Shown here: one piece after another, positions 1-64,000 of the stretch
How positions within the stretch are numbered: the first letter of the stretch is position 1
Layout: each line of letters begins with the position of its first letter
NCBI GenBank assembly: GCA_017999985.1
Contig: JAGNKU010000001.1
Span: 611,276 to 675,275 of the forward strand
Direction of reading: 5' to 3'
Length of the DNA stretch: 64,000 bases
Source: Phycisphaerae bacterium
Lineage (GTDB): Bacteria > Planctomycetota > Phycisphaerae > UBA1845 > Fen-1342
Program-made: the position numbers and the translations under genes
Notes under the pieces: generated by a model
Database searches by the model: none
Seen by the model: only the letters and a program-made list of their open reading frames with translations
What the model was told of the DNA's origin: nothing

Positions 1-798
1 GAAGAAGTGCCGAGCGCGGCGCTGCCGTTCGAGGCACCGGTCACGGACGGACAGGCAGTCGCGTGGGCGGTCGAGCGGCTGCTGGCGGAGCTGTTCACGC
101 AGTTGCGCCGACGGGAGCTGGCGCTGCGGCGGCTGGTGTGCGTGCTGTATGGCGAGCGCATCCCGCCGCGCGTGGTCACCATCGGGCTGGCGCGGGCATC
201 GCGCGTGCCGGAGCATGTCGGGAAGCTGCTGCACCAGCGCCTGGAGTCGGTGGATCTGGCGCCCGGCGTAACCGGCCTGCGCCTGGTGGCTCGCGAGACG
301 TCGCGCTGGACCGCCGGGCAGATCGGGCTGTTCGAGCCGTGCACGCCGGACGATGACGAGGCCCTCGGTTGCCTGGTGGATCGCGTCGTCGGGCGTCTGG
401 GGTATGACGCGGTGGTGCGGCCGCGGTTGCTGGATGATCATCAGCCGGAGAGGGCGTTTCGGTATGTGTCGGTGGCCGAGGCAGGTTGTGCGGCGGAGGC
501 GGGTACGGAGGAGACGTATGCGTATGTTCCGGCCCGGCCGGTGTGCCTATTTGCGCGGCCGGTGCCGATTCGCGTGATTGCGCTGGTGCCCGACGGGCCG
601 CCGACGTGGTTCTGGTATTCGGGGCGCGAATACCGGGTGGCTAGCGCCCGGGGTCCGGAGCGGCTGGAAACGGCGTGGTGGCGTGGCCCGGACATGCGCC
701 GCGACTATTTTCGCGTGACGGCGGAGACCGGCGCGCAATTCTGGATTTTCCGCGCCCTGATCGAAGGGCAGTGGTTCCTGCACGGCGTGTTCGCGTAA
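1..798 (+). CDS. imuB: ImuB-like Y-family DNA polymerase, C-terminal part (5' truncated by window edge)
   Basis: The frame is open from base 1, so the gene begins upstream; the GTG at base 7 is probably an internal valine. The roughly 265 visible residues match the C-terminal half of ImuB/DinP-type Y-family proteins: a little-finger-like segment with GLARASR, then PGVTGLRL, then RLGYDAVVRPRLLDDHQPER, and the terminal block GPERLETAWW...RRDYFRV...FWIFR...GQWFLHGVFA that closes ImuB proteins. ImuB is known as a catalytically inactive polymerase relative that works with ImuA and DnaE2 in SOS mutagenesis. The catalytic palm lies outside the window, so activity cannot be judged. No dnaE2 follows; the next gene on this strand is a GPP34 protein. 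Family assignment is firm; the exact subtype is inferred. Confidence 0.82.
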   Translation, partial: EEVPSAALPFEAPVTDGQAVAWAVERLLAELFTQLRRRELALRRLVCVLYGERIPPRVVTIGLARASRVPEHVGKLLHQRLESVDLAPGVTGLRLVARETSRWTAGQIGLFEPCTPDDDEALGCLVDRVVGRLGYDAVVRPRLLDDHQPERAFRYVSVAEAGCAAEAGTEETYAYVPARPVCLFARPVPIRVIALVPDGPPTWFWYSGREYRVASARGPERLETAWWRGPDMRRDYFRVTAETGAQFWIFRALIEGQWFLHGVFA

Positions 799-918
799 AA
801 AACCGCGGCGCGGCGGTTCCAACATGGCGTGTGGTTTCTAATGGGCGGCCTGCCGCGCTTATGCTCTACTGCACATGGCCCGGTGCCCAACGGCGCCCCA
901 ACCGCGAGGAGAAGCCGC

Positions 919-1620
919 ATGACCGCACGCGACAGCGAACTATGCCTGCAAGAAGAGTTGCTGCTTCTGCTGCTGCGCGATGAGAAGGGTACGGTGGATC
1001 ACCGCGCCGGCATGTACCAGTTCGCGCTGGGAGGGGCCCTGCTCGCCGAACTGCTGCTGGCGGAGCGCGTGACCATCGCCGACGAAAAACGCCGGTTTGT
1101 CACCGTTGTGGAACCCGCGCTGCTGGGTGAACCCGTGCTCGACGACTGCCTGACGCGCCTGCGCGACGCAAAACGCCGGGCGAAAGCCGAGACCTGGGTT
1201 GCGCGTTTCGCCAACCTGCGCCGCCTGCGGCACCGCGTCGCGGCCGGGCTGTGCCGCCGCGGCGTGCTGCACGAGACCGAGGACCGCATCCTGTGGATCT
1301 TCACGCGCCGGCGCTACCCCGAGCGCGATCACCGCTACGAGCAGCGCATCATCAGCCGCCTCGACCGGGCGATCTTCAGCGATACGCAGCAGGTTGACGC
1401 CCGTACGGCCGCGCTGGTCGCGCTCGCGGACAGCGGGCATCTGTTGCCGATCGTGTTTGAGAAAAAGCGGCTGCGCGAGCGCCGCGCGCGGATCAAGGCC
1501 GTGGCCGCCGGCGACTATTCCAGCCGCGCGGTCCGCGCCGCGGTGCAGGCCGCCCGCGCCGCCGCCCAGGCGGCGATGGCCGCCGCGGTAATCGCGGCCA
1601 CGGCAGCGTCGACGAGTTGA
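919..1620 (+). CDS. GPP34 (GOLPH3-like) family phosphoprotein
   Basis: A 233-residue protein of the GPP34/GOLPH3 family: it opens with the family-like LCLQEELLLLLLRDEKGT, followed by a Gly/Ala-Leu stretch (FALGGALLAELLL), and has the WIFTRRRYPERD segment in the middle. Eukaryotic members bind phosphatidylinositol 4-phosphate at the Golgi; bacterial members have no settled role. The ATG at 919 is preferred over an in-frame start at 829 because GAGGAG lies seven bases upstream. The last 35 residues are an unusual Ala-rich, Arg-spaced tail (RAAVQAARAAAQAAMAAAV) that could form an amphipathic helix. It follows imuB by 120 bases and converges with proC, whose stop is 16 bases away. Family call is confident; function is unknown. 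Confidence 0.82.
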   Translation: MTARDSELCLQEELLLLLLRDEKGTVDHRAGMYQFALGGALLAELLLAERVTIADEKRRFVTVVEPALLGEPVLDDCLTRLRDAKRRAKAETWVARFANLRRLRHRVAAGLCRRGVLHETEDRILWIFTRRRYPERDHRYEQRIISRLDRAIFSDTQQVDARTAALVALADSGHLLPIVFEKKRLRERRARIKAVAAGDYSSRAVRAAVQAARAAAQAAMAAAVIAATAASTS

Positions 1621-1636
1621 GATCCCGTAGCGGGTG

Positions 1637-2455
1637 CTACGCCCCCAGCTCGCGGCTGCGGTGAAAGGCGGCCTCAACGCCGGCGATGATGTGCTCAAAG
1701 ACCTGGCTGTCGCGCATGGACGCGAGCGCGGCCGCCGTGGTGCCGCCCGGCGAAGTTACCTTTTCGCGCAGTGTGCCGGGGGCCTCACCGGACTCGAGCA
1801 TCATGCGTGCCGCGCCAAGCGCGGTCTGTTTCGCCAGCAGGCTCGCATAGTGCGGCGAGAGTCCGATGCGCTTCGCCGCCTCCATGAGCGCTTCCGTGAA
1901 AAAGTAGTAGTAGGCCGGTCCGGTCCCCGAGACGGCCGTGACGGCGTCCATGAGAGCCTCGTCGGTGATGTGCACGCTCTTGCCGCCAGCATCGAAGATC
2001 CGTTGCGCGCGCAGCAGGTCGGCCTCGCTGGCGTAGCGCCCGGCACACACGCCCGCCATGCCGGCCCCGACGTGCGACGCCAGGTTCGGCATGGTGCGCA
2101 CCACGCGGGCCTTGATCTGCGGAAAACACTCCTCCAGCGACCGCGTGGAGACGCCCGCCATGATCGACACGACCAAGTGATCCTCGCGGACCAGGTTCGC
2201 GAAATCGTGCACAGCGTCGCGATACTGCTGCGGCTTGACGGCCAGCAGAATGATGTAACTCTCGCGCACCAGGTGGCGATTGTCGTCGGTGGTTGTAATG
2301 TGAAAGCGCTGCTCAAAAAGCTGGCGGCGCTGTGGGTTCGGGTCCGAGGCGATGATGCGGTCCTCCAGCAGGATGCTGTTGCGGAGGATGCCGTGGACGA
2401 TGCCCTCGGCGGCATTGCCCGCCCCGATGACTCCGATCTCATACTGCGTGGGCAC
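1637..2455 (-). CDS. proC: Pyrroline-5-carboxylate reductase
   Basis: A 272-residue enzyme catalysing the last step of proline synthesis, NAD(P)H reduction of 1-pyrroline-5-carboxylate. The N terminus carries the Rossmann motif IGVIGAGNAAEGI; further on are VRTMPNLASHVGAG and the family signature around VSGTGPAYYYFF and TSPGGTTAAAL. The start is placed at GTG 2455 (VPTQYEIGV) because GAGGAG sits six bases upstream; an in-frame start at 2500 would add 15 residues unlike the family. It lies 56 bases downstream of the ParA-like gene on the same strand and may be co-transcribed with it. Length and motifs are normal. Confidence 0.93.
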   Translation of the reverse strand: MPTQYEIGVIGAGNAAEGIVHGILRNSILLEDRIIASDPNPQRRQLFEQRFHITTTDDNRHLVRESYIILLAVKPQQYRDAVHDFANLVREDHLVVSIMAGVSTRSLEECFPQIKARVVRTMPNLASHVGAGMAGVCAGRYASEADLLRAQRIFDAGGKSVHITDEALMDAVTAVSGTGPAYYYFFTEALMEAAKRIGLSPHYASLLAKQTALGAARMMLESGEAPGTLREKVTSPGGTTAAALASMRDSQVFEHIIAGVEAAFHRSRELGA

Positions 2456-2511
2456 GGTGCGCTCCTCGCATAAACCCCGCGGCCCGCTCCCGCCGGCCAC
2501 GCCACTGCGAT

Positions 2512-3276
2512 CTACTCACCGGGTCGCGCTGCCGCGACGGGCGTTACGGGCGTGGCCGGCGGCGTCGGGGCGGGGGACGCGGGTACCAGCGGGTTGACGG
2601 GAGTGTTCGGCATGACGACGGCACTGGCCGGCAACGTCCGCGGCACCACGGTCAGCACGTCGTCAAACAGCCGCCGAATCTCGATCGCCGCGCGCCGGCC
2701 GCTGTCGCCCAGCTTCCAGACTACGGTGCCCTTGCCGCAGGCTTCGGCATAGGCCTGTCGGAGACAGAGGCACGTCCGCGCCAGTGGGAACCCGTATTTG
2801 CCGACGGCCTCCATCGCGATCTGGGCCAGGCGCGTGCGCGGCTGCACGCGGTTCAGGATCGTCACGACCTGGGGACGCTCCGTACGATGCACGCGCAGCC
2901 GGAGGTTGTAGAGCATCCGCGCCGTGCGATACGAGGCGCGCACATCCATCATCGACGGCCCGATCGGCAGCAGCACCAGGTCGGCGGCCGCCGCCAGCAC
3001 CACCGTCTCCGCGCTCAGTGCCGCCGGCCCATCCGCGAGCACGACGTCGTAGACCGCACTGAGCCGCGGCAGGCGCTCATTCAGCTGGGCGACCGTCTCG
3101 CAGCGCTCGATGCGCAGGCCCGGCGCGGCCTGCGCCAGCCACTCAGACGTGCTCGCCTGGGCGTCGGCGTCGACCACCGCCAACCGGACCCCGCGCTCGC
3201 GCAACCAGACGGCGGCGTGGACGGCAATCGTGGACTTCCCCACGCCGCCCTTGCTGTTTACAACTGCGACAAACAT
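2512..3276 (-). CDS. ParA/MinD-like ATPase
   Basis: A 254-residue P-loop ATPase. Residues 8-16 form the deviant Walker A box SKGGVGKST with both lysines, followed by the switch-like VVDADAQAST and a Walker B-like VVLADGPAAL. It is closest in look to stand-alone ParA proteins that act in partitioning or in positioning cellular machines. The C-terminal 40 residues are a Pro/Ala/Val low-complexity tail (PNTPVNPLVPASPAPTPP). No ParB gene or parS-like site was seen nearby, so a chromosome-partition role is not supported. It starts 12 bases after the diguanylate cyclase stop, implying one transcript; a role in localising motility or signalling proteins is only a guess. Confidence 0.8.
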   Translation of the reverse strand: MFVAVVNSKGGVGKSTIAVHAAVWLRERGVRLAVVDADAQASTSEWLAQAAPGLRIERCETVAQLNERLPRLSAVYDVVLADGPAALSAETVVLAAAADLVLLPIGPSMMDVRASYRTARMLYNLRLRVHRTERPQVVTILNRVQPRTRLAQIAMEAVGKYGFPLARTCLCLRQAYAEACGKGTVVWKLGDSGRRAAIEIRRLFDDVLTVVPRTLPASAVVMPNTPVNPLVPASPAPTPPATPVTPVAAARPGE

Positions 3277-3288
3277 GCCGCCCGGTCC

Positions 3289-4833
3289 CTAATGTCTGGT
3301 TGCAGGTGGCGCCGCGGCACTACGCGGCGCCGCTTCTACGACATGCGGTTCAGGTCCACTGCACGCGGGCGCGATCGGCGGCTCCGCCGTGCGCGGCAGG
3401 TGCTCCGTGAAGCGCGTCGCGCCCGGGGCCCGCAGCTCGCCGGCGGGCGCTGCGCCCAGCCGGATCGTGGCCTGCGGTGGCGGCGGACTCTCCGGCGTGT
3501 GGCAGACGAACTTGTCGCGCCCCTGCTGCTTGGCGGCGTACATCGCCCGATCGGCGGCGTCGATGAGTTGTCGCGCGTCCCATCCGCGGCACCATTCAGC
3601 CGCGCCGATGCTGGCGGCAATCGGCAGCGGCGTGTCCTGGTACTGCGCCGCGTCCTCGTGGATCGAATCCAGCAGCCGCCGGGCGACCTGTTGCGCGCCC
3701 TGCAAATCGGTGGCGGGCAGCATAATGATGAACTCGTCGCCGCCGACGCGGGCCGCGCCGTCGAACTGCCGCAGCACGCCGCTGATCCGCCCGGCCAGGT
3801 GCCGCAAGAGGCAGTCGCCGGCGGCGTGACCGGCGCGGTCGTTCACGGCCTTCAGGCCGTCGAGATCGAGCATGAGGATGGAGAGCGTGGCGCCGAAGCG
3901 CTCGGCGCGGTGGATTTCCTTCTCCAGCGCTTCCATCATCCAGCGCTGGTTGAACAGGCCGGTCAGGCTGTCCACGCGGGCTTCGAGTCGTGATTGCTCG
4001 AAGGCGCAGGCGTGGTGCACGGCCCGGCCGAGGAAGGCCAGAATCTCCTCCAGCGGCAGGCCGACCTCGGTCTGGATCGTGCGGGCACAGCCACTGAAGC
4101 AGAGCACCCCCCACAGGCGGCCCGCGCTTTGCAGCGGCGCGACCAGGCAAGCCTCGTCCGGGTACGGTCGCGGCACGTCCCGGTTGATACCGTGACTGGC
4201 GCGTTGCGCGCCCGCACGGTCCGTGCGGAGGATATGCCCCGTGCGGGCGACCGCCGCCATCAAGCTGGTCTGCACTGCGTCCAGGCGCACGGTCAGATCA
4301 ATGGGGCGTGTGTGTGTAGTTTCGGCCAGTGTCAGCACGTCCTGGCCGGGGCCGCGCAGGTACAGTGAGGCGTCACGGTAGCCCAGGCGCGGCGGCAGGC
4401 TACTCACGCACTGGCGGCACAACGCCTTCAGGTCGAGTTCGAGAAACTCGAGCAGCCACGCCGGCAGCGGGCGGCCACCGCTCGGGCCGACCATCAGCGG
4501 CGCGCCGGGTGTCGATGCCGGCACGCCGGCCCAGAGGACCTCGAGCACGGCCGGCGAGCAGGGTTTGCGGATGAAGCGGCCCGCGGCGAGCCCGCCTGGG
4601 AGCGGTTGTTGGAATGAATGGAAGTAGACGCGCTGCCGGGCGGTGGGGGCGGCGGTGCCGGGGGTCGTGTCCAGGTCGATCCAGACCTGCGCGACCTCCA
4701 ACGGGCCGCACTGCGCAACTTCATCCGAGCCAAGGCATTGGAGCAGGCAGCGCGGGGGACGGCGGCGGGCCACCGCGGCCCGGAACGACCGGTCGTCGGT
4801 GATCAGCAGCACATCCGTGTGTCGTCCGGGCAT
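3289..4833 (-). CDS. Diguanylate cyclase: degenerate receiver, GAF-like and GGDEF domains
   Basis: A 514-residue protein predicted to make cyclic di-GMP from two GTP. Residues 1-105 look like a degenerate receiver domain (VLLITDD near the start, an RKP near 89-91). Residues about 125-280 look GAF-like (YLRGPG, then EACLVAPLQSAGRLWGVLCF). Residues 285-445 are a GGDEF domain with intact GGDEF at 364-368 and an RQFD product-inhibition site at 355-358, exactly five residues before the active site. The final 65 residues are Pro/Ala-rich. Catalysis and feedback control should therefore both be intact. It heads a leftward group with the ParA-like gene and proC and is divergent from the flagellar block, suggesting a motility/attachment switch. 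A sigma28-like motif lies 30-60 bases upstream. Confidence 0.9.
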   Translation of the reverse strand: MPGRHTDVLLITDDRSFRAAVARRRPPRCLLQCLGSDEVAQCGPLEVAQVWIDLDTTPGTAAPTARQRVYFHSFQQPLPGGLAAGRFIRKPCSPAVLEVLWAGVPASTPGAPLMVGPSGGRPLPAWLLEFLELDLKALCRQCVSSLPPRLGYRDASLYLRGPGQDVLTLAETTHTRPIDLTVRLDAVQTSLMAAVARTGHILRTDRAGAQRASHGINRDVPRPYPDEACLVAPLQSAGRLWGVLCFSGCARTIQTEVGLPLEEILAFLGRAVHHACAFEQSRLEARVDSLTGLFNQRWMMEALEKEIHRAERFGATLSILMLDLDGLKAVNDRAGHAAGDCLLRHLAGRISGVLRQFDGAARVGGDEFIIMLPATDLQGAQQVARRLLDSIHEDAAQYQDTPLPIAASIGAAEWCRGWDARQLIDAADRAMYAAKQQGRDKFVCHTPESPPPPQATIRLGAAPAGELRAPGATRFTEHLPRTAEPPIAPACSGPEPHVVEAAPRSAAAPPATRH

Positions 4834-4864
4834 CGCAGTTCCACTTTGCGCTTACCAATGCGCT

Positions 4865-4893
4865 TTATCGGGGGCCGGCAGCAAATAACTGTA
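4865..4893 (-). promoter_or_regulatory. Candidate sigma28 (FliA) promoter for the diguanylate cyclase
   Basis: Read on the minus strand, TACA is followed by 17 bases and CCCGATAA. This resembles the flagellar sigma28 pattern (TAAA, about 15 bases, GCCGATAA), with a spacer two bases longer. The predicted start would lie about 25 bases before the ATG at 4833. The same T-N-A, 17 bases, CCGATA arrangement occurs near flgM and near the small gene before fliA. It is a short motif in GC-rich DNA, so chance is not excluded. Confidence 0.35.
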
Positions 4894-5031
4894 GTCCGCG
4901 CGCGGTCTCGCCCGCGGCGGGGAAGCGCAATTTTGATGTGCCGACCGGCAGGAATCGACCGATAGGAAGGGGCGCTGCGGCGTCGCGCCGCAGCCGCGCT
5001 GAACGTGCAGGATGCAGGTGCAACGCTCAGG

Positions 5032-7395
5032 ATGAGCAAGCCGCGGATGTTCAACTCGCTCGGCGAACTGCTGGCCGGCCGCTGGCAGATTCCGCTCGCG
5101 CTGGTGGCGGCGGCGGCGGTCGGGTTCGCGCTCTACCGCGCCAGACCGCAGCCCCCCCAAGTCGACCTGCAGACCGTTCTGACCGACCTCACCGTACTCG
5201 AGGAAACCTCCGGCGTGACCGCGGCCGCCAACGCCGCCGCCAATCTGCTGGAGCTGAAGCCGCCCCTGCCGCCCGAGCAGCGCGCCGCGTTGCACGACCG
5301 CGTGGCGGAGTTGCTGTTTCGGGCCGAGCGTGATCAGGCCACGCACCGCGCGGAAAACGCCCGCCGGCTGCTGGAGCATGATCGCGCGGCGCAGGCCCTG
5401 GGCGTGCCGACCGCGCCGGAGAAGCTGCTGCGCGCCGCGCTGGCGCGGCAGTGGCTCGGCGAAAACGACGCGGCCAGCGCCGGGCTGCAGGCCGCCCTGG
5501 CCGCCGGGCTGCGGGCGAAGGATCGCTGGACGGCACGGCGGGCACTGGTCGAACTGCTCGTCGGCGACCCGAAACAACGCACGGCGGTGCTGGAGGACGT
5601 GCTGCGCGAGGATGACGTCAGCGCGGCCCAGCAATGGTGGGCGCTGCACACGGCGGTGAGCGACGCGCTCGCGGGCGACGACCCCGCCCGGGCGCGGGAG
5701 TTGCTCACCGCGTACGGTGACGGGCTGAAGAACTCGGATCTCAAGGGCTACCTGGACTACCTCTGGGCGTGCGTGGCGCTGCATGAGGGCCGCCCGGAAG
5801 AGGCCGGCCCGATGATGCGCTGGGTGGACACGTGGCTGAAGCGCGGTCGCCGGGCCAGTCAGGAGCTGGATGGGCTCGCGCACCTGCCCAGCCTGAACAG
5901 TTGGCTCGCGGGGCGGATTGCCCTGGCGCAGCGCCAGCCGGCCGATGCGCTGGTGGCGTTCGACGAAGCCCTGGAGTTTCACCCGGGTCCGGAGCTGCGG
6001 ATCGCCGTGCACACCGGGCGCGGACTGGCGCTGGCCGCGCTCGAACAGCATTCCGAGGCGCTGGCCGCGTTCCAGGTGGCCGTGGATGAGGCCCGGCGCG
6101 CCCCCGCGCGTCATCAGCGGGCGCTCACCGAGCTCCAGCAGGCTGTCACGCAGCTCGCCTTCGCGCAGCAGTCCGCTCGCAACCGGCCGGCGACGCTCGA
6201 CTATCTGACGCTGGCAGCCGCGCTGACGCCGGACACGGACCCGGAGAGGCAACTGGAACTGTTCGAGCAGTTGGGCCGCGAATATCAGGCCGCGGCGGCA
6301 GCGGAAAGCGATCCAGACGTGCGGCGCCGCGACTGCGGGCAGGCTGGGCACTACCTGGAGCGTGCGGCCCAGCGGGCCCGTTTCGACGAGACGCGCCTGG
6401 CGGCGCTGTTGTGGAACGCGGCGAACGAGTACGACCGGGCGGGGCGGGTCCACGACATGCAGCGCATGCTGCGGCAATTCATCGCTGGGCGGACTAACCA
6501 CCCGGCGATGCCGCGGGCCGTCCTGCAAATGGCCCGCGCGTACGACATGTTCGGCGACGTCGACGGGGCGCTGACCTGGTACCAGCGCGTGATTGACGAG
6601 TACCCGCGGCTGGAGGAGGCGGCGCGCGCCAAGGTGCTGCAGGCGGGGGTCCTGGTATCGCTGGGGGTGGAGCATTTCCCGGTCGCCGAGCAGACGCTCA
6701 CCAACCTGCTCGCCGACGGCAGCGTCGCGCCGAGTGCGGCCGTGTACCGCGACGCGCTGCTGGCGTTGTGCGAGTTGGTTTACCACCAGGAGCGGTTCGC
6801 CGAGGCCATCGGCCGGCTGCAGGACTTCCTGGCGCTGTATCCCGAGGATCCGGAGCAGTACCGCGCGCGGTTCATGCTGGCCGACGCGCACCGGCGCAGC
6901 GCGTACGTGCTGCGCGACCGGCCGCCGGCCAGCGAGCCCAGCCTGGCGGTGGCCGCGGAGAGCCGGCAGCGCTTCCAGCGCGCCGCGGATCTGTTTGACG
7001 AGCTGCTGGGCGATCTGGGCACCGTGGCCCGTCCGGACGCGGCGCTCCGCCTGTATGCGCGGCTGGCCCTGTTCTACCGGGGGGATTGTCTGTTCGAGCT
7101 GAACGACCCGGACACGCTGCAGGCGGCGCTGGCCGTCTATCGCGCCGCCGCGGCCCGCTACGACACCGAGCCCGCGGCGCTCACCGCGCAAGTCCAGGCG
7201 GCCAACACGCTATTGCGCCTGGGCGACGTGACCGAGGCCGCCCGGGCGGTGGAGCGGGCCCGCTGGCTGCTGCGCAGCATTCCGGCCGAGGCTTTCACGC
7301 GACTCAACGGCGGGAGCCGGGCCGAGTGGGAGCAGTTCCTCTCCGTGCTTTCGTCGTCGGACCTGTTTCAGACCGTGTTTGCCGCCCGACCGTGA
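5032..7395 (+). CDS. Membrane-anchored TPR-repeat protein at the head of the flagellar block
   Basis: A 787-residue protein with a single N-terminal membrane segment (about residues 20-36, IPLALVAAAAVGFALY) after a short positive region, then a long alpha-helical domain of tetratricopeptide-like repeats, e.g. DGALTWYQRVIDEYP, ADALVAFDEALEFHP and YHQERFAEAIGRLQDFLALYP. ATG 5032 is chosen; an in-frame GTG at 5005 would add nine residues. No catalytic motif was seen, so it is probably a periplasm-facing scaffold or assembly factor. Its stop is 29 bases from the FlgN-like gene, so it is likely co-transcribed with the flagellar regulators. I do not recognise a named orthologue. Confidence 0.75.
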   Translation: MSKPRMFNSLGELLAGRWQIPLALVAAAAVGFALYRARPQPPQVDLQTVLTDLTVLEETSGVTAAANAAANLLELKPPLPPEQRAALHDRVAELLFRAERDQATHRAENARRLLEHDRAAQALGVPTAPEKLLRAALARQWLGENDAASAGLQAALAAGLRAKDRWTARRALVELLVGDPKQRTAVLEDVLREDDVSAAQQWWALHTAVSDALAGDDPARARELLTAYGDGLKNSDLKGYLDYLWACVALHEGRPEEAGPMMRWVDTWLKRGRRASQELDGLAHLPSLNSWLAGRIALAQRQPADALVAFDEALEFHPGPELRIAVHTGRGLALAALEQHSEALAAFQVAVDEARRAPARHQRALTELQQAVTQLAFAQQSARNRPATLDYLTLAAALTPDTDPERQLELFEQLGREYQAAAAAESDPDVRRRDCGQAGHYLERAAQRARFDETRLAALLWNAANEYDRAGRVHDMQRMLRQFIAGRTNHPAMPRAVLQMARAYDMFGDVDGALTWYQRVIDEYPRLEEAARAKVLQAGVLVSLGVEHFPVAEQTLTNLLADGSVAPSAAVYRDALLALCELVYHQERFAEAIGRLQDFLALYPEDPEQYRARFMLADAHRRSAYVLRDRPPASEPSLAVAAESRQRFQRAADLFDELLGDLGTVARPDAALRLYARLALFYRGDCLFELNDPDTLQAALAVYRAAAARYDTEPAALTAQVQAANTLLRLGDVTEAARAVERARWLLRSIPAEAFTRLNGGSRAEWEQFLSVLSSSDLFQTVFAARP

Positions 7396-7424
7396 CGGCC
7401 CGTGTTCCGCAGAGGAGCAAGCGT

Positions 7425-7895
7425 ATGAGCACCACCCTCACCAGCCAACTGGATCCGAACCGGCTGATTGCCCTGCTCGAGCAACAGCGCGATCTGTACC
7501 TGAAGCTGCGCGAGTTGAGCGACAAGCAGCGCTCGATGATCGCGGGCGACCGCCCGGAACTCCTGCTGCACATCCTGCGCGATCGGCAGGACCTCGTGAC
7601 TTCGCTGGCGCGGCTGAACGACCAGTTGTCGCCGTTCCGCCGCAACTGGGACGCGATGTACTCCGCGCTGCCGGATGAGCGCCGCGCGCAGGCTTCAGGG
7701 CTGCTGCAGGAGATCAACGGATTGCTGCGGGTGATCCTGCGCACCGACCAGGAAGACGGCGCGCTGCTGTCGGCCCGCAAGCAGGCCACGGCGCTCGACA
7801 TCGCCAGCACGACGGGCGGGCGGAGCGTGAACGCCGCCTACGCGCGCCAGGGCGGCGCGGGCGCGGGACCCGCGGCGGCGGATATCACGGGCTGA
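7425..7895 (+). CDS. flgN: FlgN-like flagellar export chaperone
   Basis: A 156-residue, mostly helical protein with the layout of FlgN chaperones: an N-terminal helix LIALLEQQRDLYLKLREL, a central segment with RQDLVTSLARLNDQL, and a helix ending in LLQEINGLLRVILRTDQED, followed by a flexible Gly/Ala tail. FlgN escorts hook-filament junction proteins FlgK and FlgL to the export gate. The ATG at 7425 follows AGAGGAG by seven bases. It lies between the TPR protein and the sensor kinase in one rightward transcript. FlgN sequences are poorly conserved, so the name rests on size, helical pattern and context; flgK and flgL are not in the window. Confidence 0.65.
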   Translation: MSTTLTSQLDPNRLIALLEQQRDLYLKLRELSDKQRSMIAGDRPELLLHILRDRQDLVTSLARLNDQLSPFRRNWDAMYSALPDERRAQASGLLQEINGLLRVILRTDQEDGALLSARKQATALDIASTTGGRSVNAAYARQGGAGAGPAAADITG

Positions 7896-7932
7896 CGCGG
7901 TGCGGCCCGCGCGAGACCTGACGGAGTGAACG

Positions 7933-8829
<897 letters not shown>

Positions 8830-8843
8830 GCCAAGGAGGCCCC

Positions 8844-10247
8844 ATGGCATGCATCTGCGTAATTGACGACCAGGCGATGATGCGGGACTCGCTCGAAGCG
8901 ACCCTGGCGGCCCGCGACCACAAGGTGCTCGCATTCGAAAACGCCCAGGAAGCGCTCACCATGATCAAGCAGCAGTCGTTTGACGTGGTGCTCACCGATC
9001 TGCGCATGCCCGGGCTGGATGGCGTGGGCCTGCTGCGCGAGATGCGCCGCATGGGGATCGACGTGCCGGTGATCCTGATGACCGCGCACGGCTCGGTCGG
9101 CAGCGCCGTCGAGGCCATGAAGCTCGGCGCGTTTGACTACATCCAGAAGCCCTTCGACGGCCAGGAGATCGAGATCATCATCGAGCGCGCCCTCCGCGAA
9201 CGGACCCTGGTGCGCGACAATGAGATCCTGCGCCGCACGATCGAGGACCTCAGCCGCGACCGGCAGCTCGTCGGCGAATCGCCCGGCATGCGGCCCGTGC
9301 TCGACAAGATCCAGCGCGTGGCCCAGAGCTCCGCGACCGTGCTGATTACCGGCGAAAGCGGCACGGGCAAGGAGCTGATCGCCCGGGCCATCCACGCCGC
9401 CTCGCCGCGCGCGGACCAGCCCATGTTGTGCGTGAACTGCGCCGCCCTCTCGCCGACGCTGCTGGAGAGCGAACTGTTCGGCCACGAGAAGGGCGCTTTC
9501 ACCGGCGCGGACCGGATGCGCAAGGGCCGCTTCGAGCTGGCGGACGGCGGCACGCTGCTGCTGGACGAGGTGTCCGAGATCGCGCCGCCGCTGCAGGCCA
9601 AGCTGCTGCGTGTGCTCCAGGAGCACGAGTACGAGCGCGTCGGCAGCTCGGTGACGCGGCGCGTGGACGTGCGCGTCATCGCCACGACGAACCGTGACCT
9701 GCGCGACTGGGCGGCGAAGGCCCGCTTCCGCGAGGATCTCTACTACCGGCTGAGCGTGCTGCCGATCGAAGTCCCGGCGCTGCGCGACCGGCGCGAGGAT
9801 ATCCCCCTGCTGATGGACTACTTCATCGGGCACATCGCCGCCCGCGAAGGCCGCGAGCGACCCAAGTTCGCGGCGGAGGCGTTGCGCGTGCTCCAGGAGT
9901 ACAGCTGGCCCGGCAACGTGCGCGAACTCGAAAACCTGTGCGAGCGCGTCTGCGTGCTGGAGGCCGGCCGCGAAGTCACCGCCGCCACGGTCGCCCCGTT
10001 CCTCAACGGCCCGATCAAGACGGCCGTGGCCGCCGCGCAAGGCGTGCAGTATCGCGACGGACAAATCCTGGGCGACGCGGAGCGCGATCTGATCCTGCGG
10101 ACGCTGGAGCGCTTCGGTGGGCACCGGGAGCGGACCGCCCGGGCCCTGGGGATCGGGCTGCGCACGCTGGGGCTCAAGCTCAAGCGCTGGCGGGAAGAGG
10201 GCTCGTTCCAGGAGGAGCGGCGCCGCCGCGCCACCGTGATGGTGTGA
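8844..10247 (+). CDS. flrC: Sigma54-dependent response regulator, FlrC/FleR type
   Basis: A 467-residue NtrC-family activator. The receiver domain (1-120) has the phosphoacceptor Asp at about 52 (VLTDLRMPG) and a KPF lysine. The AAA+ domain (about 140-375) has Walker A GESGTGKE at 170-177, the sigma54-contact loop GAFTGA at 217-222 and GGTLLLDEV. The C-terminal Fis-type helix-turn-helix includes RTLERFGGHRERTARALGIG. All catalytic motifs are intact. It is paired with the upstream kinase, and a sigma54 promoter lies right after its stop before flgB, so the target operon is probably the adjacent flgB block. rpoN is not in the window. Confidence 0.93.
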   Translation: MACICVIDDQAMMRDSLEATLAARDHKVLAFENAQEALTMIKQQSFDVVLTDLRMPGLDGVGLLREMRRMGIDVPVILMTAHGSVGSAVEAMKLGAFDYIQKPFDGQEIEIIIERALRERTLVRDNEILRRTIEDLSRDRQLVGESPGMRPVLDKIQRVAQSSATVLITGESGTGKELIARAIHAASPRADQPMLCVNCAALSPTLLESELFGHEKGAFTGADRMRKGRFELADGGTLLLDEVSEIAPPLQAKLLRVLQEHEYERVGSSVTRRVDVRVIATTNRDLRDWAAKARFREDLYYRLSVLPIEVPALRDRREDIPLLMDYFIGHIAAREGRERPKFAAEALRVLQEYSWPGNVRELENLCERVCVLEAGREVTAATVAPFLNGPIKTAVAAAQGVQYRDGQILGDAERDLILRTLERFGGHRERTARALGIGLRTLGLKLKRWREEGSFQEERRRRATVMV

Positions 10248-10254
10248 CGCGGTC

Positions 10255-10269
10255 CGGCACGCGACTTGC
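10255..10269 (+). promoter_or_regulatory. Sigma54 promoter for the flgB operon
   Basis: Between the stop of the FlrC-type gene and flgB lies CGGCACGCGACTTGC. It matches the sigma54 consensus TGGCACG-N4-TTGC at all but the first base, with GG at 10256-10257 and GC at 10268-10269 separated by exactly ten bases. Transcription would begin near 10281, about 28 bases ahead of the flgB ATG. This fits activation by the sigma54 activator encoded just upstream. Confidence 0.75.
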
Positions 10270-10308
10270 CTGTATCTGGAGAGCCTCGGCCCGTAGCGGA
10301 CGGCAGGA

Positions 10309-10746
10309 ATGTGGATTGACCGCCTGACAGCCTCGCGCACCATGCACGCCCTCGAGCTGGCGGCGCGCTTCGCGGAACAGCGCCAGCAGGTCCTGGCCGA
10401 GAACCTCGCCAACATCGACACCCCCGACTACCAGACCCGGCGGCTGGATCCCAAGGCCTTCCAGGCGTCGCTGCACAAGGCCCTGGCGGCGGCCCGCCAG
10501 GACGGGCAGCGCCGGCTGAAGCTGCGCGGCAACGCGCAATTCGCGACCGAACCGGACGGCGAAATCCGTGTCCGTCCGGCGACGGAACCGGCCCCCAACG
10601 TGCTTTTTCACGACGGCACCAATGCCCGGCTGGAACAGACCCTGACCGACATCAGCCGGAACGCGATGTCGTACGAAATGTCGACCAGCTTGCTGCGCGG
10701 CAAGTTCCAGAACCTGCTGCGCGCGATCCGAGGCAGGACTGAATGA
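10309..10746 (+). CDS. flgB: Flagellar proximal rod protein FlgB
   Basis: A 145-residue rod subunit. The N terminus has the rod/hook motif AENLANIDTPDYQTR, and the C terminus ends in the amphipathic helix region NAMSYEMSTSLLRGKFQNLLRAI common to FlgB. The central region is variable, as usual. It is the first structural gene after the regulators, directly under the sigma54 promoter, and overlaps flgC by four bases (ATGA), so the two are translationally coupled. Length is normal for the family. Confidence 0.92.
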   Translation: MWIDRLTASRTMHALELAARFAEQRQQVLAENLANIDTPDYQTRRLDPKAFQASLHKALAAARQDGQRRLKLRGNAQFATEPDGEIRVRPATEPAPNVLFHDGTNARLEQTLTDISRNAMSYEMSTSLLRGKFQNLLRAIRGRTE

Positions 10747-11141
10747 TCCGTGCGCTGGATATCAGCGGGTCAGCCCTCACGGCCCAGCGCGTCCGACTGG
10801 ACGTGATCTCCGGCAACATCGCCAATGCCGAGGTCACGCGCCAGGAAGACGGCACCTGTGTGCCCTACCGGCGCCGCTTCGTGACCTTCATGACCGGCGA
10901 CGGGCAGGGCGGGCCCGGCGTCCACGTGGACGAAGTTGCGCTCGACGCGTCGCCGTTCCGGGAGAAATACGACCCCGGGCACGCCGACGCGGACCCGCGC
11001 GGCTACGTTCAACTCCCGAACGTCAGCATCACGATGGAGTATGTGGACGCGCTGGCGGCCAGCCGGGCGTACGAGGCGAACGCCGCGATGGTCGGCGTGA
11101 CGCGCACGATGATTCAGCAGGCGTTGCGCCTGTTCGCGTAA
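10743..11141 (+). CDS. flgC: Flagellar proximal rod protein FlgC
   Basis: A 132-residue rod subunit. It starts with the family pattern LDISGSALTAQRVRLDVIS and GNIANAEVTRQEDG, and ends with YVQLPNVSITMEYVDALAAS followed by an ANAAMVGVTRTMIQQAL helix. In FlgC the usual NVNVVEEMVDMI segment is here NVSITMEYVDAL, a modest departure. It overlaps flgB by four bases and is followed by fliE after 43 bases, the standard flgB-flgC-fliE order. Confidence 0.92.
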   Translation: MIRALDISGSALTAQRVRLDVISGNIANAEVTRQEDGTCVPYRRRFVTFMTGDGQGGPGVHVDEVALDASPFREKYDPGHADADPRGYVQLPNVSITMEYVDALAASRAYEANAAMVGVTRTMIQQALRLFA

Positions 11142-11184
11142 AGCGCGCGCCCCGCCGGGGCGCCACGGGAGCGCGGAGACCGAT

Positions 11185-11493
11185 ATGGTGGATCCGATCT
11201 CACCCGAGCGTCTCACGCCGCTGCGGCCGTCGCCGACCCCCGGCGTGGTGTCCTTCGACCGGGAAACGGCGCCGGCGGACTTCGCGACGCAACTGCGCGC
11301 GCAACTGGAGCAGGTCAATCGCATGCAGGCCGAGGCGGACGAGGGTATTCAGAACCTGATCGCCGGGCGGAACGACAACATCACCGAGGTGTTGACGTCG
11401 GCCCGCAAGGCCGAGGTGGCCTTCAGTCTGCTGATGGAGATCCGCAACAAGCTCGTGGATGCGTACACCGAGCTGAAGCAGCTGCGCGTGTAG
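11185..11493 (+). CDS. fliE: Flagellar hook-basal body complex protein FliE
   Basis: A 102-residue protein that joins the MS ring to the rod. The C-terminal half shows the FliE pattern: FATQLRAQLEQVNRMQAEAD, then NITEVLTSARKAEVAFSLLM and IRNKLVDAYTELKQLRV. The first 25 residues are variable. Position between flgC and fliF is canonical. The 101 bases that separate it from fliF are GC-rich and contain no recognisable promoter. Confidence 0.92.
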   Translation: MVDPISPERLTPLRPSPTPGVVSFDRETAPADFATQLRAQLEQVNRMQAEADEGIQNLIAGRNDNITEVLTSARKAEVAFSLLMEIRNKLVDAYTELKQLRV

Positions 11494-11594
11494 CGCGGCG
11501 GCGGGGTCCGCGCGGAGCGCGGGTGTGACCGGGTGGGCGGAGCCGGCCCGGGTGCAAGGATGCGTGGCGGCGGAGTCCGCCCGGAGTGACCAGG

Positions 11595-13358
11595 ATGGGC
11601 GCACTCCAAAAAACGATGGCTCAGGTCGTGGCGCGCCTGCGCGACATCAACACGTCGCAACGGATCGCGCTGCTGCTGGGCGGGGCCCTGGTGGCCATCT
11701 CCCTGCTCTGGCTGGTCCAGTGGGCCGCCCGCCCGGAGATGGTGCCCCTGCTCGACCAGGACCTGCAGGCCGAGGAGATCACGCAGCTCCGGGGCGGCCT
11801 CGAGACGCTGGGCGAGCGCAACGAGCTGCGCGGCAGCCGGGTCTACGTGCGCGCCGCCGCGAACCGCCAGGCGCTCATCGCCCAGTTGCAGCAGCAGGAG
11901 AAGCTCCCCGCCAACACCAGCACCGCCTTCTCCAACCTCGTCAAGCAATCCGACCCGTGGATCTCGATGGAGGAGAGCAACCGCCGCTGGACCTTCGCGC
12001 TCCAGCAGGCGCTCGAGCAGGTGCTGCGGCAATTCAACGGCGTCAAGAGCGCCAGTGTCTTCCTGAACCTCGGAACGCACGCCAAGGCGTTCACGCGCAC
12101 CCCGCCGCCCAGTTCGGCCAGCGTCACGCTGACGATGAAGCAGGACGCCGAGGTCCCGCGGCCGCTGGCCCTCGCTGCCGCCCGCCTGGTGTCCGGGGCG
12201 GTCAGCGGCCTGCCCGTGCACAACGTTGAGGTGGTCGATGCCGCGACGGGCCGCGTGGCGCTCGACTGGGACGGCGAGCAGGACGTGGGCACGCAGCTTG
12301 AACGCCGGCTGGCGAAAGAGGAGCTGCGCTACGCCGAGAAGATCCGCCAGCAGGTCCCCGACGCCAAGGCCCTGGTCAGCGTGCAGGTCGAGCTGAATTC
12401 CACCACGACCAACACGCAAACGGAGCAGCCGCTCAAGGGCATCCCGAAGACGGAGCGCACGACGCGCCAGGAGACGACCCGCGGCCGCCAGGCCGACGTG
12501 CCGGGCGTGCAGGCCAACGTCGGGCTGACGGCCGGGGGCGGCGGCAGCGTCGAGACGCAGTCCGAAGAGACGTCCGAGACCGAGACCGAGGTGGGCCTGG
12601 CGCGCAAGGTGGAGGCCACGCCCGCGGGTGAGGTCCAGAAGGTCACTGCGGCCATCAGCCTGTCGCACACCTATCTCGAAGGCGTGTTGCGGCGCACCGG
12701 CGTGGCCGCGGACCCGCCCACCGACGCTCAGATCGAAGAGGTCTTCCAGCGCGAGCGGACGCGCCTGCTGGCGCAGGTGGTCCAACTGGTGAAACCGCAG
12801 GTCGAGGACAACGTCGCGATTTCGCGCTACTACGATACGGCGGGCGAGGCCGCCGGGGCAAGCAAGGCGGGGACCCTCAACGAAACACTCGACCTGGTGC
12901 GGAGCTACGGACCGCAATCCGGGCTGGGGCTGCTGGCGCTCGTGGCGCTCGGGCTGATGCTGCGGATGGCGAAGCGTTCGGACACGGCCGAGTCGTTCGG
13001 GCTCGAGCTGGGGCTGCCGAAGGAGGCCATCGAGGCGGCGCGGGCAGCGGCGCAGGACGTGTCGCGGGTCGCCGGACGCCCGGGCGCGGCGGGCGGACGC
13101 CGGGGCGGCGGCGCGGGCGGCGCGCACACGGTGGACAGCGGCCTGCCGACGGTGGAGGCCACGCTGGCGCCCAGTATCGAGAGTGCCGCGATCACGGAGG
13201 GCATGCTGGTGGCCCAGGAGGTAGATCCGGCCACGGTGCAGACGCGGAAGATGCTCGAGCAGGTCGCGCAGATGGTCGAGAGCGACTCCGAGAGCGTGGC
13301 CTCGCTGGTCGAGCAGTGGGTGCAGCGCAACGAGCAATACCACGACGAGGCGACGTAA
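11595..13358 (+). CDS. fliF: Flagellar MS-ring protein FliF
   Basis: A 587-residue inner-membrane ring protein. A first membrane helix at about residues 22-42 (IALLLGGALVAISLLWLVQW) is followed by ring-building domains with VYVRAAANRQALIAQL, PANTSTAFSNLV and the conserved RTPPPSSASVTLTMK. The second membrane helix lies near the C terminus (LGLLALVALGLMLRM), followed by a cytoplasmic tail ending in the FliG-binding segment QVAQMVESDSESVASLVEQW. ATG 11595 is preferred to GTG 11586 because GGAG lies eight bases upstream. It is followed by fliG after three bases. Confidence 0.94.
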   Translation: MGALQKTMAQVVARLRDINTSQRIALLLGGALVAISLLWLVQWAARPEMVPLLDQDLQAEEITQLRGGLETLGERNELRGSRVYVRAAANRQALIAQLQQQEKLPANTSTAFSNLVKQSDPWISMEESNRRWTFALQQALEQVLRQFNGVKSASVFLNLGTHAKAFTRTPPPSSASVTLTMKQDAEVPRPLALAAARLVSGAVSGLPVHNVEVVDAATGRVALDWDGEQDVGTQLERRLAKEELRYAEKIRQQVPDAKALVSVQVELNSTTTNTQTEQPLKGIPKTERTTRQETTRGRQADVPGVQANVGLTAGGGGSVETQSEETSETETEVGLARKVEATPAGEVQKVTAAISLSHTYLEGVLRRTGVAADPPTDAQIEEVFQRERTRLLAQVVQLVKPQVEDNVAISRYYDTAGEAAGASKAGTLNETLDLVRSYGPQSGLGLLALVALGLMLRMAKRSDTAESFGLELGLPKEAIEAARAAAQDVSRVAGRPGAAGGRRGGGAGGAHTVDSGLPTVEATLAPSIESAAITEGMLVAQEVDPATVQTRKMLEQVAQMVESDSESVASLVEQWVQRNEQYHDEAT

Positions 13359-13361
13359 GCC

Positions 13362-14399
13362 ATGGCCCGCGCCTTTCGCACCGAAATCAAGAGCATCGAG
13401 GACCTGAGCGGCCTGCGCAAGGCCGCCGTGCTGCTCGTCGCGCTGCGCCAGGACACCGCGGCCAAGATCATGAAGAATATGGATCGCGAGCGCGTCGAGG
13501 AACTCTCGCGCGAAATCGCCGCCATCGACGCGATCGCCCCCGAGGTGCGCGAGCACGTTATCCGCGAGTTCTACAACCTCGTGCTGGCGCGGCAGTACGC
13601 CGACGCCGGCGGCATGGCCTGGGCCCGGGCCCTGCTGCAGAAGACGCTCCCGCCCGACGAGGCCCGCCGCGTCGTGGCGATCATCGAACACCAGGTCCAC
13701 GAGCAGCCGTTCAGCTTCCTGCAGAAGACCGAGAAAGAGAACCTGGTGACGTTCCTGCAGGAGGAGCACCCGCAGACGATCGCGCTGGTGCTGTCGCACG
13801 TGCCATCCGGGATGGCCACGGACATTCTCTCCGCGCTGCCGACCGAGCGGCAGATCGAGGTCGTTTCGCGCATCGCCAACATGGACCAGACCAGCCCGGA
13901 CGTCATCAAGGAGGTCGAGCGCGGCCTCGAGAAGCGCCTGGCGGGCCTGGTGTCCGAGCGGTTCGAGCGCGTCGGCGGCATCGCCGCGGTGGCCGAGATC
14001 CTCAACATGGCCGGCCGCTCCACCGAGAAGGCCATTCTCGAGGGCCTGGAGCAGGACAACCCGCAGCTCGTCGAGCAGATCCGCCGCCTGATGTTCGTCT
14101 TCGAGGACATCATCCGCGTGAACGACAAGGGCATCCAGGCGGTGCTCAAGGAGGTCGAGAACGAGGAGCTGGCCCTGGCGCTCAAGACCGCGAGCGAGGA
14201 CCTCAAGAACAAGGTCTTCAACAACATGTCCGAACGCGCCGCCCAGCTCATCAAGGAGGAAATGGAGTTCATGGGCCCGGTGCGCATCAGCGACGTCGAG
14301 GCCGCGCAGCAGCGCATCGTGGACGTGGTGCGCCGCCTCGAGGACGCCGGCGAGGTCATCATCGCCGGCCGCGGCGGCGAGAAGGAACTGATTGTCTAG
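13362..14399 (+). CDS. fliG: Flagellar motor switch protein FliG
   Basis: A 345-residue rotor protein that binds FliF and carries torque from the stator. It contains the armadillo-like EEHPQTIALVLSHVPSGMA segment, the middle-domain region with GGIAAVAEILNMAGRSTEK, and the C-terminal domain with LMFVFEDIIRVNDKGIQAVL whose charged residues face the stator, then NMSERAAQLIKEEMEFMGPV. Domain order and length are normal. The gene is tightly packed between fliF and fliH. Confidence 0.95.
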   Translation: MARAFRTEIKSIEDLSGLRKAAVLLVALRQDTAAKIMKNMDRERVEELSREIAAIDAIAPEVREHVIREFYNLVLARQYADAGGMAWARALLQKTLPPDEARRVVAIIEHQVHEQPFSFLQKTEKENLVTFLQEEHPQTIALVLSHVPSGMATDILSALPTERQIEVVSRIANMDQTSPDVIKEVERGLEKRLAGLVSERFERVGGIAAVAEILNMAGRSTEKAILEGLEQDNPQLVEQIRRLMFVFEDIIRVNDKGIQAVLKEVENEELALALKTASEDLKNKVFNNMSERAAQLIKEEMEFMGPVRISDVEAAQQRIVDVVRRLEDAGEVIIAGRGGEKELIV

Positions 14400-14423
14400 C
14401 GCCAGCGACGCGAGAATCTGCCC

Positions 14424-15149
14424 ATGGGCGGTGTGATCCGGCGAGAAAACGTGCCCGCCGCCTCGGCGTTCTCCTTTCAGGACGTCGAGTCCGAGGCGGA
14501 ACGCATCCTGGCCCGCGCGCGGGCCCACGCGGCGCGCGTGCTCCAGGAGGCCGACGTCCGCTCGGCCGAGCTGGCCCGGCAGCGTCAGCGGGCCGGCTAC
14601 GAACAGGGCCTGGCCGAAGGGCGGGTCGTCGGCCTGCAGCAGGCAAAGGAAGAGGCCCGGGCGGCGGCGCTGCAGACGGCCCAGGCCGAGCTGTCGCACC
14701 TGACGCAGGCGCTGCGCGCGGCGCTGGACCGGGTTGAAGCCGACAAGCGCCGCCTGCTCGCGCAGGCCGAATCCGGCCTGATCGAGCTCGCCGTCGCGAT
14801 CGCGCGGCGCGTGTGCAAGACGCTGACGGAGCGGTCCGCCGCCCCCGCGCTGGCCAATGCCCGCGCGGTGCTGGAGCTGGTCCAGCACCACGACGACGCG
14901 GTGCTGCGCGTAAACCCCGCGGATTACGAGCTGCTGCGTGAAGTGGCTTCGCCGACCGCCGGGCACATCGCGGGCCTGGAACATGTCACCGTGACGCCTG
15001 AGCCGGACGTGGCGCGCGGCGGCTGCCGATTGGAGACCCGCGCCGCCGAGATCGACGCCTCCATTGTCGGCCAGCTCGACCGGGTCGCGGCGGCGATCTG
15101 CGCGTCCGCCGAGGCGCCGCCGGCCCCGACACCGGAGCCGACCCCGTGA
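14424..15149 (+). CDS. fliH: Flagellar export ATPase regulator FliH
   Basis: A 241-residue protein. The N-terminal half is a long Ala/Arg/Glu-rich coiled coil with repeated GxxxG-like spacing (AGYEQGLAEGRVVGLQQAKEE starts it); the C-terminal half has the FliH/YscL pattern LIELAVAIARRVCKTL and VRVNPADYELL-like LRVNPADYELLREV, then GGCRLETRAAEIDASIVGQL. FliH holds the ATPase FliI inactive and links it to the C ring. It overlaps fliI by four bases (GTGA), implying coupled translation. Confidence 0.9.
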   Translation: MGGVIRRENVPAASAFSFQDVESEAERILARARAHAARVLQEADVRSAELARQRQRAGYEQGLAEGRVVGLQQAKEEARAAALQTAQAELSHLTQALRAALDRVEADKRRLLAQAESGLIELAVAIARRVCKTLTERSAAPALANARAVLELVQHHDDAVLRVNPADYELLREVASPTAGHIAGLEHVTVTPEPDVARGGCRLETRAAEIDASIVGQLDRVAAAICASAEAPPAPTPEPTP

Positions 15150-16576
15150 GCGCGGCCACGGTCACCCGCGCGCGGCCGAGCGCGCCGGCGTGTTCCGCGC
15201 CGAGCGTCTTCACCACGGTCGCGGAGGAGGTTGCGGGACTGCTCAGCGAGCGCGTCGTGGGGCGCGTGCGGGCGGTGCGCGGTCTGACCGTCAGCGCCGG
15301 GGGCCTGCCCGTGCCGGTCGGGGCGCGCTGCGAGATCCACACGCGGCGCGACGGCGTCGTCGCCGCCGAAGTCGTCGGTCTGCGCGACGCGGAGGCCCTG
15401 CTCTCGGCGTTCGGCGAGGCGACCGGCATTGCCCCGGATGATCGCGTCGTCTGCGTGTCCGGGCCGCCACGCGTGCCGGTGGGCATGGATTTGCTCGGAC
15501 GGGTCATCGACGCGCAGGGCCGGCCGCTGGACGGGCGCCCGCCGCCGCTGCTGAACCTGCGCTACCCGCTGTACAACGCGGCGCCGCCCGCGCTGCTGCG
15601 TCGGCCGATTGACGAGCCGCTCGGGCTGGGGATCCGGGCGATTGACGGGCTGCTCACCGCGGGCCGCGGGCAGCGCCTGGGCATTTTCGCGGGCACGGGC
15701 GTGGGCAAGAGCGTGCTGATGGGCATGATCTGTCGCCACACGCAGGCCGCGGCGAACGTGGTCGTGCTGGTGGGCGAGCGCGGCCGCGAAGTGGGCGATT
15801 TCATCACACGGCAGCTCGGGCCGGAAGGCTTGGCGCGGAGCGTCGTCGTGGTCTGCACGTCCGACGAGGCCCCGGCGCTGCGCGTGCGGACCTGCCTGCA
15901 CGCGACGGCCATCGCCGAGTATTTCCGCGACCAGGGGCTCGACGTGCTGCTGCTGATGGACTCGCTGACCCGCATGGCGATGGCGCAGCGGCAGATCGGC
16001 CTGGCCGCCGGCGAGCCGCCCACGGCGAAGGGCTATCCGCCGAGCGTGTACGCCCTGCTGCCGCGGCTCCTGGAGCGCGCCGGGCGGACCGCGACGGGCA
16101 GCATCACCGGCATCTACACCGTGCTCGTCGAGGGCGACGACCTGGACGAGCCGCTCGCCGACGCGGTGCGCGGCATTCTCGACGGCCACATCTGGCTGTC
16201 GCGGGCACTGGCAAACCGCGGCCACTACCCCGCCGTGGACGTGCTCAACAGCATCAGCCGCGTGGCGCCGGACGTGACCCCGCCCGAGCACCAGCAGGCG
16301 GCCCGCACGGTGCGGCGGGTGCTGGCGACCTGGAACGACATCGAGGACCTGGTGAGCATCGGGGCGTACGTGCCGGGCGCCAACCCGGACTACGACGTGG
16401 CCGTGCAGTCGCGCGCCGCGGTGAGCGCCTATCTCACGCAGGCACAAGCGGAGCACTGCACGTTCGCCGAGGCGTCCGACGGCCTCTGCCAGCTTGGCGC
16501 GCTGCTGGAGAAGACGCGGCAGGCGGCGGTCAGTCGGAAGGCGGCGGCCAAGCCGGCCGAGGTCCAGCCGCGCTGA
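15146..16576 (+). CDS. fliI: Flagellum-specific export ATPase FliI
   Basis: A 476-residue ATPase of the F1-beta/type III secretion class that energises flagellar protein export. Visible motifs are RAIDGLLTAGRGQRLGIFAG, Walker A GTGVGKS, GERGREVGDFI, Walker B VLLLMDSLTRMAMAQR, and the type III signature GEPPTAKGYPPSVYALLPRL, all intact. It begins with a GTG that overlaps the fliH stop. The first 30 residues are a non-conserved extension. Gene order fliH-fliI-fliJ is standard. Confidence 0.95.
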   Translation: MSAATVTRARPSAPACSAPSVFTTVAEEVAGLLSERVVGRVRAVRGLTVSAGGLPVPVGARCEIHTRRDGVVAAEVVGLRDAEALLSAFGEATGIAPDDRVVCVSGPPRVPVGMDLLGRVIDAQGRPLDGRPPPLLNLRYPLYNAAPPALLRRPIDEPLGLGIRAIDGLLTAGRGQRLGIFAGTGVGKSVLMGMICRHTQAAANVVVLVGERGREVGDFITRQLGPEGLARSVVVVCTSDEAPALRVRTCLHATAIAEYFRDQGLDVLLLMDSLTRMAMAQRQIGLAAGEPPTAKGYPPSVYALLPRLLERAGRTATGSITGIYTVLVEGDDLDEPLADAVRGILDGHIWLSRALANRGHYPAVDVLNSISRVAPDVTPPEHQQAARTVRRVLATWNDIEDLVSIGAYVPGANPDYDVAVQSRAAVSAYLTQAQAEHCTFAEASDGLCQLGALLEKTRQAAVSRKAAAKPAEVQPR

Positions 16577-16595
16577 GGCGGCCTGAGGAATCGAC

Positions 16596-17048
16596 ATGGC
16601 GCGACGGTTTCAGTTTCGGCTGGAGACGCTGCTGCGGGTGCGGCAACTGCGCGAGCGCGAGGCGAAGCGCAATGTCGCCGCTCAGCGCGCGGAAATTGCG
16701 CGGCTCGACCGGCTGAACGAGCAGACCGCGGAGGAAATCGCGCGGCAGCAGGAAATCCTGCTGCAGGGCCAGCAGCGGGGCGTGCTCGACCCGCTGACGC
16801 TGCAGCGCGGGCGGGCCTGGATCGGGCACCTGCGGCGCACGATCGCCCAGCGGCACGTGCAGCGGGCCGAAATGGTGTCCCGTCTGCGGGAATTACAGGC
16901 CCTGTGGCAGGCGGCGCGCACGCAGGCGCGCATCATCGAGAAGCTCCGCGAGCGCCGCTGGACGGAATACCGCCGAACGCGGGACCGTCAGGAGCAGGCG
17001 GCGGCGGACGAGTTGGCACAGCAGTTGCACGGCTACGACCTGCGGTAG
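16596..17048 (+). CDS. fliJ: Flagellar export protein FliJ
   Basis: A 150-residue antiparallel coiled-coil protein rich in Arg, Glu and Gln. The start RFQFRLETLLRVRQLREREA matches FliJ, and the tail EKLRERRWTEYRRTRDRQEQ is typical of the second helix. FliJ acts as a central stalk in the export ATPase and helps recycle chaperones. Its position right after fliI supports the call even though sequence conservation in this family is low. Confidence 0.88.
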   Translation: MARRFQFRLETLLRVRQLREREAKRNVAAQRAEIARLDRLNEQTAEEIARQQEILLQGQQRGVLDPLTLQRGRAWIGHLRRTIAQRHVQRAEMVSRLRELQALWQAARTQARIIEKLRERRWTEYRRTRDRQEQAAADELAQQLHGYDLR

Positions 17049-17072
17049 CGGCGCGGTGCGCCGGGTGAAAAC

Positions 17073-17768
17073 GTGTTCGCAAAGTTCTTCAACACCGTGG
17101 CGACGATCGCGCTCGCGTCCGTCCTGGCCGCCGGTGGCTTCGTCGGCTACCTGGTCGGCACCGGGAAGCTGAACGCAACCCGCGTGGAGCTGGTTGCCGA
17201 CGTGCTGCGCGGCAAGCTCGACCAGCTCCCCGATCCGAATGCCGTGGTGGCTAGCCAGCCGACGACGCAGGTGGCGCGCGAAGTGCCGCGTGCCCCAACC
17301 GAGGACGAGGTGCGCGAGCTGCGCAAGCGTGAGCACCTCGAGCGCCTGGCGGCCGAGCGGGCCGTCCGCGACCTCGAAGCCCAGCAGCGCCTGCTGGACC
17401 AGGCCCTGCAGCACGTGTTGCAGGAGCAGGAGAAGCTGGCGTTGGAAAAGTCCGAGTTCGCCAGGCAGCGCGAGCAGATCAAGGTTGCCGCCCATGACGA
17501 GGGCTTCCAGAAAGAGCTCGAGCTGGTCTCGGGACTCGCGCCGCGGCAGGCCAAGGAACACGTGCTGCGCCTGTGGGAGCGGCAGCCCGCGGACGCCGTG
17601 CGGCTGATGAACGCCATGGACGAGGGGCGCGCCCGGCGCATCCTCGAGCAGTTCAAGACGCCCGCCGAGTTGAGTATCCAGACCGATCTGCTGGAGCAGA
17701 TCCGCTTACAGGGAATGGAAGGCAACGCTGAGCAGTCAAGGATGACCCGCGGCGCCGCGGCACGTTAG
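17073..17768 (+). CDS. MotE/MgtE-N-like flagellar coiled-coil membrane protein
   Basis: A 231-residue protein starting with GTG. One membrane helix (about residues 8-28, VATIALASVLAAGGFVGYLV) is followed by a long charged coiled coil (about 75-145) and a C-terminal helical domain with APRQAKEHVLRLWERQPADAV and LMNAMDEGRARRILEQFKTP, which resembles the MgtE N-terminal/MotE fold. MotE-like proteins in other bacteria sit between fliJ and fliK and are needed for stable motor assembly; that position is matched exactly here. Two further helices end the protein. Function is inferred from fold and place. Confidence 0.7.
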   Translation: MFAKFFNTVATIALASVLAAGGFVGYLVGTGKLNATRVELVADVLRGKLDQLPDPNAVVASQPTTQVAREVPRAPTEDEVRELRKREHLERLAAERAVRDLEAQQRLLDQALQHVLQEQEKLALEKSEFARQREQIKVAAHDEGFQKELELVSGLAPRQAKEHVLRLWERQPADAVRLMNAMDEGRARRILEQFKTPAELSIQTDLLEQIRLQGMEGNAEQSRMTRGAAAR

Positions 17769-17776
17769 GTGCGACG

Positions 17777-19069
17777 ATGCAGGTCAACCTGGTCCCGCCG
17801 ACCGGCCCCGCCCGGTCACCCGGCAGCAGTGGCCGCGAGGCGCTGCTGTCGCAATTGCTGCAAGCTCTCCAACCCGATGAAACGGCCCAGGCGCGCCACG
17901 CGCAGCACGTCGAGCGCCACGCCGAAAAGCTGCGCCGCAAGGATGAACGCCAGGACGCCGCGACGGCACAGACCGCCACCGAGTTGCGGCCGTCGGAGCG
18001 CATGCAGCAGGCCGAGCGCGACATGGCTCCGGGCAGCCACGCCGCGCACCGCGCGCAGTGGCGCCAGGCGGCGCAGCAGTCCGAGGCCGGCCGGCGTGAA
18101 TTCCGACGCGCCTTGGCCGATGCCAGCGAGCGCGGGCGCGGCGAGCGTCCCACGAGCGCGCCGCACGCCGCGCGCAATGCCGCGCGGTCATCGAAGAATG
18201 CTCCCATCCCTGCGCCCACGTCGCCAGCGCCCACCGACGGCTCTGCCCAGTCCCTGACGCCCGCCCGTGCGCCGGTCGCGCGCGTCGCGACGAGCGTGAC
18301 GCCCGGGCCGGTTCCCGCCGGCGCTTCGCGCGCAGCACTCGTGCCGGCGGCGCCTGCGCCCGCGGCGCCCGCGCCGAACACCGGGGCTTCCGCTACGGTC
18401 GTGGCAACTGCGCCCGCGGCGCGCGCCGCGGCCGGACGCGTGACCGCGCTCTCGTCGCCGGCGGCCGTGACCAACAGCGTACCGCGTTCGTCACCGCCGG
18501 TGGTCAGCGCGATCGCGGACGGTCGCGGCGGTGTGACGGCCGGCAAGCACACGCTCCGGCCGGTCGCGCGGGGCGAAGGCCTTGCGGAGGGCAAATCTGA
18601 CGCGAACGTTGAGCGGATTGTGCGCATCATCCAGGCCCGCATCGGCAAGGACCGCGCGGTGACGACGCTGCGCCTCGACCCGCCGGAACTCGGTACGATC
18701 CGGCTGCACATGGACTTGCGCCAGGAGCAGTTGCTGTTGCGGGTCGAGACGCAAACCCCGGAGGCACAGCGTTTGCTGTCCGGGGAACTGGACACGCTGC
18801 GACGCAGTCTCGAGGCGGCCGGCATCCACCTGGAGCGCGTCGAGGTGCGGTCCGCGGCGCCGGCCCCGCCGGCGTCGGAGCCGCAGACCCAGCCGCAGGC
18901 CGAGGGCTGGACGGGCGCCCAGCAGCAAGCTGCCCGTGAGGATGCCGGGTCCGCCGGAGGCGGGCTGTCCTGGGAACCGGAAGCCCCCCGCGCGGAATCG
19001 CCGGACCTGCCCGGCGGTGACGCGGAAGCGGAACCGGCGGCGGAGTCGCTGGTGAACGTGTTGGCGTAG
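17777..19069 (+). CDS. fliK: Flagellar hook-length control protein FliK
   Basis: A 430-residue protein with a long disordered Ala/Pro/Arg-rich N-terminal ruler region (residues 1-260) and a conserved C-terminal domain with TTLRLDPPELGTIRLHM, LLLRVETQTPEAQRLL and LRRSLEAAGIHLERVEV. This domain is the switch that changes export from hook to filament subunits by contacting FlhB. The tail after residue 360 is again low complexity. It lies between the MotE-like gene and flgD, the usual place. Confidence 0.92.
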   Translation: MQVNLVPPTGPARSPGSSGREALLSQLLQALQPDETAQARHAQHVERHAEKLRRKDERQDAATAQTATELRPSERMQQAERDMAPGSHAAHRAQWRQAAQQSEAGRREFRRALADASERGRGERPTSAPHAARNAARSSKNAPIPAPTSPAPTDGSAQSLTPARAPVARVATSVTPGPVPAGASRAALVPAAPAPAAPAPNTGASATVVATAPAARAAAGRVTALSSPAAVTNSVPRSSPPVVSAIADGRGGVTAGKHTLRPVARGEGLAEGKSDANVERIVRIIQARIGKDRAVTTLRLDPPELGTIRLHMDLRQEQLLLRVETQTPEAQRLLSGELDTLRRSLEAAGIHLERVEVRSAAPAPPASEPQTQPQAEGWTGAQQQAAREDAGSAGGGLSWEPEAPRAESPDLPGGDAEAEPAAESLVNVLA

Positions 19070-19138
19070 CGCGGCGCGGAGCGCGGCGCGCGTGAAGGGC
19101 CCCGGCCGCAGGCCGGAGCCGAGTCCAAGGCGTTGGCC

Positions 19139-19708
19139 ATGCAGACGAATGCTCTCGGAGCAGTGACCGGCACAGCAACGGCGACCCGGGCTGGCAGCAT
19201 GAATGAGCTGACCAGCGCGGATTTCTTCAATCTCCTGGTCACCGAGCTGCGCCAGCAGGATCCGCTCGAACCCACCAAGACGGCGGACATGATCAGCCAG
19301 GTCTCGCAGATTCGCAGCATCGAGCTGTCCAAGAACCTGACCGATGCCCTCACGCAATTGAGCCAGCAGCAGCACACCAGCGGCACCGCCGAGCTGCTCG
19401 GCAAGTACGTCACCGCGATGCTCGTGGATTCCAGCGGCACGGTGCAAGAGATCTCCGGCATCGTCACCGGCGTGCGCTTCGACGCCGACGGCACCGCGGT
19501 GCTCGAGCTCGACACCGGCCAGTACATCCCCGCGGCGAATGTGACGCGCATCACTGCGGCCCAGAACGCCGCGACGCAGACCACGGCCACGACCGACGCC
19601 ACCGACAAGACCGGCACGACGGCGTCCACCAAGAAGGACAAGGCCGGCGCGAGCGAGGACGCAGGCCCGCTGCCGTGGTTGTCGCTCAGCGGCAGCCTCA
19701 ATCTCTAG
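19139..19708 (+). CDS. flgD: Flagellar hook cap protein FlgD
   Basis: A 189-residue hook assembly scaffold. The conserved N-terminal part reads DFFNLLVTELRQQDPLEPT and MISQVSQIRSIELSKNL, the FlgD signature. The following domain (GKYVTAMLVDSSG, ISGIVTGVRFDADGTAVLEL) is the Tudor-like part; the usual inserted FLN-like domain seems to be missing, making the protein shorter than enterobacterial FlgD. The C-terminal 45 residues are Thr/Ala/Lys-rich. ATG 19139 has AAGG eight bases upstream. It precedes flgE by 29 bases. Confidence 0.92.
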   Translation: MQTNALGAVTGTATATRAGSMNELTSADFFNLLVTELRQQDPLEPTKTADMISQVSQIRSIELSKNLTDALTQLSQQQHTSGTAELLGKYVTAMLVDSSGTVQEISGIVTGVRFDADGTAVLELDTGQYIPAANVTRITAAQNAATQTTATTDATDKTGTTASTKKDKAGASEDAGPLPWLSLSGSLNL

Positions 19709-19737
19709 CGCGCAGGCGCCCAAGCGAGGGTTTTCTC

Positions 19738-21420
19738 ATGGGTCTGACTACGGCCATGTACACGGCGCTGAGCGGTTTGCAGGTCAACCAGACGCGGATC
19801 GAGACCATCGGCCACAATATCGCCAACGTCAACACGACCGCCTACAAGGGCTCGCGGACGCTCTTCCAGACGCAGTTCGCCCGCACGCTGTCGCTGGGCA
19901 CGCCGCCCAGTGAGACCAGCGGCGGCACCAACCCGATGCAGGTCGGACTCGGGGCCATGATCGGCACGACGCAGCGCAACACGAACTCCGGGTCGCTCGA
20001 AACCACCGGCATCGCCAGCGACATGGCCGTCGACGGCGCCGGCTATTTCGTCGTGCAGACGCCGGCCGGGCATACGTACTACACGCGCGACGGCTCTTTC
20101 TCGCTCAACTCCGCGAACCAGCTCGTTACGCAGGACGGCTACTACCTGCGCGGCTACGGCGTGGACGAGAACTACCAGGTGATCCCGGGCCAGCTCCAGA
20201 ACCTCGAGATTCCGCTCGGGCGCATGAGCATCGCCCGCGCCACCGAGAACGTGTCCATCGACGGCGATCTCAGCGCCGCCGAGACGATCGCCACGCGCGG
20301 CAGCGAGCACAACTCGCAGCCGCTCGTGAACGGGGGCGGGGCGGCGGTCACTGCGAACACGCTGCTGACCGACGTGCGGGCCGCGGCCCAGCCCGGCTCC
20401 GTACTGTTCGCCGACGGCGATGTCATCACCGTCTCCGGCGCTGCCCGCGGCGGCCGCGCGCTGCAGCCGGAGGAGTTCACGGTCGGCGTCACCGGCAGCA
20501 CGCTGGGGGACTTCGCCGCCTGGCTGCAGAACGCGCTCGGGATCCAGACGGATCCGGCCCTGGCGGGCAGTCCCGGCGTGTCCATCGCAGGCGGTGCGCT
20601 GGTGATCCGCAGCAACACCGGCGAGCCCAACGCCATCGCGATCACCGGGAACGACCTCACCAGCAACAACGTGGCCGTGCCGCTGCCGCTGCAGTTCACA
20701 CAGATCAACGAGGCGGCCGGGACCGGGGTCTTCACGTCCTTCACAGTCTACGATTCGCTGGGCAACGCGGTCCCGGTGAACGCGACCTTCACGCTGGAGG
20801 ACACGCCCGACACCGGGCCGGTCTGGCGCTACTACCTGGAATCCGCCGCCAACGACCTGACCCCCCACAGCTACGCGACCGGGACACTGTCCTTCGACAC
20901 GGCTGGCAACTTCGTCAGCGCCACCGGCAACCAGATCCTGATCGACCGCACCGGCACCGGCGCCGCGGCCCCGCTGAGCGTGACGATCGACTTCTCCGCC
21001 CTGAACGGGCAATCCACCGCCGTGTCGAACGTGCTGATGGCCGACCAGGACGGTTACCCGCCCGGGACGCTGAGCGGCTACGGCGTGGGGACCGATGGAA
21101 CCATCACCGGCCTCTTCAGCAACGGGCTGGCACGCACGCTCGGGCAGGTGGCGCTGGCGACGTTCGCCAACGACGGAGGCCTGGTGGCCGAGGCGAACAA
21201 CCTGTACTCGGCCGGGGCCAACTCCGGGCCCCCGGCGGTGACCACGGCCGGCTCGCTCGGGGCCGGCCTGATCCAGGGCGGGACCCTGGAACTGTCGAAC
21301 GTGGACCTCTCCAGCGAGTTCATCGGCCTGATCACGTCCAGCACGGGCTACCAGGCCGCCAGCCGCGTTATCAGCGTGTCCAACGAGATGCTGGATCAAC
21401 TGCTCATGACGCTGCGTTAA
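19738..21420 (+). CDS. flgE: Flagellar hook protein FlgE
   Basis: A 560-residue hook subunit. It starts with TTAMYTALSGLQVNQTRIET and the rod/hook motif GHNIANVNTTAYKGSR, contains the MAVDGAGYFVVQ block, and ends with the C-terminal helix pair VDLSSEFIGLITSSTGYQAA and ISVSNEMLDQLL. It is longer than the 400-residue enteric form because of an expanded central surface domain (about residues 150-330), as common outside Enterobacteria. The ATG at 19738 has GCGAGGG upstream; a longer in-frame start is unlikely. It ends the first tight gene string; 197 bases follow before fliL. Confidence 0.94.
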   Translation: MGLTTAMYTALSGLQVNQTRIETIGHNIANVNTTAYKGSRTLFQTQFARTLSLGTPPSETSGGTNPMQVGLGAMIGTTQRNTNSGSLETTGIASDMAVDGAGYFVVQTPAGHTYYTRDGSFSLNSANQLVTQDGYYLRGYGVDENYQVIPGQLQNLEIPLGRMSIARATENVSIDGDLSAAETIATRGSEHNSQPLVNGGGAAVTANTLLTDVRAAAQPGSVLFADGDVITVSGAARGGRALQPEEFTVGVTGSTLGDFAAWLQNALGIQTDPALAGSPGVSIAGGALVIRSNTGEPNAIAITGNDLTSNNVAVPLPLQFTQINEAAGTGVFTSFTVYDSLGNAVPVNATFTLEDTPDTGPVWRYYLESAANDLTPHSYATGTLSFDTAGNFVSATGNQILIDRTGTGAAAPLSVTIDFSALNGQSTAVSNVLMADQDGYPPGTLSGYGVGTDGTITGLFSNGLARTLGQVALATFANDGGLVAEANNLYSAGANSGPPAVTTAGSLGAGLIQGGTLELSNVDLSSEFIGLITSSTGYQAASRVISVSNEMLDQLLMTLR

Positions 21421-21447
21421 GGCCAGTGCCGGCGGAGGACCGGCCGT

Positions 21448-21467
21448 CGCGCAAAGAACTTTGCGCG
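21448..21467. terminator. Hairpin in the flgE-fliL gap (possible terminator or processing site)
   Basis: CGCGCAAAGAACTTTGCGCG forms an eight-base-pair stem with a GAAC tetraloop, 28 bases after the flgE stop. It lies in the largest gap of the structural block (197 bases). No T-run follows, so it could be an attenuator, an RNA-processing site or a protein-binding palindrome rather than a full terminator. Confidence 0.45.
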
Positions 21468-21617
21468 GCTGCGCACAATGTGCCCAGGGACCGGGCTGAA
21501 GTCTGATAAGACGTGCAGTCGGGCGCCGCCCCCGACGCGCGGTGTGCCGCCGACCCGCCGCCGTCGATAGATGGGGTGAGTTGACGGACTCGATCTGGTT
21601 CGAGAGCAGGACGACCG

Positions 21618-22142
21618 ATGGCAGACAAACCCGAGGCTACCGAAGCCGCCCCCAAGTCCAAGAGCCGCCTCCCCCTGACGCTCGGTCTGGTGCTGGGCGT
21701 CGCCGTCGTCGAGGCCATCGCCTTCATCGCGATCTTCAAGTTCGCCGGCAGCGGTCCAGAACCGGCGCACGGGGAGAATGCCCCCGTGATCGAACCGGTG
21801 GCGGAGACACAGCCGACGGCCACCGCGGAGGTGGCGGTGCTCAACCGCTGCCGGGTGCCCAACGACAAGACCGGCCGGCTCTACCTCTACGACTTCGATG
21901 TCGCGGTCGTCGTGCCGGCGGACAAGAAGGAGTGGATGGAGGAACTCGTGAAGTCGCGCGGCAGCGAGATCGGCGACCGGATCGCCCGTATTCTGCGCGG
22001 CGCTACCGATCGCATGCTGAAGGAGGACGATCTGCGCGCGCTGCGCCAGCAAATGCTCGAAGGGCTCCAGGAGGTCGTCGAGGACGACCAGGTCATCCAG
22101 CGTGTCCTGATTCCACGCTTCGTCCCCATGCGCTCGGACTGA
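21618..22142 (+). CDS. fliL: FliL-like flagellar basal-body protein
   Basis: A 174-residue membrane protein with a short charged N terminus, one membrane helix (about residues 18-40, LPLTLGLVLGVAVVEAIAFI) and a periplasmic domain. The domain ends like FliL: NDKTGRLYLYDFDVAVVV, EIGDRIARILRGATDR, EDDLRALRQQMLEGL and VIQRVLIPRFVPMRSD. FliL surrounds the stator and supports torque under load. It opens the second run of export and switch genes. The expected neighbour fliM is absent; fliN follows directly after 51 bases. Confidence 0.8.
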   Translation: MADKPEATEAAPKSKSRLPLTLGLVLGVAVVEAIAFIAIFKFAGSGPEPAHGENAPVIEPVAETQPTATAEVAVLNRCRVPNDKTGRLYLYDFDVAVVVPADKKEWMEELVKSRGSEIGDRIARILRGATDRMLKEDDLRALRQQMLEGLQEVVEDDQVIQRVLIPRFVPMRSD

Positions 22143-22193
22143 TCGGCCCACGCGTCGCAGACGCGCCAGACGCCACAAGGATGTGCGGCCCAC

Positions 22194-23066
22194 ATGCCAG
22201 ACGACACGACCAATCCCGATCCCAACCTCGCCGGCGAGGACGGCGCCGCCACGCTGCCCGCGGAGCCGCAGAACGCGGCCCCGGCGGACGCTGGGGACGC
22301 GCTGCCCACCGAACCGGTCAGCGACGTCGTCCCGGCCGACGTGCCCGCTGAGGTCACGCCGGACGAGCCGACGGCCGACCCCGGCGACGTCGTGAGCGCA
22401 GCGCCGGCCGACGCGACCCCCACGCCACTGGCGGGCGACGCGACTGCGCTCAGCGCAGCGCCCGCCGCGGAAAGCGTCCCCGAGGCGGACGGTGGACTGG
22501 CCAGCAACATGATTGACCAGGCCGAGTTGGACGCGCTGGCCGGGCAGTTGTCCGGGCTCAAGGATGACTCCCCCGGGCCCCTGCCAGCCGCGACCGATGC
22601 CGACCCGCCGGTAATGGACGACGCGATTGCCCGTGCGATGGCCGAGGCCATTGCCGCCGAGTCGGCGGCGGCCGGCAGCGCGGCGCCCGCCGACGCGGCG
22701 CCGGGCGCTGCAGAACCGGCCGTGGTAGGAGCCACGACGGTCCGCGTGTCGGCGGACCAGGCGCAGGGATTCACCCCCCCGGAACTGCCGACCGCGGAAG
22801 CCGAGAGCGCCACGACGATCGACATGCTCGATGACGTGCAGCTCGACGTGAAGATTGAGCTCGGCCGGACGAACATGTACATCGAAGACGTGCTCAAGCT
22901 GGGCGCGGGCTCCGTGGTGGAACTCGACAAGCTCGCGGGCGACCCGGTGGACATCTACGTCAACGACCTGTTGATCGCGCGGGGCGAGGTGCTGGTCCTG
23001 AACGACAACTTCTGTGTCCGCATCAACGCGATCCACAGCTCGGTCGGAGAACTCGAACGCGCCTGA
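22194..23066 (+). CDS. fliN: Flagellar motor switch protein FliN with long N-terminal extension
   Basis: A 290-residue protein. The last 75 residues are the SpoA domain of Fli[41 protein letters not shown] and [20 protein letters not shown]. The first 215 residues are Ala/Pro/Asp-rich and largely disordered, but residues about 105-117 ([13 protein letters not shown]) resemble the FliM/FliY N-terminal EIDALL peptide that binds CheY. Typical FliN has about 100-140 residues, so this is at least twice as long. With no fliM next to it, the protein may combine features of FliM/FliY and FliN; that is inference. Confidence 0.85.
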
Positions 23067-23087
23067 ACACGGATGAGGGAGCGCACG

Positions 23088-23795
23088 GTGCCAAGGATGG
23101 CTGCATTGGTGGTGCTCGTTGCCCTGGGCTGCGGCGCAGCCGCGGCGGAGCCGCCCGTCACGTCGGCCACGCCGCCGGCCACGCCAGTCGTCACCGACGA
23201 TCCCTGGTCTTCGCCGGACATCGTCGCCCCGCGCATGGACTCCCGCCCGCTGCCCCGTGCGACCGCGACGCCGGGAACTCCCGCCGGCACGGTTGTCGCG
23301 ACCGACCGCCCCAAGTCCTGGCTGCGGACGACCGCCGCGCTGGGCGGCGTGGTGGCCCTCATCGTGATCCTCGCGTGGGGCTACCGGGCCGCGACCGGCC
23401 AAGCGGGCGCGTGGCGTCTAGCACGCGGCGGGCGGCACGCCGGCCTGATGGAAGTCGTCGGCCGCACGGCGCTTTCGCCGCGGCAGTCGTTGTGCCTGGT
23501 GCGCGTCGGACCGCGCCTCGTGTTGCTGGGCGTGACGCCGGACGCGGTGCGGTCCCTGGATGTGATTCAAGATGCCGACCTGACGGCCCGCCTGCTGGGC
23601 CAGGCGACGCAACAACGCCCGGACAGCAGCACGGCAGAGTTTGCGCGCTGCCTGGAGCGCGAGGCCGACAGCTATGAGACCGAGGAGCACGGCGCCGACG
23701 AGACGTTGACGCCCGAGGCGGAGCGCATCGTCAGCCTGCGGCAGCGCCTGGCGGGCGCCGTCGAACGCCTGCGGGTCAGCGCCCGCGGGGCATAG
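23088..23795 (+). CDS. fliO: Flagellar biosynthesis protein FliO
   Basis: A 235-residue membrane protein with a signal-like N-terminal segment (MAALVVLVALGCGAAAAE), a Pro/Thr-rich linker, one membrane helix (about residues 79-98, LGGVVALIVILAWGYRAA) and a FliO domain with LMEVVGRTALSPRQSLCLVR and RLVLLGVTPDAV. FliO helps assemble the FliP ring of the export gate. GTG 23088 is chosen because GAGGGAG lies five bases upstream; an ATG at 23073 lacks a ribosome site. It sits between fliN and fliP as usual. Confidence 0.87.
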   Translation: MPRMAALVVLVALGCGAAAAEPPVTSATPPATPVVTDDPWSSPDIVAPRMDSRPLPRATATPGTPAGTVVATDRPKSWLRTTAALGGVVALIVILAWGYRAATGQAGAWRLARGGRHAGLMEVVGRTALSPRQSLCLVRVGPRLVLLGVTPDAVRSLDVIQDADLTARLLGQATQQRPDSSTAEFARCLEREADSYETEEHGADETLTPEAERIVSLRQRLAGAVERLRVSARGA

Positions 23796-23840
23796 GCCGT
23801 GGGCGGCGGCGGAGCCGTCTTCGTGACCAAGGAGTGGTCG

Positions 23841-24743
23841 ATGGTCCGCAGGGCGGGTCATCCGAAATATGCCGTCCGCCCAGATCGCGGCGTCGCGCTG
23901 CTGGCCCTGCTGCTGGTGCTCGCGCGCGGTGCCATGCCGGCAACCGGGCAGGATGCGCCGCGGGGGCGCGGCGCGAGCGAGGCGGAGCTCGTGGGGCCGC
24001 CCGCCACGGCTACGGAGACCGCCCACGCCCGCGATCCGCTGTTCGTGCCGGACCTGGATCGCTGGCTGCCGAAGGCCACCAATCGCGAGGCCCTCAGCAA
24101 CTCGCTGCAGATCCTCGTGCTGCTGACGCTGCTCACCGTGGCGCCCAGCCTGCTGCTCATGATGACCTGCTTCATGCGCATGCTGGTCGTGTTGGCGCTG
24201 CTGCGGCAGGCGCTCGGCACGCAGCAACTGCCGCCCTCGCAGGTCATGGTCGGCCTGGCACTCTTCCTGACCATCCTGGTCATGGCCCCGACCTGGGACC
24301 GCATCAATCAGCACGCGGTGCAGCCGTACCTGAACGAACAACTGGACCAGCTCGACGCGGTCGCCATCGCCGGCGGCGAGCTGCGCGGCTTCATGTTCAA
24401 CCAGATCAAGAACGCCGGCAACGCGCAGGACGTGTACCTGATGTACGAATACGCCGCCAAGCGCACCGTGGCGGCGGACGAGGTGCTTGACGAGGCCGCG
24501 GTGCCGATGACGGCGCTGGTGCCGGCGTTCATCCTGAGTGAGTTGAAGGTCGCGTTCATCCTCGGTTTCCGCATTTACCTGCCGTTCCTGGTGATTGACA
24601 TGGTGATCGCCACCATCCTGGTGTCGATGGGCATGATGATGCTGCCGCCGGTGCTGATCTCGCTGCCGTTCAAGCTGCTGCTGTTCGTGCTGGCGGATGG
24701 CTGGCACCTGGTGGTCGGTTCGTTGATGGCCAGTGTGAGCTGA
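23841..24743 (+). CDS. fliP: Flagellar export gate protein FliP
   Basis: A 300-residue membrane protein. A cleavable-looking N-terminal hydrophobic segment (about residues 14-34) precedes the FliP domain with LLTLLTVAPSLLLMMTCFMR, LGTQQLPPSQVMVGLALFLT, AVPMTALVPAFILSEL and the final AFILGFRIYLPFLVIDMVIA. FliP forms the core ring of the type III export gate with FliQ and FliR. ATG 23841 follows AAGGAG by six bases; an upstream GTG at 23799 would disrupt the signal region. Confidence 0.94.
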   Translation: MVRRAGHPKYAVRPDRGVALLALLLVLARGAMPATGQDAPRGRGASEAELVGPPATATETAHARDPLFVPDLDRWLPKATNREALSNSLQILVLLTLLTVAPSLLLMMTCFMRMLVVLALLRQALGTQQLPPSQVMVGLALFLTILVMAPTWDRINQHAVQPYLNEQLDQLDAVAIAGGELRGFMFNQIKNAGNAQDVYLMYEYAAKRTVAADEVLDEAAVPMTALVPAFILSELKVAFILGFRIYLPFLVIDMVIATILVSMGMMMLPPVLISLPFKLLLFVLADGWHLVVGSLMASVS

Positions 24744-24751
24744 GGGCGCGC

Positions 24752-25006
24752 ATGGATACGGCCTGGGCACTTGATCTTGGACGCGAGGCGCTGATCACGG
24801 CGCTGGTCATCTCCGGCCCGGTGCTGGGCACCGGACTGATCGTGGGCCTGGTCATCAGCCTGGTGCAGACCGTGACGCAAATCCAGGACCAGACCCTCAG
24901 CATCGTGCCGAAGATCGTCGCGATGGTGGCCGCCACGCTGTTCTTCGTGCCGTGGCTGGCGCAGCGCGTCGTGGAGTACTCGCAGCAGTTGTTCGCCGGG
25001 CACTGA
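24752..25006 (+). CDS. fliQ: Flagellar export gate protein FliQ
   Basis: An 84-residue, two-helix membrane protein with the FliQ pattern REALITALVISGPVLGTGLI, VGLVISLVQTVTQIQDQTL and SIVPKIVAMVAATLFFVPWL. It packs around the FliP/FliR core of the export channel. It lies eight bases after fliP and 29 bases before fliR, so it is clearly in the same transcript. Length is normal. Confidence 0.94.
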   Translation: MDTAWALDLGREALITALVISGPVLGTGLIVGLVISLVQTVTQIQDQTLSIVPKIVAMVAATLFFVPWLAQRVVEYSQQLFAGH

Positions 25007-25035
25007 GGCGCGGCGCGTACCCTGGCGGAGCCGGA

Positions 25036-25818
25036 ATGCCGTTCGAGCTGTTGGCCCAGTATTTGAAGCTGCCGGTCTTCGGGCTGGTGGCGGCGCGTCT
25101 CGGCGGGCTGATCATGTTTCAGCCGCTGCTGGGGACGCTGTCCGTGCCGGTGCGGCTGCGGCTCATGTTCGTGCTGGGCCTGGCCGCGTTGATGACGCCG
25201 CTCGTCCATCTGCCGGGCGACGCGCCGGACACGCCGCTCACCGTCGCGCTCGCGCTGGGGTCCGAGGTGCTGCTGGGCGCGCTGATCGGGCTGGTGACGG
25301 TCGGCTGCTTCCTCGGGCTGCAGTATGGCGGCCTGCTGGTGGCGCAGGAATCCGGCCTCGCGTTCGGGCAAATCGCCGACCCGACTTCCGAGGACGAAGA
25401 GACGGTCCCCGGCGTGTTCTACCTGCAGCTCGGCGCGGTCGTGTACCTGATCATCGGCGGACATCGCGCGCTCTTGTGCACCTGCCTGGACACTTTCGAG
25501 ACCATCCCGTTGCTGGCGGACCGGCCGTATGCCGTCTTCGGCACGGAGCTGCTCTGCCAGGCGCTGACGCTCAGCGGCGAAGTGGCTTTCCGGGTGGCGG
25601 GCCCGGCGCTGCTGGCGCTGTTTCTCGTGAACCTGGCGCTGGGGTTCATCTCGCGCACGATGCCGCAACTGAACATCCTGGCAGTCGGATTCTCCCTGAA
25701 GGCCTTGATTGCCTTTGTGGTGATGGCGATCGCCCTGCCCACCGCGACGGACGCGTTCGTGAGTGTCTTCGAACGCGGCTACCGGTGGTTCAACGAATTG
25801 ATCGGAGTTCCAGGCTAG
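25036..25818 (+). CDS. fliR: Flagellar export gate protein FliR
   Basis: A 260-residue polytopic membrane protein with the FliR features FGLVAARLGGLIMFQPLLGT, VRLRLMFVLGLAALMTPLV, a long helix with EVLLGALIGLVTVGCFLGLQ, and the terminal MPQLNILAVGFSLKALIAFV. It caps the FliP5-FliQ4 gate. ATG 25036 is chosen because GGAG is five bases upstream; longer in-frame starts overlap fliQ. It is followed by flhB after nine bases. Confidence 0.93.
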   Translation: MPFELLAQYLKLPVFGLVAARLGGLIMFQPLLGTLSVPVRLRLMFVLGLAALMTPLVHLPGDAPDTPLTVALALGSEVLLGALIGLVTVGCFLGLQYGGLLVAQESGLAFGQIADPTSEDEETVPGVFYLQLGAVVYLIIGGHRALLCTCLDTFETIPLLADRPYAVFGTELLCQALTLSGEVAFRVAGPALLALFLVNLALGFISRTMPQLNILAVGFSLKALIAFVVMAIALPTATDAFVSVFERGYRWFNELIGVPG

Positions 25819-25827
25819 GCCCGGCCC

Positions 25828-26889
25828 ATGGCGCACGACGACGCTGGCGACAAGACCGAACAACCGACTCCACGCCGCCGCGAGGAGGCGCGCGAGGAGG
25901 GACAGATCGCCCGCAGCGCGGACCTGACGGCGGCGGTCGCGCTGCTGGGCGGGCTGCTGCTGCTCAAGGCCTTCGGGCCGGGCATGCTCGCGACCATGCT
26001 CGCCATGACCCGCGCGCTCGGCGAAGCGCCATCGATCACCGCCGATGGACTCTGGCCTTGGATGCGGCAGGTCGGCGGCGCGGCCGGCGAAATGCTCCTG
26101 CCGTTCCTGGGGCTGCTGGTGGTGATCATCATCGCCGGCACCGCGGCCCAGTCCGGACTGCTCCTGACCTGGAAACGGCTCGCGTTGAAGCCGGACCGCA
26201 TCGATCCCGTCGCCGGCGCGAAGCGGCTGTTCTCGTCGGAGGCGCTCACGCGCCTGGGCGTGGGGCTGCTCAAGATGGCCGCGGTGACCTGGATCGCCTA
26301 CCTGACGATCGCCGGCCGCATGGGTGCGGTGCTGACCGCGGGCAAGCTGCATACCGCCGGTGTGCTTGGCCTGGGCGCGGAAGTGCTCTTTGACCTGGCC
26401 GTGCGGCTGGCGATTGCGCTGCTCGTGCTGGGCATCCTGGATTACCTCATTCAGCGCTGGAAGCTGGAGCGCCGCCTGCGGATGACGAAGCAGGAAGTGC
26501 GCGACGAGCTGAAGAAGATGGAGGGCGACCCGCTGGTCAAGCAGCGGCGTCGCCAGATCCAGGCGCGCCTGGCGCTGCAGCGCATCCGCGCGGAGGTGCC
26601 GCGGGCCGACGTGGTTGTCACCAACCCGACGCACTTCGCCGTCGCCCTGCGCTACGACGAGGCCACCATGAGCGCGCCGCGCGTCACCGCGAAGGGGCGC
26701 GATCTGCTGGCCGAACGGATCCGCCAGCTCGCCCAGCAGCATGGCGTCCCGATCGTGCAGCGCCCGCCGCTGGCCCGCGCGCTGTACACCGGCGTCGAGG
26801 TCGGACAGGAAGTGCCGCCGGCTTTCTACCGGGCCGTCGCGGAAGTGTTGGCGTATGTCTATCAGCTTTCCGGCCGCGTGGCCGGGTAG
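25828..26889 (+). CDS. flhB: Flagellar export switch protein FlhB
   Basis: A 353-residue protein with four membrane helices in the first 210 residues and a soluble C-terminal domain. The start DKTEQPTPRRREEAREEGQI is the family signature; the autocleavage motif NPTH is present at about residues 266-269 (VVVTNPTHFAVALRY). Cleavage there switches export from hook to filament substrates together with FliK. The downstream GRDLLAERIRQLAQQHGVPI segment is also conserved. All key residues are intact. Confidence 0.95.
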   Translation: MAHDDAGDKTEQPTPRRREEAREEGQIARSADLTAAVALLGGLLLLKAFGPGMLATMLAMTRALGEAPSITADGLWPWMRQVGGAAGEMLLPFLGLLVVIIIAGTAAQSGLLLTWKRLALKPDRIDPVAGAKRLFSSEALTRLGVGLLKMAAVTWIAYLTIAGRMGAVLTAGKLHTAGVLGLGAEVLFDLAVRLAIALLVLGILDYLIQRWKLERRLRMTKQEVRDELKKMEGDPLVKQRRRQIQARLALQRIRAEVPRADVVVTNPTHFAVALRYDEATMSAPRVTAKGRDLLAERIRQLAQQHGVPIVQRPPLARALYTGVEVGQEVPPAFYRAVAEVLAYVYQLSGRVAG

Positions 26890-26937
26890 CCGGAGCCGCA
26901 ACCGTGATTCAGGATTTCTAGCCCACGACGAACTGCG

Positions 26938-29061
26938 ATGCCGCGTACGCTCGAAGAAATCCCGGCCCTGCAGTTCATGGCCCGCAACCGCGGACTGCTG
27001 TTCCCCATCGCGGCGGCGGCGCTGATCTTCGTCATCCTCATCCCGCTGCCGACCATGGCGCTGGATTTTCTCCTGCTCACCAACATGCTGCTGACGACGG
27101 TCGTGCTCATGACCGTCATGTACATCCGCAGCCCGCTCGAGTTTTCCAGCTTCCCCTCGCTGCTGCTGGCCCTCACGCTCTTCCGCCTCGTCCTGAACAC
27201 CGCTACTACCCGGCTCATTCTCGCCAACGGCGCCCAGGGCACCACCGCCGCCGGCCACGTCGTCGAGGCCTTCGGCCTGTTCGTGTCGGCCAACTCGCTC
27301 GCCGTCGGCGTGATCATCTTCCTGATCATCACCGTGATCCAGTTCGTCGTCATCACCAAGGGCGCCACGCGCATCGCCGAAGTCGCGGCCCGCTTCACGC
27401 TGGACGGCATGCCCGGCAAGCAGATGGCCATCGACGCCGACCTGAACGCCGGCAGCATCGACGAGGCCGAGGCCCGTCGCCGCCGCACCGAGATCGCCCG
27501 CGAATCGGACTTCTACGGGGCCATGGACGGTGCCAGCAAGTTCGTCCGCGGCGACGCCATCGCCGGCATCATCATCACGTTCGTCAACATCCTCGGCGGC
27601 CTCTACGTCGGCATGGTCGAGCACAACCTCTCGCTGATGCAGTCGCTCGAAATCTACACCAAGCTGACCATCGGCGACGGCCTCGCCAGTCAGATCCCCG
27701 CGTTCATCATCTCAGTCGGCGCGGGCATGCTCGTTACCCGCAGCACGGGCCAGACCAACATGGGCGAGGAAGTGCTCGGCCAGTTGCTCGCCAAGCCGAC
27801 GGCCCTGCTCGTCGCCGCGGGCTTCCTCTTCGTCATGACGTTGACGCCGCTGCCGAAGGTCCCCCTGCTGACCATGGCCAGCGGGTGCGGCCTGCTCGCC
27901 TATTTCCTGAAGCGCACGCAGACGCGGGCTGCCGTGCGGCAGGTCACCGAGCAGCGCACCCGGGAGCGGGCCAAGCCTGAGAAGATCGAGAGCCACCTCA
28001 GCGTCGACCCGCTCGAACTGCAGGTGGGTTTCGGGCTGGTCCGGCTGATCGACCGCGCCCGCGGCGGCGACATGCTCGACCGCATCGCGGGCATCCGCAA
28101 GCAGATCGCCCTCGACCTGGGCCTGGTCGTGCCGCCGGTGCGCATCCGCGACCACGCCGAACTCAAGCCGCACCAGTATCGCGTTCTGCTCCGCGGGCAG
28201 GAGATCGCGCGCGACGAGCTTTACCCCGACCAGTTGCTGGCCATCGACTCCGGCCTGGCCAGCCAGCACCTGAATGGCATCGAGGTACGCGAGCCGGCCT
28301 TCGGCCTGCGCGCCTGGTGGATCGAACCCGCCCAGCGCGACCACGCCGAGCGGGCGAACTACACGATCGTCGAGCCGTCCGGCGTGCTCGCGACGCACCT
28401 CACCGAGATCATCAAGCGGCACGCCGCCGACCTGCTGACGCGCGCGGACACCCAGGCCCTGCTGGACCATCTCAAGCAGCGCAACGCCGGCCTCGTCGAC
28501 GAGGTCGTGCCCAACCTGCTGAAGACCGGGCAGGTGCAGAAGGTGCTGCAGGGCCTGCTGCACGAGCGCGTGCCCGTCCGCGACCTGGAGACTATCCTCG
28601 AAATCCTCGGCGACTGGGCGCCGAAGACCAAGGACCTCGAAATCCTGACGGAGTACGCCCGCAACGGCTTGGCCCGCACGATCTGCGCCCAGTACAAGGA
28701 TCCCGCCGGCGTCATCCACGTCGTGACGCTCGATCCCGCGACGGAGGATTACATCCAGGGCAACATCCAGCGGCTCGAGAGCGGCTCGTCGCTCGCGCTG
28801 CCGCCCGACCGCCAGGCCGAGCTGGCCGTGAAATGCAAACGCCAGGTGGAAGCCGCCGCCGCCAATGCCGGCGCCGCGCCGGTCGCCGTGTTGTGTTCTC
28901 CCCAGGTGCGCCTGTGGACCCGCCGGGTCATCGAGCCCGTGCTGCCGCAGACGCCCGTGCTCGCGCTCAACGAGATCGTGCGCGGCATCGATGTCCAGGC
29001 TCACGGAGTAGTCAGCCTTGAATTCCAGCGTGCGAACGTTCCAAGCCCCGTCCATGCGTGA
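26938..29061 (+). CDS. flhA: Flagellar export gate protein FlhA
   Basis: A 707-residue FHIPEP-family protein. The N-terminal half holds about eight membrane helices and the conserved cytoplasmic FHIPEP segment (RFTLDGMPGKQMAIDADLNA, RRRRTEIARESDFYGAMDGA). The C-terminal half is the docking domain for export chaperones, with LLKTGQVQKVLQGLLHERV and VRDLETILEILGDWAPKTKD. It forms the nonameric ring that converts proton flow into export. Its end overlaps the flhF start by 44 bases. Length is typical. Confidence 0.96.
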   Translation: MPRTLEEIPALQFMARNRGLLFPIAAAALIFVILIPLPTMALDFLLLTNMLLTTVVLMTVMYIRSPLEFSSFPSLLLALTLFRLVLNTATTRLILANGAQGTTAAGHVVEAFGLFVSANSLAVGVIIFLIITVIQFVVITKGATRIAEVAARFTLDGMPGKQMAIDADLNAGSIDEAEARRRRTEIARESDFYGAMDGASKFVRGDAIAGIIITFVNILGGLYVGMVEHNLSLMQSLEIYTKLTIGDGLASQIPAFIISVGAGMLVTRSTGQTNMGEEVLGQLLAKPTALLVAAGFLFVMTLTPLPKVPLLTMASGCGLLAYFLKRTQTRAAVRQVTEQRTRERAKPEKIESHLSVDPLELQVGFGLVRLIDRARGGDMLDRIAGIRKQIALDLGLVVPPVRIRDHAELKPHQYRVLLRGQEIARDELYPDQLLAIDSGLASQHLNGIEVREPAFGLRAWWIEPAQRDHAERANYTIVEPSGVLATHLTEIIKRHAADLLTRADTQALLDHLKQRNAGLVDEVVPNLLKTGQVQKVLQGLLHERVPVRDLETILEILGDWAPKTKDLEILTEYARNGLARTICAQYKDPAGVIHVVTLDPATEDYIQGNIQRLESGSSLALPPDRQAELAVKCKRQVEAAAANAGAAPVAVLCSPQVRLWTRRVIEPVLPQTPVLALNEIVRGIDVQAHGVVSLEFQRANVPSPVHA

Positions 29062-30070
29062 AGCGCTGGAGCGCGTCAAAAGCGCGCTGGGGCCCGACGC
29101 CGTCATCCTCGGGACGCGCAGCCTGCCGGCGCCCGGCCTGGGCGGACTGGCCGGGCGGCAGCGCGTCGAGATCACCGCGGCCCCGCCGGGCCTGGCCACG
29201 CCGGCCCCGCGCGTCCGCCGGCGGCGCGCGGAAACCGCGTCCGCCGCCGCACCCGCCGCCCAGGCGGAAACACCGGCGCTGCCCCAGCACCTGTACCCGT
29301 ACTACGTTCAGTTGGTCCAGAATGAAGTGGCCGCGGAACTTGCCGCGCGCCTCGTCCGGCAGGCGGCCACGCGCGTCACCGATGGCCCCCACACCGAGCC
29401 TACCGTGCTGCGCGCCGCCCTGCGCGATTACATCGCGCAACTGCTGCCCCAGGCTGGCGGCATCGACCTCTCCGCGGGCACGCCGCGGCGCGTCGCGCTG
29501 GTCGGCCCGTCGGGCAGCGGCAAGACGACCACGCTGGCGAAGCTGGCCGCGCACTTCAAGCTGCGCCAGCGGCGCCGGGTCGCGCTGCTCTCGCTGGATA
29601 CGCATCGGCTGGCGGCGCACGAGCAGCTGCGCCGCTACGCCGAGGTCATCGACGTCCCCCTGCACACCGCGCAGACGATTGCCGAGGTCAAGCAGTGCCG
29701 CCAGGCGCTTGCCGACGTGGACGTGCTGCTGATCGACACGCCCGGCGTCGGGCTGCGCGAGCAGGGCCGCTTCGCCCGCCTTGCCACACTGCTCCGCGCG
29801 GCGCGTCCCGATGAGACGCACCTCGTCGTGCCTGCGTCGCTCGCACCCGAGGTCCAGGTGCGCGTCGCGCAGAGCTTCGCGCCGCTGGGCGTGGCCCGCG
29901 CCGTGCTCACGCGCCTGGACGACGCCGTCGGCTTCGGCGTCGTCCTGAACGTCGTGCAGCGTCTGAACCTGGGCGTGTCGTACCTCACCACCGGGCAAAA
30001 TGTGCCCAATGACATCGAAGAGGCTTGCAGCACACGCGTGGCGGAATTACTGTTAGCGCCCAACGCGTAA
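29018..30070 (+). CDS. flhF: Flagellar positioning SRP-type GTPase FlhF, with altered G3 motif
   Basis: A 350-residue SRP-GTPase. The start TFQAPSMREALERVKSALG is typical; a basic Ala-rich linker follows; the NG domain holds P-loop GPSGSGKTT at 163-171 and LDTHRLAAHEQLRRYAEV. The G3 box usually DTAGR reads DTPGVG at 240-245, and TKLD reads TRLD. FlhF places the flagellum at the pole. The TTG at 29018 (GGAG nine bases upstream) is taken as start and overlaps flhA; GTG 29030 is an alternative four codons in. Binding motifs are otherwise complete. Confidence 0.9.
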   Translation: MNSSVRTFQAPSMREALERVKSALGPDAVILGTRSLPAPGLGGLAGRQRVEITAAPPGLATPAPRVRRRRAETASAAAPAAQAETPALPQHLYPYYVQLVQNEVAAELAARLVRQAATRVTDGPHTEPTVLRAALRDYIAQLLPQAGGIDLSAGTPRRVALVGPSGSGKTTTLAKLAAHFKLRQRRRVALLSLDTHRLAAHEQLRRYAEVIDVPLHTAQTIAEVKQCRQALADVDVLLIDTPGVGLREQGRFARLATLLRAARPDETHLVVPASLAPEVQVRVAQSFAPLGVARAVLTRLDDAVGFGVVLNVVQRLNLGVSYLTTGQNVPNDIEEACSTRVAELLLAPNA

Positions 30071-30095
30071 GGCGGCGGGGCGCGGTCGTCCGATA

Positions 30096-30932
30096 ATGGA
30101 CCACGTCCACGGCGTGCATCTGGGACGGGTGGCGGAAGGGAAGCCGGCCGGGGGTTGTGTTGTCACGCTCCTCAGCGGCAAGGGCGGCATCGGCCAGACC
30201 AACGTCGCGCTGAATCTCGGCCTCGCGCTCGCGCGCCGCGGCTGCCGCACGCTGCTGCTCGATGCACACGCCAGCCCACCCGCGGCCCGACTCCTACTCG
30301 GAAGCTCCCTGTGCACCACGGCCCGCGCGCTGCGGCCGCACGGCAGCCGGCGGCCGCGCGCGCCCGCCGAACTACTGGCCCTCGGGTCTGCGCCGGTCGA
30401 ACTCGGGCGGGCCGCGGACCGCGACGCGGCCGGCATCGAGAACTCCACGACGCTCACGCGCCTGCGCCGCCGTTACGACGTACTGCTCGTGGATTGCGGC
30501 AGCTGCCTGAACCGCGTGACCGTGGCACTCGCGCGGGCCAGCGATCTGCGCATCTGGCTCACCGCGCCGGAACCCGCGGCCCTCGCCGGCACGTACGCCG
30601 CGGTGAAGGCGCTTACCGCCTGCGGTTGCCTGGGCCGCTCCGGGGTCGTCGTGAACATGGCGCGCTCCCGGTCGGATGCGGCGCAGACCGCCGGGCGTCT
30701 GGCGAGCGTGGCGCAACGCTTTCTCGGACTCACGCTGGAACTGCTCGGTTACGTGCCGTTCGATGCTCACGTCCCCGCCGCCGTCCGGCAGCGCCGGCCG
30801 CTGCTCGTGCGGTTTCCGCGCTGTCCCGCAAGTGTGCACATTGACGCGCTTTGCGACCGGCTCGGCCCCGCGGTGCCGGGGGGGCGGCGGCGCAGCGGCG
30901 TGTGGGCGCACGTTGCCAGCCTGTTTCTTTAG
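30096..30932 (+). CDS. flhG: Flagellar number regulator FlhG (MinD-like), degenerate P-loop
   Basis: A 278-residue MinD/ParA-family protein next to flhF. The deviant Walker A box reads SGKGGIGQTN at 27-36: the signature Lys (29) is present but the phosphate-binding Lys is Gln (34, codon CAG). The following block is LLLDAHAS instead of the usual LLLDADxG, and the Walker B-like VDCGSC is kept. FlhG normally hydrolyses ATP, dimerises and limits flagellar number while stimulating FlhF. With these changes, ATP hydrolysis is doubtful. A C-terminal membrane-targeting helix may be WAHVASLFL. ATG 30096 has no good ribosome site; GTG 30114 is possible. Confidence 0.8.
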   Translation: MDHVHGVHLGRVAEGKPAGGCVVTLLSGKGGIGQTNVALNLGLALARRGCRTLLLDAHASPPAARLLLGSSLCTTARALRPHGSRRPRAPAELLALGSAPVELGRAADRDAAGIENSTTLTRLRRRYDVLLVDCGSCLNRVTVALARASDLRIWLTAPEPAALAGTYAAVKALTACGCLGRSGVVVNMARSRSDAAQTAGRLASVAQRFLGLTLELLGYVPFDAHVPAAVRQRRPLLVRFPRCPASVHIDALCDRLGPAVPGGRRRSGVWAHVASLFL

Positions 30933-31005
30933 CCTGATCCTCTGAGGGTTTTCCCTGCCCGGGGACGGAAATGCGGGGGTTCGTCGGGCGCTTCGGGTCT
31001 CCGGA

Positions 31006-31034
31006 TACAAGGCCGCGCCGTACCAGACCGATAG
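31006..31034 (+). promoter_or_regulatory. Candidate sigma28 promoter before the small membrane gene and fliA
   Basis: TACA, then 17 bases, then ACCGATAG, resembling the flagellar sigma28 pattern with a slightly long spacer. A start near 31041 would lie about 11 bases before the ATG at 31052 and could give autoregulated expression of fliA. Support is a short motif only; the spacing matches the candidates near flgM and the diguanylate cyclase. Confidence 0.3.
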
Positions 31035-31051
31035 GAATCTCGGAAGCCGAT

Positions 31052-31342
31052 ATGATCCGACACACCGGTGCACAAATCGGTCTGCTCGCATTTGCCGTCG
31101 CGGTCGTGGCGGGTCTGTACGCGGGGAACCCGGCGACGGTCATTCTTATGCGCGCGCTGCTGGCACTGCTGGGCGGGGTCGTGATTGGCCAGCTCGCGGG
31201 CTGGGCGGCCAAGCTTGTCCTGCGCGACCACCTGCAGAGACGCAAGCTGCACATCGATCGGGAGCACCTGGAGGCCATGCGGGCGCTGACTCCACCAGCC
31301 GACGTGCGTGAGGCGACGGCTGAGCCGGCCGAAGTGAGTTAG
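31052..31342 (+). CDS. Small two-helix membrane protein of unknown function
   Basis: A 96-residue protein with two membrane helices (about residues 8-24, IGLLAFAVAVVAGLYAG; and 31-54, ILMRALLALLGGVVIGQLAG) and a charged C-terminal cytoplasmic tail (LRDHLQRRKLHIDREHLEAM). ATG 31052 is used; an in-frame start at 30971 would add an unconvincing Arg-rich leader. It lies 119 bases after flhG and only one base before the fliA start, so it is likely translated from the same message as fliA. I do not recognise the family; a role in motility is suggested by position only. Confidence 0.7.
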   Translation: MIRHTGAQIGLLAFAVAVVAGLYAGNPATVILMRALLALLGGVVIGQLAGWAAKLVLRDHLQRRKLHIDREHLEAMRALTPPADVREATAEPAEVS

Positions 31343-31343
31343 G

Positions 31344-32192
31344 ATGATGAATCGAGGCATGCGTTCCAACGGGCGGCTTCGCCGGGTCAGTCGCGACCAC
31401 CACGCGCAGTCGTTCCCCGATGCCGAGAGCCTGGCCACCGCGTGGCGCGAGTTTCGGGCGAGCGGCGACGATCACATCCGCAACCGCCTGATCGAGCACT
31501 ACCTGTACCTGGTGCGCTACAACGCCGAGCGGATCGGCGCGAAACTGCCGGACGAGGTCGATGTCGATGACCTGATGAGCGCCGGCATCTTCGGGCTGGT
31601 CGACGCGCTGGACGCGTTCGATGTCGAGCGCGGCGTGAAGTTCGAGACATACTGCGCGCCGCGCATTCGCGGGGCGATTCTGGACGAGCTGCGCAACATG
31701 GACTGGGTGCCGCGGCTGGTTCGCCATCGGGCCCACAAGCTGGCCGACGCCACGCGGGCGCTGGAGGCCGAGCTCGGCCGCGTACCGAACGATGAAGAGG
31801 TGGCCCGCCGGCTGAACATGACCCGGCCGCAGTTCCACAAGCTGCTGCAGGACGCGAACGCCGTCTCACTGATCTCGCTGTCGCGCAAGTACACCGACCC
31901 GGACTCGCAGCGCGACGTGTTTGAGATCGACGTGCTGCCCGACGACCGCGGCAGCGACCCGGTGGTCGAGGCGCAGAAGCAGGATCTCAAGGACCTGATC
32001 ACGCGCGGCCTGAGCCGGGCCGAGCGGCTGATCGTCGTGCTGTACTACTACGAGCAGATGACCATGAAGCAGATCGGGCAGACGCTGGACCTCTCCGAGT
32101 CCCGCGTCAGCCAGATGCACTCCGCCATCCTGGATCGTCTGCGGGCCCAGTTGCAGGCCCGGCGAAAGGAGCTGGTGCCCGACCTGCAGTGA
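31344..32192 (+). CDS. fliA: Flagellar RNA polymerase sigma factor FliA (sigma28/WhiG class)
   Basis: A 282-residue group 3 sigma factor. Region 2 has RNRLIEHYLYLVRYNAERIG, DDLMSAGIFGLVDALDAFD and GVKFETYCAPRIRGAILDEL followed by RNMDWVPR, the FliA/WhiG hallmark. Region 3 (RALEAELGRVPNDEEVARRL) and region 4 (YYYEQMTMKQIGQTLDLSES) are intact. It directs late flagellar genes and is expected to be held by FlgM, encoded at 54.3 kb. The ATG at 31344 is directly followed by a second ATG; a third Met lies five codons in. It ends 16 bases before the next small gene. Confidence 0.93.
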   Translation: MMNRGMRSNGRLRRVSRDHHAQSFPDAESLATAWREFRASGDDHIRNRLIEHYLYLVRYNAERIGAKLPDEVDVDDLMSAGIFGLVDALDAFDVERGVKFETYCAPRIRGAILDELRNMDWVPRLVRHRAHKLADATRALEAELGRVPNDEEVARRLNMTRPQFHKLLQDANAVSLISLSRKYTDPDSQRDVFEIDVLPDDRGSDPVVEAQKQDLKDLITRGLSRAERLIVVLYYYEQMTMKQIGQTLDLSESRVSQMHSAILDRLRAQLQARRKELVPDLQ

Positions 32193-32208
32193 CCGGCGAG
32201 GACGACCC

Positions 32209-32511
32209 GTGTCCACCATCCCTCCCAACTGGCTCGGCTCCATCATCCAGACCCAGGGTGCGCAGACGCGGGCGGTCGGTGACAAGCAGAGCGCCAGCGC
32301 CGCCCAGGCGGAACGCACCGGCGACGGCTTCGCCGAGAAGCTCCAGGACGTGATCGAGGAGACCGACCGCGACAGCCAGGTCTACTCCGACGCCGAAGGC
32401 AGCGGCAGCCAAGGCCGCCCCAGCGACACCCCCCCGCCCGAAGAGGAGCTTGCGGCGGAGGACACCAGCCCGCCGGACACCGGCGGTGGCGGGTTGGATT
32501 TGCAGGCCTGA
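32209..32511 (+). CDS. Small acidic protein after fliA, unknown function
   Basis: A 100-residue protein starting with GTG (GAGG about eight bases upstream). The first 15 residues (IPPNWLGSIIQTQ) look like a short amphipathic motif; the rest is polar, with DGFAEKLQDVIEETDRDSQV as a likely helix and an acidic Pro/Glu-rich tail with LDLQA at the end. It follows fliA by 16 bases and closes the flagellar block; the next gene is on the other strand. No catalytic motif and no recognised family. It could be a small regulatory partner, but that is only positional inference. Confidence 0.65.
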   Translation: MSTIPPNWLGSIIQTQGAQTRAVGDKQSASAAQAERTGDGFAEKLQDVIEETDRDSQVYSDAEGSGSQGRPSDTPPPEEELAAEDTSPPDTGGGGLDLQA

Positions 32512-32536
32512 CCGCCGCCGGGGGGGGGAAACCCAT

Positions 32537-33163
32537 TCAGACGGCCGTGTGCTCGCCGCGCGCGTCCAGCGCATCCCGCAGCGCCTTGAGGGCGCGCTGT
32601 GTAAGGGCGACCACCGCGTCCTCGGACTTCCCCAGCCGCTCGGCTACTTCCGTGAGCGGCCGGCCGTCCAGAAAACGCAGCTCGATGACGCGGCGATAGG
32701 CCTCGGGCAATTGAGACACGCACGTCATCAACGCCGCGACGGCCTCGTCGTGGCGGACGATGCGACTGGGAGTAGTCGAATCACGATAGATCTGGTCGAG
32801 CAGTGTCCCGTACGAACCGCTTTGATCGCCAATCCCCGGCGCTGCCTCACGGGCGACGTCCCGCTGCGCGCGATGCGCACTGCGATACAGATCGACCAAC
32901 TTGTGGTCGAGAATCGTCAGGACCCAGTTCAGGAAGGATGCGGGTCCACGCTGCTCGAAGCGGGCCACCCGCTGGAAAAGCTGCAGGTAGAACTCCTGCA
33001 GCACGTCCTCTGGGCTCAGGCGAGCGCGGATGCTCGGATCGAGTCGCGTGTTCACCCGTGCAACCAGGATCGGATGATACGTCGCCAGCAGCTTGGCCAG
33101 GGCCAATTGGTCCCCCGCGGCCGCCGCCGTGATCCACAGTTCAGTCTGGCCGCTGGCACTCAT
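32537..33163 (-). CDS. ECF-type RNA polymerase sigma factor
   Basis: A 208-residue sigma factor with region 2 (PSIRARLSPEDVLQEFYLQL, then SFLNWVLTILDHKLVDLYRS) and region 4 (LPEAYRRVIELRFLDGRPLT, then EVAERLGKSEDAVVALTQRA). The DVLQEFYLQLFQR and NWVLTILDHKLVD features are common in the sigma factors of planctomycetes that accompany Ser/Thr kinases. ATG 33163 is preferred because GAGGT lies six bases upstream. The gene is divergent from the kinase gene by 155 bases. No anti-sigma gene is next to it, so control by phosphorylation or signalling through the kinase is plausible but inferred. Confidence 0.88.
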   Translation of the reverse strand: MSASGQTELWITAAAAGDQLALAKLLATYHPILVARVNTRLDPSIRARLSPEDVLQEFYLQLFQRVARFEQRGPASFLNWVLTILDHKLVDLYRSAHRAQRDVAREAAPGIGDQSGSYGTLLDQIYRDSTTPSRIVRHDEAVAALMTCVSQLPEAYRRVIELRFLDGRPLTEVAERLGKSEDAVVALTQRALKALRDALDARGEHTAV

Positions 33164-33205
33164 CCGCTGACCTCGGGGCCTGCTGGCCGCCAGAGAGGCG
33201 TCGCT

Positions 33206-33211
33206 ATTGTA
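33206..33211 (-). promoter_or_regulatory. Possible -10 element for the ECF sigma gene
   Basis: On the minus strand TACAAT matches five of six bases of the sigma70 -10 box, about 43 bases ahead of the ATG. No good -35 box was found 16-18 bases upstream, so this is weak. Confidence 0.25.
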
Positions 33212-33263
33212 CCGCGCGAGCCGGACGCGCAGTGGCCAGGCGTGCCCGCGTGCCCGCACAGGA

Positions 33264-33292
33264 TTGCCGGCAGACTGGCGGCGAATTACGAT
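33264..33292 (+). promoter_or_regulatory. Candidate sigma70 promoter for the Ser/Thr kinase gene
   Basis: TTGCCG, a 17-base spacer and TACGAT give four of six matches in each box with ideal spacing. The predicted start near 33299 leaves a leader of about 20 bases before the ATG at 33319. Confidence 0.4.
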
Positions 33293-33318
33293 GCCCATGT
33301 CACCGGGGCCAGAGGCTT

Positions 33319-35817
33319 ATGAGTGTCGGTCCACCCCAGGATGACATGCCCGCCAGCCCGTTGATCGCGGCGCTGATCAACGAGTACTTCGATCGTCGCC
33401 AGTCTGGAGAGGATCTCAGCCCGGAGCGCTTCGCGGCCGAGCATCCCGAGGTATCGGCCGAATTGCGTCCGTATCTTGATGGTCTCAGCCTGATCGATCG
33501 TGCGCGCTCGGCCGTCAGTGCGGATTCGTTTGCCCCGCCGCCCGCGGCCACGGCTGGGCTGCCGCCGATCGCCGGCTATCAACTGCTGGAAGAGATCGGT
33601 CGGGGCGGCATGGGGGTCGTCTACCGCGCCTTGCAGATCGCCACGAAGCGCATCGTCGCGATCAAGGTGATGCTGGCCGGACCATTTGCCTCCGACACCG
33701 CGCGTCGCCGGTTCGCGCGCGAGGTCGAATTGGCGGCCCGACTCGACCGGCCGGGCATTGTACGCGTGCTCGAAAGCGGCACCGTGGCCGGGCAGCCATA
33801 CTATGCGATGGATTACGTCGCCGGCGTCGGGCTGGCGCGCCATCTGAAAGACACGGCGCCCGATGTCCGCCAGATCGTCGCGCTCTTCGCACTAATCGCC
33901 GCGACGGTCGAAGAGGCGCATCAATGTGGCGTCGTGCACCGTGATTTGAAACCCGCCAACGTGCTCGTCGATCAGGAGGGGCGCCCGCGGATCCTCGACT
34001 TCGGCCTGGCCAAGGCGGTCGATCTGAGCGGGTCTGATGCCGCCTCGTTCTTTACGACGCTGTCGAGTCCGGGGCAGGTCATGGGCACCCTGGCCTACCT
34101 CTCGCCTGAGCAGGCCGCGGGCATTCCGACTGAAGTCGACGCCCGCACGGATGTATATGCCCTGGGCGTGATGCTCTTCGAAGCGCTCACGGGCCAGCTG
34201 CCGATCGACCCCAACGGCCGCCCGTCGGACGTCCTGCAGCGCATCCTCGAATGTCCGCCCCGCCTGCCTTCGCACCTGGCGCCCCAGGTGGATGCGGACC
34301 TCGAAACGATCGTGTTGAAAGCGCTGGCGAAACAGAAGGAGCATCGTTACGCCAGCGCGCGCGAGCTGGCGGAGGACCTGCGCCGCTACCTGGCCAACGA
34401 GCCCATCCTCGCCCGGCGGCCCAGCAGTCTGTACTTGGTGCGGAAGAAGCTGCGCAAACACCGGCTGCAGATTGTCGTCGCGGGGGCCGCACTGGTGGTC
34501 GCCGCGCTCGTGCTCTGGGGTGGCGGCGCGTGGTTCCAGCGGCAAGAAGCACAGCGTGCGGCCCGCGAGATAGCCGATGCACGGCGCGAGGCCCTCCGCG
34601 CCCAACAGAACCTGGACGTCGGCGACATCAACAGCGCGGCCACGCTCGCCGCAGGCATCTACGCGCGCTACGCCACGGTGGTACCAGACGCCCTGCTGGT
34701 GCTGGCGAAAACGCGCTTCTATGGGCGCGCCACGGATTCCGCGATCACAGAGCTTGAGCGGCAGCCACGCGATCTGCCGGACTACTGGGCCACGCGGGTA
34801 TTGCTGGCCGAAATCTATCGCACGCTGGGCAATTCCGTGCGGGCCGACCAGTTGGTCGCCGAGGTCGCCCCACTCATTCCGGACACGGCGGACGCCTGGT
34901 ATCTGCGCTCGCTCGCCACGCTCAGCTTTGCGGAGGCCGCCCGGTGCGCGCAGCGCGCGGTCGAACGCGATTCAGGGCACGCCCTGGCCTTGTCGCGGCT
35001 GGCACGCCTGCAGACCCAGTTGGACCAGTTGGATGAGGCCTTGGCGACGGCGCGCCGGCTTGTGCAGGTCCAACCCGCTGATCTCGACGCACGCCTGCTT
35101 GAAGCCGAGGTTCTGCTTCGCCGACACGCCTTCAAGCTGGTCGTGGACATCTGCACGGAGGTTCTGCAGGCTCACCCCGATTTTCAGATCGCGCGTGTGT
35201 ACCGGGCACATGCGTACCGGCGGCTGAAGCGCTTTGACTTAGCGCTGGCTGATTACGATGCGCTGATGGCTCCGGGAACGGCCCGACCGGGCACGGTGCC
35301 CATTTGGTACTGCTACCAGCGGGCTGCCGTCCTATGGATGATGGGCCGCGCCACAGACGCCTTGGCTGATTACGAGCAGGTGCACGCGGTGGTTGGACGC
35401 CCGCACTATGCGGACGCGCGGCGCGCTGTGATCTTGCACGAGCTGGACCGCGACACAGAGGCGCTGCTTGTGCTCGATGAAGCTATACGTCAGACCGATG
35501 AGCCTTGGCTCGCGCAGATTCTCGCCTGCCTGGCGGGCCGGACAGCGCCCGCGGAACTGGTCCAGGCTGCGGAGGGGATGGCACCGACGGCTCCTGGCGT
35601 GCGCGCTCGGACCTGCGAAGCTTTCTACTATGCGGGTGAGACCTGCCTTTGGAGAGGCGAACACAGCGCAGCCCGCGCCTGGTTTCAGCGCTGCCTGCAG
35701 ACGGGCGTCGAGTTTGACCCCGGCGTCTTCCGCCCGACGCCCATGAATGAGTACGAGCTCGCCGAATGGCGGCTGGCAAACCTGCCCGCCACTGACTCCC
35801 AGCCGGGCGGCCCGTAA
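33319..35817 (+). CDS. Membrane Ser/Thr protein kinase with C-terminal TPR repeats
   Basis: An 832-residue Hanks-type kinase. An N-terminal segment (1-85) with LSPERFAAEHPEVSAELRPY resembles the leader common to planctomycete kinases. The kinase domain spans about 87-360: glycine loop GRGGMGVVY (94-102), VAIK lysine (116), catalytic HRDLKPAN (207-214), DFG (227-229) and SPEQ (262-265), all intact. One membrane helix follows (about 384-403, VVAGAALVVAALVLWGGG), then TPR-like repeats to the end. The kinase faces the cytoplasm. It is divergent from an ECF sigma gene, a frequent pair in this phylum. ATG 33319 is chosen over a longer in-frame start at 33232. Confidence 0.92.
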   Translation: MSVGPPQDDMPASPLIAALINEYFDRRQSGEDLSPERFAAEHPEVSAELRPYLDGLSLIDRARSAVSADSFAPPPAATAGLPPIAGYQLLEEIGRGGMGVVYRALQIATKRIVAIKVMLAGPFASDTARRRFAREVELAARLDRPGIVRVLESGTVAGQPYYAMDYVAGVGLARHLKDTAPDVRQIVALFALIAATVEEAHQCGVVHRDLKPANVLVDQEGRPRILDFGLAKAVDLSGSDAASFFTTLSSPGQVMGTLAYLSPEQAAGIPTEVDARTDVYALGVMLFEALTGQLPIDPNGRPSDVLQRILECPPRLPSHLAPQVDADLETIVLKALAKQKEHRYASARELAEDLRRYLANEPILARRPSSLYLVRKKLRKHRLQIVVAGAALVVAALVLWGGGAWFQRQEAQRAAREIADARREALRAQQNLDVGDINSAATLAAGIYARYATVVPDALLVLAKTRFYGRATDSAITELERQPRDLPDYWATRVLLAEIYRTLGNSVRADQLVAEVAPLIPDTADAWYLRSLATLSFAEAARCAQRAVERDSGHALALSRLARLQTQLDQLDEALATARRLVQVQPADLDARLLEAEVLLRRHAFKLVVDICTEVLQAHPDFQIARVYRAHAYRRLKRFDLALADYDALMAPGTARPGTVPIWYCYQRAAVLWMMGRATDALADYEQVHAVVGRPHYADARRAVILHELDRDTEALLVLDEAIRQTDEPWLAQILACLAGRTAPAELVQAAEGMAPTAPGVRARTCEAFYYAGETCLWRGEHSAARAWFQRCLQTGVEFDPGVFRPTPMNEYELAEWRLANLPATDSQPGGP

Positions 35818-35851
35818 GCACCCTCAGAGTCCTTGGAGCGCCAAACAGAGC

Positions 35852-35874
35852 CCCCCTCCTTCTCAGGGAGGGGG
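35852..35874. terminator. GC hairpin after the kinase gene
   Basis: CCCCCTCC and GGAGGGGG form an eight-base-pair stem with a seven-base loop, 34 bases after the kinase stop. No T-run follows. Further G-runs (GGGGGGAGGG) come right after, so the whole stretch resembles a dispersed extragenic palindrome as much as a terminator. Confidence 0.4.
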
Positions 35875-36094
35875 CCGGGGGGAGGGTCGAAGCGCCAGGC
35901 GTAACACTCCCATCCTGGGAGGAGGACGGTCTTGACCGCCGTTCTTGCTATTGGCGCGTCGTCTGTGAGTTCCGGCGACGTTTCCTTATTAGGCCGGCGG
36001 CCTGACGCTTGCCCGCAGGCTGGGCTCGTGGCCGCCCGCCATAAAGGAACACGCGGGCCGGGAAGGGGCCCTGCTCACAGAAGGAGACGAGATC

Positions 36095-39000
36095 ATGAAA
36101 GCGTGCACGAGAGCGCTGGGCGTGCTGGTTGCGATGCTGTGTAGCGCCAGCCCCCTGCAAGCGGACGCCGTGGAGTGCCAGGTATCGCCCAACTTGCCGT
36201 CGGCATACGATCGTTTTGGCTGGTCCGTTTCGGTTTCAGGCTCCTTGGCGACCACCAGGAGAGCCGTCGTGGGTGCTCCGGAGTGGGCCAGCAAGCCTGG
36301 CTCGGTCTACGTTTTCCAGCGCAGCGGGAGCACGTGGCCGCAGCAGGCGGAGCTCAACTTCGGGGGCCCGAATACGAGCTATTTCGGCTCGTCCGTCTGC
36401 ATCGACCGGGGCAACGGCCTCTTCATCGTGGCGGGCGCACCGGGCAGCGACTCCGGGACCGGCGCCGCCTACCTCTACCGCTACTCGGGCGGGAGCAGTT
36501 GGACCCAGATCGGCGCGCTCGCTCCCGCGATGGGGGAGCTGTCGAACGGCGATCGCTTCGGCAAGTCGGTGTCGATTGACCTCGAGAACACGGTCGTCGT
36601 GGGCGCTCCGCTGCACCACCACGGAGGCCTGATCGACTGCGGCGCCGCCTATGTCTTCTACAAAGACCCGAACGACCCGAACGATTGGGGATTCAAGAAG
36701 GAGCTCGTGGCCAGCGATCGGGCCAAGTGGGACGAGTTCGGCACGGCCGTCGCGATCAGCCCGGTCTACCCGACTGCCAACAACGAATACATTATCGTCG
36801 GCGCGCCCAAAGACGATCACAGCGGGCACTCTGACGCGGGTTCGGCTTACATCTTCGAGCGCCACTACGGCGGGATCGACAACTGGGGCGAACGCAAGAA
36901 GCTCATCGCCGCGGATCCCACGAGCGACTATTTCGGCTACTCCGTCGCCATCGACGGCGATTACGCGGTCGTGGGCGCGCCCATCAAGAGCGACTTTGAC
37001 ACCGGCACCGGCGCCGTGTACGTGTTCTACCGCAACCAGGGTGGCACGGACCAGTGGGGGCAATTGCACAAGATCTACTCTCTGTTCCCGTCCAACAACG
37101 CCAATTTCGGCACTTCGGTCGCCATCCAGGGCACGCGGATCGTGGTCGGTGCGAAGTACGACCTGATCTCCTGCGGCGCGGCCTACGTCATCGAGTTTGA
37201 CATGTCCGGCTGGGACCAGGTGGCCCAACTGGTACCCAGCAACGGCGCCTATCACGACTACTTCGGCTACTCGGTTGCCGTGGTGGACGACCTGGTGCTC
37301 GCCGGGGCACCGGAAAACGGCGCCAACGGCACGGAAGCCGGCATGGCCTACGTATACGACATCAGCGATCTGACGCCCTCCAACGACGATTGCGGCGGCA
37401 AGGCCTCCCTGCCCATCGGCGAGGTGCTCGACCTGCCGTTCGCGACGAATGCGGCGACGTTTGACGGGATGGGCACGTGCATGTCGGGACCGAACGTCTG
37501 GTACTGCTATACGCCGTCCTTCACGGGCACTGCCACGATCACCCTGGATGCCGCCTATGACGCGAAGCTCGCGGTGTACGACGGCTGCGCGTGCGGCTCC
37601 GGCACGCAGCTGGGCTGCGCCGGCGGCCCCGCGGCGCAGTGCACGCTCTCGGTTACTCAAGGCAATCTGTACCAGATCGAGATCGGCGGCAACGGCACGG
37701 AGACCGGTCCGGGCCGCTTGAGCATCACGTGTGGCGCCAGCGCGCTGTGGGAGGTGGATTTCAATACCGGCATCCCGGGCGATTGGACCATCATGGACTA
37801 TGCCGGCACAAACGTATTGTGGCAGTTGAACACCACTTGGGTTGACGACAACTGGACCGGCGGCGACGGCACGTGCGCGGAAGTGAATGCAAACAAGGCC
37901 GGTAACAAGCGGTACGACACCGCGCTCATCAGCCCTGAGTTCATGGTCCCGCCCGGGGCCGTGCTCGAGTACGACACGAATTACCAGGACTTCCAGCCCG
38001 GCTACGACCTGGCGGACGTCGACATCAGTTTCGACGGCGGCAGCGTCTGGTCCAACCTGTCGCGATGGGACGACGACCACGGCATGTTCAAGAACCTCCC
38101 CGGGGAGCACGTTCAGATCGAACTTGGGGCATACACTGGTGCGACCGTCCGCGTGCGTTTCCGCTACTACAATCCGATCGCCAGTTCGAACGAGTACTGG
38201 CAGGTCGACAACGTGATGGTGACCGGTCAGGGGATCGTGCTCGCGGCCTGCTGCTTTGACGACAGCTCGTGTCAGTATGTTACGGAGTTGGAGTGCGGCG
38301 GCGCCGGCGGCACCTGGCAGGGCGTTGGCACGAGCTGCGAAACCGTCACGTGCCCGCTCATCGCGGGTGCCTGTTGTGTCGGCGGCGCGTGCGTCGCGAC
38401 CACGACGCAAGCCGCGTGCGTGGCCCTCGCCGGCGAATGGCACGAGGGGGAGGACTGCGTTCTCTTTGAGTGCCCGGTGGCCTCCGTCTGGTACTTCGAT
38501 GACGCGGGCGTGAGTGGCTGGGGCCAAACCTACGAGGCGCCCCTGTGGGAGTGGATGGACGCAGGTCCGCTGCCGGAATGCACGATGCAGGACCTGGACC
38601 CGGAGAATCCCTACTATGCCGTGACCCCAGCGATCACGTACGATTATTCCGGTTACCACTTCTACGCCAAGATCTGGCTGGCGAACAACTATCCCGAGTC
38701 ATTCGAGCCAGTCACGGTTGAGCTGCACCGCGGCTGGGGTGAGGGCGAGGGCCCGCTCATCGCGTCCACGACGGTGTACGTGACCGAGCAGATGAACGAG
38801 GTTTTCCCAGGCTGGCCGCACATCTTTGACCTCGGCACGATTTCTGACCTGGTACTCAACCAGGAATCCCTGGTGCTCAAGATCATCTACACCGGTTGGG
38901 GCGGCGACACCCACATCTGTTGGAACGGAGAGTCTTGCCCCAGTGCACTGCACGCGCTGGCCCCCAGCGAGCCCCCCGGCATTGACACGGTGGTCTGCGA

Positions 39001-41014
39001 GCCGCAGGGCGGTGACAACCCCAGCCATCCGAGCACCTACTGGTATGACGTCACGCCAGGCGATGCGTATGGCCGGTGCGACTTTCACGTGCAGGTCTTC
39101 GACCCCAACCCCGAGAATTACCTGGCCTGGTCGATCACGCCGGAGCCCTGGCCGGCAGGGAACGAACCCACCTGGGAGTTCTTCGTCCAGCAGGTGGGCT
39201 CCGAGTGGTGGGCGACGTGGCGGGATCCGAACTGCGTCTACCCCATCACGACCGGTACCACCCGCTTTACGTTTGAGAACAGCAACCCGCCGACGTGGGG
39301 CGACTGGCGCGTCACCATCGGCGCGAGCGTCAACCCGCATGTCTGGGTCAGCGATTTCAGCGGCGCGCACTTCATGCAGTCCGACGGCGATGGGTACCGC
39401 GTACACGTCCCGCTGGCGAACATCCACGCCTTCAACTATACGCAGGACCTAGTGGGCGTCTGGAAAGCGGATTCCGCCTGGGGCGACCTCGACGGCGACG
39501 GAGACCTCGACCTCGTCTACTCGGGTGAGAGCAATGACGGACTGGTTACGAAAGTGTACACCAACCAAGGCGGCACGCTCACGTACGCCTACGACCGCTT
39601 CGGCGTCCAGAACGAGAGCAGCGGCAACCTGGCGCTGGGTGACTGCGATGGTGACGGCGACCTAGACCTCGTCGTCGCCGGCAACTCGAACGCCGGTGCC
39701 AGCAATCGCCTCTACCGGAACGACGGTGCCGGCGTTCTCACCTGGGACCAGACGCAGACGCTGGTCGGCCTGAACTACGCCTCGCTCGCGTGGGGCGACT
39801 ACGACCTCGACGGCGATCTCGACCTGTACGTCCAGGGGCACGACGGCACCGCCGCGCGGGCCATCCTCTACCGGAACGGCCCGCTCGGCACACTCACCGC
39901 GGACACCGGACAGACTCTGGTCGGCCTCTACGCCGGCTCGGCGGACTGGGGCGATTGGGACGGCGACGGCGACCTGGACCTCATCGTCACCGGCGTCGAT
40001 GGCACCGGTCGCCAGACCATCCTCTACAAGAACAATCCGACCGGCACGCTGGTTAACGACGGCAACCATGCCCTGCCAGGTGTGAGCCTTTCGGATACCG
40101 CCTGGGGCGACCTCGAGGGCGATGGCGACCTGGACCTGGCCTTCACCGGCGAGACCAGCGCGGCCCAGCGTTACGCATGCGTTTACACGAACGATGGGGC
40201 CGGCGGCTTCACCATGTACGGGCCAAACGTGCGCGCGATCTACCGCAGCTCGTGTGCGCTGGGCGATTACGACAACGATGGTGATTTGGATGTCGCGTTC
40301 TGCGGCTACGATGGTGGCGGCCTGTATACCGTCGTCGGCACGAACACAGGGACCGAGTTGTCACAGGACTACTACCTGCAAAGCGTGCGGGAAGGTTCGC
40401 TGAACTGGGTCGATGTCGACGCGGACGGCAATCTCGACCTGTTCATGACGGGCGCCGACTGGGGCCAGAAATTCGCCCGACTCTACTGGAACACCGGCGG
40501 CCTGCTCAACACGTATCCGAGGCCGGCGAGCACCATGCTTGCCCAACAGTGTGGGGGCCTGTCGCTCGCTTGGGACGGTGCCACCGACACCGAGACGCCC
40601 GGCCCGGGGTTGTACTACTGCGTCCGGGTCGGCACCACCAGTGGCGGGAATGACGTCATGTCGGGCACGTACAGCACGCCGTTGATGGGCAATGCCGGCC
40701 AGGGGGCCGCGTATTGGCTCGATCTGCCGGCGCACCAGTATTTCTGGAGCGTTCGTGCGGTCGATTCCGGGTTGGCGGCTTCGCCGTGGACGCCCGAGCA
40801 GGTGGCCTGGTGCCTGGGCGACGTCAACTGCGACGGCGTCGTCAACTTCCGCGACATCAACCCGTTTGTACTGCTGCTGAGCAACCCGACGGCTTATCAG
40901 GCGCAATACCCGACTTGCCCGACGGCCAACGGCGACATCAACTGCGACGGCGCGGTCGGCTTTCGCGACATCAACGCGTTCGTGGCGCTCATCGCGAGCG
41001 GCGTCTGCAGTTGA
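36095..41014 (+). CDS. Secreted FG-GAP repeat protein with Cys-rich motifs and dockerin-like tail
   Basis: A 1639-residue exported protein; the ATG follows GAAGGAGA closely and a signal peptide is visible (LGVLVAMLCSASPLQA). Residues about 30-430 hold roughly seven FG-GAP blades with the repeating FGxSVAI...VVGAP...GAAYVF pattern. A middle part has beta-rich modules and a Cys pair motif repeated twice (CCFDDSSC and CCVGGAC). Residues about 1120-1460 are a second propeller with GDLDGDGDLDL-type Ca-binding loops. The C terminus has two dockerin-like repeats, GDVNCDGVVNFRDINPFV and GDINCDGAVGFRDINAFV. It is probably a cell-surface or exported structural protein; ligand unknown. It stands alone between the kinase and the convergent regulator operon. 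Confidence 0.85.
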   Translation: MKACTRALGVLVAMLCSASPLQADAVECQVSPNLPSAYDRFGWSVSVSGSLATTRRAVVGAPEWASKPGSVYVFQRSGSTWPQQAELNFGGPNTSYFGSSVCIDRGNGLFIVAGAPGSDSGTGAAYLYRYSGGSSWTQIGALAPAMGELSNGDRFGKSVSIDLENTVVVGAPLHHHGGLIDCGAAYVFYKDPNDPNDWGFKKELVASDRAKWDEFGTAVAISPVYPTANNEYIIVGAPKDDHSGHSDAGSAYIFERHYGGIDNWGERKKLIAADPTSDYFGYSVAIDGDYAVVGAPIKSDFDTGTGAVYVFYRNQGGTDQWGQLHKIYSLFPSNNANFGTSVAIQGTRIVVGAKYDLISCGAAYVIEFDMSGWDQVAQLVPSNGAYHDYFGYSVAVVDDLVLAGAPENGANGTEAGMAYVYDISDLTPSNDDCGGKASLPIGEVLDLPFATNAATFDGMGTCMSGPNVWYCYTPSFTGTATITLDAAYDAKLAVYDGCACGSGTQLGCAGGPAAQCTLSVTQGNLYQIEIGGNGTETGPGRLSITCGASALWEVDFNTGIPGDWTIMDYAGTNVLWQLNTTWVDDNWTGGDGTCAEVNANKAGNKRYDTALISPEFMVPPGAVLEYDTNYQDFQPGYDLADVDISFDGGSVWSNLSRWDDDHGMFKNLPGEHVQIELGAYTGATVRVRFRYYNPIASSNEYWQVDNVMVTGQGIVLAACCFDDSSCQYVTELECGGAGGTWQGVGTSCETVTCPLIAGACCVGGACVATTTQAACVALAGEWHEGEDCVLFECPVASVWYFDDAGVSGWGQTYEAPLWEWMDAGPLPECTMQDLDPENPYYAVTPAITYDYSGYHFYAKIWLANNYPESFEPVTVELHRGWGEGEGPLIASTTVYVTEQMNEVFPGWPHIFDLGTISDLVLNQESLVLKIIYTGWGGDTHICWNGESCPSALHALAPSEPPGIDTVVCEPQGGDNPSHPSTYWYDVTPGDAYGRCDFHVQVFDPNPENYLAWSITPEPWPAGNEPTWEFFVQQVGSEWWATWRDPNCVYPITTGTTRFTFENSNPPTWGDWRVTIGASVNPHVWVSDFSGAHFMQSDGDGYRVHVPLANIHAFNYTQDLVGVWKADSAWGDLDGDGDLDLVYSGESNDGLVTKVYTNQGGTLTYAYDRFGVQNESSGNLALGDCDGDGDLDLVVAGNSNAGASNRLYRNDGAGVLTWDQTQTLVGLNYASLAWGDYDLDGDLDLYVQGHDGTAARAILYRNGPLGTLTADTGQTLVGLYAGSADWGDWDGDGDLDLIVTGVDGTGRQTILYKNNPTGTLVNDGNHALPGVSLSDTAWGDLEGDGDLDLAFTGETSAAQRYACVYTNDGAGGFTMYGPNVRAIYRSSCALGDYDNDGDLDVAFCGYDGGGLYTVVGTNTGTELSQDYYLQSVREGSLNWVDVDADGNLDLFMTGADWGQKFARLYWNTGGLLNTYPRPASTMLAQQCGGLSLAWDGATDTETPGPGLYYCVRVGTTSGGNDVMSGTYSTPLMGNAGQGAAYWLDLPAHQYFWSVRAVDSGLAASPWTPEQVAWCLGDVNCDGVVNFRDINPFVLLLSNPTAYQAQYPTCPTANGDINCDGAVGFRDINAFVALIASGVCS

Positions 41015-41057
41015 TGGGTTCTGCCTGGACATGACGTCCGGCGTGCTGAGAACGGCG

Positions 41058-41088
41058 GCCGGCACCGAGCGGCGACTGCGGTGCCGGC
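41058..41088. terminator. Bidirectional terminator-like hairpin between convergent genes
   Basis: GCCGGCACCG and CGGTGCCGGC form a perfect ten-base-pair stem with an 11-base loop, between the ends of the FG-GAP gene and the convergent response-regulator gene. There is no T-run, but the position between two converging stops suits a shared terminator. Confidence 0.5.
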
Positions 41089-41146
41089 TGCCGTGACCTT
41101 CCCGAGGCCGCCTTTGGCGCCAGGCGCGGGGCGCCGGTCGGCCGTT

Positions 41147-41830
41147 CTACAGCACCAGCTTATACCCCACGGCGTGCGCGGTCAGGATGTATCGCGGTTT
41201 GGCCGGGTCCGGCTCCAGCTTCCGCCGGAGGCTCACGATATGGTTGTCCACCGTCCGGTCCGCCGGGCCGACGCCCACGCCCCAGATGCGATTCAGCATG
41301 TCCGCGCGCGGCACTGCCTCGCCCACCTGCTCGTGCAGCATCCGCAGGATCTCGGATTCGTAGTAGCCCAGCGGCAACTCGCCGGTGGGCGCGATGATCA
41401 CCTGCCGGGCGAGGTCCACTTCGCGGTCGCCGATGCGGAAGCGGACCTGGGCCGCCGGGGGCGCGCCGGCGGCGCGGCGCAGGGCGGCGTGCACGCGGGC
41501 CAGCAGTTCGCGCAGGCTGAACGGCTTGGTCACGTAGTCGTCGGCGCCCAACTCGAGCCCGCGGACCTTGTCGATCTCCTGTCCGCGGGCCGAGAGGATC
41601 ACGATCGGCATCGTATAGCCTGCGGCGCGCAGCCGGCGGCAGATCTCGAAGCCGTCCAGATCAGGCAGCATGATGTCCAGCAACACAAGGTCGGTGGGGT
41701 GCTCGGTGACCAGCCGCAGGCCGGTCTGCCCGTCGGCGCCGTGGGCGACGGTGTGCCCCTCGAATTCCAGGTTGTCGCGCAGCCCCATCGCGAGATCAGG
41801 TTCGTCTTCGATGATCACTATGCGGGCCAT
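41147..41830 (-). CDS. OmpR/PhoB-family response regulator
   Basis: A 227-residue regulator: receiver domain (1-118) with acidic pocket EDE at 8-10, phosphoacceptor Asp near 52 (LVLLDIMLPD), Thr/Ser switch ILSARG and KPF lysine, then a winged-helix DNA-binding domain (about 130-227) ending in VDNHIVSLRRKLEPDPAKPR. All signalling residues are present. It begins one base after the lptG stop in the same direction, so it is co-transcribed with lptF-lptG. No histidine kinase gene lies near, so the partner is elsewhere. Control of envelope genes is suggested by context. Confidence 0.9.
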   Translation of the reverse strand: MARIVIIEDEPDLAMGLRDNLEFEGHTVAHGADGQTGLRLVTEHPTDLVLLDIMLPDLDGFEICRRLRAAGYTMPIVILSARGQEIDKVRGLELGADDYVTKPFSLRELLARVHAALRRAAGAPPAAQVRFRIGDREVDLARQVIIAPTGELPLGYYESEILRMLHEQVGEAVPRADMLNRIWGVGVGPADRTVDNHIVSLRRKLEPDPAKPRYILTAHAVGYKLVL

Positions 41831-41831
41831 G

Positions 41832-42926
41832 TCAGGTCTTCACGTTCGCGAAGTGCAGGACCGCCACCGGGCCGAACACCAGCACGGGGATCGCGGTCGC
41901 GATCCGCGCCTCGGCGGCGTCCGAGGACATGCTGTGGCTGACGAACACCAGCCCGAAGCACGCCCCGGTCAATAGCAAGGCCTTGCCACCGGCGACGAGC
42001 ACGTTGCCCGGCTCGCGCGTCAGGAAGAACGGAATCGCCAGCAGCATGAGGATCCAGGTCAACAGCGGCTGTGTGAAGCGGATGTCGCGGGCCTTCGCCA
42101 CGGCCGGCAGGTTCGGCAGATTGCGGCTCTTCAGCAGCATGTTCATCTGCGCGATGCTCATCAGGTCGGCCCACTGCGACGACTGGCGCAGCAGGATCTG
42201 CTCCGGCGACAGCCCGAATGCATACTCGGCCAGCGGCTGCCATTGAATGGGCCGCGCGAGCCCCTCTTCTTCGAACGCCGGCCCCATGCCCTGGCGCGCC
42301 CCGCGGTCGAGCACCCAGACCTGGCGGTCGGCGTCGTAGCGGGCCGAGTCGGCGCGGAGCAGGTGCTTGGGGGCGCCGCTTTCGTCCGGCTCGATGATGT
42401 AGACGCCGTTGAGCACGCCGGCCTGCAGGTGCAGCTCCTGGGCGACGAGGATGGCGTTGCGGTCGTCGCGGACACAGCTCACCTGCACTTCGCGCACGTC
42501 GGTGAGATCCGCGTGCCGCCGCGCGATCTTGTCGGCGAAGCGCGGCACGAGCAGCTCGCTGTTCGCCATCCACAGCGCCACCAGCGCGATCGAACACACC
42601 AGCGCCGGCAGCGCCAGGCGCTGCAAGGGCACCCCGGCCGCGACCAGCGGCGTCAGCTCGTTGTTCTTCAGCAGCATGGCGTAGGTGAAGGCGGCGGCGA
42701 TGGCCATGAGGACCCCGCCGAGCTGCGCGTAGTACAGCGGCAGGTTGTGGCCGTAATAGTCGGCCATGTTGACGAGCACCGCCCCCGCGGAGAGCGTGCG
42801 GTCCTTGGTGAACTCGTCGAGGTTTACGAGCACGTCGCTGAAGATGTACAGGCCGAAGCCGATCAGCATCAGGATGAGATAGCTGCCGAGAAACGTGCGG
42901 CCGACGTAGCGGTCGATCGTGGTCAT
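41832..42926 (-). CDS. lptG: LPS export permease LptG (LptF/LptG family)
   Basis: A 364-residue YjgP/YjgQ-family permease with three membrane helices at each end around a periplasmic beta-jellyroll domain. Visible are the N-terminal TFLGSYLILMLIGFGLYIF, FTYAMLLKNNELTPLVAAGV (the conserved cytoplasmic coupling loop) and C-terminal WILMLLAIPFFLTREPGNVL. LptF and LptG form the membrane part of the ABC machine that extracts LPS; lptB, lptC and lptA are not in the window. The start overlaps the lptF stop by four bases (ATGA). Confidence 0.85.
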   Translation of the reverse strand: MTTIDRYVGRTFLGSYLILMLIGFGLYIFSDVLVNLDEFTKDRTLSAGAVLVNMADYYGHNLPLYYAQLGGVLMAIAAAFTYAMLLKNNELTPLVAAGVPLQRLALPALVCSIALVALWMANSELLVPRFADKIARRHADLTDVREVQVSCVRDDRNAILVAQELHLQAGVLNGVYIIEPDESGAPKHLLRADSARYDADRQVWVLDRGARQGMGPAFEEEGLARPIQWQPLAEYAFGLSPEQILLRQSSQWADLMSIAQMNMLLKSRNLPNLPAVAKARDIRFTQPLLTWILMLLAIPFFLTREPGNVLVAGGKALLLTGACFGLVFVSHSMSSDAAEARIATAIPVLVFGPVAVLHFANVKT

Positions 42927-44578
42927 CGCCGCACCCCCAGGCGCAGGATCATGCCGTCGGCCAGCAGCATGAGCACCAGCCCGCCCCAGGTGACGAACGG
43001 ACCGATCGGACTGATGTGGGGGTCCTCGGTCAACTGGCGCCCCAGCACGAGCAGGATGAGCACCACAAAGAACGGGATCAGCGCCAGGCCGAAGGCGGCC
43101 AGGGCGCGCGAACCGCGGAAGATGATCCCCAGCGCAGCGCCCATCAGCAGCGTGACCAGTGCGCTGCTGCAGTAGGACAGGCGGAAGTTGATCGTCCCGA
43201 CGATCTTGCGCAGGAGCTGCTGGGCCGACTTCTGGAGCCCGATGCGCCGGTCACCGAGCGCCTGGTCGAGCGGCAGGTCGACGTCCGGGTCGAGCACGGC
43301 GGCGGCGGTGACCCGCTGGGCGTCCTGCACGACCTCGGGCGGGATGTGCAGGCGGTCGAGATTGAGGGTCTCCTTGCGGCGGGCCGCGGCGGGCTGTCCC
43401 GGGCGCAGGTCATATTCGAGCACGTCCTGCTCGGGTGACTGCACGAGCCGGAGCTCGACGAGCGGGTCGGGCAGCGGCAACGTGCTGACGTCGATGCGGT
43501 GCGCCTCGTACGCGAGCCGGGGTTGCCCGTCGGCACCGCGGACCGCGACGCGGCCGCGCGTCAGCGTCAGGCTGTCGCGGCCGGCCTGGGCCCGCGCGGC
43601 GGTCAGCGTGTAGGCCTGGCCGTAGTCGTCGTGCAGTTGCACGGCCTCGCCCGCCTGCAGGCGCACCACGCAGTGCTCGTAGAAGCGGGCCCGCGTGACA
43701 TCGATCAGGAAGCGCTGCAGCTCGTCGGCGAGGCGCGGCGATTCCCACGGGGCGCGTCGCCAGCGCAGCAGGAGGCGCAGATCGGTGGTGGTGAGCCGGA
43801 ACGGCGTCGGCGTGGGCACGGTGATGCGGGTTTCCTGGTCGGTGATGGTCAGCGCGCGCTTGCCCACCTCGAAATCCTGTCCGTCCCGGATGTGGAAGGT
43901 GACCTCGAGCGGGGTAACGCGCGTGTCGAACGCGCACAGCACGTAGCGCGCCGCGGCGAAGCGCACCAGGTCACCGTTCCGGTTCAGCTGCAGGAACGTC
44001 GGGTTGGTCACCAGCAGGTAGTGGAGGCCGTCGGCGACCTCGAAGTACTTGGCGCGCAGCGCGGCGTCCGAAACATAATCCACCTTCTCGGCGGTGAACG
44101 TGTAGCGGTCTTCGCCCTCGCGCCCGCGGTGGACAAAGCCCTTCTGCTGCAACTGCTGCGCGACCAGGTCGCGGATGTTGCTGCGCGTGAAGCTGTCGAT
44201 ACGCTGCATGAAGCTCGGGATGATGAAACTGCCGAACAGCAGGCTGAACGCGGCCACGAAGACCGACAGCAGCACTGCGGCGAGCAGCAGGCGGTGGATG
44301 TTGATCCCGGCCGCGCGACAGGCCAGCAATTCGTTGTCCGCCGCCAGGCGGCCGTAGACCATCGCGGTCGCGAACAGCGCGGCCATCGGCATGGTTAGCG
44401 TCACGACAATCGGGATCAGGATGGGCACGAACCCGAACACGTCGCCGGCGGAAACGCCCTCGTAGCGCACAATGTTGTACAGGCCGCCGCCCATCGTGAA
44501 GAGCACGGTGAGGGCCGCCAGCGCCAGACCAAAGGTCTTGAGCAGCTCGCGCAGGACGTAGGTGTGCAGCGTGACCAT
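42923..44578 (-). CDS. lptF: LPS export permease LptF (LptF/LptG family), enlarged
   Basis: A 551-residue member of the YjgP/YjgQ family, about 180 residues longer than the usual form. N-terminal helices include LKTFGLALAALTVLFTMGGG, and the loop YGRLAADNELLACRAAGINI is the conserved coupling region. C-terminal helices include LVTLLMGAALGIIFRGSRAL. The extra length lies in the periplasmic region (about residues 150-440), which holds charged segments such as LSRARFYEH-like and RRKETLNLDRL. ATG 44578 is chosen; an in-frame TTG at 44602 lacks a ribosome site. First gene of an lptF-lptG-regulator operon. Confidence 0.83.
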   Translation of the reverse strand: MVTLHTYVLRELLKTFGLALAALTVLFTMGGGLYNIVRYEGVSAGDVFGFVPILIPIVVTLTMPMAALFATAMVYGRLAADNELLACRAAGINIHRLLLAAVLLSVFVAAFSLLFGSFIIPSFMQRIDSFTRSNIRDLVAQQLQQKGFVHRGREGEDRYTFTAEKVDYVSDAALRAKYFEVADGLHYLLVTNPTFLQLNRNGDLVRFAAARYVLCAFDTRVTPLEVTFHIRDGQDFEVGKRALTITDQETRITVPTPTPFRLTTTDLRLLLRWRRAPWESPRLADELQRFLIDVTRARFYEHCVVRLQAGEAVQLHDDYGQAYTLTAARAQAGRDSLTLTRGRVAVRGADGQPRLAYEAHRIDVSTLPLPDPLVELRLVQSPEQDVLEYDLRPGQPAAARRKETLNLDRLHIPPEVVQDAQRVTAAAVLDPDVDLPLDQALGDRRIGLQKSAQQLLRKIVGTINFRLSYCSSALVTLLMGAALGIIFRGSRALAAFGLALIPFFVVLILLVLGRQLTEDPHISPIGPFVTWGGLVLMLLADGMILRLGVRR

Positions 44579-44677
44579 TAACGCAGCCTGCGCGCAGGGC
44601 AAACCACGGGGTGCCGGGCCACGGGCGTGCGGAAAACCGGATGCATCCGGACCAATCTAGTGCCGGCCGGGGGGCTG

Positions 44678-46135
44678 TCAAGCGGCCGGGCCGCGCCCCC
44701 CGCGCCCGGCTGCCGCGAACCGGGTTGCGACCAGCGCGTTGAATTCCGCCGCAAGCGCCCGCTCGTCCAGCGCCGCGATGCGTCCGTCCTGGACGACCGC
44801 GCGCCCCGCGACGTACACGCGCTCGGCCCGCGGCGCTGCACACAGCACCAGCGCGGCGAGCGGATCGTGCGCCGCGGCGCCCGCCAGCGCGACGTCGTCC
44901 AGGTTGAACATCGCCAGGTCCGCGGCGGCGCCCGGGTGCAAATGACCCAGTTCGGCCCGGTGCAGGCACGCGGCCCCGCCGCGCGTCGCGAGCCAGAGCG
45001 CCTCGGCAGCGGACAGCCAGGGCGCGCTGGACTGCGTCAGCACCGGTGGCATGCGGCCAACGAGCAGCGCCTGCTTGGCTTCGGCGAGCAGGTTGCCGCC
45101 GTCGTTACTGCTGCTGCCATCGACTCCCAGGCCGAGGCGCACGCCGCGGGCGCGCAGGTCCGCGAGGCGCGGCAGGCCGCTGCCGAGCCGCAGGTTCGAC
45201 GTCGGACACAGGCTCACCGCGGTACGCGTGCGCGCGAGCAGCTCCAGCTCGGCGTCGTCGAGCCACACGCAATGCGCCAGGTAGACGTCGGGGCCGAGCC
45301 AGTCGAGGTCGGCGAGATATTGCACGGGGCGACAGCCGAACCGGTCCAGGCAGTACGCCTGCTCGTCGAGCGTCTCGGCGAGGTGCGTGTGCAGCAGGAC
45401 GCCGCGTGCCCGGGCCAGCGCGCGGGTGTCGCGCAGCAGCTCGCGCGTCACGTTGAACGGCGAGCAGGGTGCCAGGTCGATGCGACGCAGCGCGTAGGGC
45501 GCCGGATCGTGATATGCGTCCAGCACGCGCTCACAGTCCGCGAGCACGTCCGCGTCGCGCTCCACGCAGTCGTCCGGCGGCAGCCCGCCCCGGCTTTGGC
45601 CGAGGCTCATGCTGCCACGACAGACGTGCATGCGGATGCCGAGTTCCGCGGCGGCGGCGAGCACGGCTTCCAGCCGCACGTCGCTTTGCGGCGGGAACAG
45701 GTAGAAATGGTCGCTCGTGGCCGTGCAGCCGTGGAGCAGCAGCTCCGCGATGCTGACCTGGGCGGCCAGGTGGACGGCGCGGTAGTCGACTTGGCGCCAG
45801 TGCGTGTACAGAACGCGGAGCCAGTCAAACAACGGCACGTTCTGCGCCGCCGGGAGGCAACGCGTCAGCGACTGGTACAGGTGGTGGTGCGTATTGACGA
45901 GGCCGGGGACGATGGCACGCCGTGTGCCCGGGACGACAGTGGCGAATGCGCCGGCCTGCCGGCGGGCCTCGAAATCGCGGCTGGGGCCCAACTCGGTGAC
46001 GCGTCCGCCCGCGAGCACGAGGCTGTGATGATACAGCACGCGGACCGCAACGACGGGCGTCGGCGCGGCGGTCAGGTCGCCGGTGGGCGCGTCGGGCGTG
46101 ATGATGGTGGCGTCATGCAGGAGTATCTGGGTCAC
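44678..46135 (-). CDS. TRZ/ATZ-family amidohydrolase, 8-oxoguanine deaminase-like
   Basis: A 485-residue metal-dependent hydrolase. Metal site motifs are NTHHHLYQSL (HxH at 83 and 85), HTHLAETLDE and a later HC (LAHCVWL), with the catalytic Asp in GVDGSSSND. RGSMSLGQSRGGLPPDD is a hallmark of the 8-oxoguanine deaminase/hydroxyatrazine ethylaminohydrolase branch. The likely reaction is deamination of an oxidised or modified purine-like ring; the exact substrate is not proven by sequence. It stands alone, 99 bases upstream of lptF in the same direction and divergent from the lipoprotein gene. Length and motifs are normal. Confidence 0.85.
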   Translation of the reverse strand: MTQILLHDATIITPDAPTGDLTAAPTPVVAVRVLYHHSLVLAGGRVTELGPSRDFEARRQAGAFATVVPGTRRAIVPGLVNTHHHLYQSLTRCLPAAQNVPLFDWLRVLYTHWRQVDYRAVHLAAQVSIAELLLHGCTATSDHFYLFPPQSDVRLEAVLAAAAELGIRMHVCRGSMSLGQSRGGLPPDDCVERDADVLADCERVLDAYHDPAPYALRRIDLAPCSPFNVTRELLRDTRALARARGVLLHTHLAETLDEQAYCLDRFGCRPVQYLADLDWLGPDVYLAHCVWLDDAELELLARTRTAVSLCPTSNLRLGSGLPRLADLRARGVRLGLGVDGSSSNDGGNLLAEAKQALLVGRMPPVLTQSSAPWLSAAEALWLATRGGAACLHRAELGHLHPGAAADLAMFNLDDVALAGAAAHDPLAALVLCAAPRAERVYVAGRAVVQDGRIAALDERALAAEFNALVATRFAAAGRGGRGPAA

Positions 46136-46201
46136 AACGACCTCGCACTTGATCGCGGGAGGAGTTTCGGCGATGACCGGCCGTTGTGCAACCGCGGCGC
46201 A

Positions 46202-46229
46202 TTGAACGCGGCGTGATTATCGCTAGACT
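46202..46229 (+). promoter_or_regulatory. Candidate sigma70 promoter for the esterase lipoprotein gene
   Basis: TTGAAC, 16-base spacer, TAGACT. The -35 box matches four and the -10 box four of six consensus bases. The predicted start near 46236 leaves about 85 bases before the ATG at 46321. Confidence 0.4.
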
Positions 46230-46320
46230 AGGTTATGAGGGGTTGGCCGTTCCCGCCGTGTTGGGCGGAGAGCGCCGGCGTCGAATGTCGGGCGGGAAGC
46301 GCGGTTCGCCGAGAGAACCA

Positions 46321-47736
46321 ATGCGGCACAAGGAGTACCGTCTGAGCGCTTTGGGTTGCACGAGTTTGGGAGGCGCGCGGCTGCTCGCCGGGGCGGCGCT
46401 GCTGACGCTGTTGGTTGGTTGCGTGGTGCCGCAGCCCCGCGGTGCCGGTCAACTGCAGCGGTTTGTGGAACCGACGACCCGGCGTCCCTATTACTTGTAC
46501 CTGCCCAGGGATTACATGGCGGCGGATGACACGGCACGGGCGGCGCGCCGCTGGCCGCTGGTGGTCACGTTCCATGGCATGAAACCCTACGATATTGCGC
46601 TCTACCAGGCTCAGGAGTGGCAGCAGGAAGCGGATCGCTACGGGTTCGTGGTCGTGGCCCCGGTGCTGACGGCGTTCGATTTCTTCACGGGCGAGTTCCC
46701 GCTGCGGACCCTGAACCGGGCGTTCAAGTCGGACGAGCTGGCAACGCTTGCCATCGTGAACCACGTGCTAGAGACGACCGCCGCCGACCCGGAAAACGTC
46801 CTGTCAACGAGTTGGTCGTCGGGCGGATACCTGGCGCATTACATGCTGAATCGCCACCCGGAACGCTTCACTTGCCTGGCGGTGCGCCAGTCGAATTTCG
46901 CGGCGGAAGTGCTGGACGCCGTCTCCACTTCGCAGAGCCTGTACCACCCGATCCTCATCGTCGGCACGGAGAACGATGTGCCGATTTGCCAGGAGGAGTC
47001 GCGCGAGGCGATTCGCTGGTACGAAAGCCACGGGTATCGCAACTTCGCCTGGGTCCACCTCAATCGGCTCGGCCACGAGCGGACGCCGGACACCGCGGCG
47101 GATTTCTTCGCGCGAGTCGCCGGCGTGACGCCGAACAAGCCGCCACACGTGCTCGTCGGCCGTCAGGCCATCGACGGCAACCCGGCCGGCCTGGCGCTGC
47201 TGGCGGGCAACCTGGGCCAGATGCAGCAGGCCCCGGGCATGGCCGCGCGTGCGCCGGTCGAAGGCGGTGTGCCGTCGCGCCCGGTGACCCAACCGCGACC
47301 GGTGATGGTGGCCGTCACGGCTCCGCGCGGCGGACCGGCGTCGGCGCCGCCGGCGGAACCGCCGCCGGCCGAGCCGGTGACGTCGTCGGTCCAGGCGGAA
47401 CCGACCCCGGCGCGGCGTGCTGCGGCACGCGCGGCCCCGGTCCCGTCGCCGATCGGGATTCGACTGTCGTCGGCCATCGGATTCCAGCCGCTGCTGCTGG
47501 TGTATTCCGCGGAAAGCCCGTCGGACTGGCAGCGGACGGCGAAGTTCTACTGGACCCTGGACGGCGAGGACATCGGCGCGGGCGTGAACGGGCAGCGCAT
47601 GATCGCGCACGCGGGCGACTACCAGCTTGGCCTCCGGGTGGTGACGGCGGCCGGGGCGGAGCATCACGCGACGCGGCAGATTCGTGTGCTCAAGAGCCTG
47701 GAGACGAGCGCCGTACCAACGTCGGTGGCGCCGTAG
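46321..47736 (+). CDS. Putative esterase lipoprotein (LpqC/PHB-depolymerase-like alpha/beta hydrolase)
   Basis: A 471-residue predicted lipoprotein: signal peptide with lipobox LVGC (cysteine at 34). Residues about 50-300 show an esterase fold: YYLYLPRDYMAADD, PLVVTFHGMKPYD (oxyanion region), the nucleophile motif SWSSGGY and HLNRLGHERTPD as the likely His. The usual first Gly of GxSxG is Ser. The C-terminal 170 residues are a Pro/Ala-rich linker and a small beta domain (WTLDGEDIGAGVNGQRM). ATG 46321 is chosen because it gives a proper signal peptide; ATG 46285 is an alternative. Substrate unknown; divergent from the amidohydrolase gene. Confidence 0.75.
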   Translation: MRHKEYRLSALGCTSLGGARLLAGAALLTLLVGCVVPQPRGAGQLQRFVEPTTRRPYYLYLPRDYMAADDTARAARRWPLVVTFHGMKPYDIALYQAQEWQQEADRYGFVVVAPVLTAFDFFTGEFPLRTLNRAFKSDELATLAIVNHVLETTAADPENVLSTSWSSGGYLAHYMLNRHPERFTCLAVRQSNFAAEVLDAVSTSQSLYHPILIVGTENDVPICQEESREAIRWYESHGYRNFAWVHLNRLGHERTPDTAADFFARVAGVTPNKPPHVLVGRQAIDGNPAGLALLAGNLGQMQQAPGMAARAPVEGGVPSRPVTQPRPVMVAVTAPRGGPASAPPAEPPPAEPVTSSVQAEPTPARRAAARAAPVPSPIGIRLSSAIGFQPLLLVYSAESPSDWQRTAKFYWTLDGEDIGAGVNGQRMIAHAGDYQLGLRVVTAAGAEHHATRQIRVLKSLETSAVPTSVAP

Positions 47737-47778
47737 CGCTCGTCCGGCGTGCCGTGGTGCACCGTGCGGTAGTGCAGA

Positions 47779-48303
47779 ATGTCGGAATACCAGAAGAACC
47801 TGTGGGCGCCGTGGCGGATGGAGTACATCGCGAGCCTGGGACCGAACGCGGACAATGGCTGCTTTCTCTGCCGCGCCATCGCGGCCCCACAGGCCGACGC
47901 GGAGAACCACGTCCTGTGGCGCTGCCCGCAGACCCTCACCCTGCTGAACCTGTTCCCCTATAGCACCGGCCACGTGCTGGTGGCACCTACCACACACGTC
48001 GGTGAGCCGGAGGACCTGCCGGACGCCGTGCTGCTCGAGATGATGCAGCGCGCCCGCGACGCCAAGCGCGTGCTGCAGGCGGCCGTCGAAGCACAGGGGT
48101 TCAACATCGGCATCAACCTGGGACGGTGTGCCGGGGCCGGCCTGCCGGGCCACCTGCACATGCACGTGGTACCGCGCTGGAACGGCGACGTGAACTTCAT
48201 GTCGGTGCTGGGGGACGTGAAGGTCATGCCGCGGACGCTGGTCGAGGTCCGCCGGCTGTTCCTGGAAAAAGCGGCGGAACTGGGCCTGGGACAGGCACAC
48301 TGA
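47779..48303 (+). CDS. HIT-family hydrolase/Ap4A phosphorylase-like protein
   Basis: A 174-residue histidine-triad protein. The active-site motif HLHMHV gives His 125, 127 and 129; a CFLC motif at 28-31 may bind zinc. The start LWAPWRMEYIASLG and the middle NLFPYSTGHVLVAPTTHVGE are typical of bacterial HIT proteins related to Ap4A phosphorylase and adenylylated-nucleotide hydrolases. It likely cleaves dinucleoside polyphosphates or AMP-linked compounds in the cytoplasm. It lies 42 bases after the esterase gene and may share its transcript. Confidence 0.88.
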   Translation: MSEYQKNLWAPWRMEYIASLGPNADNGCFLCRAIAAPQADAENHVLWRCPQTLTLLNLFPYSTGHVLVAPTTHVGEPEDLPDAVLLEMMQRARDAKRVLQAAVEAQGFNIGINLGRCAGAGLPGHLHMHVVPRWNGDVNFMSVLGDVKVMPRTLVEVRRLFLEKAAELGLGQAH

Positions 48304-48463
48304 CGCGGTCGCGGATTGGGGCAGGCAAGCTTGGCACGGTTTGGGCGGCAACGTGAATATGACCAGTCGCTCCTCAACGTCGGCGCGCAGCGCTTGTAGG
48401 TGAATTGGGGGCTTGGTTAGCTGCGGGGCGTGCGCTTCAACCGTTGGCCCAAGATCACGCTGC

Positions 48464-49759
48464 TCACGCAGACGGCGCGGGTGCAGGCGCGGTGGATACG
48501 GCGCGACGCTCGGCCGCGGTGCCCCAGAGCAGGAACACGCCCAGCACGATCAGCATGAGCAGGTGCGCACCCATCAGGCGCGGCTCCGGACGAATCCACG
48601 CCAGCATCCCCGCCAGCCAGATGAGCAGGCCGGCGCGCCCAATCCAGCGCTCCCGCGCGCTCTCCACGTGGGCCGCCAACTGTGCGAACAGCACCACTGC
48701 GGGAAACGCCCAGACGAGGTAATACTGACGCAGCAGCGGCGAGAACACCATCAGGCCAAGCATGTAGACGGCGGCCTCGGCATGTCGGCGACGCACGGAC
48801 AACTGGGGCCAGGCGCGCCGTGTACTTACCAGCAGCGCAATGCCCAAGGCGGCCGTGATGCCGGCGGCGATGCCGCGTGACGTCTCGGGGGCGAGCTGCA
48901 CCGGCTGCCACGGCGTGGGATAGCGGTGCGCGGCCCAGGTCCAGCGCGCGAGCACCTGCACGATGGACTGATTGCGGTGGTTGATGAAATGCTCAGGCAG
49001 ATCCATGTTCAACAGGCCGCGCGCCGAATCGCCGCGCGCGTTGAGTTCCCACCACTGGCGCTGGTACTCCGCCGTGCGCTGCGGCCCGAATGCGAGCAGC
49101 GGCGGCAGGACGAGCAGCGCCGCGCCCGCGAGCACGAACGCCACCGCCGCCGACCAGCGGCGCTTGAGCAGCAGCCACGGCAGGAAAACCAGGGGGAGCA
49201 GCTTCAGCACGGCGGCGGCCGCGAGGATGCCGCCGGCGACCCAGGGCTGGTTGCGGTCGAGGGCGCTTAGGCCGCCGAGCAGCATCGCCAGCACGAAGAA
49301 GCTGAGCTGGTTGAAGCGCGCGGCTTCGATGAACGCCGGCAGCGCTACCGCCGTCGCGACTGCGAAGACCAGCGTCGTGCGCAGCGCGGCCTCGGTCGGG
49401 TTCGCGTGCTCGGCCACGCCCCACCGTCGCAGCACGCGCAGGCTGTAGCCGAGGGCCGCCACCTGCGCCACCGACCACAGCAGGGCGGCCGGCACACGTC
49501 CGAGCGCCGTGATGGGGGCGAGCGCTGTCGGCACGGTTGGCAGGTAGAAGGGCAACTGGCGGTCCTCGTCCGAGCGGGGGAACGGAACCACATTCGGATT
49601 CAGACCGCCGTGGTCCCAAACGTAACGAGCGTCCAGGTAGAAATGGTGGAAATCGAATTTTTCGCGGGTGGCCCGATGGAAGGACAGCACTCCCAGCGCC
49701 ACGAGCAGCACCACCAGCCCGAGGCGCAGCGCGCGTTCGTACCGGCGCGGCTCAGGCAT
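48464..49759 (-). CDS. GT87/DUF2029-type membrane glycosyltransferase
   Basis: A 431-residue polytopic protein with about ten membrane helices and the family pattern near the N terminus: FDFHHFYLDARYVWDHGGLN (the conserved Asp that follows the first helix) and PFYLPTVPTALAPITALG. GT87 enzymes use polyprenyl-phosphate sugars on the outer side of the membrane; known cases are mannosyltransferases. It overlaps the preceding paralogue by eight bases, so the two are co-transcribed. Donor and acceptor cannot be read from sequence. Confidence 0.75.
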   Translation of the reverse strand: MPEPRRYERALRLGLVVLLVALGVLSFHRATREKFDFHHFYLDARYVWDHGGLNPNVVPFPRSDEDRQLPFYLPTVPTALAPITALGRVPAALLWSVAQVAALGYSLRVLRRWGVAEHANPTEAALRTTLVFAVATAVALPAFIEAARFNQLSFFVLAMLLGGLSALDRNQPWVAGGILAAAAVLKLLPLVFLPWLLLKRRWSAAVAFVLAGAALLVLPPLLAFGPQRTAEYQRQWWELNARGDSARGLLNMDLPEHFINHRNQSIVQVLARWTWAAHRYPTPWQPVQLAPETSRGIAAGITAALGIALLVSTRRAWPQLSVRRRHAEAAVYMLGLMVFSPLLRQYYLVWAFPAVVLFAQLAAHVESARERWIGRAGLLIWLAGMLAWIRPEPRLMGAHLLMLIVLGVFLLWGTAAERRAVSTAPAPAPSA

Positions 49760-51167
49760 GGGCGGGCACCTCGGGCCGCGCCGGATGCGGCGGCGCGCCG
49801 TATGGTTCCGGCAGAAGCGCGGGGCGGCGTCCCAGCCGGATCAGCAGCACGACCAGGGGCAGCGCCAGCGCGACCAGCGCGGCCAATATGGTGCCCCGCG
49901 CCTCGACATGGATGGAGAACAGCGCGAGGTGCGCCGCGACAGACAGTCCCAGGCCCGCGAGCGCGAGTCGCGCCCACGAGCCACGGAAACCACTGTAGTG
50001 CAGCGCCGCGCCGAGCATGGCCACGGCCGGCAGCGCGCAGATCATGTGATACCGGCGCATCACCGGCATGAACCACAGCATCATGAGCACGCACAAGGCC
50101 CATTCGCAGCGCAACTGCCAATGCGTCAGTGCGGCCGCCGGGCGCCGCGCCAGCCACACCAGCCCGATGAGACTGCCGCCGAGCAACGCGACCGCAATGC
50201 CCGCGACCGCGGGCAGCGGCAGATCGACCACGTTCATGGTCAGCGGCGGGTAGTCGACATAGTCGCGCTGGATGCGCGGGTCGTTGTCAAAGCGGTAGTT
50301 GTAGTTTGTCGGGTGCAGCCAGCGGCTGAGCACGGCGCCCACCCCCTGGTTGCGCCAGTCCGTCTCGCGCTGTAGCAGGACGAGGTTGCGGTGTGAGCCG
50401 GTGCTGACCGCCCGGTGCAGCCACCCGCGATACGCGGCGACCGCATCCGTGGGGCCAAAGACGACCGCGTCCGCCAGGGGACCGGCCAACGCGACCGTCA
50501 GTACGGCTACCGTGACTGTGCGGTATTGCCGCTTCAACGCAAACCACAACACGAGCAGACCGGGGGTCAGCTTCAGCAGCACGGCGAGCCCGAGCCAGAA
50601 GCCCGCCACCAGCCCGCGCCCGTGCTGCCAGCAACTGAAACTCCCGACCAGCAGCAGCAGCGTCAGCGTGTCGATCTGGTTGAGACGGAACTCCCAGAGC
50701 CAGTAGGGTGCCAAGAGCACCAGCGGCAGCAACTGCGTAACGGGCCAGTCCCGCGGCGGGAGACCGACGAGCTCGCGACCCAGGAGCCGCAGAATGGCCC
50801 ACAACGCAACCAGGTTCAGTGCGAGCCACAGATACCCGGCCGCGTGGAATGGCAGCAGGGCCAGCAGCGACATCACGCGGGGAACGATCGGCCAGTACCA
50901 GTCGAGCGAACCGCGGGCCTCGACTCGCCCGTTCACCAAGTCATAGCCGGGATCCAGGGCGCCGCGCTCCGCGAGCCAGAGACCGCCTTTGTAGAAGTAC
51001 TCGAAGTCTGGATGCTGCCAGAAGATGTGGTCCGCGCCCACGCAGGCCAACCACAGCGTCACCGCGCCCAGTGCCACGTAGCAAAGCCGCCGCACGCCGT
51101 CGGGTGCCACGCCCGGCGCGCGCAGCGCGGTTGGTTGGTGGATTGCGGCGAAGGAAGGCTCGTGCAT
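49752..51167 (-). CDS. GT87/DUF2029-type membrane glycosyltransferase, paralogue
   Basis: A 471-residue membrane protein related to the next gene downstream. It has a hydrophobic N-terminal segment (CYVALGAVTLWLACVGADHI) followed by HPDFEYFYKGGLWLAERGAL and multiple membrane helices such as TLTLLLLVGSFSCWQHGRGL and LKLTPGLLVLWFAL. The C terminus is Pro-rich. ATG 51167 is used; a GTG at 51212 would add 15 residues, and neither has a clear ribosome site. It lies 53 bases downstream of aroB on the same strand. Likely forms part of a glycan-building step with its paralogue. Confidence 0.72.
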   Translation of the reverse strand: MHEPSFAAIHQPTALRAPGVAPDGVRRLCYVALGAVTLWLACVGADHIFWQHPDFEYFYKGGLWLAERGALDPGYDLVNGRVEARGSLDWYWPIVPRVMSLLALLPFHAAGYLWLALNLVALWAILRLLGRELVGLPPRDWPVTQLLPLVLLAPYWLWEFRLNQIDTLTLLLLVGSFSCWQHGRGLVAGFWLGLAVLLKLTPGLLVLWFALKRQYRTVTVAVLTVALAGPLADAVVFGPTDAVAAYRGWLHRAVSTGSHRNLVLLQRETDWRNQGVGAVLSRWLHPTNYNYRFDNDPRIQRDYVDYPPLTMNVVDLPLPAVAGIAVALLGGSLIGLVWLARRPAAALTHWQLRCEWALCVLMMLWFMPVMRRYHMICALPAVAMLGAALHYSGFRGSWARLALAGLGLSVAAHLALFSIHVEARGTILAALVALALPLVVLLIRLGRRPALLPEPYGAPPHPARPEVPAHA

Positions 51168-51220
51168 AGGAAGCGCGATTCTACGGACGCCCCCGACGCC
51201 GAACAACCGCACGGTCGCCG

Positions 51221-52354
51221 TCAGCTTGGCTGGACCGCGCGCAATGCGGTGGCAACTTCCGCCGTGGTCACATCGGCAACGCGCACGGTGGCGCCGGGTT
51301 CGCGGAGGAGGATGAAGTTCACGGCTCCACCGGCCACCTTCTTGTCACGGCTGCACGCCGTAAAGACGTCCGACGGGTCGAGCGCGCGGGGGAGTCGCGT
51401 TGGCAGGCCCAGGCGCTCAAGCAAGGCGCGGATTTCGTCCGCGAGGGTCCGCGCGAGCAGGCCGCGCCCGCATGCAATCTCGTTTTCGGCCACGATGCCG
51501 AGGGCGACGCACTCGCCGTGCCGCAGTTCATACCCGAGCAAATGCTCGATCGCGTGGCCGAGCGTGTGCCCATAGTTCAGGATCGCGCGCAGCCCGGATT
51601 CCCGTTCGTCGCGGGCGACCACCGCCGCCTTGATCGTGCAGTTGCGTGCAATAAGGGTCGTGACGGCAGCCGGGTCACGGTGGCCGATCGCCTCCACGCT
51701 GGACATGTGCCACTCGAGGAACGCGCGGTCTCGAATCAGGGCCTGTTTCACGCTCTCGGCCAGTCCGGACCTGAATTCGCGGTCTGGAAGCGTTTGCAGA
51801 AAATCGGTATCCACCGCGACCATCTCGGGCTGATGGAAAGCCCCCACAAGGTTTTTCCCCTGGGGGAGGTTCACCGCCGTCTTGCCGCCCACCGAGGCGT
51901 CCACCGCGGCCAGCAGCGTCGTAGGCACCTGGACGAAGCGCACGCCACGCTGCCAGGTAGCAGCCACGAAGCCGGCCAGATCGCCAGCGACGCCGCCGCC
52001 GAAGGCGATAATCACCGCCCCGCGCTCGATGCGGGCGTCGGCCAGGCGGCCGTAGAACCGGCTGGCGGTGCGGAGCGACTTGCTGGCCTCGCCGGGGGCG
52101 AAGGTCAGGACGAGGAGCTCGTGGTCGAGGGTGTTCCGAAGCGCGCGGAGGTGCAGGCGTGCAACGGCGCGGTCGGCAACAGCCACGTACTGGCGAGAAC
52201 CGCCTGCGAACGCGTTGCCTGTACGCAACATGGTCGTTGCACAAGGTCCGATATGTATCGGGTAAGAACGCTCCCCGAGATCGACGTGGACCGTGGTGAG
52301 GCCGGGGGGCGGTTGCGGCCGAAACTTCTCGGTCCCATCAGCGTACAAGTTCAT
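51221..52354 (-). CDS. aroB: 3-Dehydroquinate synthase
   Basis: A 377-residue shikimate-pathway enzyme that converts DAHP to 3-dehydroquinate with NAD and a divalent metal. Motifs are FAPGEASKSL, IIAFGGGVAGDLAGFVAATW, RGVRFVQVPTTLLAAVDASV, GGKTAVNLPQGKNLVGAFHQ and the metal-binding LNYGHTLGHAIE and RHGECVALG. All look intact. The first 20 residues are a variable extension. It is divergent from folC by 169 bases and may be followed by the glycosyltransferase pair in one transcript. Confidence 0.95.
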   Translation of the reverse strand: MNLYADGTEKFRPQPPPGLTTVHVDLGERSYPIHIGPCATTMLRTGNAFAGGSRQYVAVADRAVARLHLRALRNTLDHELLVLTFAPGEASKSLRTASRFYGRLADARIERGAVIIAFGGGVAGDLAGFVAATWQRGVRFVQVPTTLLAAVDASVGGKTAVNLPQGKNLVGAFHQPEMVAVDTDFLQTLPDREFRSGLAESVKQALIRDRAFLEWHMSSVEAIGHRDPAAVTTLIARNCTIKAAVVARDERESGLRAILNYGHTLGHAIEHLLGYELRHGECVALGIVAENEIACGRGLLARTLADEIRALLERLGLPTRLPRALDPSDVFTACSRDKKVAGGAVNFILLREPGATVRVADVTTAEVATALRAVQPS

Positions 52355-52486
52355 GGCTCACGCGTGGCCGCGGTCGTCCGTTCGCGAGTATCGGACCGAA
52401 CCGCTTGTACGGATAAGTCTTTTTGTAGCAACCAGTTAGAGCTTTTCTTGCCTTCGGCGGCACGCGGAACGACTGTCCGTAGGTTA

Positions 52487-52515
52487 TTGACGAAACAGTA
52501 CTTAATGGTTATCCT
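52487..52515 (+). promoter_or_regulatory. Sigma70 promoter for folC giving a near-leaderless transcript
   Basis: TTGACG, exactly 17 bases, then TATCCT. The -35 box has five of six consensus bases and the -10 box four of six. Initiation six to eight bases past the -10 would fall at about 52522-52524, at the folC ATG (52524), and no ribosome site precedes that ATG. Confidence 0.65.
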
Positions 52516-52523
52516 GAGCCCCC

Positions 52524-53963
52524 ATGACGCGGATAGCGACCACCAAGCGACCCGCCCCAGCCAGAACCGCTAGGAAGGCACGGCCCAAGCGAGCCCCCAC
52601 GCGTAGCCCCGATGGCGGACGTTCTATACGCACGTACCGGGCGGCTTTGGAGTTCCTCAACAGTCGGACCGACTACGAGAAGATGGTTCGCGTGGGCTAC
52701 AACCACACGAACTTCAATCTCTCGCGCATGCTGCGCATCCTAGCCGGGCTGGGGAACCCGCACAAGAAGCTCAAGACCGTGCATGTGGCGGGCACGAAGG
52801 GCAAAGGCTCCACCTGCCACATGGTCGCGTCCATGCTCCAGAACTCGGGGTATCGGACCGGGCTGTACACGTCGCCGCACATCGTCGACCTGCGCGAACG
52901 CATCGCGGTGGACGGCAAGCTCGTGACGGAACACGAGTTTACGAAGCTGATCGCGCGGATCGCGCCCGTGGTGAACCGCCTGCGGCGGGATGAGCCGACG
53001 TTCTTCGAAATCCTGACGGCGGCGGCGTTCCTGCACTTCGTACAGCAGAAGGTCGACATCGCGGTGATCGAAACCGGGCTGGGCGGGCGGCTGGACTCGA
53101 CGAACGTCATCAAGCCCGAGGCGTGCGGCATCGTCAGCATCAGCTACGACCACATTGCCCAGTTGGGCAACACGCTGGAGAAGATCGCCGAGGAGAAGGC
53201 GGGCATTTTCAAGCCGGGCGTGCCGGTGATCAGTGCGCCGCAGGTGCCGGCGGTGAAGCGCGTGCTGCGCAAGGCCGCCGAGCGGGTGGGCTGCCCGTTG
53301 CGGTTCATCGGCGAGGACATCGAGTTCAGCATTCGCTTCGAGTCGTCGCGGGCGAGCGGGCCGCACACGCGGGTGTGCCTGGCGACGCCGACGACGCGCT
53401 TCGATCATCTGCGCGTGCCGCTGCTGGGCGAGCATCAGGCGTACAACTGCGGCGTGGCCTTGGGCATTGTGGACGCGCTGCGGCAGTCGGGCTTCGAGGT
53501 GCCGGAGCAGGGCGCGATCGACGGGCTGGCGAAGGTCCAGGTGCAAGGCCGGATGGAGCTGATCCGCGACATGCCGCGGACGATCGTGGACGCGGCGCAC
53601 AACGCATCGAGCGTCGCGGCGCTGATGCGCGCGATCGGCCAGAACATCACGTACGATTCGATGGTCGTGATCTTCGGCTGCTCGGCGGACAAGGACATCG
53701 ACGGCATGCTGGCGCAGCTCCAGCTTGGGGCGGACAAGGTGATCTTTACCACGTCGAGCACGCCGCGCTCGGTCGATCCGCACGAGTTGCATGCGCGCTT
53801 CATGGAGAAGAGCCAGAAGATGGCGCAAGTGGGGGACACGCTCGAGGACGCGTACGCGATCGCGTGCAAGAGCGTGACGCGCGAGGATCTGATCTGCATC
53901 ACCGGCTCGATCTACCTGGTCGGGCTGGCGAAGCGGCTGCGCGCGGCGGGGAAGCTTCAGTAG
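52524..53963 (+). CDS. folC: Folylpolyglutamate synthase/dihydrofolate synthase
   Basis: A 479-residue Mur-ligase-family enzyme that adds glutamate to folates. Motifs: VHVAGTKGKGSTCHMVASML (P-loop), YTSPHIVDLRERIAVDGK, FFEILTAAAFLHFVQQK, ETGLGGRLDSTNVI, and in the C-terminal domain RTIVDAAHNASSVAAL. The first 33 residues are a basic Arg/Ala/Pro extension not usual in the family. The ATG at 52524 has no Shine-Dalgarno sequence, and the promoter places the transcript start next to it, so a leaderless message is likely. It is divergent from aroB. Confidence 0.94.
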   Translation: MTRIATTKRPAPARTARKARPKRAPTRSPDGGRSIRTYRAALEFLNSRTDYEKMVRVGYNHTNFNLSRMLRILAGLGNPHKKLKTVHVAGTKGKGSTCHMVASMLQNSGYRTGLYTSPHIVDLRERIAVDGKLVTEHEFTKLIARIAPVVNRLRRDEPTFFEILTAAAFLHFVQQKVDIAVIETGLGGRLDSTNVIKPEACGIVSISYDHIAQLGNTLEKIAEEKAGIFKPGVPVISAPQVPAVKRVLRKAAERVGCPLRFIGEDIEFSIRFESSRASGPHTRVCLATPTTRFDHLRVPLLGEHQAYNCGVALGIVDALRQSGFEVPEQGAIDGLAKVQVQGRMELIRDMPRTIVDAAHNASSVAALMRAIGQNITYDSMVVIFGCSADKDIDGMLAQLQLGADKVIFTTSSTPRSVDPHELHARFMEKSQKMAQVGDTLEDAYAIACKSVTREDLICITGSIYLVGLAKRLRAAGKLQ

Positions 53964-53979
53964 CCATACGGTGTGGCGG

Positions 53980-54014
53980 CGTTTCCGCAATCGAGCGATC
54001 GTCGCGCGGAAACG
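53980..54014. repeat. Nine-base inverted repeat after folC
   Basis: CGTTTCCGC and GCGGAAACG are perfect complements around a 17-base loop, 17 bases after the folC stop. It is followed by TCCGATAATAATAATA. It may be a first terminator or an operator. Confidence 0.45.
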
Positions 54015-54074
54015 TCCGATAATAATAATACGCAAAGCCTGCGCAAAGCACTGTTGCTGCCCACGACCGCGAAT

Positions 54075-54097
54075 TCCGGCGTTCGGCCGGATTTTTT
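54075..54097 (+). terminator. Intrinsic terminator between folC and flgM
   Basis: TCCGGC, loop GTTCG, GCCGGA, then six T residues: a classic short rho-independent terminator on the plus strand. It should stop read-through from folC before flgM. Confidence 0.65.
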
Positions 54098-54125
54098 CAA
54101 GCGCTTATCGGGAAGCGGCCGATAT
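54097..54125 (+). promoter_or_regulatory. Candidate sigma28 promoter for flgM
   Basis: TCAA, 17 bases, GCCGATAT. The -10 part matches the FliA/SigD consensus GCCGATAA/T very well; the spacer is about two bases longer than usual. It begins right at the end of the upstream terminator. FlgM genes elsewhere are often transcribed by sigma28, which supports the reading. Confidence 0.5.
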
Positions 54126-54277
54126 CGCTGGTGAGCGAGTGGGTCACGATGCGCACTGGACCGCCGAAGGACCGGCGGGCGACGCGTCGTTTGCGTATTC
54201 TCACCAAAGCCAACCCGGAGGGCGAATCGCAGCGGTCCGTGCCCGTTTGGGCAGCAGTGCGAGGCTTGGATTGGGAC

Positions 54278-54574
54278 ATGAACGAAATCGGATCCGTCAA
54301 CGAGAAGCGGGTTGGCCCGGGCCCTCAGATCGAGCGCAGCGCGAGCGAGGCGAAACCGGCGCGCCCGGTTACCACCGCGCGCGTCGCCGATGGGGACCGC
54401 GTCGAGCTGTCTGAAGCCGCGGCGCAGTACGACCCCCAGGCGGTTGCGGACGCGGCGATGGATGCGCGGATTCGTGACATTCGCGCGCGCATCGCCGACG
54501 GCACGTATCTCACCGAGGACAAGCTGAACGCGGTGATCGACGCGCTGTTCCGCGAACTCGTCGGCGCGGCGTAG
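54278..54574 (+). CDS. flgM: Anti-sigma28 factor FlgM
   Basis: A 98-residue protein, the usual FlgM size. The N-terminal half is disordered (NEIGSVNEKRVGPGPQIERS); the C-terminal half holds DRVELSEAAAQYDPQAVADA, then RIRDIRARIADGTYLTEDKL and AVIDALFREL, the FlgM pattern that binds sigma28. ATG 54278 is chosen because upstream in-frame codons (from GTG 54131) encode no family sequence. FlgM keeps FliA inactive until the hook is done and is then exported. It lies 22 kb from fliA, next to folC, with its own promoter-like motif. Confidence 0.82.
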   Translation: MNEIGSVNEKRVGPGPQIERSASEAKPARPVTTARVADGDRVELSEAAAQYDPQAVADAAMDARIRDIRARIADGTYLTEDKLNAVIDALFRELVGAA

Positions 54575-54610
54575 CGGCGCTGCGCTTGGCGCGGCCGATC
54601 CCCGCACACG

Positions 54611-56038
54611 CTACGGCGCGACCGTGCGCACCCCCGCATTGCGGACCGTGACGGGCAGTGCCCCCTGCGCTGCGCGCACCCGCAGCAGAAACTCGAGCGT
54701 GTCCCGAATCGGCGTCCCGTCGACCTCGGTGATGACCTCGCCGATGCGGAAGTTGGCGCGCTCCGCCGGCCCATCCGCGCTGACCTCGATCACGACGATG
54801 CCCTCCGCGGCCGCATCGACGCGCAGCAGGCGCCGCGCTTCATCCGTCAAGTCAGCGAGCCGCATGCCGCGCCACTGCACCGCGCCGCTGCGCATCCAGC
54901 TTACGCGGCTGAGCTCGCGCCGCTCCACGGTGGCCTGCACGGTGAGTGGCTGCCCGCCGCGCAACAAGTCGATCTGCACCGCCGCGCCGACCGGCGACTG
55001 GCCGACCAGCTCGGCAAGCTGGGCCGGTCCGGTGATGGTCTGACGTTCGTAACCGACGACGAGATCGCCGACCGCGACGCCGGCCAGGGCGGCCGGGCCA
55101 TCGGGCTCGATCTGCTCCACGACGGCGCCACGGCCGACGCCGAGGATGACCCGCTCGGCGGCGTTCGGGGCGCGCACTGTTAGCCCAAGATAACCATAGT
55201 GGATGGCCCGGCCCTGGCGCAGCGTCTCGATGAGCCGCTGCTTGAGAGGTGTTAGCGGGATCGCGAAGCCGATGCCCTCGTCCGCTGGGGCCCGGGTGTG
55301 CATGGCGGTGACGATGCCGATCAGCTCACCCCGGATATTGAACAGCGGGCCGCCGGAGTTGCCGGGGTTGATGGGCGCAGTGATCTGGATCATGTCGTTG
55401 TAGAAGCGGTCATCGACCTCGCCCAGGCCGGGGAGCTGGCGTCCGAGGTTGGCGATGACGCCGACGGAGACGCTCAACTGGCCGTCGAGCCCGAGGCCGA
55501 AGGGATTGCCGATCACGATGGACCACTGGCCGCGGGCGACGGCGGTCCAGTCGCCGATCGTGGCCGGGCGCAGCGCGCTGCGCGGGACCTGCAGGATGGC
55601 GAGGTCGCTGCGGGCGTCGGCGGCGATGACGGCGGCGCGTTGCCGCTGGCCATCGAAGAACAACACGTCGATATCGGTGGCGCCCTGCACGACGTGCTCG
55701 CTGGTCAGGATCACGCCGTCCGCCGCCAGGACCGTGCCGCTGCCGTTCACGACGACATCCTGTTCCAACGGAGTAGGTTTGCCGTCGGGTTCGGTAGGTG
55801 GCACCAGCGTCACGTGGTGGCGCGTCGCGCGAATCCCGACGACGCTGGGGGCGACCTGGTCGACGACCTGCTGAAAAGCGCGCTGCAACGCTTCGAGGTC
55901 GGCGACCGCTGCGGTCGGGCTGCGCGGCGGCTCAAGCAGCGCGGCAGCGGGGGGCGCGACCAGGGCCAGCACGCACGCCAAGCTGACCGCGAGGCGGGCC
56001 GCACGGGAGGATGACTGGATGCCGGCCGCGAGCTGCAT
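54611..56038 (-). CDS. HtrA/DegP-like serine protease with two PDZ domains
   Basis: A 475-residue exported protease. A signal peptide is visible (RLAVSLACVLALVAPPAAA). The trypsin-like domain has the triad His 115 (LTSEHVVQG), Asp 145 (DARSDLAIL) and Ser 228 (NPGNSGGPL). Two PDZ domains follow, about 285-375 (YGYLGLTVRAP, GPAALAGVAVGDLVVGYERQ) and 395-470 (GPAERANFRIGEVITEVDG). It should degrade or refold damaged envelope proteins. ATG 56038 gives the signal peptide; longer in-frame starts overlap the recA coding end (56181) and are rejected. It lies 142 bases after recA on the same strand. Confidence 0.9.
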   Translation of the reverse strand: MQLAAGIQSSSRAARLAVSLACVLALVAPPAAALLEPPRSPTAAVADLEALQRAFQQVVDQVAPSVVGIRATRHHVTLVPPTEPDGKPTPLEQDVVVNGSGTVLAADGVILTSEHVVQGATDIDVLFFDGQRQRAAVIAADARSDLAILQVPRSALRPATIGDWTAVARGQWSIVIGNPFGLGLDGQLSVSVGVIANLGRQLPGLGEVDDRFYNDMIQITAPINPGNSGGPLFNIRGELIGIVTAMHTRAPADEGIGFAIPLTPLKQRLIETLRQGRAIHYGYLGLTVRAPNAAERVILGVGRGAVVEQIEPDGPAALAGVAVGDLVVGYERQTITGPAQLAELVGQSPVGAAVQIDLLRGGQPLTVQATVERRELSRVSWMRSGAVQWRGMRLADLTDEARRLLRVDAAAEGIVVIEVSADGPAERANFRIGEVITEVDGTPIRDTLEFLLRVRAAQGALPVTVRNAGVRTVAP

Positions 56039-56180
56039 TGCGCGTAGCTCTCTCGCTTCAGCCACCTGCTTGGCGGGCAGAGGCACCGTTGCCCCAGCCC
56101 AGGGGCCGCAGCATACTTCGGCCAACGCTGCGCAGTCCATCAGGCGATGCGGCGTGCTGTCGGCTGGACGCCCGCCGCGC

Positions 56181-57338
56181 TCAGCGTTTACGGGACGCAG
56201 CCAGCGGCGGCTTGCGATTGGACCCGCCGGCGACCTTGGCTGGTTTCTTCTCCTCGGGCTTCTCATCGGACCTGCCCGTTGCCGCCGCGGGAGTGGCTGC
56301 GTTCTCGGCCGCGGGGCGCGGACGCTTAATTTCCAGTACTTTCTGGCGAATCTGGCGGAACACGTCCGAGTTGTCGCGGAGAAATTGCCGGACGTTCTCG
56401 CGGCCCTGTCCGAGGCGCGTGTCGCCGAAGCTGAACCAGGTGCCGCTGCGCCCGACGACCCCGCACTCGCAGGCGAGGTCGAGCACGTCGGTCTCGCCGC
56501 TGATGCCGGACTCGAAGAGGATGTCGAATTCGGCCTCGCGGAAGGGCGGCGCGACCTTGTTTTTGACGACCTTCGCGCGGACGCGCGTGCCGATGACCTG
56601 CTCGCCTTCCTTGAGCATGCCGATGCGGCGGACGTCGATGCGCAGGGAGCTGTAGAACTTCAAGGCGCGCCCGCCGGGGGTGGTTTCGGGGCTGCCGTAC
56701 ATGACGCCGATCTTCTCGCGGATCTGGTTGATGAAGATGACGCTGGTGCGGCTCTTGGCGGAGATACCGGTGAGCTTGCGCATGGCCTGGCTCATCAGGC
56801 GGGCCTGAATGCCCACGTGCGTGTCGCCCATTTGACCTTCAAGTTCGGCGCGGGGCACGAGGGCGGCGACGGAGTCGACGACGATGACATCGAGCGCGTT
56901 GGAGCGTACGAGCAGCTCGCAAATCTCCAGCGCTTCTTCGCCGCACGACGGCTGGTTCACCATCAACTCTTCGAGGTTCACGCCGAGGCGCTTGGCCCAC
57001 GAGGGGTCGAAAGCGTGCTCCACGTCGATGAAGGCAGCAGCGCCGCCCGCTTTCTGGGCCTCGGCGATGATGTGCAGGGTGAGGGTCGTCTTGCCGGACG
57101 ATTCCGGTCCGAAAACCTCGACCACGCGGCCGTGCGGGATGCCGGCGCCGCCGAGGGCCAGATCCAGCGACAGAGCGCCGGTAGAGACGCCGTCGACGGT
57201 GGCGGCCTGGTTCTCCGACAGGTACATGATGGTGCCCTTGCCGAAGGACTTTTCGATCTGGGCCACGGCGCGTGAGAGGGCTTCCTTGCGGTTTTCCTCG
57301 CGCTCGTCGCGGCGGGTGTCGTCGCGCGTGTCGGTCAT
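56181..57338 (-). CDS. recA: Recombinase RecA
   Basis: A 385-residue recombinase: Walker [10 protein letters not shown] (77-85), [20 protein letters not shown], Walker [11 protein letters not shown], the L2 region with [20 protein letters not shown], and [14 protein letters not shown]. The C terminus is a Lys/Pro/Ala-rich tail of about 45 residues. RecA drives homologous recombination and LexA cleavage in the SOS response. A near-consensus sigma70 promoter lies about 90 bases upstream. No standard LexA box (CTGT-N8-ACAG or GAAC-N4-GTTC) was seen there, so SOS control may use another operator. Confidence 0.97.
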
Positions 57339-57431
57339 GTCCGCGTCCTCGCCTCAACCCCGGCCGGCGCGTGTGGCGGCGGTCGGGCAACCCGGTGGCC
57401 GGCGCCCCGCGCGTCGGCCCGCCTGCGCGGC

Positions 57432-57459
57432 ACTATACAAACAAAGCCCTAACTGTCAA
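57432..57459 (-). promoter_or_regulatory. Sigma70 promoter of recA
   Basis: On the minus strand: perfect TTGACA, 16-base spacer, TATAGT (five of six). Start near 57425 gives a leader of about 87 bases before the recA ATG. One of the strongest promoters visible in this window. Confidence 0.75.
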
Positions 57460-57532
57460 GGGCCTGCGCGGGGCGGGTGTGCGGAATTTTCGTGACTGGC
57501 CAGCGTGTCGCTTCATGCCGGGCGCAGAGCGC

Positions 57533-57561
57533 CGCCCGGGCTGGAGTGGCCAGCCCGGGCG
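57533..57561 (-). terminator. Strong hairpin after the dockerin-protease gene
   Basis: A perfect 12-base-pair stem (CGCCCGGGCTGG and CCAGCCCGGGCG) with a five-base loop lies 35 bases after the protease stop and before the recA promoter, in the right place to end that transcript. No T-run follows. Confidence 0.55.
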
Positions 57562-57595
57562 CGCGGTGCGGCGTGCGAGACAGCCGCATGCGGTC

Positions 57596-58795
57596 CTACG
57601 GACACACGATGGGCAATGAAGCCGAACTCAAGAGAGCTACGAAGGGGTTGATGTCGTCGAAGCCAACGCCGCCGTTGCCGTTGATGTCGAAGTTCGCCGG
57701 GTTGCACTGCTGGCTTGGGGAGCTGAGGCCCGCGACGAAGGGGTTGATGTCCCCGAAGTTCACGAGCCCATCGCAATTGCAGTCACCCGGGCACGTGCGG
57801 GCCAGCTCGCAGGCGTCGTCCAGCCCATTGCCGTTGTGGTCGCCCTGGCAGAACGAGCCCGGCTCCAGGGGTGTGCCGCCGATGTCGTAGCAGAAATTCG
57901 CCGGCAGCACCTGGCAGAAGTATCCGCCGTCGATGCAGCACGCCGCGGGCTGGTTGTCTTTGATAAGCGCGGTTTCCAGCGTGTCGAAATCCAACGTGCG
58001 CTCGAAGTACGCGTAGTAGTCGAAGTCGCACAACTCATAGATCGGATCCGGCTCTTCACAGGGGCACTTCGGCAGGTCCGCCCAGCGGTTCTGGTTGACG
58101 GCGCTGCCCGCGGCGCCGGCGGTCACGGCGTCCAGAAACTCCTGAAACGTAACGCTGTCCTGACCCGGCCACCCGGTGGGGTCGAGCTTCGCGAGCAGGT
58201 TGTCGACGAACGTGCTGGGTTCCGGCAGGCACGAACATTCGTCGGCCCCAGTCAACAGGCAGATCTGCGTGAGCTTCTCCAGGTCGCCTTCATCCTGTCC
58301 ATTCCAGAAGCCGCCGCCGTAGCAGCTTGCGAGAATCACGAGCTTGCGCACGCCGTCGGGGAGTCCGGCCAGCGCCGCGCGAAGATCATCGTCGAGGCAG
58401 TTCTGGTTGGGCCAGATCGTCTCGTCGCAGGTGTCGGCCGCCGGCGGCACGGTTTCGCCATCCAGAACGTAGCTGCCGTGGCCGTGATAGATGAACAGAA
58501 AGATGTCGCCGGCCTGCATGCCCGCGCCGGCGTTGGCGATCGCGGTGGCGATGTTGGCGCAGGTCACGTTGCCAGTGAGCTTGTTGACGTTGTTCTTCCA
58601 GTTGCCCCATTTCTCGAGCGACGCGGCCATCTGATCGGCGCGCTCCTGGGCGATCGTGTCGTCGAACGCCGGCCCGCCGGGATAGGTAGGACCGACGACC
58701 ACGGCCTTGTTGGCTGCCGAGGCAGCGGTACACGCGATGCCAAGCAGACTGCTGAGCACCGCGCCCCTCCAGATTGACATCATTTGCGCATTCAT
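57596..58795 (-). CDS. Secreted caspase-like (clan CD) protease with dockerin-like tail
   Basis: A 399-residue exported protein: signal peptide (AVLSSLLGIACTAASA) and ATG 58795 with GAGGA six bases upstream. Residues 28-200 resemble the clan CD cysteine-peptidase fold: AVVVGPTYPG at the start, FIYHGHGSY with catalytic His about 106, and LVILASCYGGGF with Cys about 158. A Cys-rich middle region (CSCLPEP, CPCEEP, AACCIDGGYFC) follows. The C terminus has an EF-hand-like DHNGNGLDDACE and two dockerin-like repeats, CNCDGLVNFGDINPFVAGL and DINGNGGVGFDDINPFVALL, as in the FG-GAP protein. Metacaspase, legumain or gingipain-like placement cannot be decided here; catalysis is inferred. Confidence 0.75.
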   Translation of the reverse strand: MNAQMMSIWRGAVLSSLLGIACTAASAANKAVVVGPTYPGGPAFDDTIAQERADQMAASLEKWGNWKNNVNKLTGNVTCANIATAIANAGAGMQAGDIFLFIYHGHGSYVLDGETVPPAADTCDETIWPNQNCLDDDLRAALAGLPDGVRKLVILASCYGGGFWNGQDEGDLEKLTQICLLTGADECSCLPEPSTFVDNLLAKLDPTGWPGQDSVTFQEFLDAVTAGAAGSAVNQNRWADLPKCPCEEPDPIYELCDFDYYAYFERTLDFDTLETALIKDNQPAACCIDGGYFCQVLPANFCYDIGGTPLEPGSFCQGDHNGNGLDDACELARTCPGDCNCDGLVNFGDINPFVAGLSSPSQQCNPANFDINGNGGVGFDDINPFVALLSSASLPIVCP

Positions 58796-58965
58796 GGCAT
58801 TCCTCACTTTCGGCTGTGCTTCGGCTCGCGCTTGGACTACAGGGCGGCGCACGGCGTGGCGTGCACCTGCGCTGAGCCCCGGCGGCCGGATGGCACTCAG
58901 AATCGGGTTTGCGGTTGCTGATCCGGTCGCCGGGGGCCGAACATCCGGCTCGACGCGGTTGATCT

Positions 58966-58971
58966 AGTATA
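58966..58971 (-). promoter_or_regulatory. Possible -10 element for the dockerin-protease gene
   Basis: On the minus strand TATACT (five of six -10 bases) lies about 170 bases ahead of the ATG; 17 bases upstream is GTCAAA, a weak -35 box. Confidence 0.3.
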
Positions 58972-59038
58972 GAACCGAAACTGTGCGATTTGACAGAGGG
59001 CGGGAGATTTGTCGGGCAGATTCGCGCGCACAGCGCGT

Positions 59039-59401
59039 CTATGTGGCGCGGCGCAGTGCGGACCAGGCGAGCGCGGCCCAGCCGACGAGAAAGAGCACGC
59101 CGCCGATCGGCGTGATCGCGCCCCACCAGCCGGCCTTGGTCAGGGCGAGCAGGTACAGGGTGCCGCAGAAAATGATGGTCCCACCAGCAAACCCCACACC
59201 CGCCGTCGCAGTGCGTCGCTCTGCCGGCAGCAGGCCGAGCAGCACGAGCGCGAGGGCGTGATACATCTGGTACTGCGCGGCGAGTTTGAACACGTTGAGA
59301 TAGCGCTCTTCAAGGCCCGCCAGCGCATGGGCGCCAAACGCGCCGGCCGCGACGGCGAGAAAGCCGGATACGGCGCCGATGACCAGCCAGGTTCGCTGCA
59401 T
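59039..59401 (-). CDS. DUF423 family membrane protein
   Basis: A 120-residue protein with four membrane helices and the DUF423/YgdD pattern: GAVSGFLAVAAGAFGAHAL near the start, YQMYHALALVLLGLL in the middle, GGTIIFCGTLYLLAL, then ITPIGGVLFLVGWAALAW at the end. The function of this widespread family is not known. It is divergent from ispG with a 134-base gap that carries an inverted repeat. Confidence 0.88.
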   Translation of the reverse strand: MQRTWLVIGAVSGFLAVAAGAFGAHALAGLEERYLNVFKLAAQYQMYHALALVLLGLLPAERRTATAGVGFAGGTIIFCGTLYLLALTKAGWWGAITPIGGVLFLVGWAALAWSALRRAT

Positions 59402-59461
59402 GCACGGATCCTCCTACGTCGGAAGCCGAGACGATTCCAGCAGTCCGGCGCACAGCCTGAC

Positions 59462-59504
59462 TGGTTGCAGCAAGCTACAGACTGAATTCGCCTCGCTGCA
59501 ACCA
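59462..59504. repeat. Ten-base inverted repeat in the DUF423-ispG gap
   Basis: TGGTTGCAGC (59462-59471) and GCTGCAACCA (59495-59504) are perfect complements, 23 bases apart. They bracket the -35 region of the candidate ispG promoter, so they could be operator half-sites or a transcript hairpin. Confidence 0.5.
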
Positions 59505-59516
59505 CGGCGGTAAAAT
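59487..59516 (+). promoter_or_regulatory. Candidate sigma70 promoter for ispG
   Basis: TTCGCC, 18 bases, TAAAAT. The -10 box matches five of six bases; the -35 is poor. A start near 59524 leaves a short leader containing the AAGGGAG ribosome site. Confidence 0.4.
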
Positions 59517-59535
59517 CTAGCCGAAGGGAGCGTGT

Positions 59536-60744
59536 ATGTCCCCACGCCGAAAGACTCGTCAGGTCGCCGTTGGCCGCGTCCGTGTTGGCGGTGATGCGCC
59601 GGTCGCGCTGCAGTCGATGACCAGCACGTATACGTACGACATCGATGCGACGCTCGCGCAGATTCACAAGCTCGCCGTCGCCGGCGCCGACTTCGTGCGC
59701 GTCGCCGTGCCGGACAAACGCGACACCGAGGCCCTGCAACGGATCGTGCCGGCGGCGCCGGTGCCGATCGTCGCGGACGTGCATTTCCATTTCGAGCGGG
59801 CACTGGAGGCGATCGCGGCCGGCGTGCACAAAATCCGCCTGAACCCCGGCAATATCCAGGACCGGGCGAAGGTCCGGCGCGTCATCGCGGCGTGCAAGGA
59901 ACGCGGCATCCCCATCCGCGTCGGGGCGAACGAGGGCGGGATCGTCGAACGGCGGGACAAGGGACAGCGGGCCGCCGAGCAGGCCGAGCTGGACAAGGAC
60001 TACGCCGCCGGTCTGATCCGGATCATGCTGGACAAGCTCGACGAGTATCTGCGCGTTTTTGACGCCGAAGGCTTTCACGATGTCGTGATTTCCGCGAAGA
60101 GCCCGGACCCGCGGATCGTCATCGACGCGTACACGGCGATCAGTCAGCGGTACGACTATCCGCTGCACCTGGGCGTGACGCACGCCGGTCCGCCGGAGAC
60201 GGGGCGGATTCGGTCGATCGCGGCGTTGAGTTCACTGCTGGCCAACGGGATTGGCGACACGATTCGCATCTCGTACGCGGCGGACCCGGTGTACGAGGTG
60301 GAGGACGGCAAGGAGCTGTTGTGCAGCCTGGGGTTGCGGGCGCGGACGGAGCCGGAGCTGATCGCGTGTCCGACATGCGGGCGGATTGAGGTCGATCTGT
60401 TCACGCTGGTGCAGGACGTGCGGGCGAAGCTGGCGGCGGAGATCAAGCTGCCGATGAAGGTGGCGGTGATGGGCTGCGTGGTGAACGGCCCGGGCGAATG
60501 CGAAGGCGCGGACGTGGCGATTTTCGCGGGCAAGGGTCGCGGGATCATCTACGTGCAGGGGCAGCAGAAGCAGACCGTGACCGAGGACCGGATGCTGGAG
60601 GCGCTGCTGGCCGAATGCCGGGAGCTGGAAGCGCGCGTGCAACGCGGGGAGGCGAAGCTGATCGGCGCGCGCGTCGAGGTGGCGCCGCCGGAGGCGCCGG
60701 CGCGGAAGGATGGGAGTGTGCCGCTGAAGGTGCTGCGGCGTTAG
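59536..60744 (+). CDS. ispG: 4-Hydroxy-3-methylbut-2-enyl-diphosphate synthase IspG (GcpE)
   Basis: A 402-residue iron-sulfur enzyme of the MEP isoprenoid pathway that turns ME-cPP into HMBPP. It shows VRVGGDAPVALQSMTSTYTY, VPIVADVHFHFERALEAIAA, KIRLNPGNI and IPIRVGANEGG; the cluster cysteines are Cys 278 and 281 (ACPTCGR) and 314 (MGCVVNGPGE). The start has AAGGGAG six bases upstream. It is of the shorter bacterial form without the inserted domain of plants. The rest of the MEP pathway lies elsewhere. Confidence 0.95.
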   Translation: MSPRRKTRQVAVGRVRVGGDAPVALQSMTSTYTYDIDATLAQIHKLAVAGADFVRVAVPDKRDTEALQRIVPAAPVPIVADVHFHFERALEAIAAGVHKIRLNPGNIQDRAKVRRVIAACKERGIPIRVGANEGGIVERRDKGQRAAEQAELDKDYAAGLIRIMLDKLDEYLRVFDAEGFHDVVISAKSPDPRIVIDAYTAISQRYDYPLHLGVTHAGPPETGRIRSIAALSSLLANGIGDTIRISYAADPVYEVEDGKELLCSLGLRARTEPELIACPTCGRIEVDLFTLVQDVRAKLAAEIKLPMKVAVMGCVVNGPGECEGADVAIFAGKGRGIIYVQGQQKQTVTEDRMLEALLAECRELEARVQRGEAKLIGARVEVAPPEAPARKDGSVPLKVLRR

Positions 60745-60765
60745 CGTGCTCATGGAAATCTGTGG

Positions 60766-60807
60766 GACAGGCCTCCGGCCTGTCGCTTGACCGACCGGAG
60801 GTCGGTC
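60766..60807. repeat. Tandem perfect hairpins after ispG
   Basis: Two consecutive palindromes: GACAGGCC-TCC-GGCCTGTC (60766-60784) and GACCGACC-GGA-GGTCGGTC (60789-60807), each an eight-base-pair stem with a three-base loop. The look is that of a dispersed extragenic repeat unit rather than a simple terminator; they may also end ispG transcription. Confidence 0.6.
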
Positions 60808-60880
60808 CCCCAAAGCGAGTCGTCACGGGCCCGTGTTCGCGACGCGGCGACGTGGGCGCGCGTCTTGGAGGTTGCCCAAA

Positions 60881-61090
60881 ATGCCGGACAAGGCCGAGCG
60901 CGATATCGAAGAGCTCATGCTGGACGACGCGCTCATCGACGGAGCGTTGGTAGACGCCGTCCGTGACGCGCTGCTGCAGCACAAGCGCGCTGGCAATCCG
61001 ATTGCGGTCTGGGAGGACGGGCGGGTAGTGTGGATTCCACCGGAGGAGATCGTCGTCGAGCCGGGGCCGCGCGCCCCGCGGGATTTGTGA
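60881..61090 (+). CDS. Small protein of unknown function
   Basis: A 69-residue protein: an acidic N-terminal helix region (DKAERDIEELMLDDALIDGA) with a second helix ALVDAVRDALLQHKRAG, then a short beta-like end AVWEDGRVVWIPPEEIVVEP. GGAGG lies about ten bases before the ATG. Helical front and beta end recall small antitoxin or regulatory proteins, but no partner gene is next to it and no family is recognised. It stands between two repeat-rich gaps. Confidence 0.55.
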   Translation: MPDKAERDIEELMLDDALIDGALVDAVRDALLQHKRAGNPIAVWEDGRVVWIPPEEIVVEPGPRAPRDL

Positions 61091-61134
61091 GCACGCGTTC
61101 TGGTCTTGCCCGTTAGAAACTGCAAACTATGAAG

Positions 61135-61213
61135 GGGTGGTACGGGCGTCTCGCCCGTCCCGAAAGCGGGCAGGATGCCCTTCCCACCCGCGGGCAGGAT
61201 GCCCGTACCACCC
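61135..61213. repeat. Long inverted repeat with internal direct repeats
   Basis: GGGTGGTACGGGC (61135-61147) and GCCCGTACCACCC (61201-61213) are perfect 13-base complements. Between them lie a smaller hairpin (ACGGGC-GTCTC-GCCCGT) and a 15-base direct repeat GCGGGCAGGATGCCC at 61166 and 61190. It lies between converging genes and looks like a dispersed repeat element. Confidence 0.65.
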
Positions 61214-61230
61214 AGGTTCCCGACCGGCTG

Positions 61231-61800
61231 CTACTTCACGCGCCTGCTCGTCCCTTTCATCTCCATCACCTTCATCAGCCCCATGTTCTCGGTCATGCTC
61301 CATTCCATCGTGTCGGGGTCGGTGAACTTCAGCGTCCCGGTGTAGCGCGACTTGCCCCAGGCCCCGTAGCTGTCGGAGGTCATGTGCCAGGTGTTGGTCT
61401 TCTCGTCGTAGCGCGCCTCGCTCATGCCGCTCATGCCCATGCTGTCCACGAAGTACGAGCGGTACTTCTTCGCGCCGACGTCATACGTCCACAGCTCCAT
61501 GCCCTGCGTTTCCGGGAAGTCCGCCATGCGCATCACGCCGCGGCTCACGACGAACCACCGGTCACCGTCCCATTTCGCCTCCGACGTCCCGGTCATCTTG
61601 ACGGGCTCGTCCAGCATCGCGAACCGCCCCTCGGCCTCCCCCTGCCACTTGCCCACGAACGCGTTCAGCCGATCGAGCTCGGCCGGCCGCTGCGGCATCT
61701 GAGCCTTCATTTCGTCGAGCGTCATGTGCGGCATGCAGCCGGTCAGCGCGAACGCCGTGATGCCCAACAGAACAGCCAGAACTGAGTTTCTACGGAACAT
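61231..61800 (-). CDS. DUF1579-type lipoprotein
   Basis: A 189-residue predicted lipoprotein: signal peptide FRRNSVLAVLLGITAFALTG with lipobox LTGC (cysteine at 22). The mature part has the DUF1579 pattern LNAFVGKWQGEAEGRF, MTGTSEAKWDGDRWFVVSRG, MELWTYDVGAKKYRSYFVDS and KFTDPDTMEWSMTENM, a beta-rich fold with no known enzyme activity. ATG 61800 is preceded by AAGGAGA at seven bases. It is divergent from the alpha/beta-hydrolase lipoprotein gene. Confidence 0.82.
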   Translation of the reverse strand: MFRRNSVLAVLLGITAFALTGCMPHMTLDEMKAQMPQRPAELDRLNAFVGKWQGEAEGRFAMLDEPVKMTGTSEAKWDGDRWFVVSRGVMRMADFPETQGMELWTYDVGAKKYRSYFVDSMGMSGMSEARYDEKTNTWHMTSDSYGAWGKSRYTGTLKFTDPDTMEWSMTENMGLMKVMEMKGTSRRVK

Positions 61801-62036
61801 GATTGCTCTCCTTCGATTAACACGCGGACGGCCCGAACTTGGCCGGCCCCTCGTCCTCGGCACACCGCGCGGCAGTCTACGCTGCGACGGGTGTCGAGTC
61901 CAGATCGCGGACACCCGGACGCTCAACTGTCGGTTCTTGTCGGATCGCCTGGGTCGCCCCTTGTTCGGCTATACGCCCGTGCGTCAGGATGGCGCAGGCG
62001 GACGCGCCGGGGCGGCGCGTCGTTGGGAGGTGTGCG

Positions 62037-62903
62037 ATGAACCTGCGAATCCTGATCGCTCTTCTGCCACTGGCGGTGGTCGGCTGCGCGACGGCGGGCG
62101 GCGCCGGCACGCGGTCCGGCTTCGTCGACGTTGACGGCGGCAAGCTCTACTACGAAGCCGCCGGCCACGGACCTGCCGTCGTGCTCATTCATGGCGGCCA
62201 GCTCGACCGGCGGATGTGGGACGAGCAATTCGCGTTGCTGGCCAAGGACTACCAGGTCATTCGCTATGACGTGCGCGGCTTTGGCCGGTCATCGACACCC
62301 ACGCAGCCATTTCATAGCCATGAAGACCTGCGCGCCCTGCTTGACTACCTGAAGGTTGAGAAAGCCAACCTGGTCGGGCTGTCGCTCGGCGGACGGATCG
62401 CGTTCGACTTTGCGCTGACGTATCCGCAGCGCGTGCAGCGACTCATCGGCGTCGGGCCGGGCCTGAGCGGCTTTGACTGGTCGCCGGAGCAGGGCGAACG
62501 GATCAGCCGCGTCTACGTCGCCGCCCTCGATGAGAGCCTGGAGAAGGCCACCGAGCTGTGGCTGCAGGATCCGTACATGGCGCCGGCGATGGAGCATGCG
62601 GAATTGCAGCCGCGACTCCGGCAGCTCGGGCTCGAGAATGCCAAGTGCTACTGGGCGAGTCCCTACCTGGACCGTCCCCCGCGGCCGCTGGCCGCGGAGC
62701 GTTTGGGTGAGCTGAAGGTGCCGACGTTCATAATTGTCGGCGAGCGCGACGTGCCGGACATCCAGCGACTCGTAGACCGCGTGGTCGCCGAGGTGCCAGG
62801 CGCGCGTAAGGCGGTCATCCCCGGCGCGGGGCACATCGTGAACATGGAGCAACCGGTGGAGTTCAACCGCGCCCTGCTGGAAATCCTGAAGACCGGCGAA
62901 TAG
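62037..62903 (+). CDS. Alpha/beta hydrolase, predicted lipoprotein
   Basis: A 288-residue hydrolase with a lipoprotein signal peptide (lipobox VVGC, Cys at 17). The fold shows VVLIHGGQLDRRMWDEQF (oxyanion hole), YDVRGFGRSSTP, the nucleophile elbow GLSLGGR, the acid in VGERDVPDIQ and the His in PGAGHIVNME. It belongs to the large esterase/lactonase/haloperoxidase-like group; substrate not known. ATG 62037 is chosen because GGGAGGTG sits five bases upstream and it yields the signal peptide. Neighbouring lipoprotein gene is divergent. Confidence 0.87.
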   Translation: MNLRILIALLPLAVVGCATAGGAGTRSGFVDVDGGKLYYEAAGHGPAVVLIHGGQLDRRMWDEQFALLAKDYQVIRYDVRGFGRSSTPTQPFHSHEDLRALLDYLKVEKANLVGLSLGGRIAFDFALTYPQRVQRLIGVGPGLSGFDWSPEQGERISRVYVAALDESLEKATELWLQDPYMAPAMEHAELQPRLRQLGLENAKCYWASPYLDRPPRPLAAERLGELKVPTFIIVGERDVPDIQRLVDRVVAEVPGARKAVIPGAGHIVNMEQPVEFNRALLEILKTGE

Positions 62904-62946
62904 GGATCAGCGCGACCGGGTGTGTGGGACGGGCGCACACCGGCGC

Positions 62947-63444
62947 TTACGACTTCTCCGCCGGCTCGATCCCCAGTTCCGCGAGCCACTCGAGCGCCTC
63001 CTCGCGCGTGGCTTCGTCCTGCAGCGCGTGCCATTGGTCACGCAGAGCGGGGTAATCGCCCACCACGCGCCGGAATCGACCAAAGGCGCCACGGCCGTCG
63101 AGCGCATCTTCGAGGCGCTGGCGCGCGTGAGGGTCCTCCACACGGGCCGCGAAGCGTGACATTAGTTTGTAGTCCGCGTGCGGATCGGGCTCGGGCAGCG
63201 CAACGTAGCGTGGGTCTTCGGCCGCGATGGCCCGGGCAACCGGCAGCAGCGCCTGCTCCCAATCCGGGATGTCGAAATCAGATTCCGCGTCCTCGTCGTC
63301 ACCGGCATCCTGCAGGCGTGACACCAGGTCATGGTCCACGAGCTCGATCTTGCCGGTCTCGGTGTCGAGATAGTGCATGGACTCGTCGAGATGGGTCCGC
63401 ATCGCCGTTACCAGGTCGTCGAGATCGATCGGCAGTCGCTTCAT
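62947..63444 (-). CDS. UPF0158 family protein
   Basis: A 165-residue acidic protein with the UPF0158 features: an N-terminal DLVTAMRTHLDESMHYLDTE followed by TGKIELV, the middle DPRYVALPEPDPHADYKLMS, and the C-terminal ARQRLEDALDGRGAFGRFRR with EEALEWLAELGIEP. Function of the family is unknown. The ATG at 63444 has GGAG eight bases upstream. It stands alone, convergent with the hydrolase gene. Confidence 0.85.
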   Translation of the reverse strand: MKRLPIDLDDLVTAMRTHLDESMHYLDTETGKIELVDHDLVSRLQDAGDDEDAESDFDIPDWEQALLPVARAIAAEDPRYVALPEPDPHADYKLMSRFAARVEDPHARQRLEDALDGRGAFGRFRRVVGDYPALRDQWHALQDEATREEALEWLAELGIEPAEKS

Positions 63445-63708
63445 GGCGGCGTCTCCACGTGAGATGACGTCCGGCACCGCACACCACGATGCCCGCACGG
63501 GCTGGCGCTTGTACCGCCGATCGCTCCGCGGGCAAGCGGAACCAACCCCCATTATGGTACCATGCCTTGCGGGTGAACCAGCGGCGTACTACAAGAAGCG
63601 GCGCACGGCTGCGGCGCGGACGGGGCGGGCGTCAGCGGCGAATAGTCGTGCATACGGACAGAATCCCCAACGGGAGCCCGCCAGATCGTCTTCAGAGGTC
63701 CGGTAGCG

Positions 63709-64000
63709 ATGCAGACACCCGCAACCGATACCGACCACGACGAACGGACTGACGCTCCGTCGCTCGTCGGGCGCGTTGAGACCGACCGCTTCTGCGTCGG
63801 CTGCGGGTACAACCTGCACACGCAGGGGGTCTGGCGCGATCCGGCCACGCAGTTACTCGTCTGCCGTTGCCCGGAATGCGGCCGGTTCGATGCGGTCGGC
63901 GGCACGGTGACGGCCGGGCAGGTGTGGTTACGCCGGATCGCGCTGCCGCTGTTGTTCCTCTGGATCATCATTGTCATCGGCGTGCCGGTGGGGCTGCTCT
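63709..64000 (+). CDS. Zinc-ribbon membrane protein, N-terminal part (3' truncated by window edge)
   Basis: The frame runs open to the last base. The 97 visible residues include an acidic start, a zinc-ribbon-like set of cysteines (FCVGCGYNLHTQG and CRCPECGRF) and then a membrane helix (IALPLLFLWIIIVIGVPVGL). AGAGGT lies about nine bases before the ATG. This arrangement, a short zinc ribbon ahead of membrane segments, is common in planctomycete hypothetical proteins. Function unknown. Confidence 0.75.
   Translation, partial: MQTPATDTDHDERTDAPSLVGRVETDRFCVGCGYNLHTQGVWRDPATQLLVCRCPECGRFDAVGGTVTAGQVWLRRIALPLLFLWIIIVIGVPVGLL

Follow-up and report, generated by a model that had tools for sequence, protein, structure and literature searches.

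An FlhG with a degenerate ATP site is encoded in the window, by which we mean the whole 64,000-nucleotide stretch of DNA that was analysed (source genome assembly of 5.23 Mb in 31 contigs). Judging from the sequences, this site has been inactivated many times independently in the family of Phycisphaerae to which the window belongs (family f1), through different residues in different lineages. We consider it probable that the protein is a pseudo-ATPase left over from a dismantled FlhF-FlhG switch, that it is decaying and on its way to being lost, and that its C-terminal half keeps a residual role independent of nucleotide.

By position, sequence and predicted fold, the window protein is a genuine FlhG orthologue. 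Its reading frame runs through 278 codons without stop or frameshift (positions of all features are given in Table 1), and the composition of its codon positions is what a real gene shows (none of 2000 shuffles was equally uneven). It lies directly downstream of flhF and ahead of fliA in a flagellar operon of the order fliR-flhB-flhA-flhF-flhG-fliA; besides fliR, flhB and flhA, the cluster includes a histidine kinase, a sigma-54 response regulator, a rod protein (flgC-like), fliI, fliK, flgE and fliP. A PDB sequence search returned FlhG (4rz2/4rz3, E 2e-25) as the best match, with FleN next. An AlphaFold2 model had a mean pLDDT of 79, with residues 73-98 below 50, and a Foldseek search with this model placed FlhG 4rz3 and 4rz2 on top (4rz3 E 4.9e-18; TM 0.69-0.78), indicating a MinD-like fold. 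The preliminary description of this gene, as one for an FlhG whose ATP site is degenerate and whose genome is flagellar, holds. Of the 29 conserved positions that lie outside the ATP site, the protein as a whole keeps 25. The C-terminal helix is predicted at residues 269-277; its position and residues are conserved among the FlhGs of the family, and its hydrophobic moment is no better than that of shuffled sequences in most members, intact FlhGs included. A small protein with hydrophobic stretches just ahead of fliA is present in most of the planctomycete loci searched (L129-L208), flhG-less ones too; in the window, its longer frame (30971-31342) had no match in Pfam or NCBIfam.

Table 1. Coordinates of the features discussed, numbered within the window
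Feature	Position	Strand	Remarks
flhA	26938..29061	+	
flhF	29018..30070	+	350 aa; SRP-type GTPase with altered motifs
FlhF motif III (G3)	29735..29749	+	DTPGV replacing DTAGR; Arg missing in every family FlhF read
flhG	30096..30932	+	278 aa; FlhG orthologue with ruined ATP site, by ORF, synteny and best PDB sequence and fold matches (4rz2/4rz3)
Deviant Walker A of FlhG	30174..30203	+	SGKGGIGQTN; P-loop Lys replaced by Gln34 (codon 30195-30197, CAG)
Switch I of FlhG	30261..30290	+	DAHASPPAAR in place of DADxGLANAD; catalytic Asp replaced by His58; DAHAS at 30261-30275
C-terminal half of FlhG, residues 144-278	30525..30929	+	better conserved part; pLDDT mostly >90
C-terminal helix of FlhG	30897..30929	+	GVWAHVASLFL; located where FlhG/MinD proteins have their membrane-targeting sequence
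Small protein with hydrophobic stretches	31052..31342	+	96 aa; retained ahead of fliA even in loci without flhG
fliA	31344..32192	+	flagellar sigma factor

The FlhG hallmark KGGxGK[ST] reads KGGIGQT in the window copy. The two departures first reported, Lys to Gln in the P-loop and DAHAS in place of the usual DAD, were both confirmed at the positions listed, and the loss proved to be wider, reaching through switch I and the surroundings of Walker B. In switch I, G60, A62, N63 and D65 are all substituted, and H58 stands where relatives carry the hydrolytic Asp; next to Walker B, relatives have D133-C-G-A-G and the window has D-C-G-S-C. The N-terminal enhancer helix DQAxxLR is missing as well. 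In Vibrio, FlhG proteins mutated in Walker A no longer hydrolyse ATP, localise to the pole or function, while the catalytic Asp mutant, D60A, shows a slight effect only (PMC7226244). The combination of residues lost in the window should make its ATPase inactive, and ATP is probably not bound. When loss at ATP-site positions was compared with loss at other conserved positions (Fisher), the excess gave p 0.07 for the window and p <0.05 in only two of seven proteins. The persistence of Lys29, Gly31, Gly33, Thr35 and Asp56 could mean that nucleotide binding is altered, for instance via Lys29, Gln34 standing in as a polar residue, in which case FlhG would be slow and would sense ATP. We find this improbable in view of H58, the lost switch I, the changed Walker B surroundings, the very low AlphaFold confidence for residues 73-98, and the non-functional Vibrio Walker A mutants.

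A second, intact flhG elsewhere in the genome, suggested as a point to check, was not found. The genome does hold several other intact KGGxGK[ST] proteins, one of which, ParA-like (2512-3276, minus strand, SKGGVGKST), lies upstream of the flagellar cluster. Another MinD/ParA ATPase might have taken over the work of FlhG and so released it from constraint, but the candidates resemble ParA/Soj, Mrp/ApbC and similar families, none has DQAxxLR, and family members with intact FlhG also carry further ParA/MinD-like proteins, all of which makes such a takeover very improbable.

The family is represented by 27 genomes, the named relatives being MAGs, and the state of flhG was assessed by reading the DNA downstream of flhF. 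Flagellin was found in 26 of the 27, FliM in 24, and flhF in 24. Among the flhF-bearing genomes, 5 had an intact flhG, 8 a dead and 2 a broken one; in 8 none was found, and 1 was unreadable (G024, with 581 bp read after flhF up to the contig end and no FlhG there); the gene is gone in about a third of them. The ATP site is intact in G003, G007, G013, G014 and G018. The dead FlhGs are of full or nearly full length and comprise, besides the window copy, those of G026 (SGQGGLGKTN, GADLA), G016 (SGRGGLGKTN, GADLA), G002 (SGQRGVGKTS, DAGRG; Lys29 and Asp58 lost), G004 (SGVDGVGRTT, DARDG; both Lys lost), G011 (SGLGGAGTST), G020 (SPARGCGATT) and G008 (GGAAGVGASS). Of the two broken genes, that of G021 encodes what is left of the P-loop in one frame and the C-terminus in another, and that of G006 (L118, about 1276-1563 of the oriented locus) keeps the FlhG N-terminus with an intact P-loop, which a deletion fuses to the following small gene. 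In seven genomes (G001, G009, G010, G012, G015, G017 and G022), flhG is absent from the flhF-fliA interval, which measures 400-725 bp and contains the small conserved gene alone; a sensitive tblastn search for an FlhG remnant in these seven intervals gave no convincing match. In the single-contig genome G023, where flhF is located elsewhere, no FlhG-like protein stands out. We also observed in G014 a second FlhG-like frame (G014:C31:6909-7667; L048, L079; 514 aa, SGKGGVGKTW) beside the syntenic one, possibly from another flagellar system or from contamination.

Position 34 is Lys in all five intact FlhGs of the family and in nearly all relatives outside it. The possibility that Gln34 might be conserved in relatives was not borne out. 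In the family, 13 full-length FlhGs were read, 5 intact and 8 dead; Gln is peculiar to the window copy, Lys occupies the site in the intact proteins, and the remaining dead ones carry Lys, Arg, Ala or Thr, so that we are not dealing with a stable Gln-type regulator common to the relatives. Nor is it an isolated mutation among intact relatives, as seven further FlhGs of the family are dead at other residues. A sequencing or assembly error behind Gln34 would require a single substitution (AAG to CAG), and the relatives compared include no same-genus genome. An error at this one codon is conceivable, but by itself it leaves unexplained H58 and the four other switch I changes, which are independent of K34Q, and with seven relatives dead at other residues, error is scarcely credible as the explanation of the degenerate site.

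To place these states in a phylogenetic context, a tree was built on FlhA+FlhF+FliA from the family and 16 outgroup loci. The family formed one clade (support 100), within which several deep branches were weak. Intact, dead and gone states were intermixed on this tree, a distribution for which unconstrained parsimony needs at least 4 changes; under irreversible loss, about 8 clades without an intact member were counted manually. The comparison of the window with its near relatives G016 and G026 is informative: the window copy has kept Lys29 and lost Lys34 and Asp58, whereas G016 and G026 have kept Lys34 and Asp58 and lost Lys29, Asp56 and Asp133. No P-loop or catalytic loss is held in common, and the inactivations are therefore independent; most simply, the common ancestor of the three copies would have had all these residues. 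In G010, the sister of the window on the tree, flhG is lost without remnant.

Evolutionary rates were derived from tip branch lengths on a fixed topology, relative to FlhA+FlhF+FliA. The ratio for the ATP half was 3.5-11.3 in dead FlhGs versus 1.0-2.7 in intact ones (exact P = 0.0025); for the C half, the difference between dead and intact was not significant (P = 0.07). The highest ATP-half ratio, 11.3 (branch of 1.7 per site), was that of the window, with 4.8 for its C half. Selection was measured on the dead same-genus pair G016/G026, a lineage other than the window's. Its FlhG had a dN/dS of 0.30 (bootstrap 0.18-0.48), the N half standing at 0.42 and the C half at 0.18, compared to 0.09-0.19 for five neighbouring genes, and the pair showed 30 amino-acid differences versus a minimum of 33 in 2000 neutral simulations. 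A dead FlhG can thus stay under purifying selection, mainly in its C half. For the window, where both halves are fast, the copy may be a gene about to die; most likely, it is either a pseudo-ATPase with a residual role in the C half or a gene close to loss.

Two other readings bear on these figures. One is that dead FlhG is a neofunctionalised pseudoenzyme that is not disappearing: it would have taken on a new role independent of nucleotide, as scaffold, anti-activator or membrane anchor, and this role would be actively maintained. Open, near-full-length frames in 8 dead lineages, the dN/dS of the dead pair, overall and in the C half, the conserved C-terminal end and the intact codon-position signal are all consistent with it. 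However, the sister of the window and several other lineages have neither flhG nor a remnant, two more have broken remnants, and the inactivating residues vary by lineage with raised rates, a pattern more in keeping with relaxation than with a new role common to all; we therefore regard this reading as unlikely. The initial proposal of a regulator that works without hydrolysis survives in part: it is possible for the C half, given the dN/dS of 0.18 in the dead pair, but relaxed constraint and decay cover more of the data. The other reading is pure pseudogene drift, in which dead copies are functionless and the window owes its open frame to luck and recency. An ATP half evolving 11 times faster than the neighbours and an flhG broken or not found in ten relatives point in this direction. 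We nevertheless find it quite unlikely, as neutral equilibrium at a GC of 0.65-0.70 would give about 5-7 stops where the window has an unbroken frame with an intact codon-position pattern, and as the G016/G026 pair rejects neutrality.

The partner GTPase has changed as well. The window FlhF passes the TIGR03499 family model (184.9 bits, for a cut-off of 174.15) and departs from the canonical SRP-GTPase motifs, with DTPGV for DTAGR and TRLD for TKLD. Motif III is of the form DT[PHS]G[VILM] in 23 of the 23 family FlhFs in which it is readable, and TKLD is changed to TRLD or otherwise in nearly all. The DQAxxLR helix is absent from every family FlhG read. The Gln of this helix is co-catalytic for FlhF (PMC12826062), and SRP GTPases have DTAGR as their conserved motif III (PMC2572998); by analogy, its Arg probably matters for FlhF catalysis. 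Outside the family, the FlhG helix and the FlhF Arg are both present at nearly every locus, about 100 in number. Both are missing, with the FlhG gene retained, at L143, L150 and L162, and perhaps at a fourth locus, L271; the helix is present and the Arg missing at two loci. The resulting two-by-two table of helix against Arg was 98/4/2/17, the last cell being mostly this single family, and in phylogenetically independent pairs the co-loss went in the same direction and was not significant (sign test P ≥ 0.25; three or four outside lineages). Because one family dominates the last cell and independent pairs are too few, the link between FlhG degeneration or helix loss and the lost Arg of FlhF is suggestive. 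The five family FlhGs with an intact site also lack the helix, which implies that helix loss alone does not immediately release FlhG from constraint.

We propose the following history. In the ancestor of the family, the FlhF-FlhG switch would have been dismantled: the N-terminal DQAxxLR helix would have disappeared from FlhG, and with it the Gln that completes the active site of FlhF; FlhF would have lost the Arg of DTAGR, and others of its GTPase motifs would have changed. With no FlhF cycle left to drive, selection on the ATP-controlled dimerisation and membrane cycling of FlhG would have been weak. The ATP site would then have been destroyed separately in many lineages, the window's included, and in others flhG would have been broken or deleted, with flhF, flhA, fliA and flagellin retained. 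The surviving dead copies are probably still produced at full length, their C half and terminal helix keeping a nucleotide-independent function, most likely as a constitutively monomeric, weakly membrane-associated partner of a protein of the flagellar base or of a regulatory protein. We infer this order of events, and this residual role, from sequence comparison. Rather tentatively, FlhF itself may here be a GTP-binding positioner with little or no hydrolysis and without activator, and the number of flagella may be set without an FlhF-FlhG cycle, perhaps with help from the small protein ahead of fliA, dead FlhG serving as a nucleotide-independent accessory.

A phylum-wide search for FlhF yielded 131 FlhF loci outside the family. 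FlhG carried KGGxGK[ST] in 101 of these and was non-canonical in 12; none was found in the available DNA of 18, a few of which lie on contigs that end early. Several of the 12 non-canonical FlhGs (Adhaeretor L200, Pirellula L201, L191, L209, L217, L230) resemble the window FlhG in gene position and in having lost KGGxGK[ST], but they keep DQAxxLR together with the DTAGR of FlhF, both of which are missing in the window family. As these dead P-loops coexist with an intact helix and FlhF motif, they suggest a second mode of degeneration outside the family, in which the ATPase would be lost and the FlhF activator retained. Separately, L207, L211, L212, L224 and others outside the family have flhF without a recognisable flhG downstream.

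FlhF and FlhG have been described as a fixed pair, and a 2025 review states that flhF and flhG are consistently encoded together (PMC12826062). Here, a single family displays a series from intact to dead, broken and absent FlhG, in which FlhF and the flagellar genes are kept. A term search of that review found no mention of planctomycetes or of degenerate FlhG, and no paper linking planctomycetes with FlhG degeneration was found in the open-licence literature. The series reveals which parts of FlhG become dispensable once FlhF is altered, offers natural comparisons for the role of GTP hydrolysis by FlhF, and predicts a different control of flagellar number in these bacteria. It also calls for caution in annotation: such proteins should not be named ATPases.

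Compared with FlhG/FleN/YlxH, the MinD-like ATPase of the FlhF-FlhG switch, the window protein shares the flhA-flhF-flhG-fliA order, the MinD-like fold, the matches to 4rz2/4rz3 and FleN and the place of the C-terminal helix, but it lacks the P-loop Lys, the catalytic Asp, switch I and the DQAxxLR enhancer helix. It can be viewed as the natural counterpart of a laboratory ATP-site mutant, such as K31A among the Walker A mutants of Vibrio alginolyticus FlhG (PMC7226244), with the difference that losses of the window type have been fixed in nature, are repeated across the family, and are accompanied by a changed FlhF. E. coli and Salmonella are flagellated bacteria without a working FlhG, as the bacterium of the window would be; they, however, lack both flhF and flhG (PMC12826062), whereas the window family keeps FlhF, and only FlhG decays.
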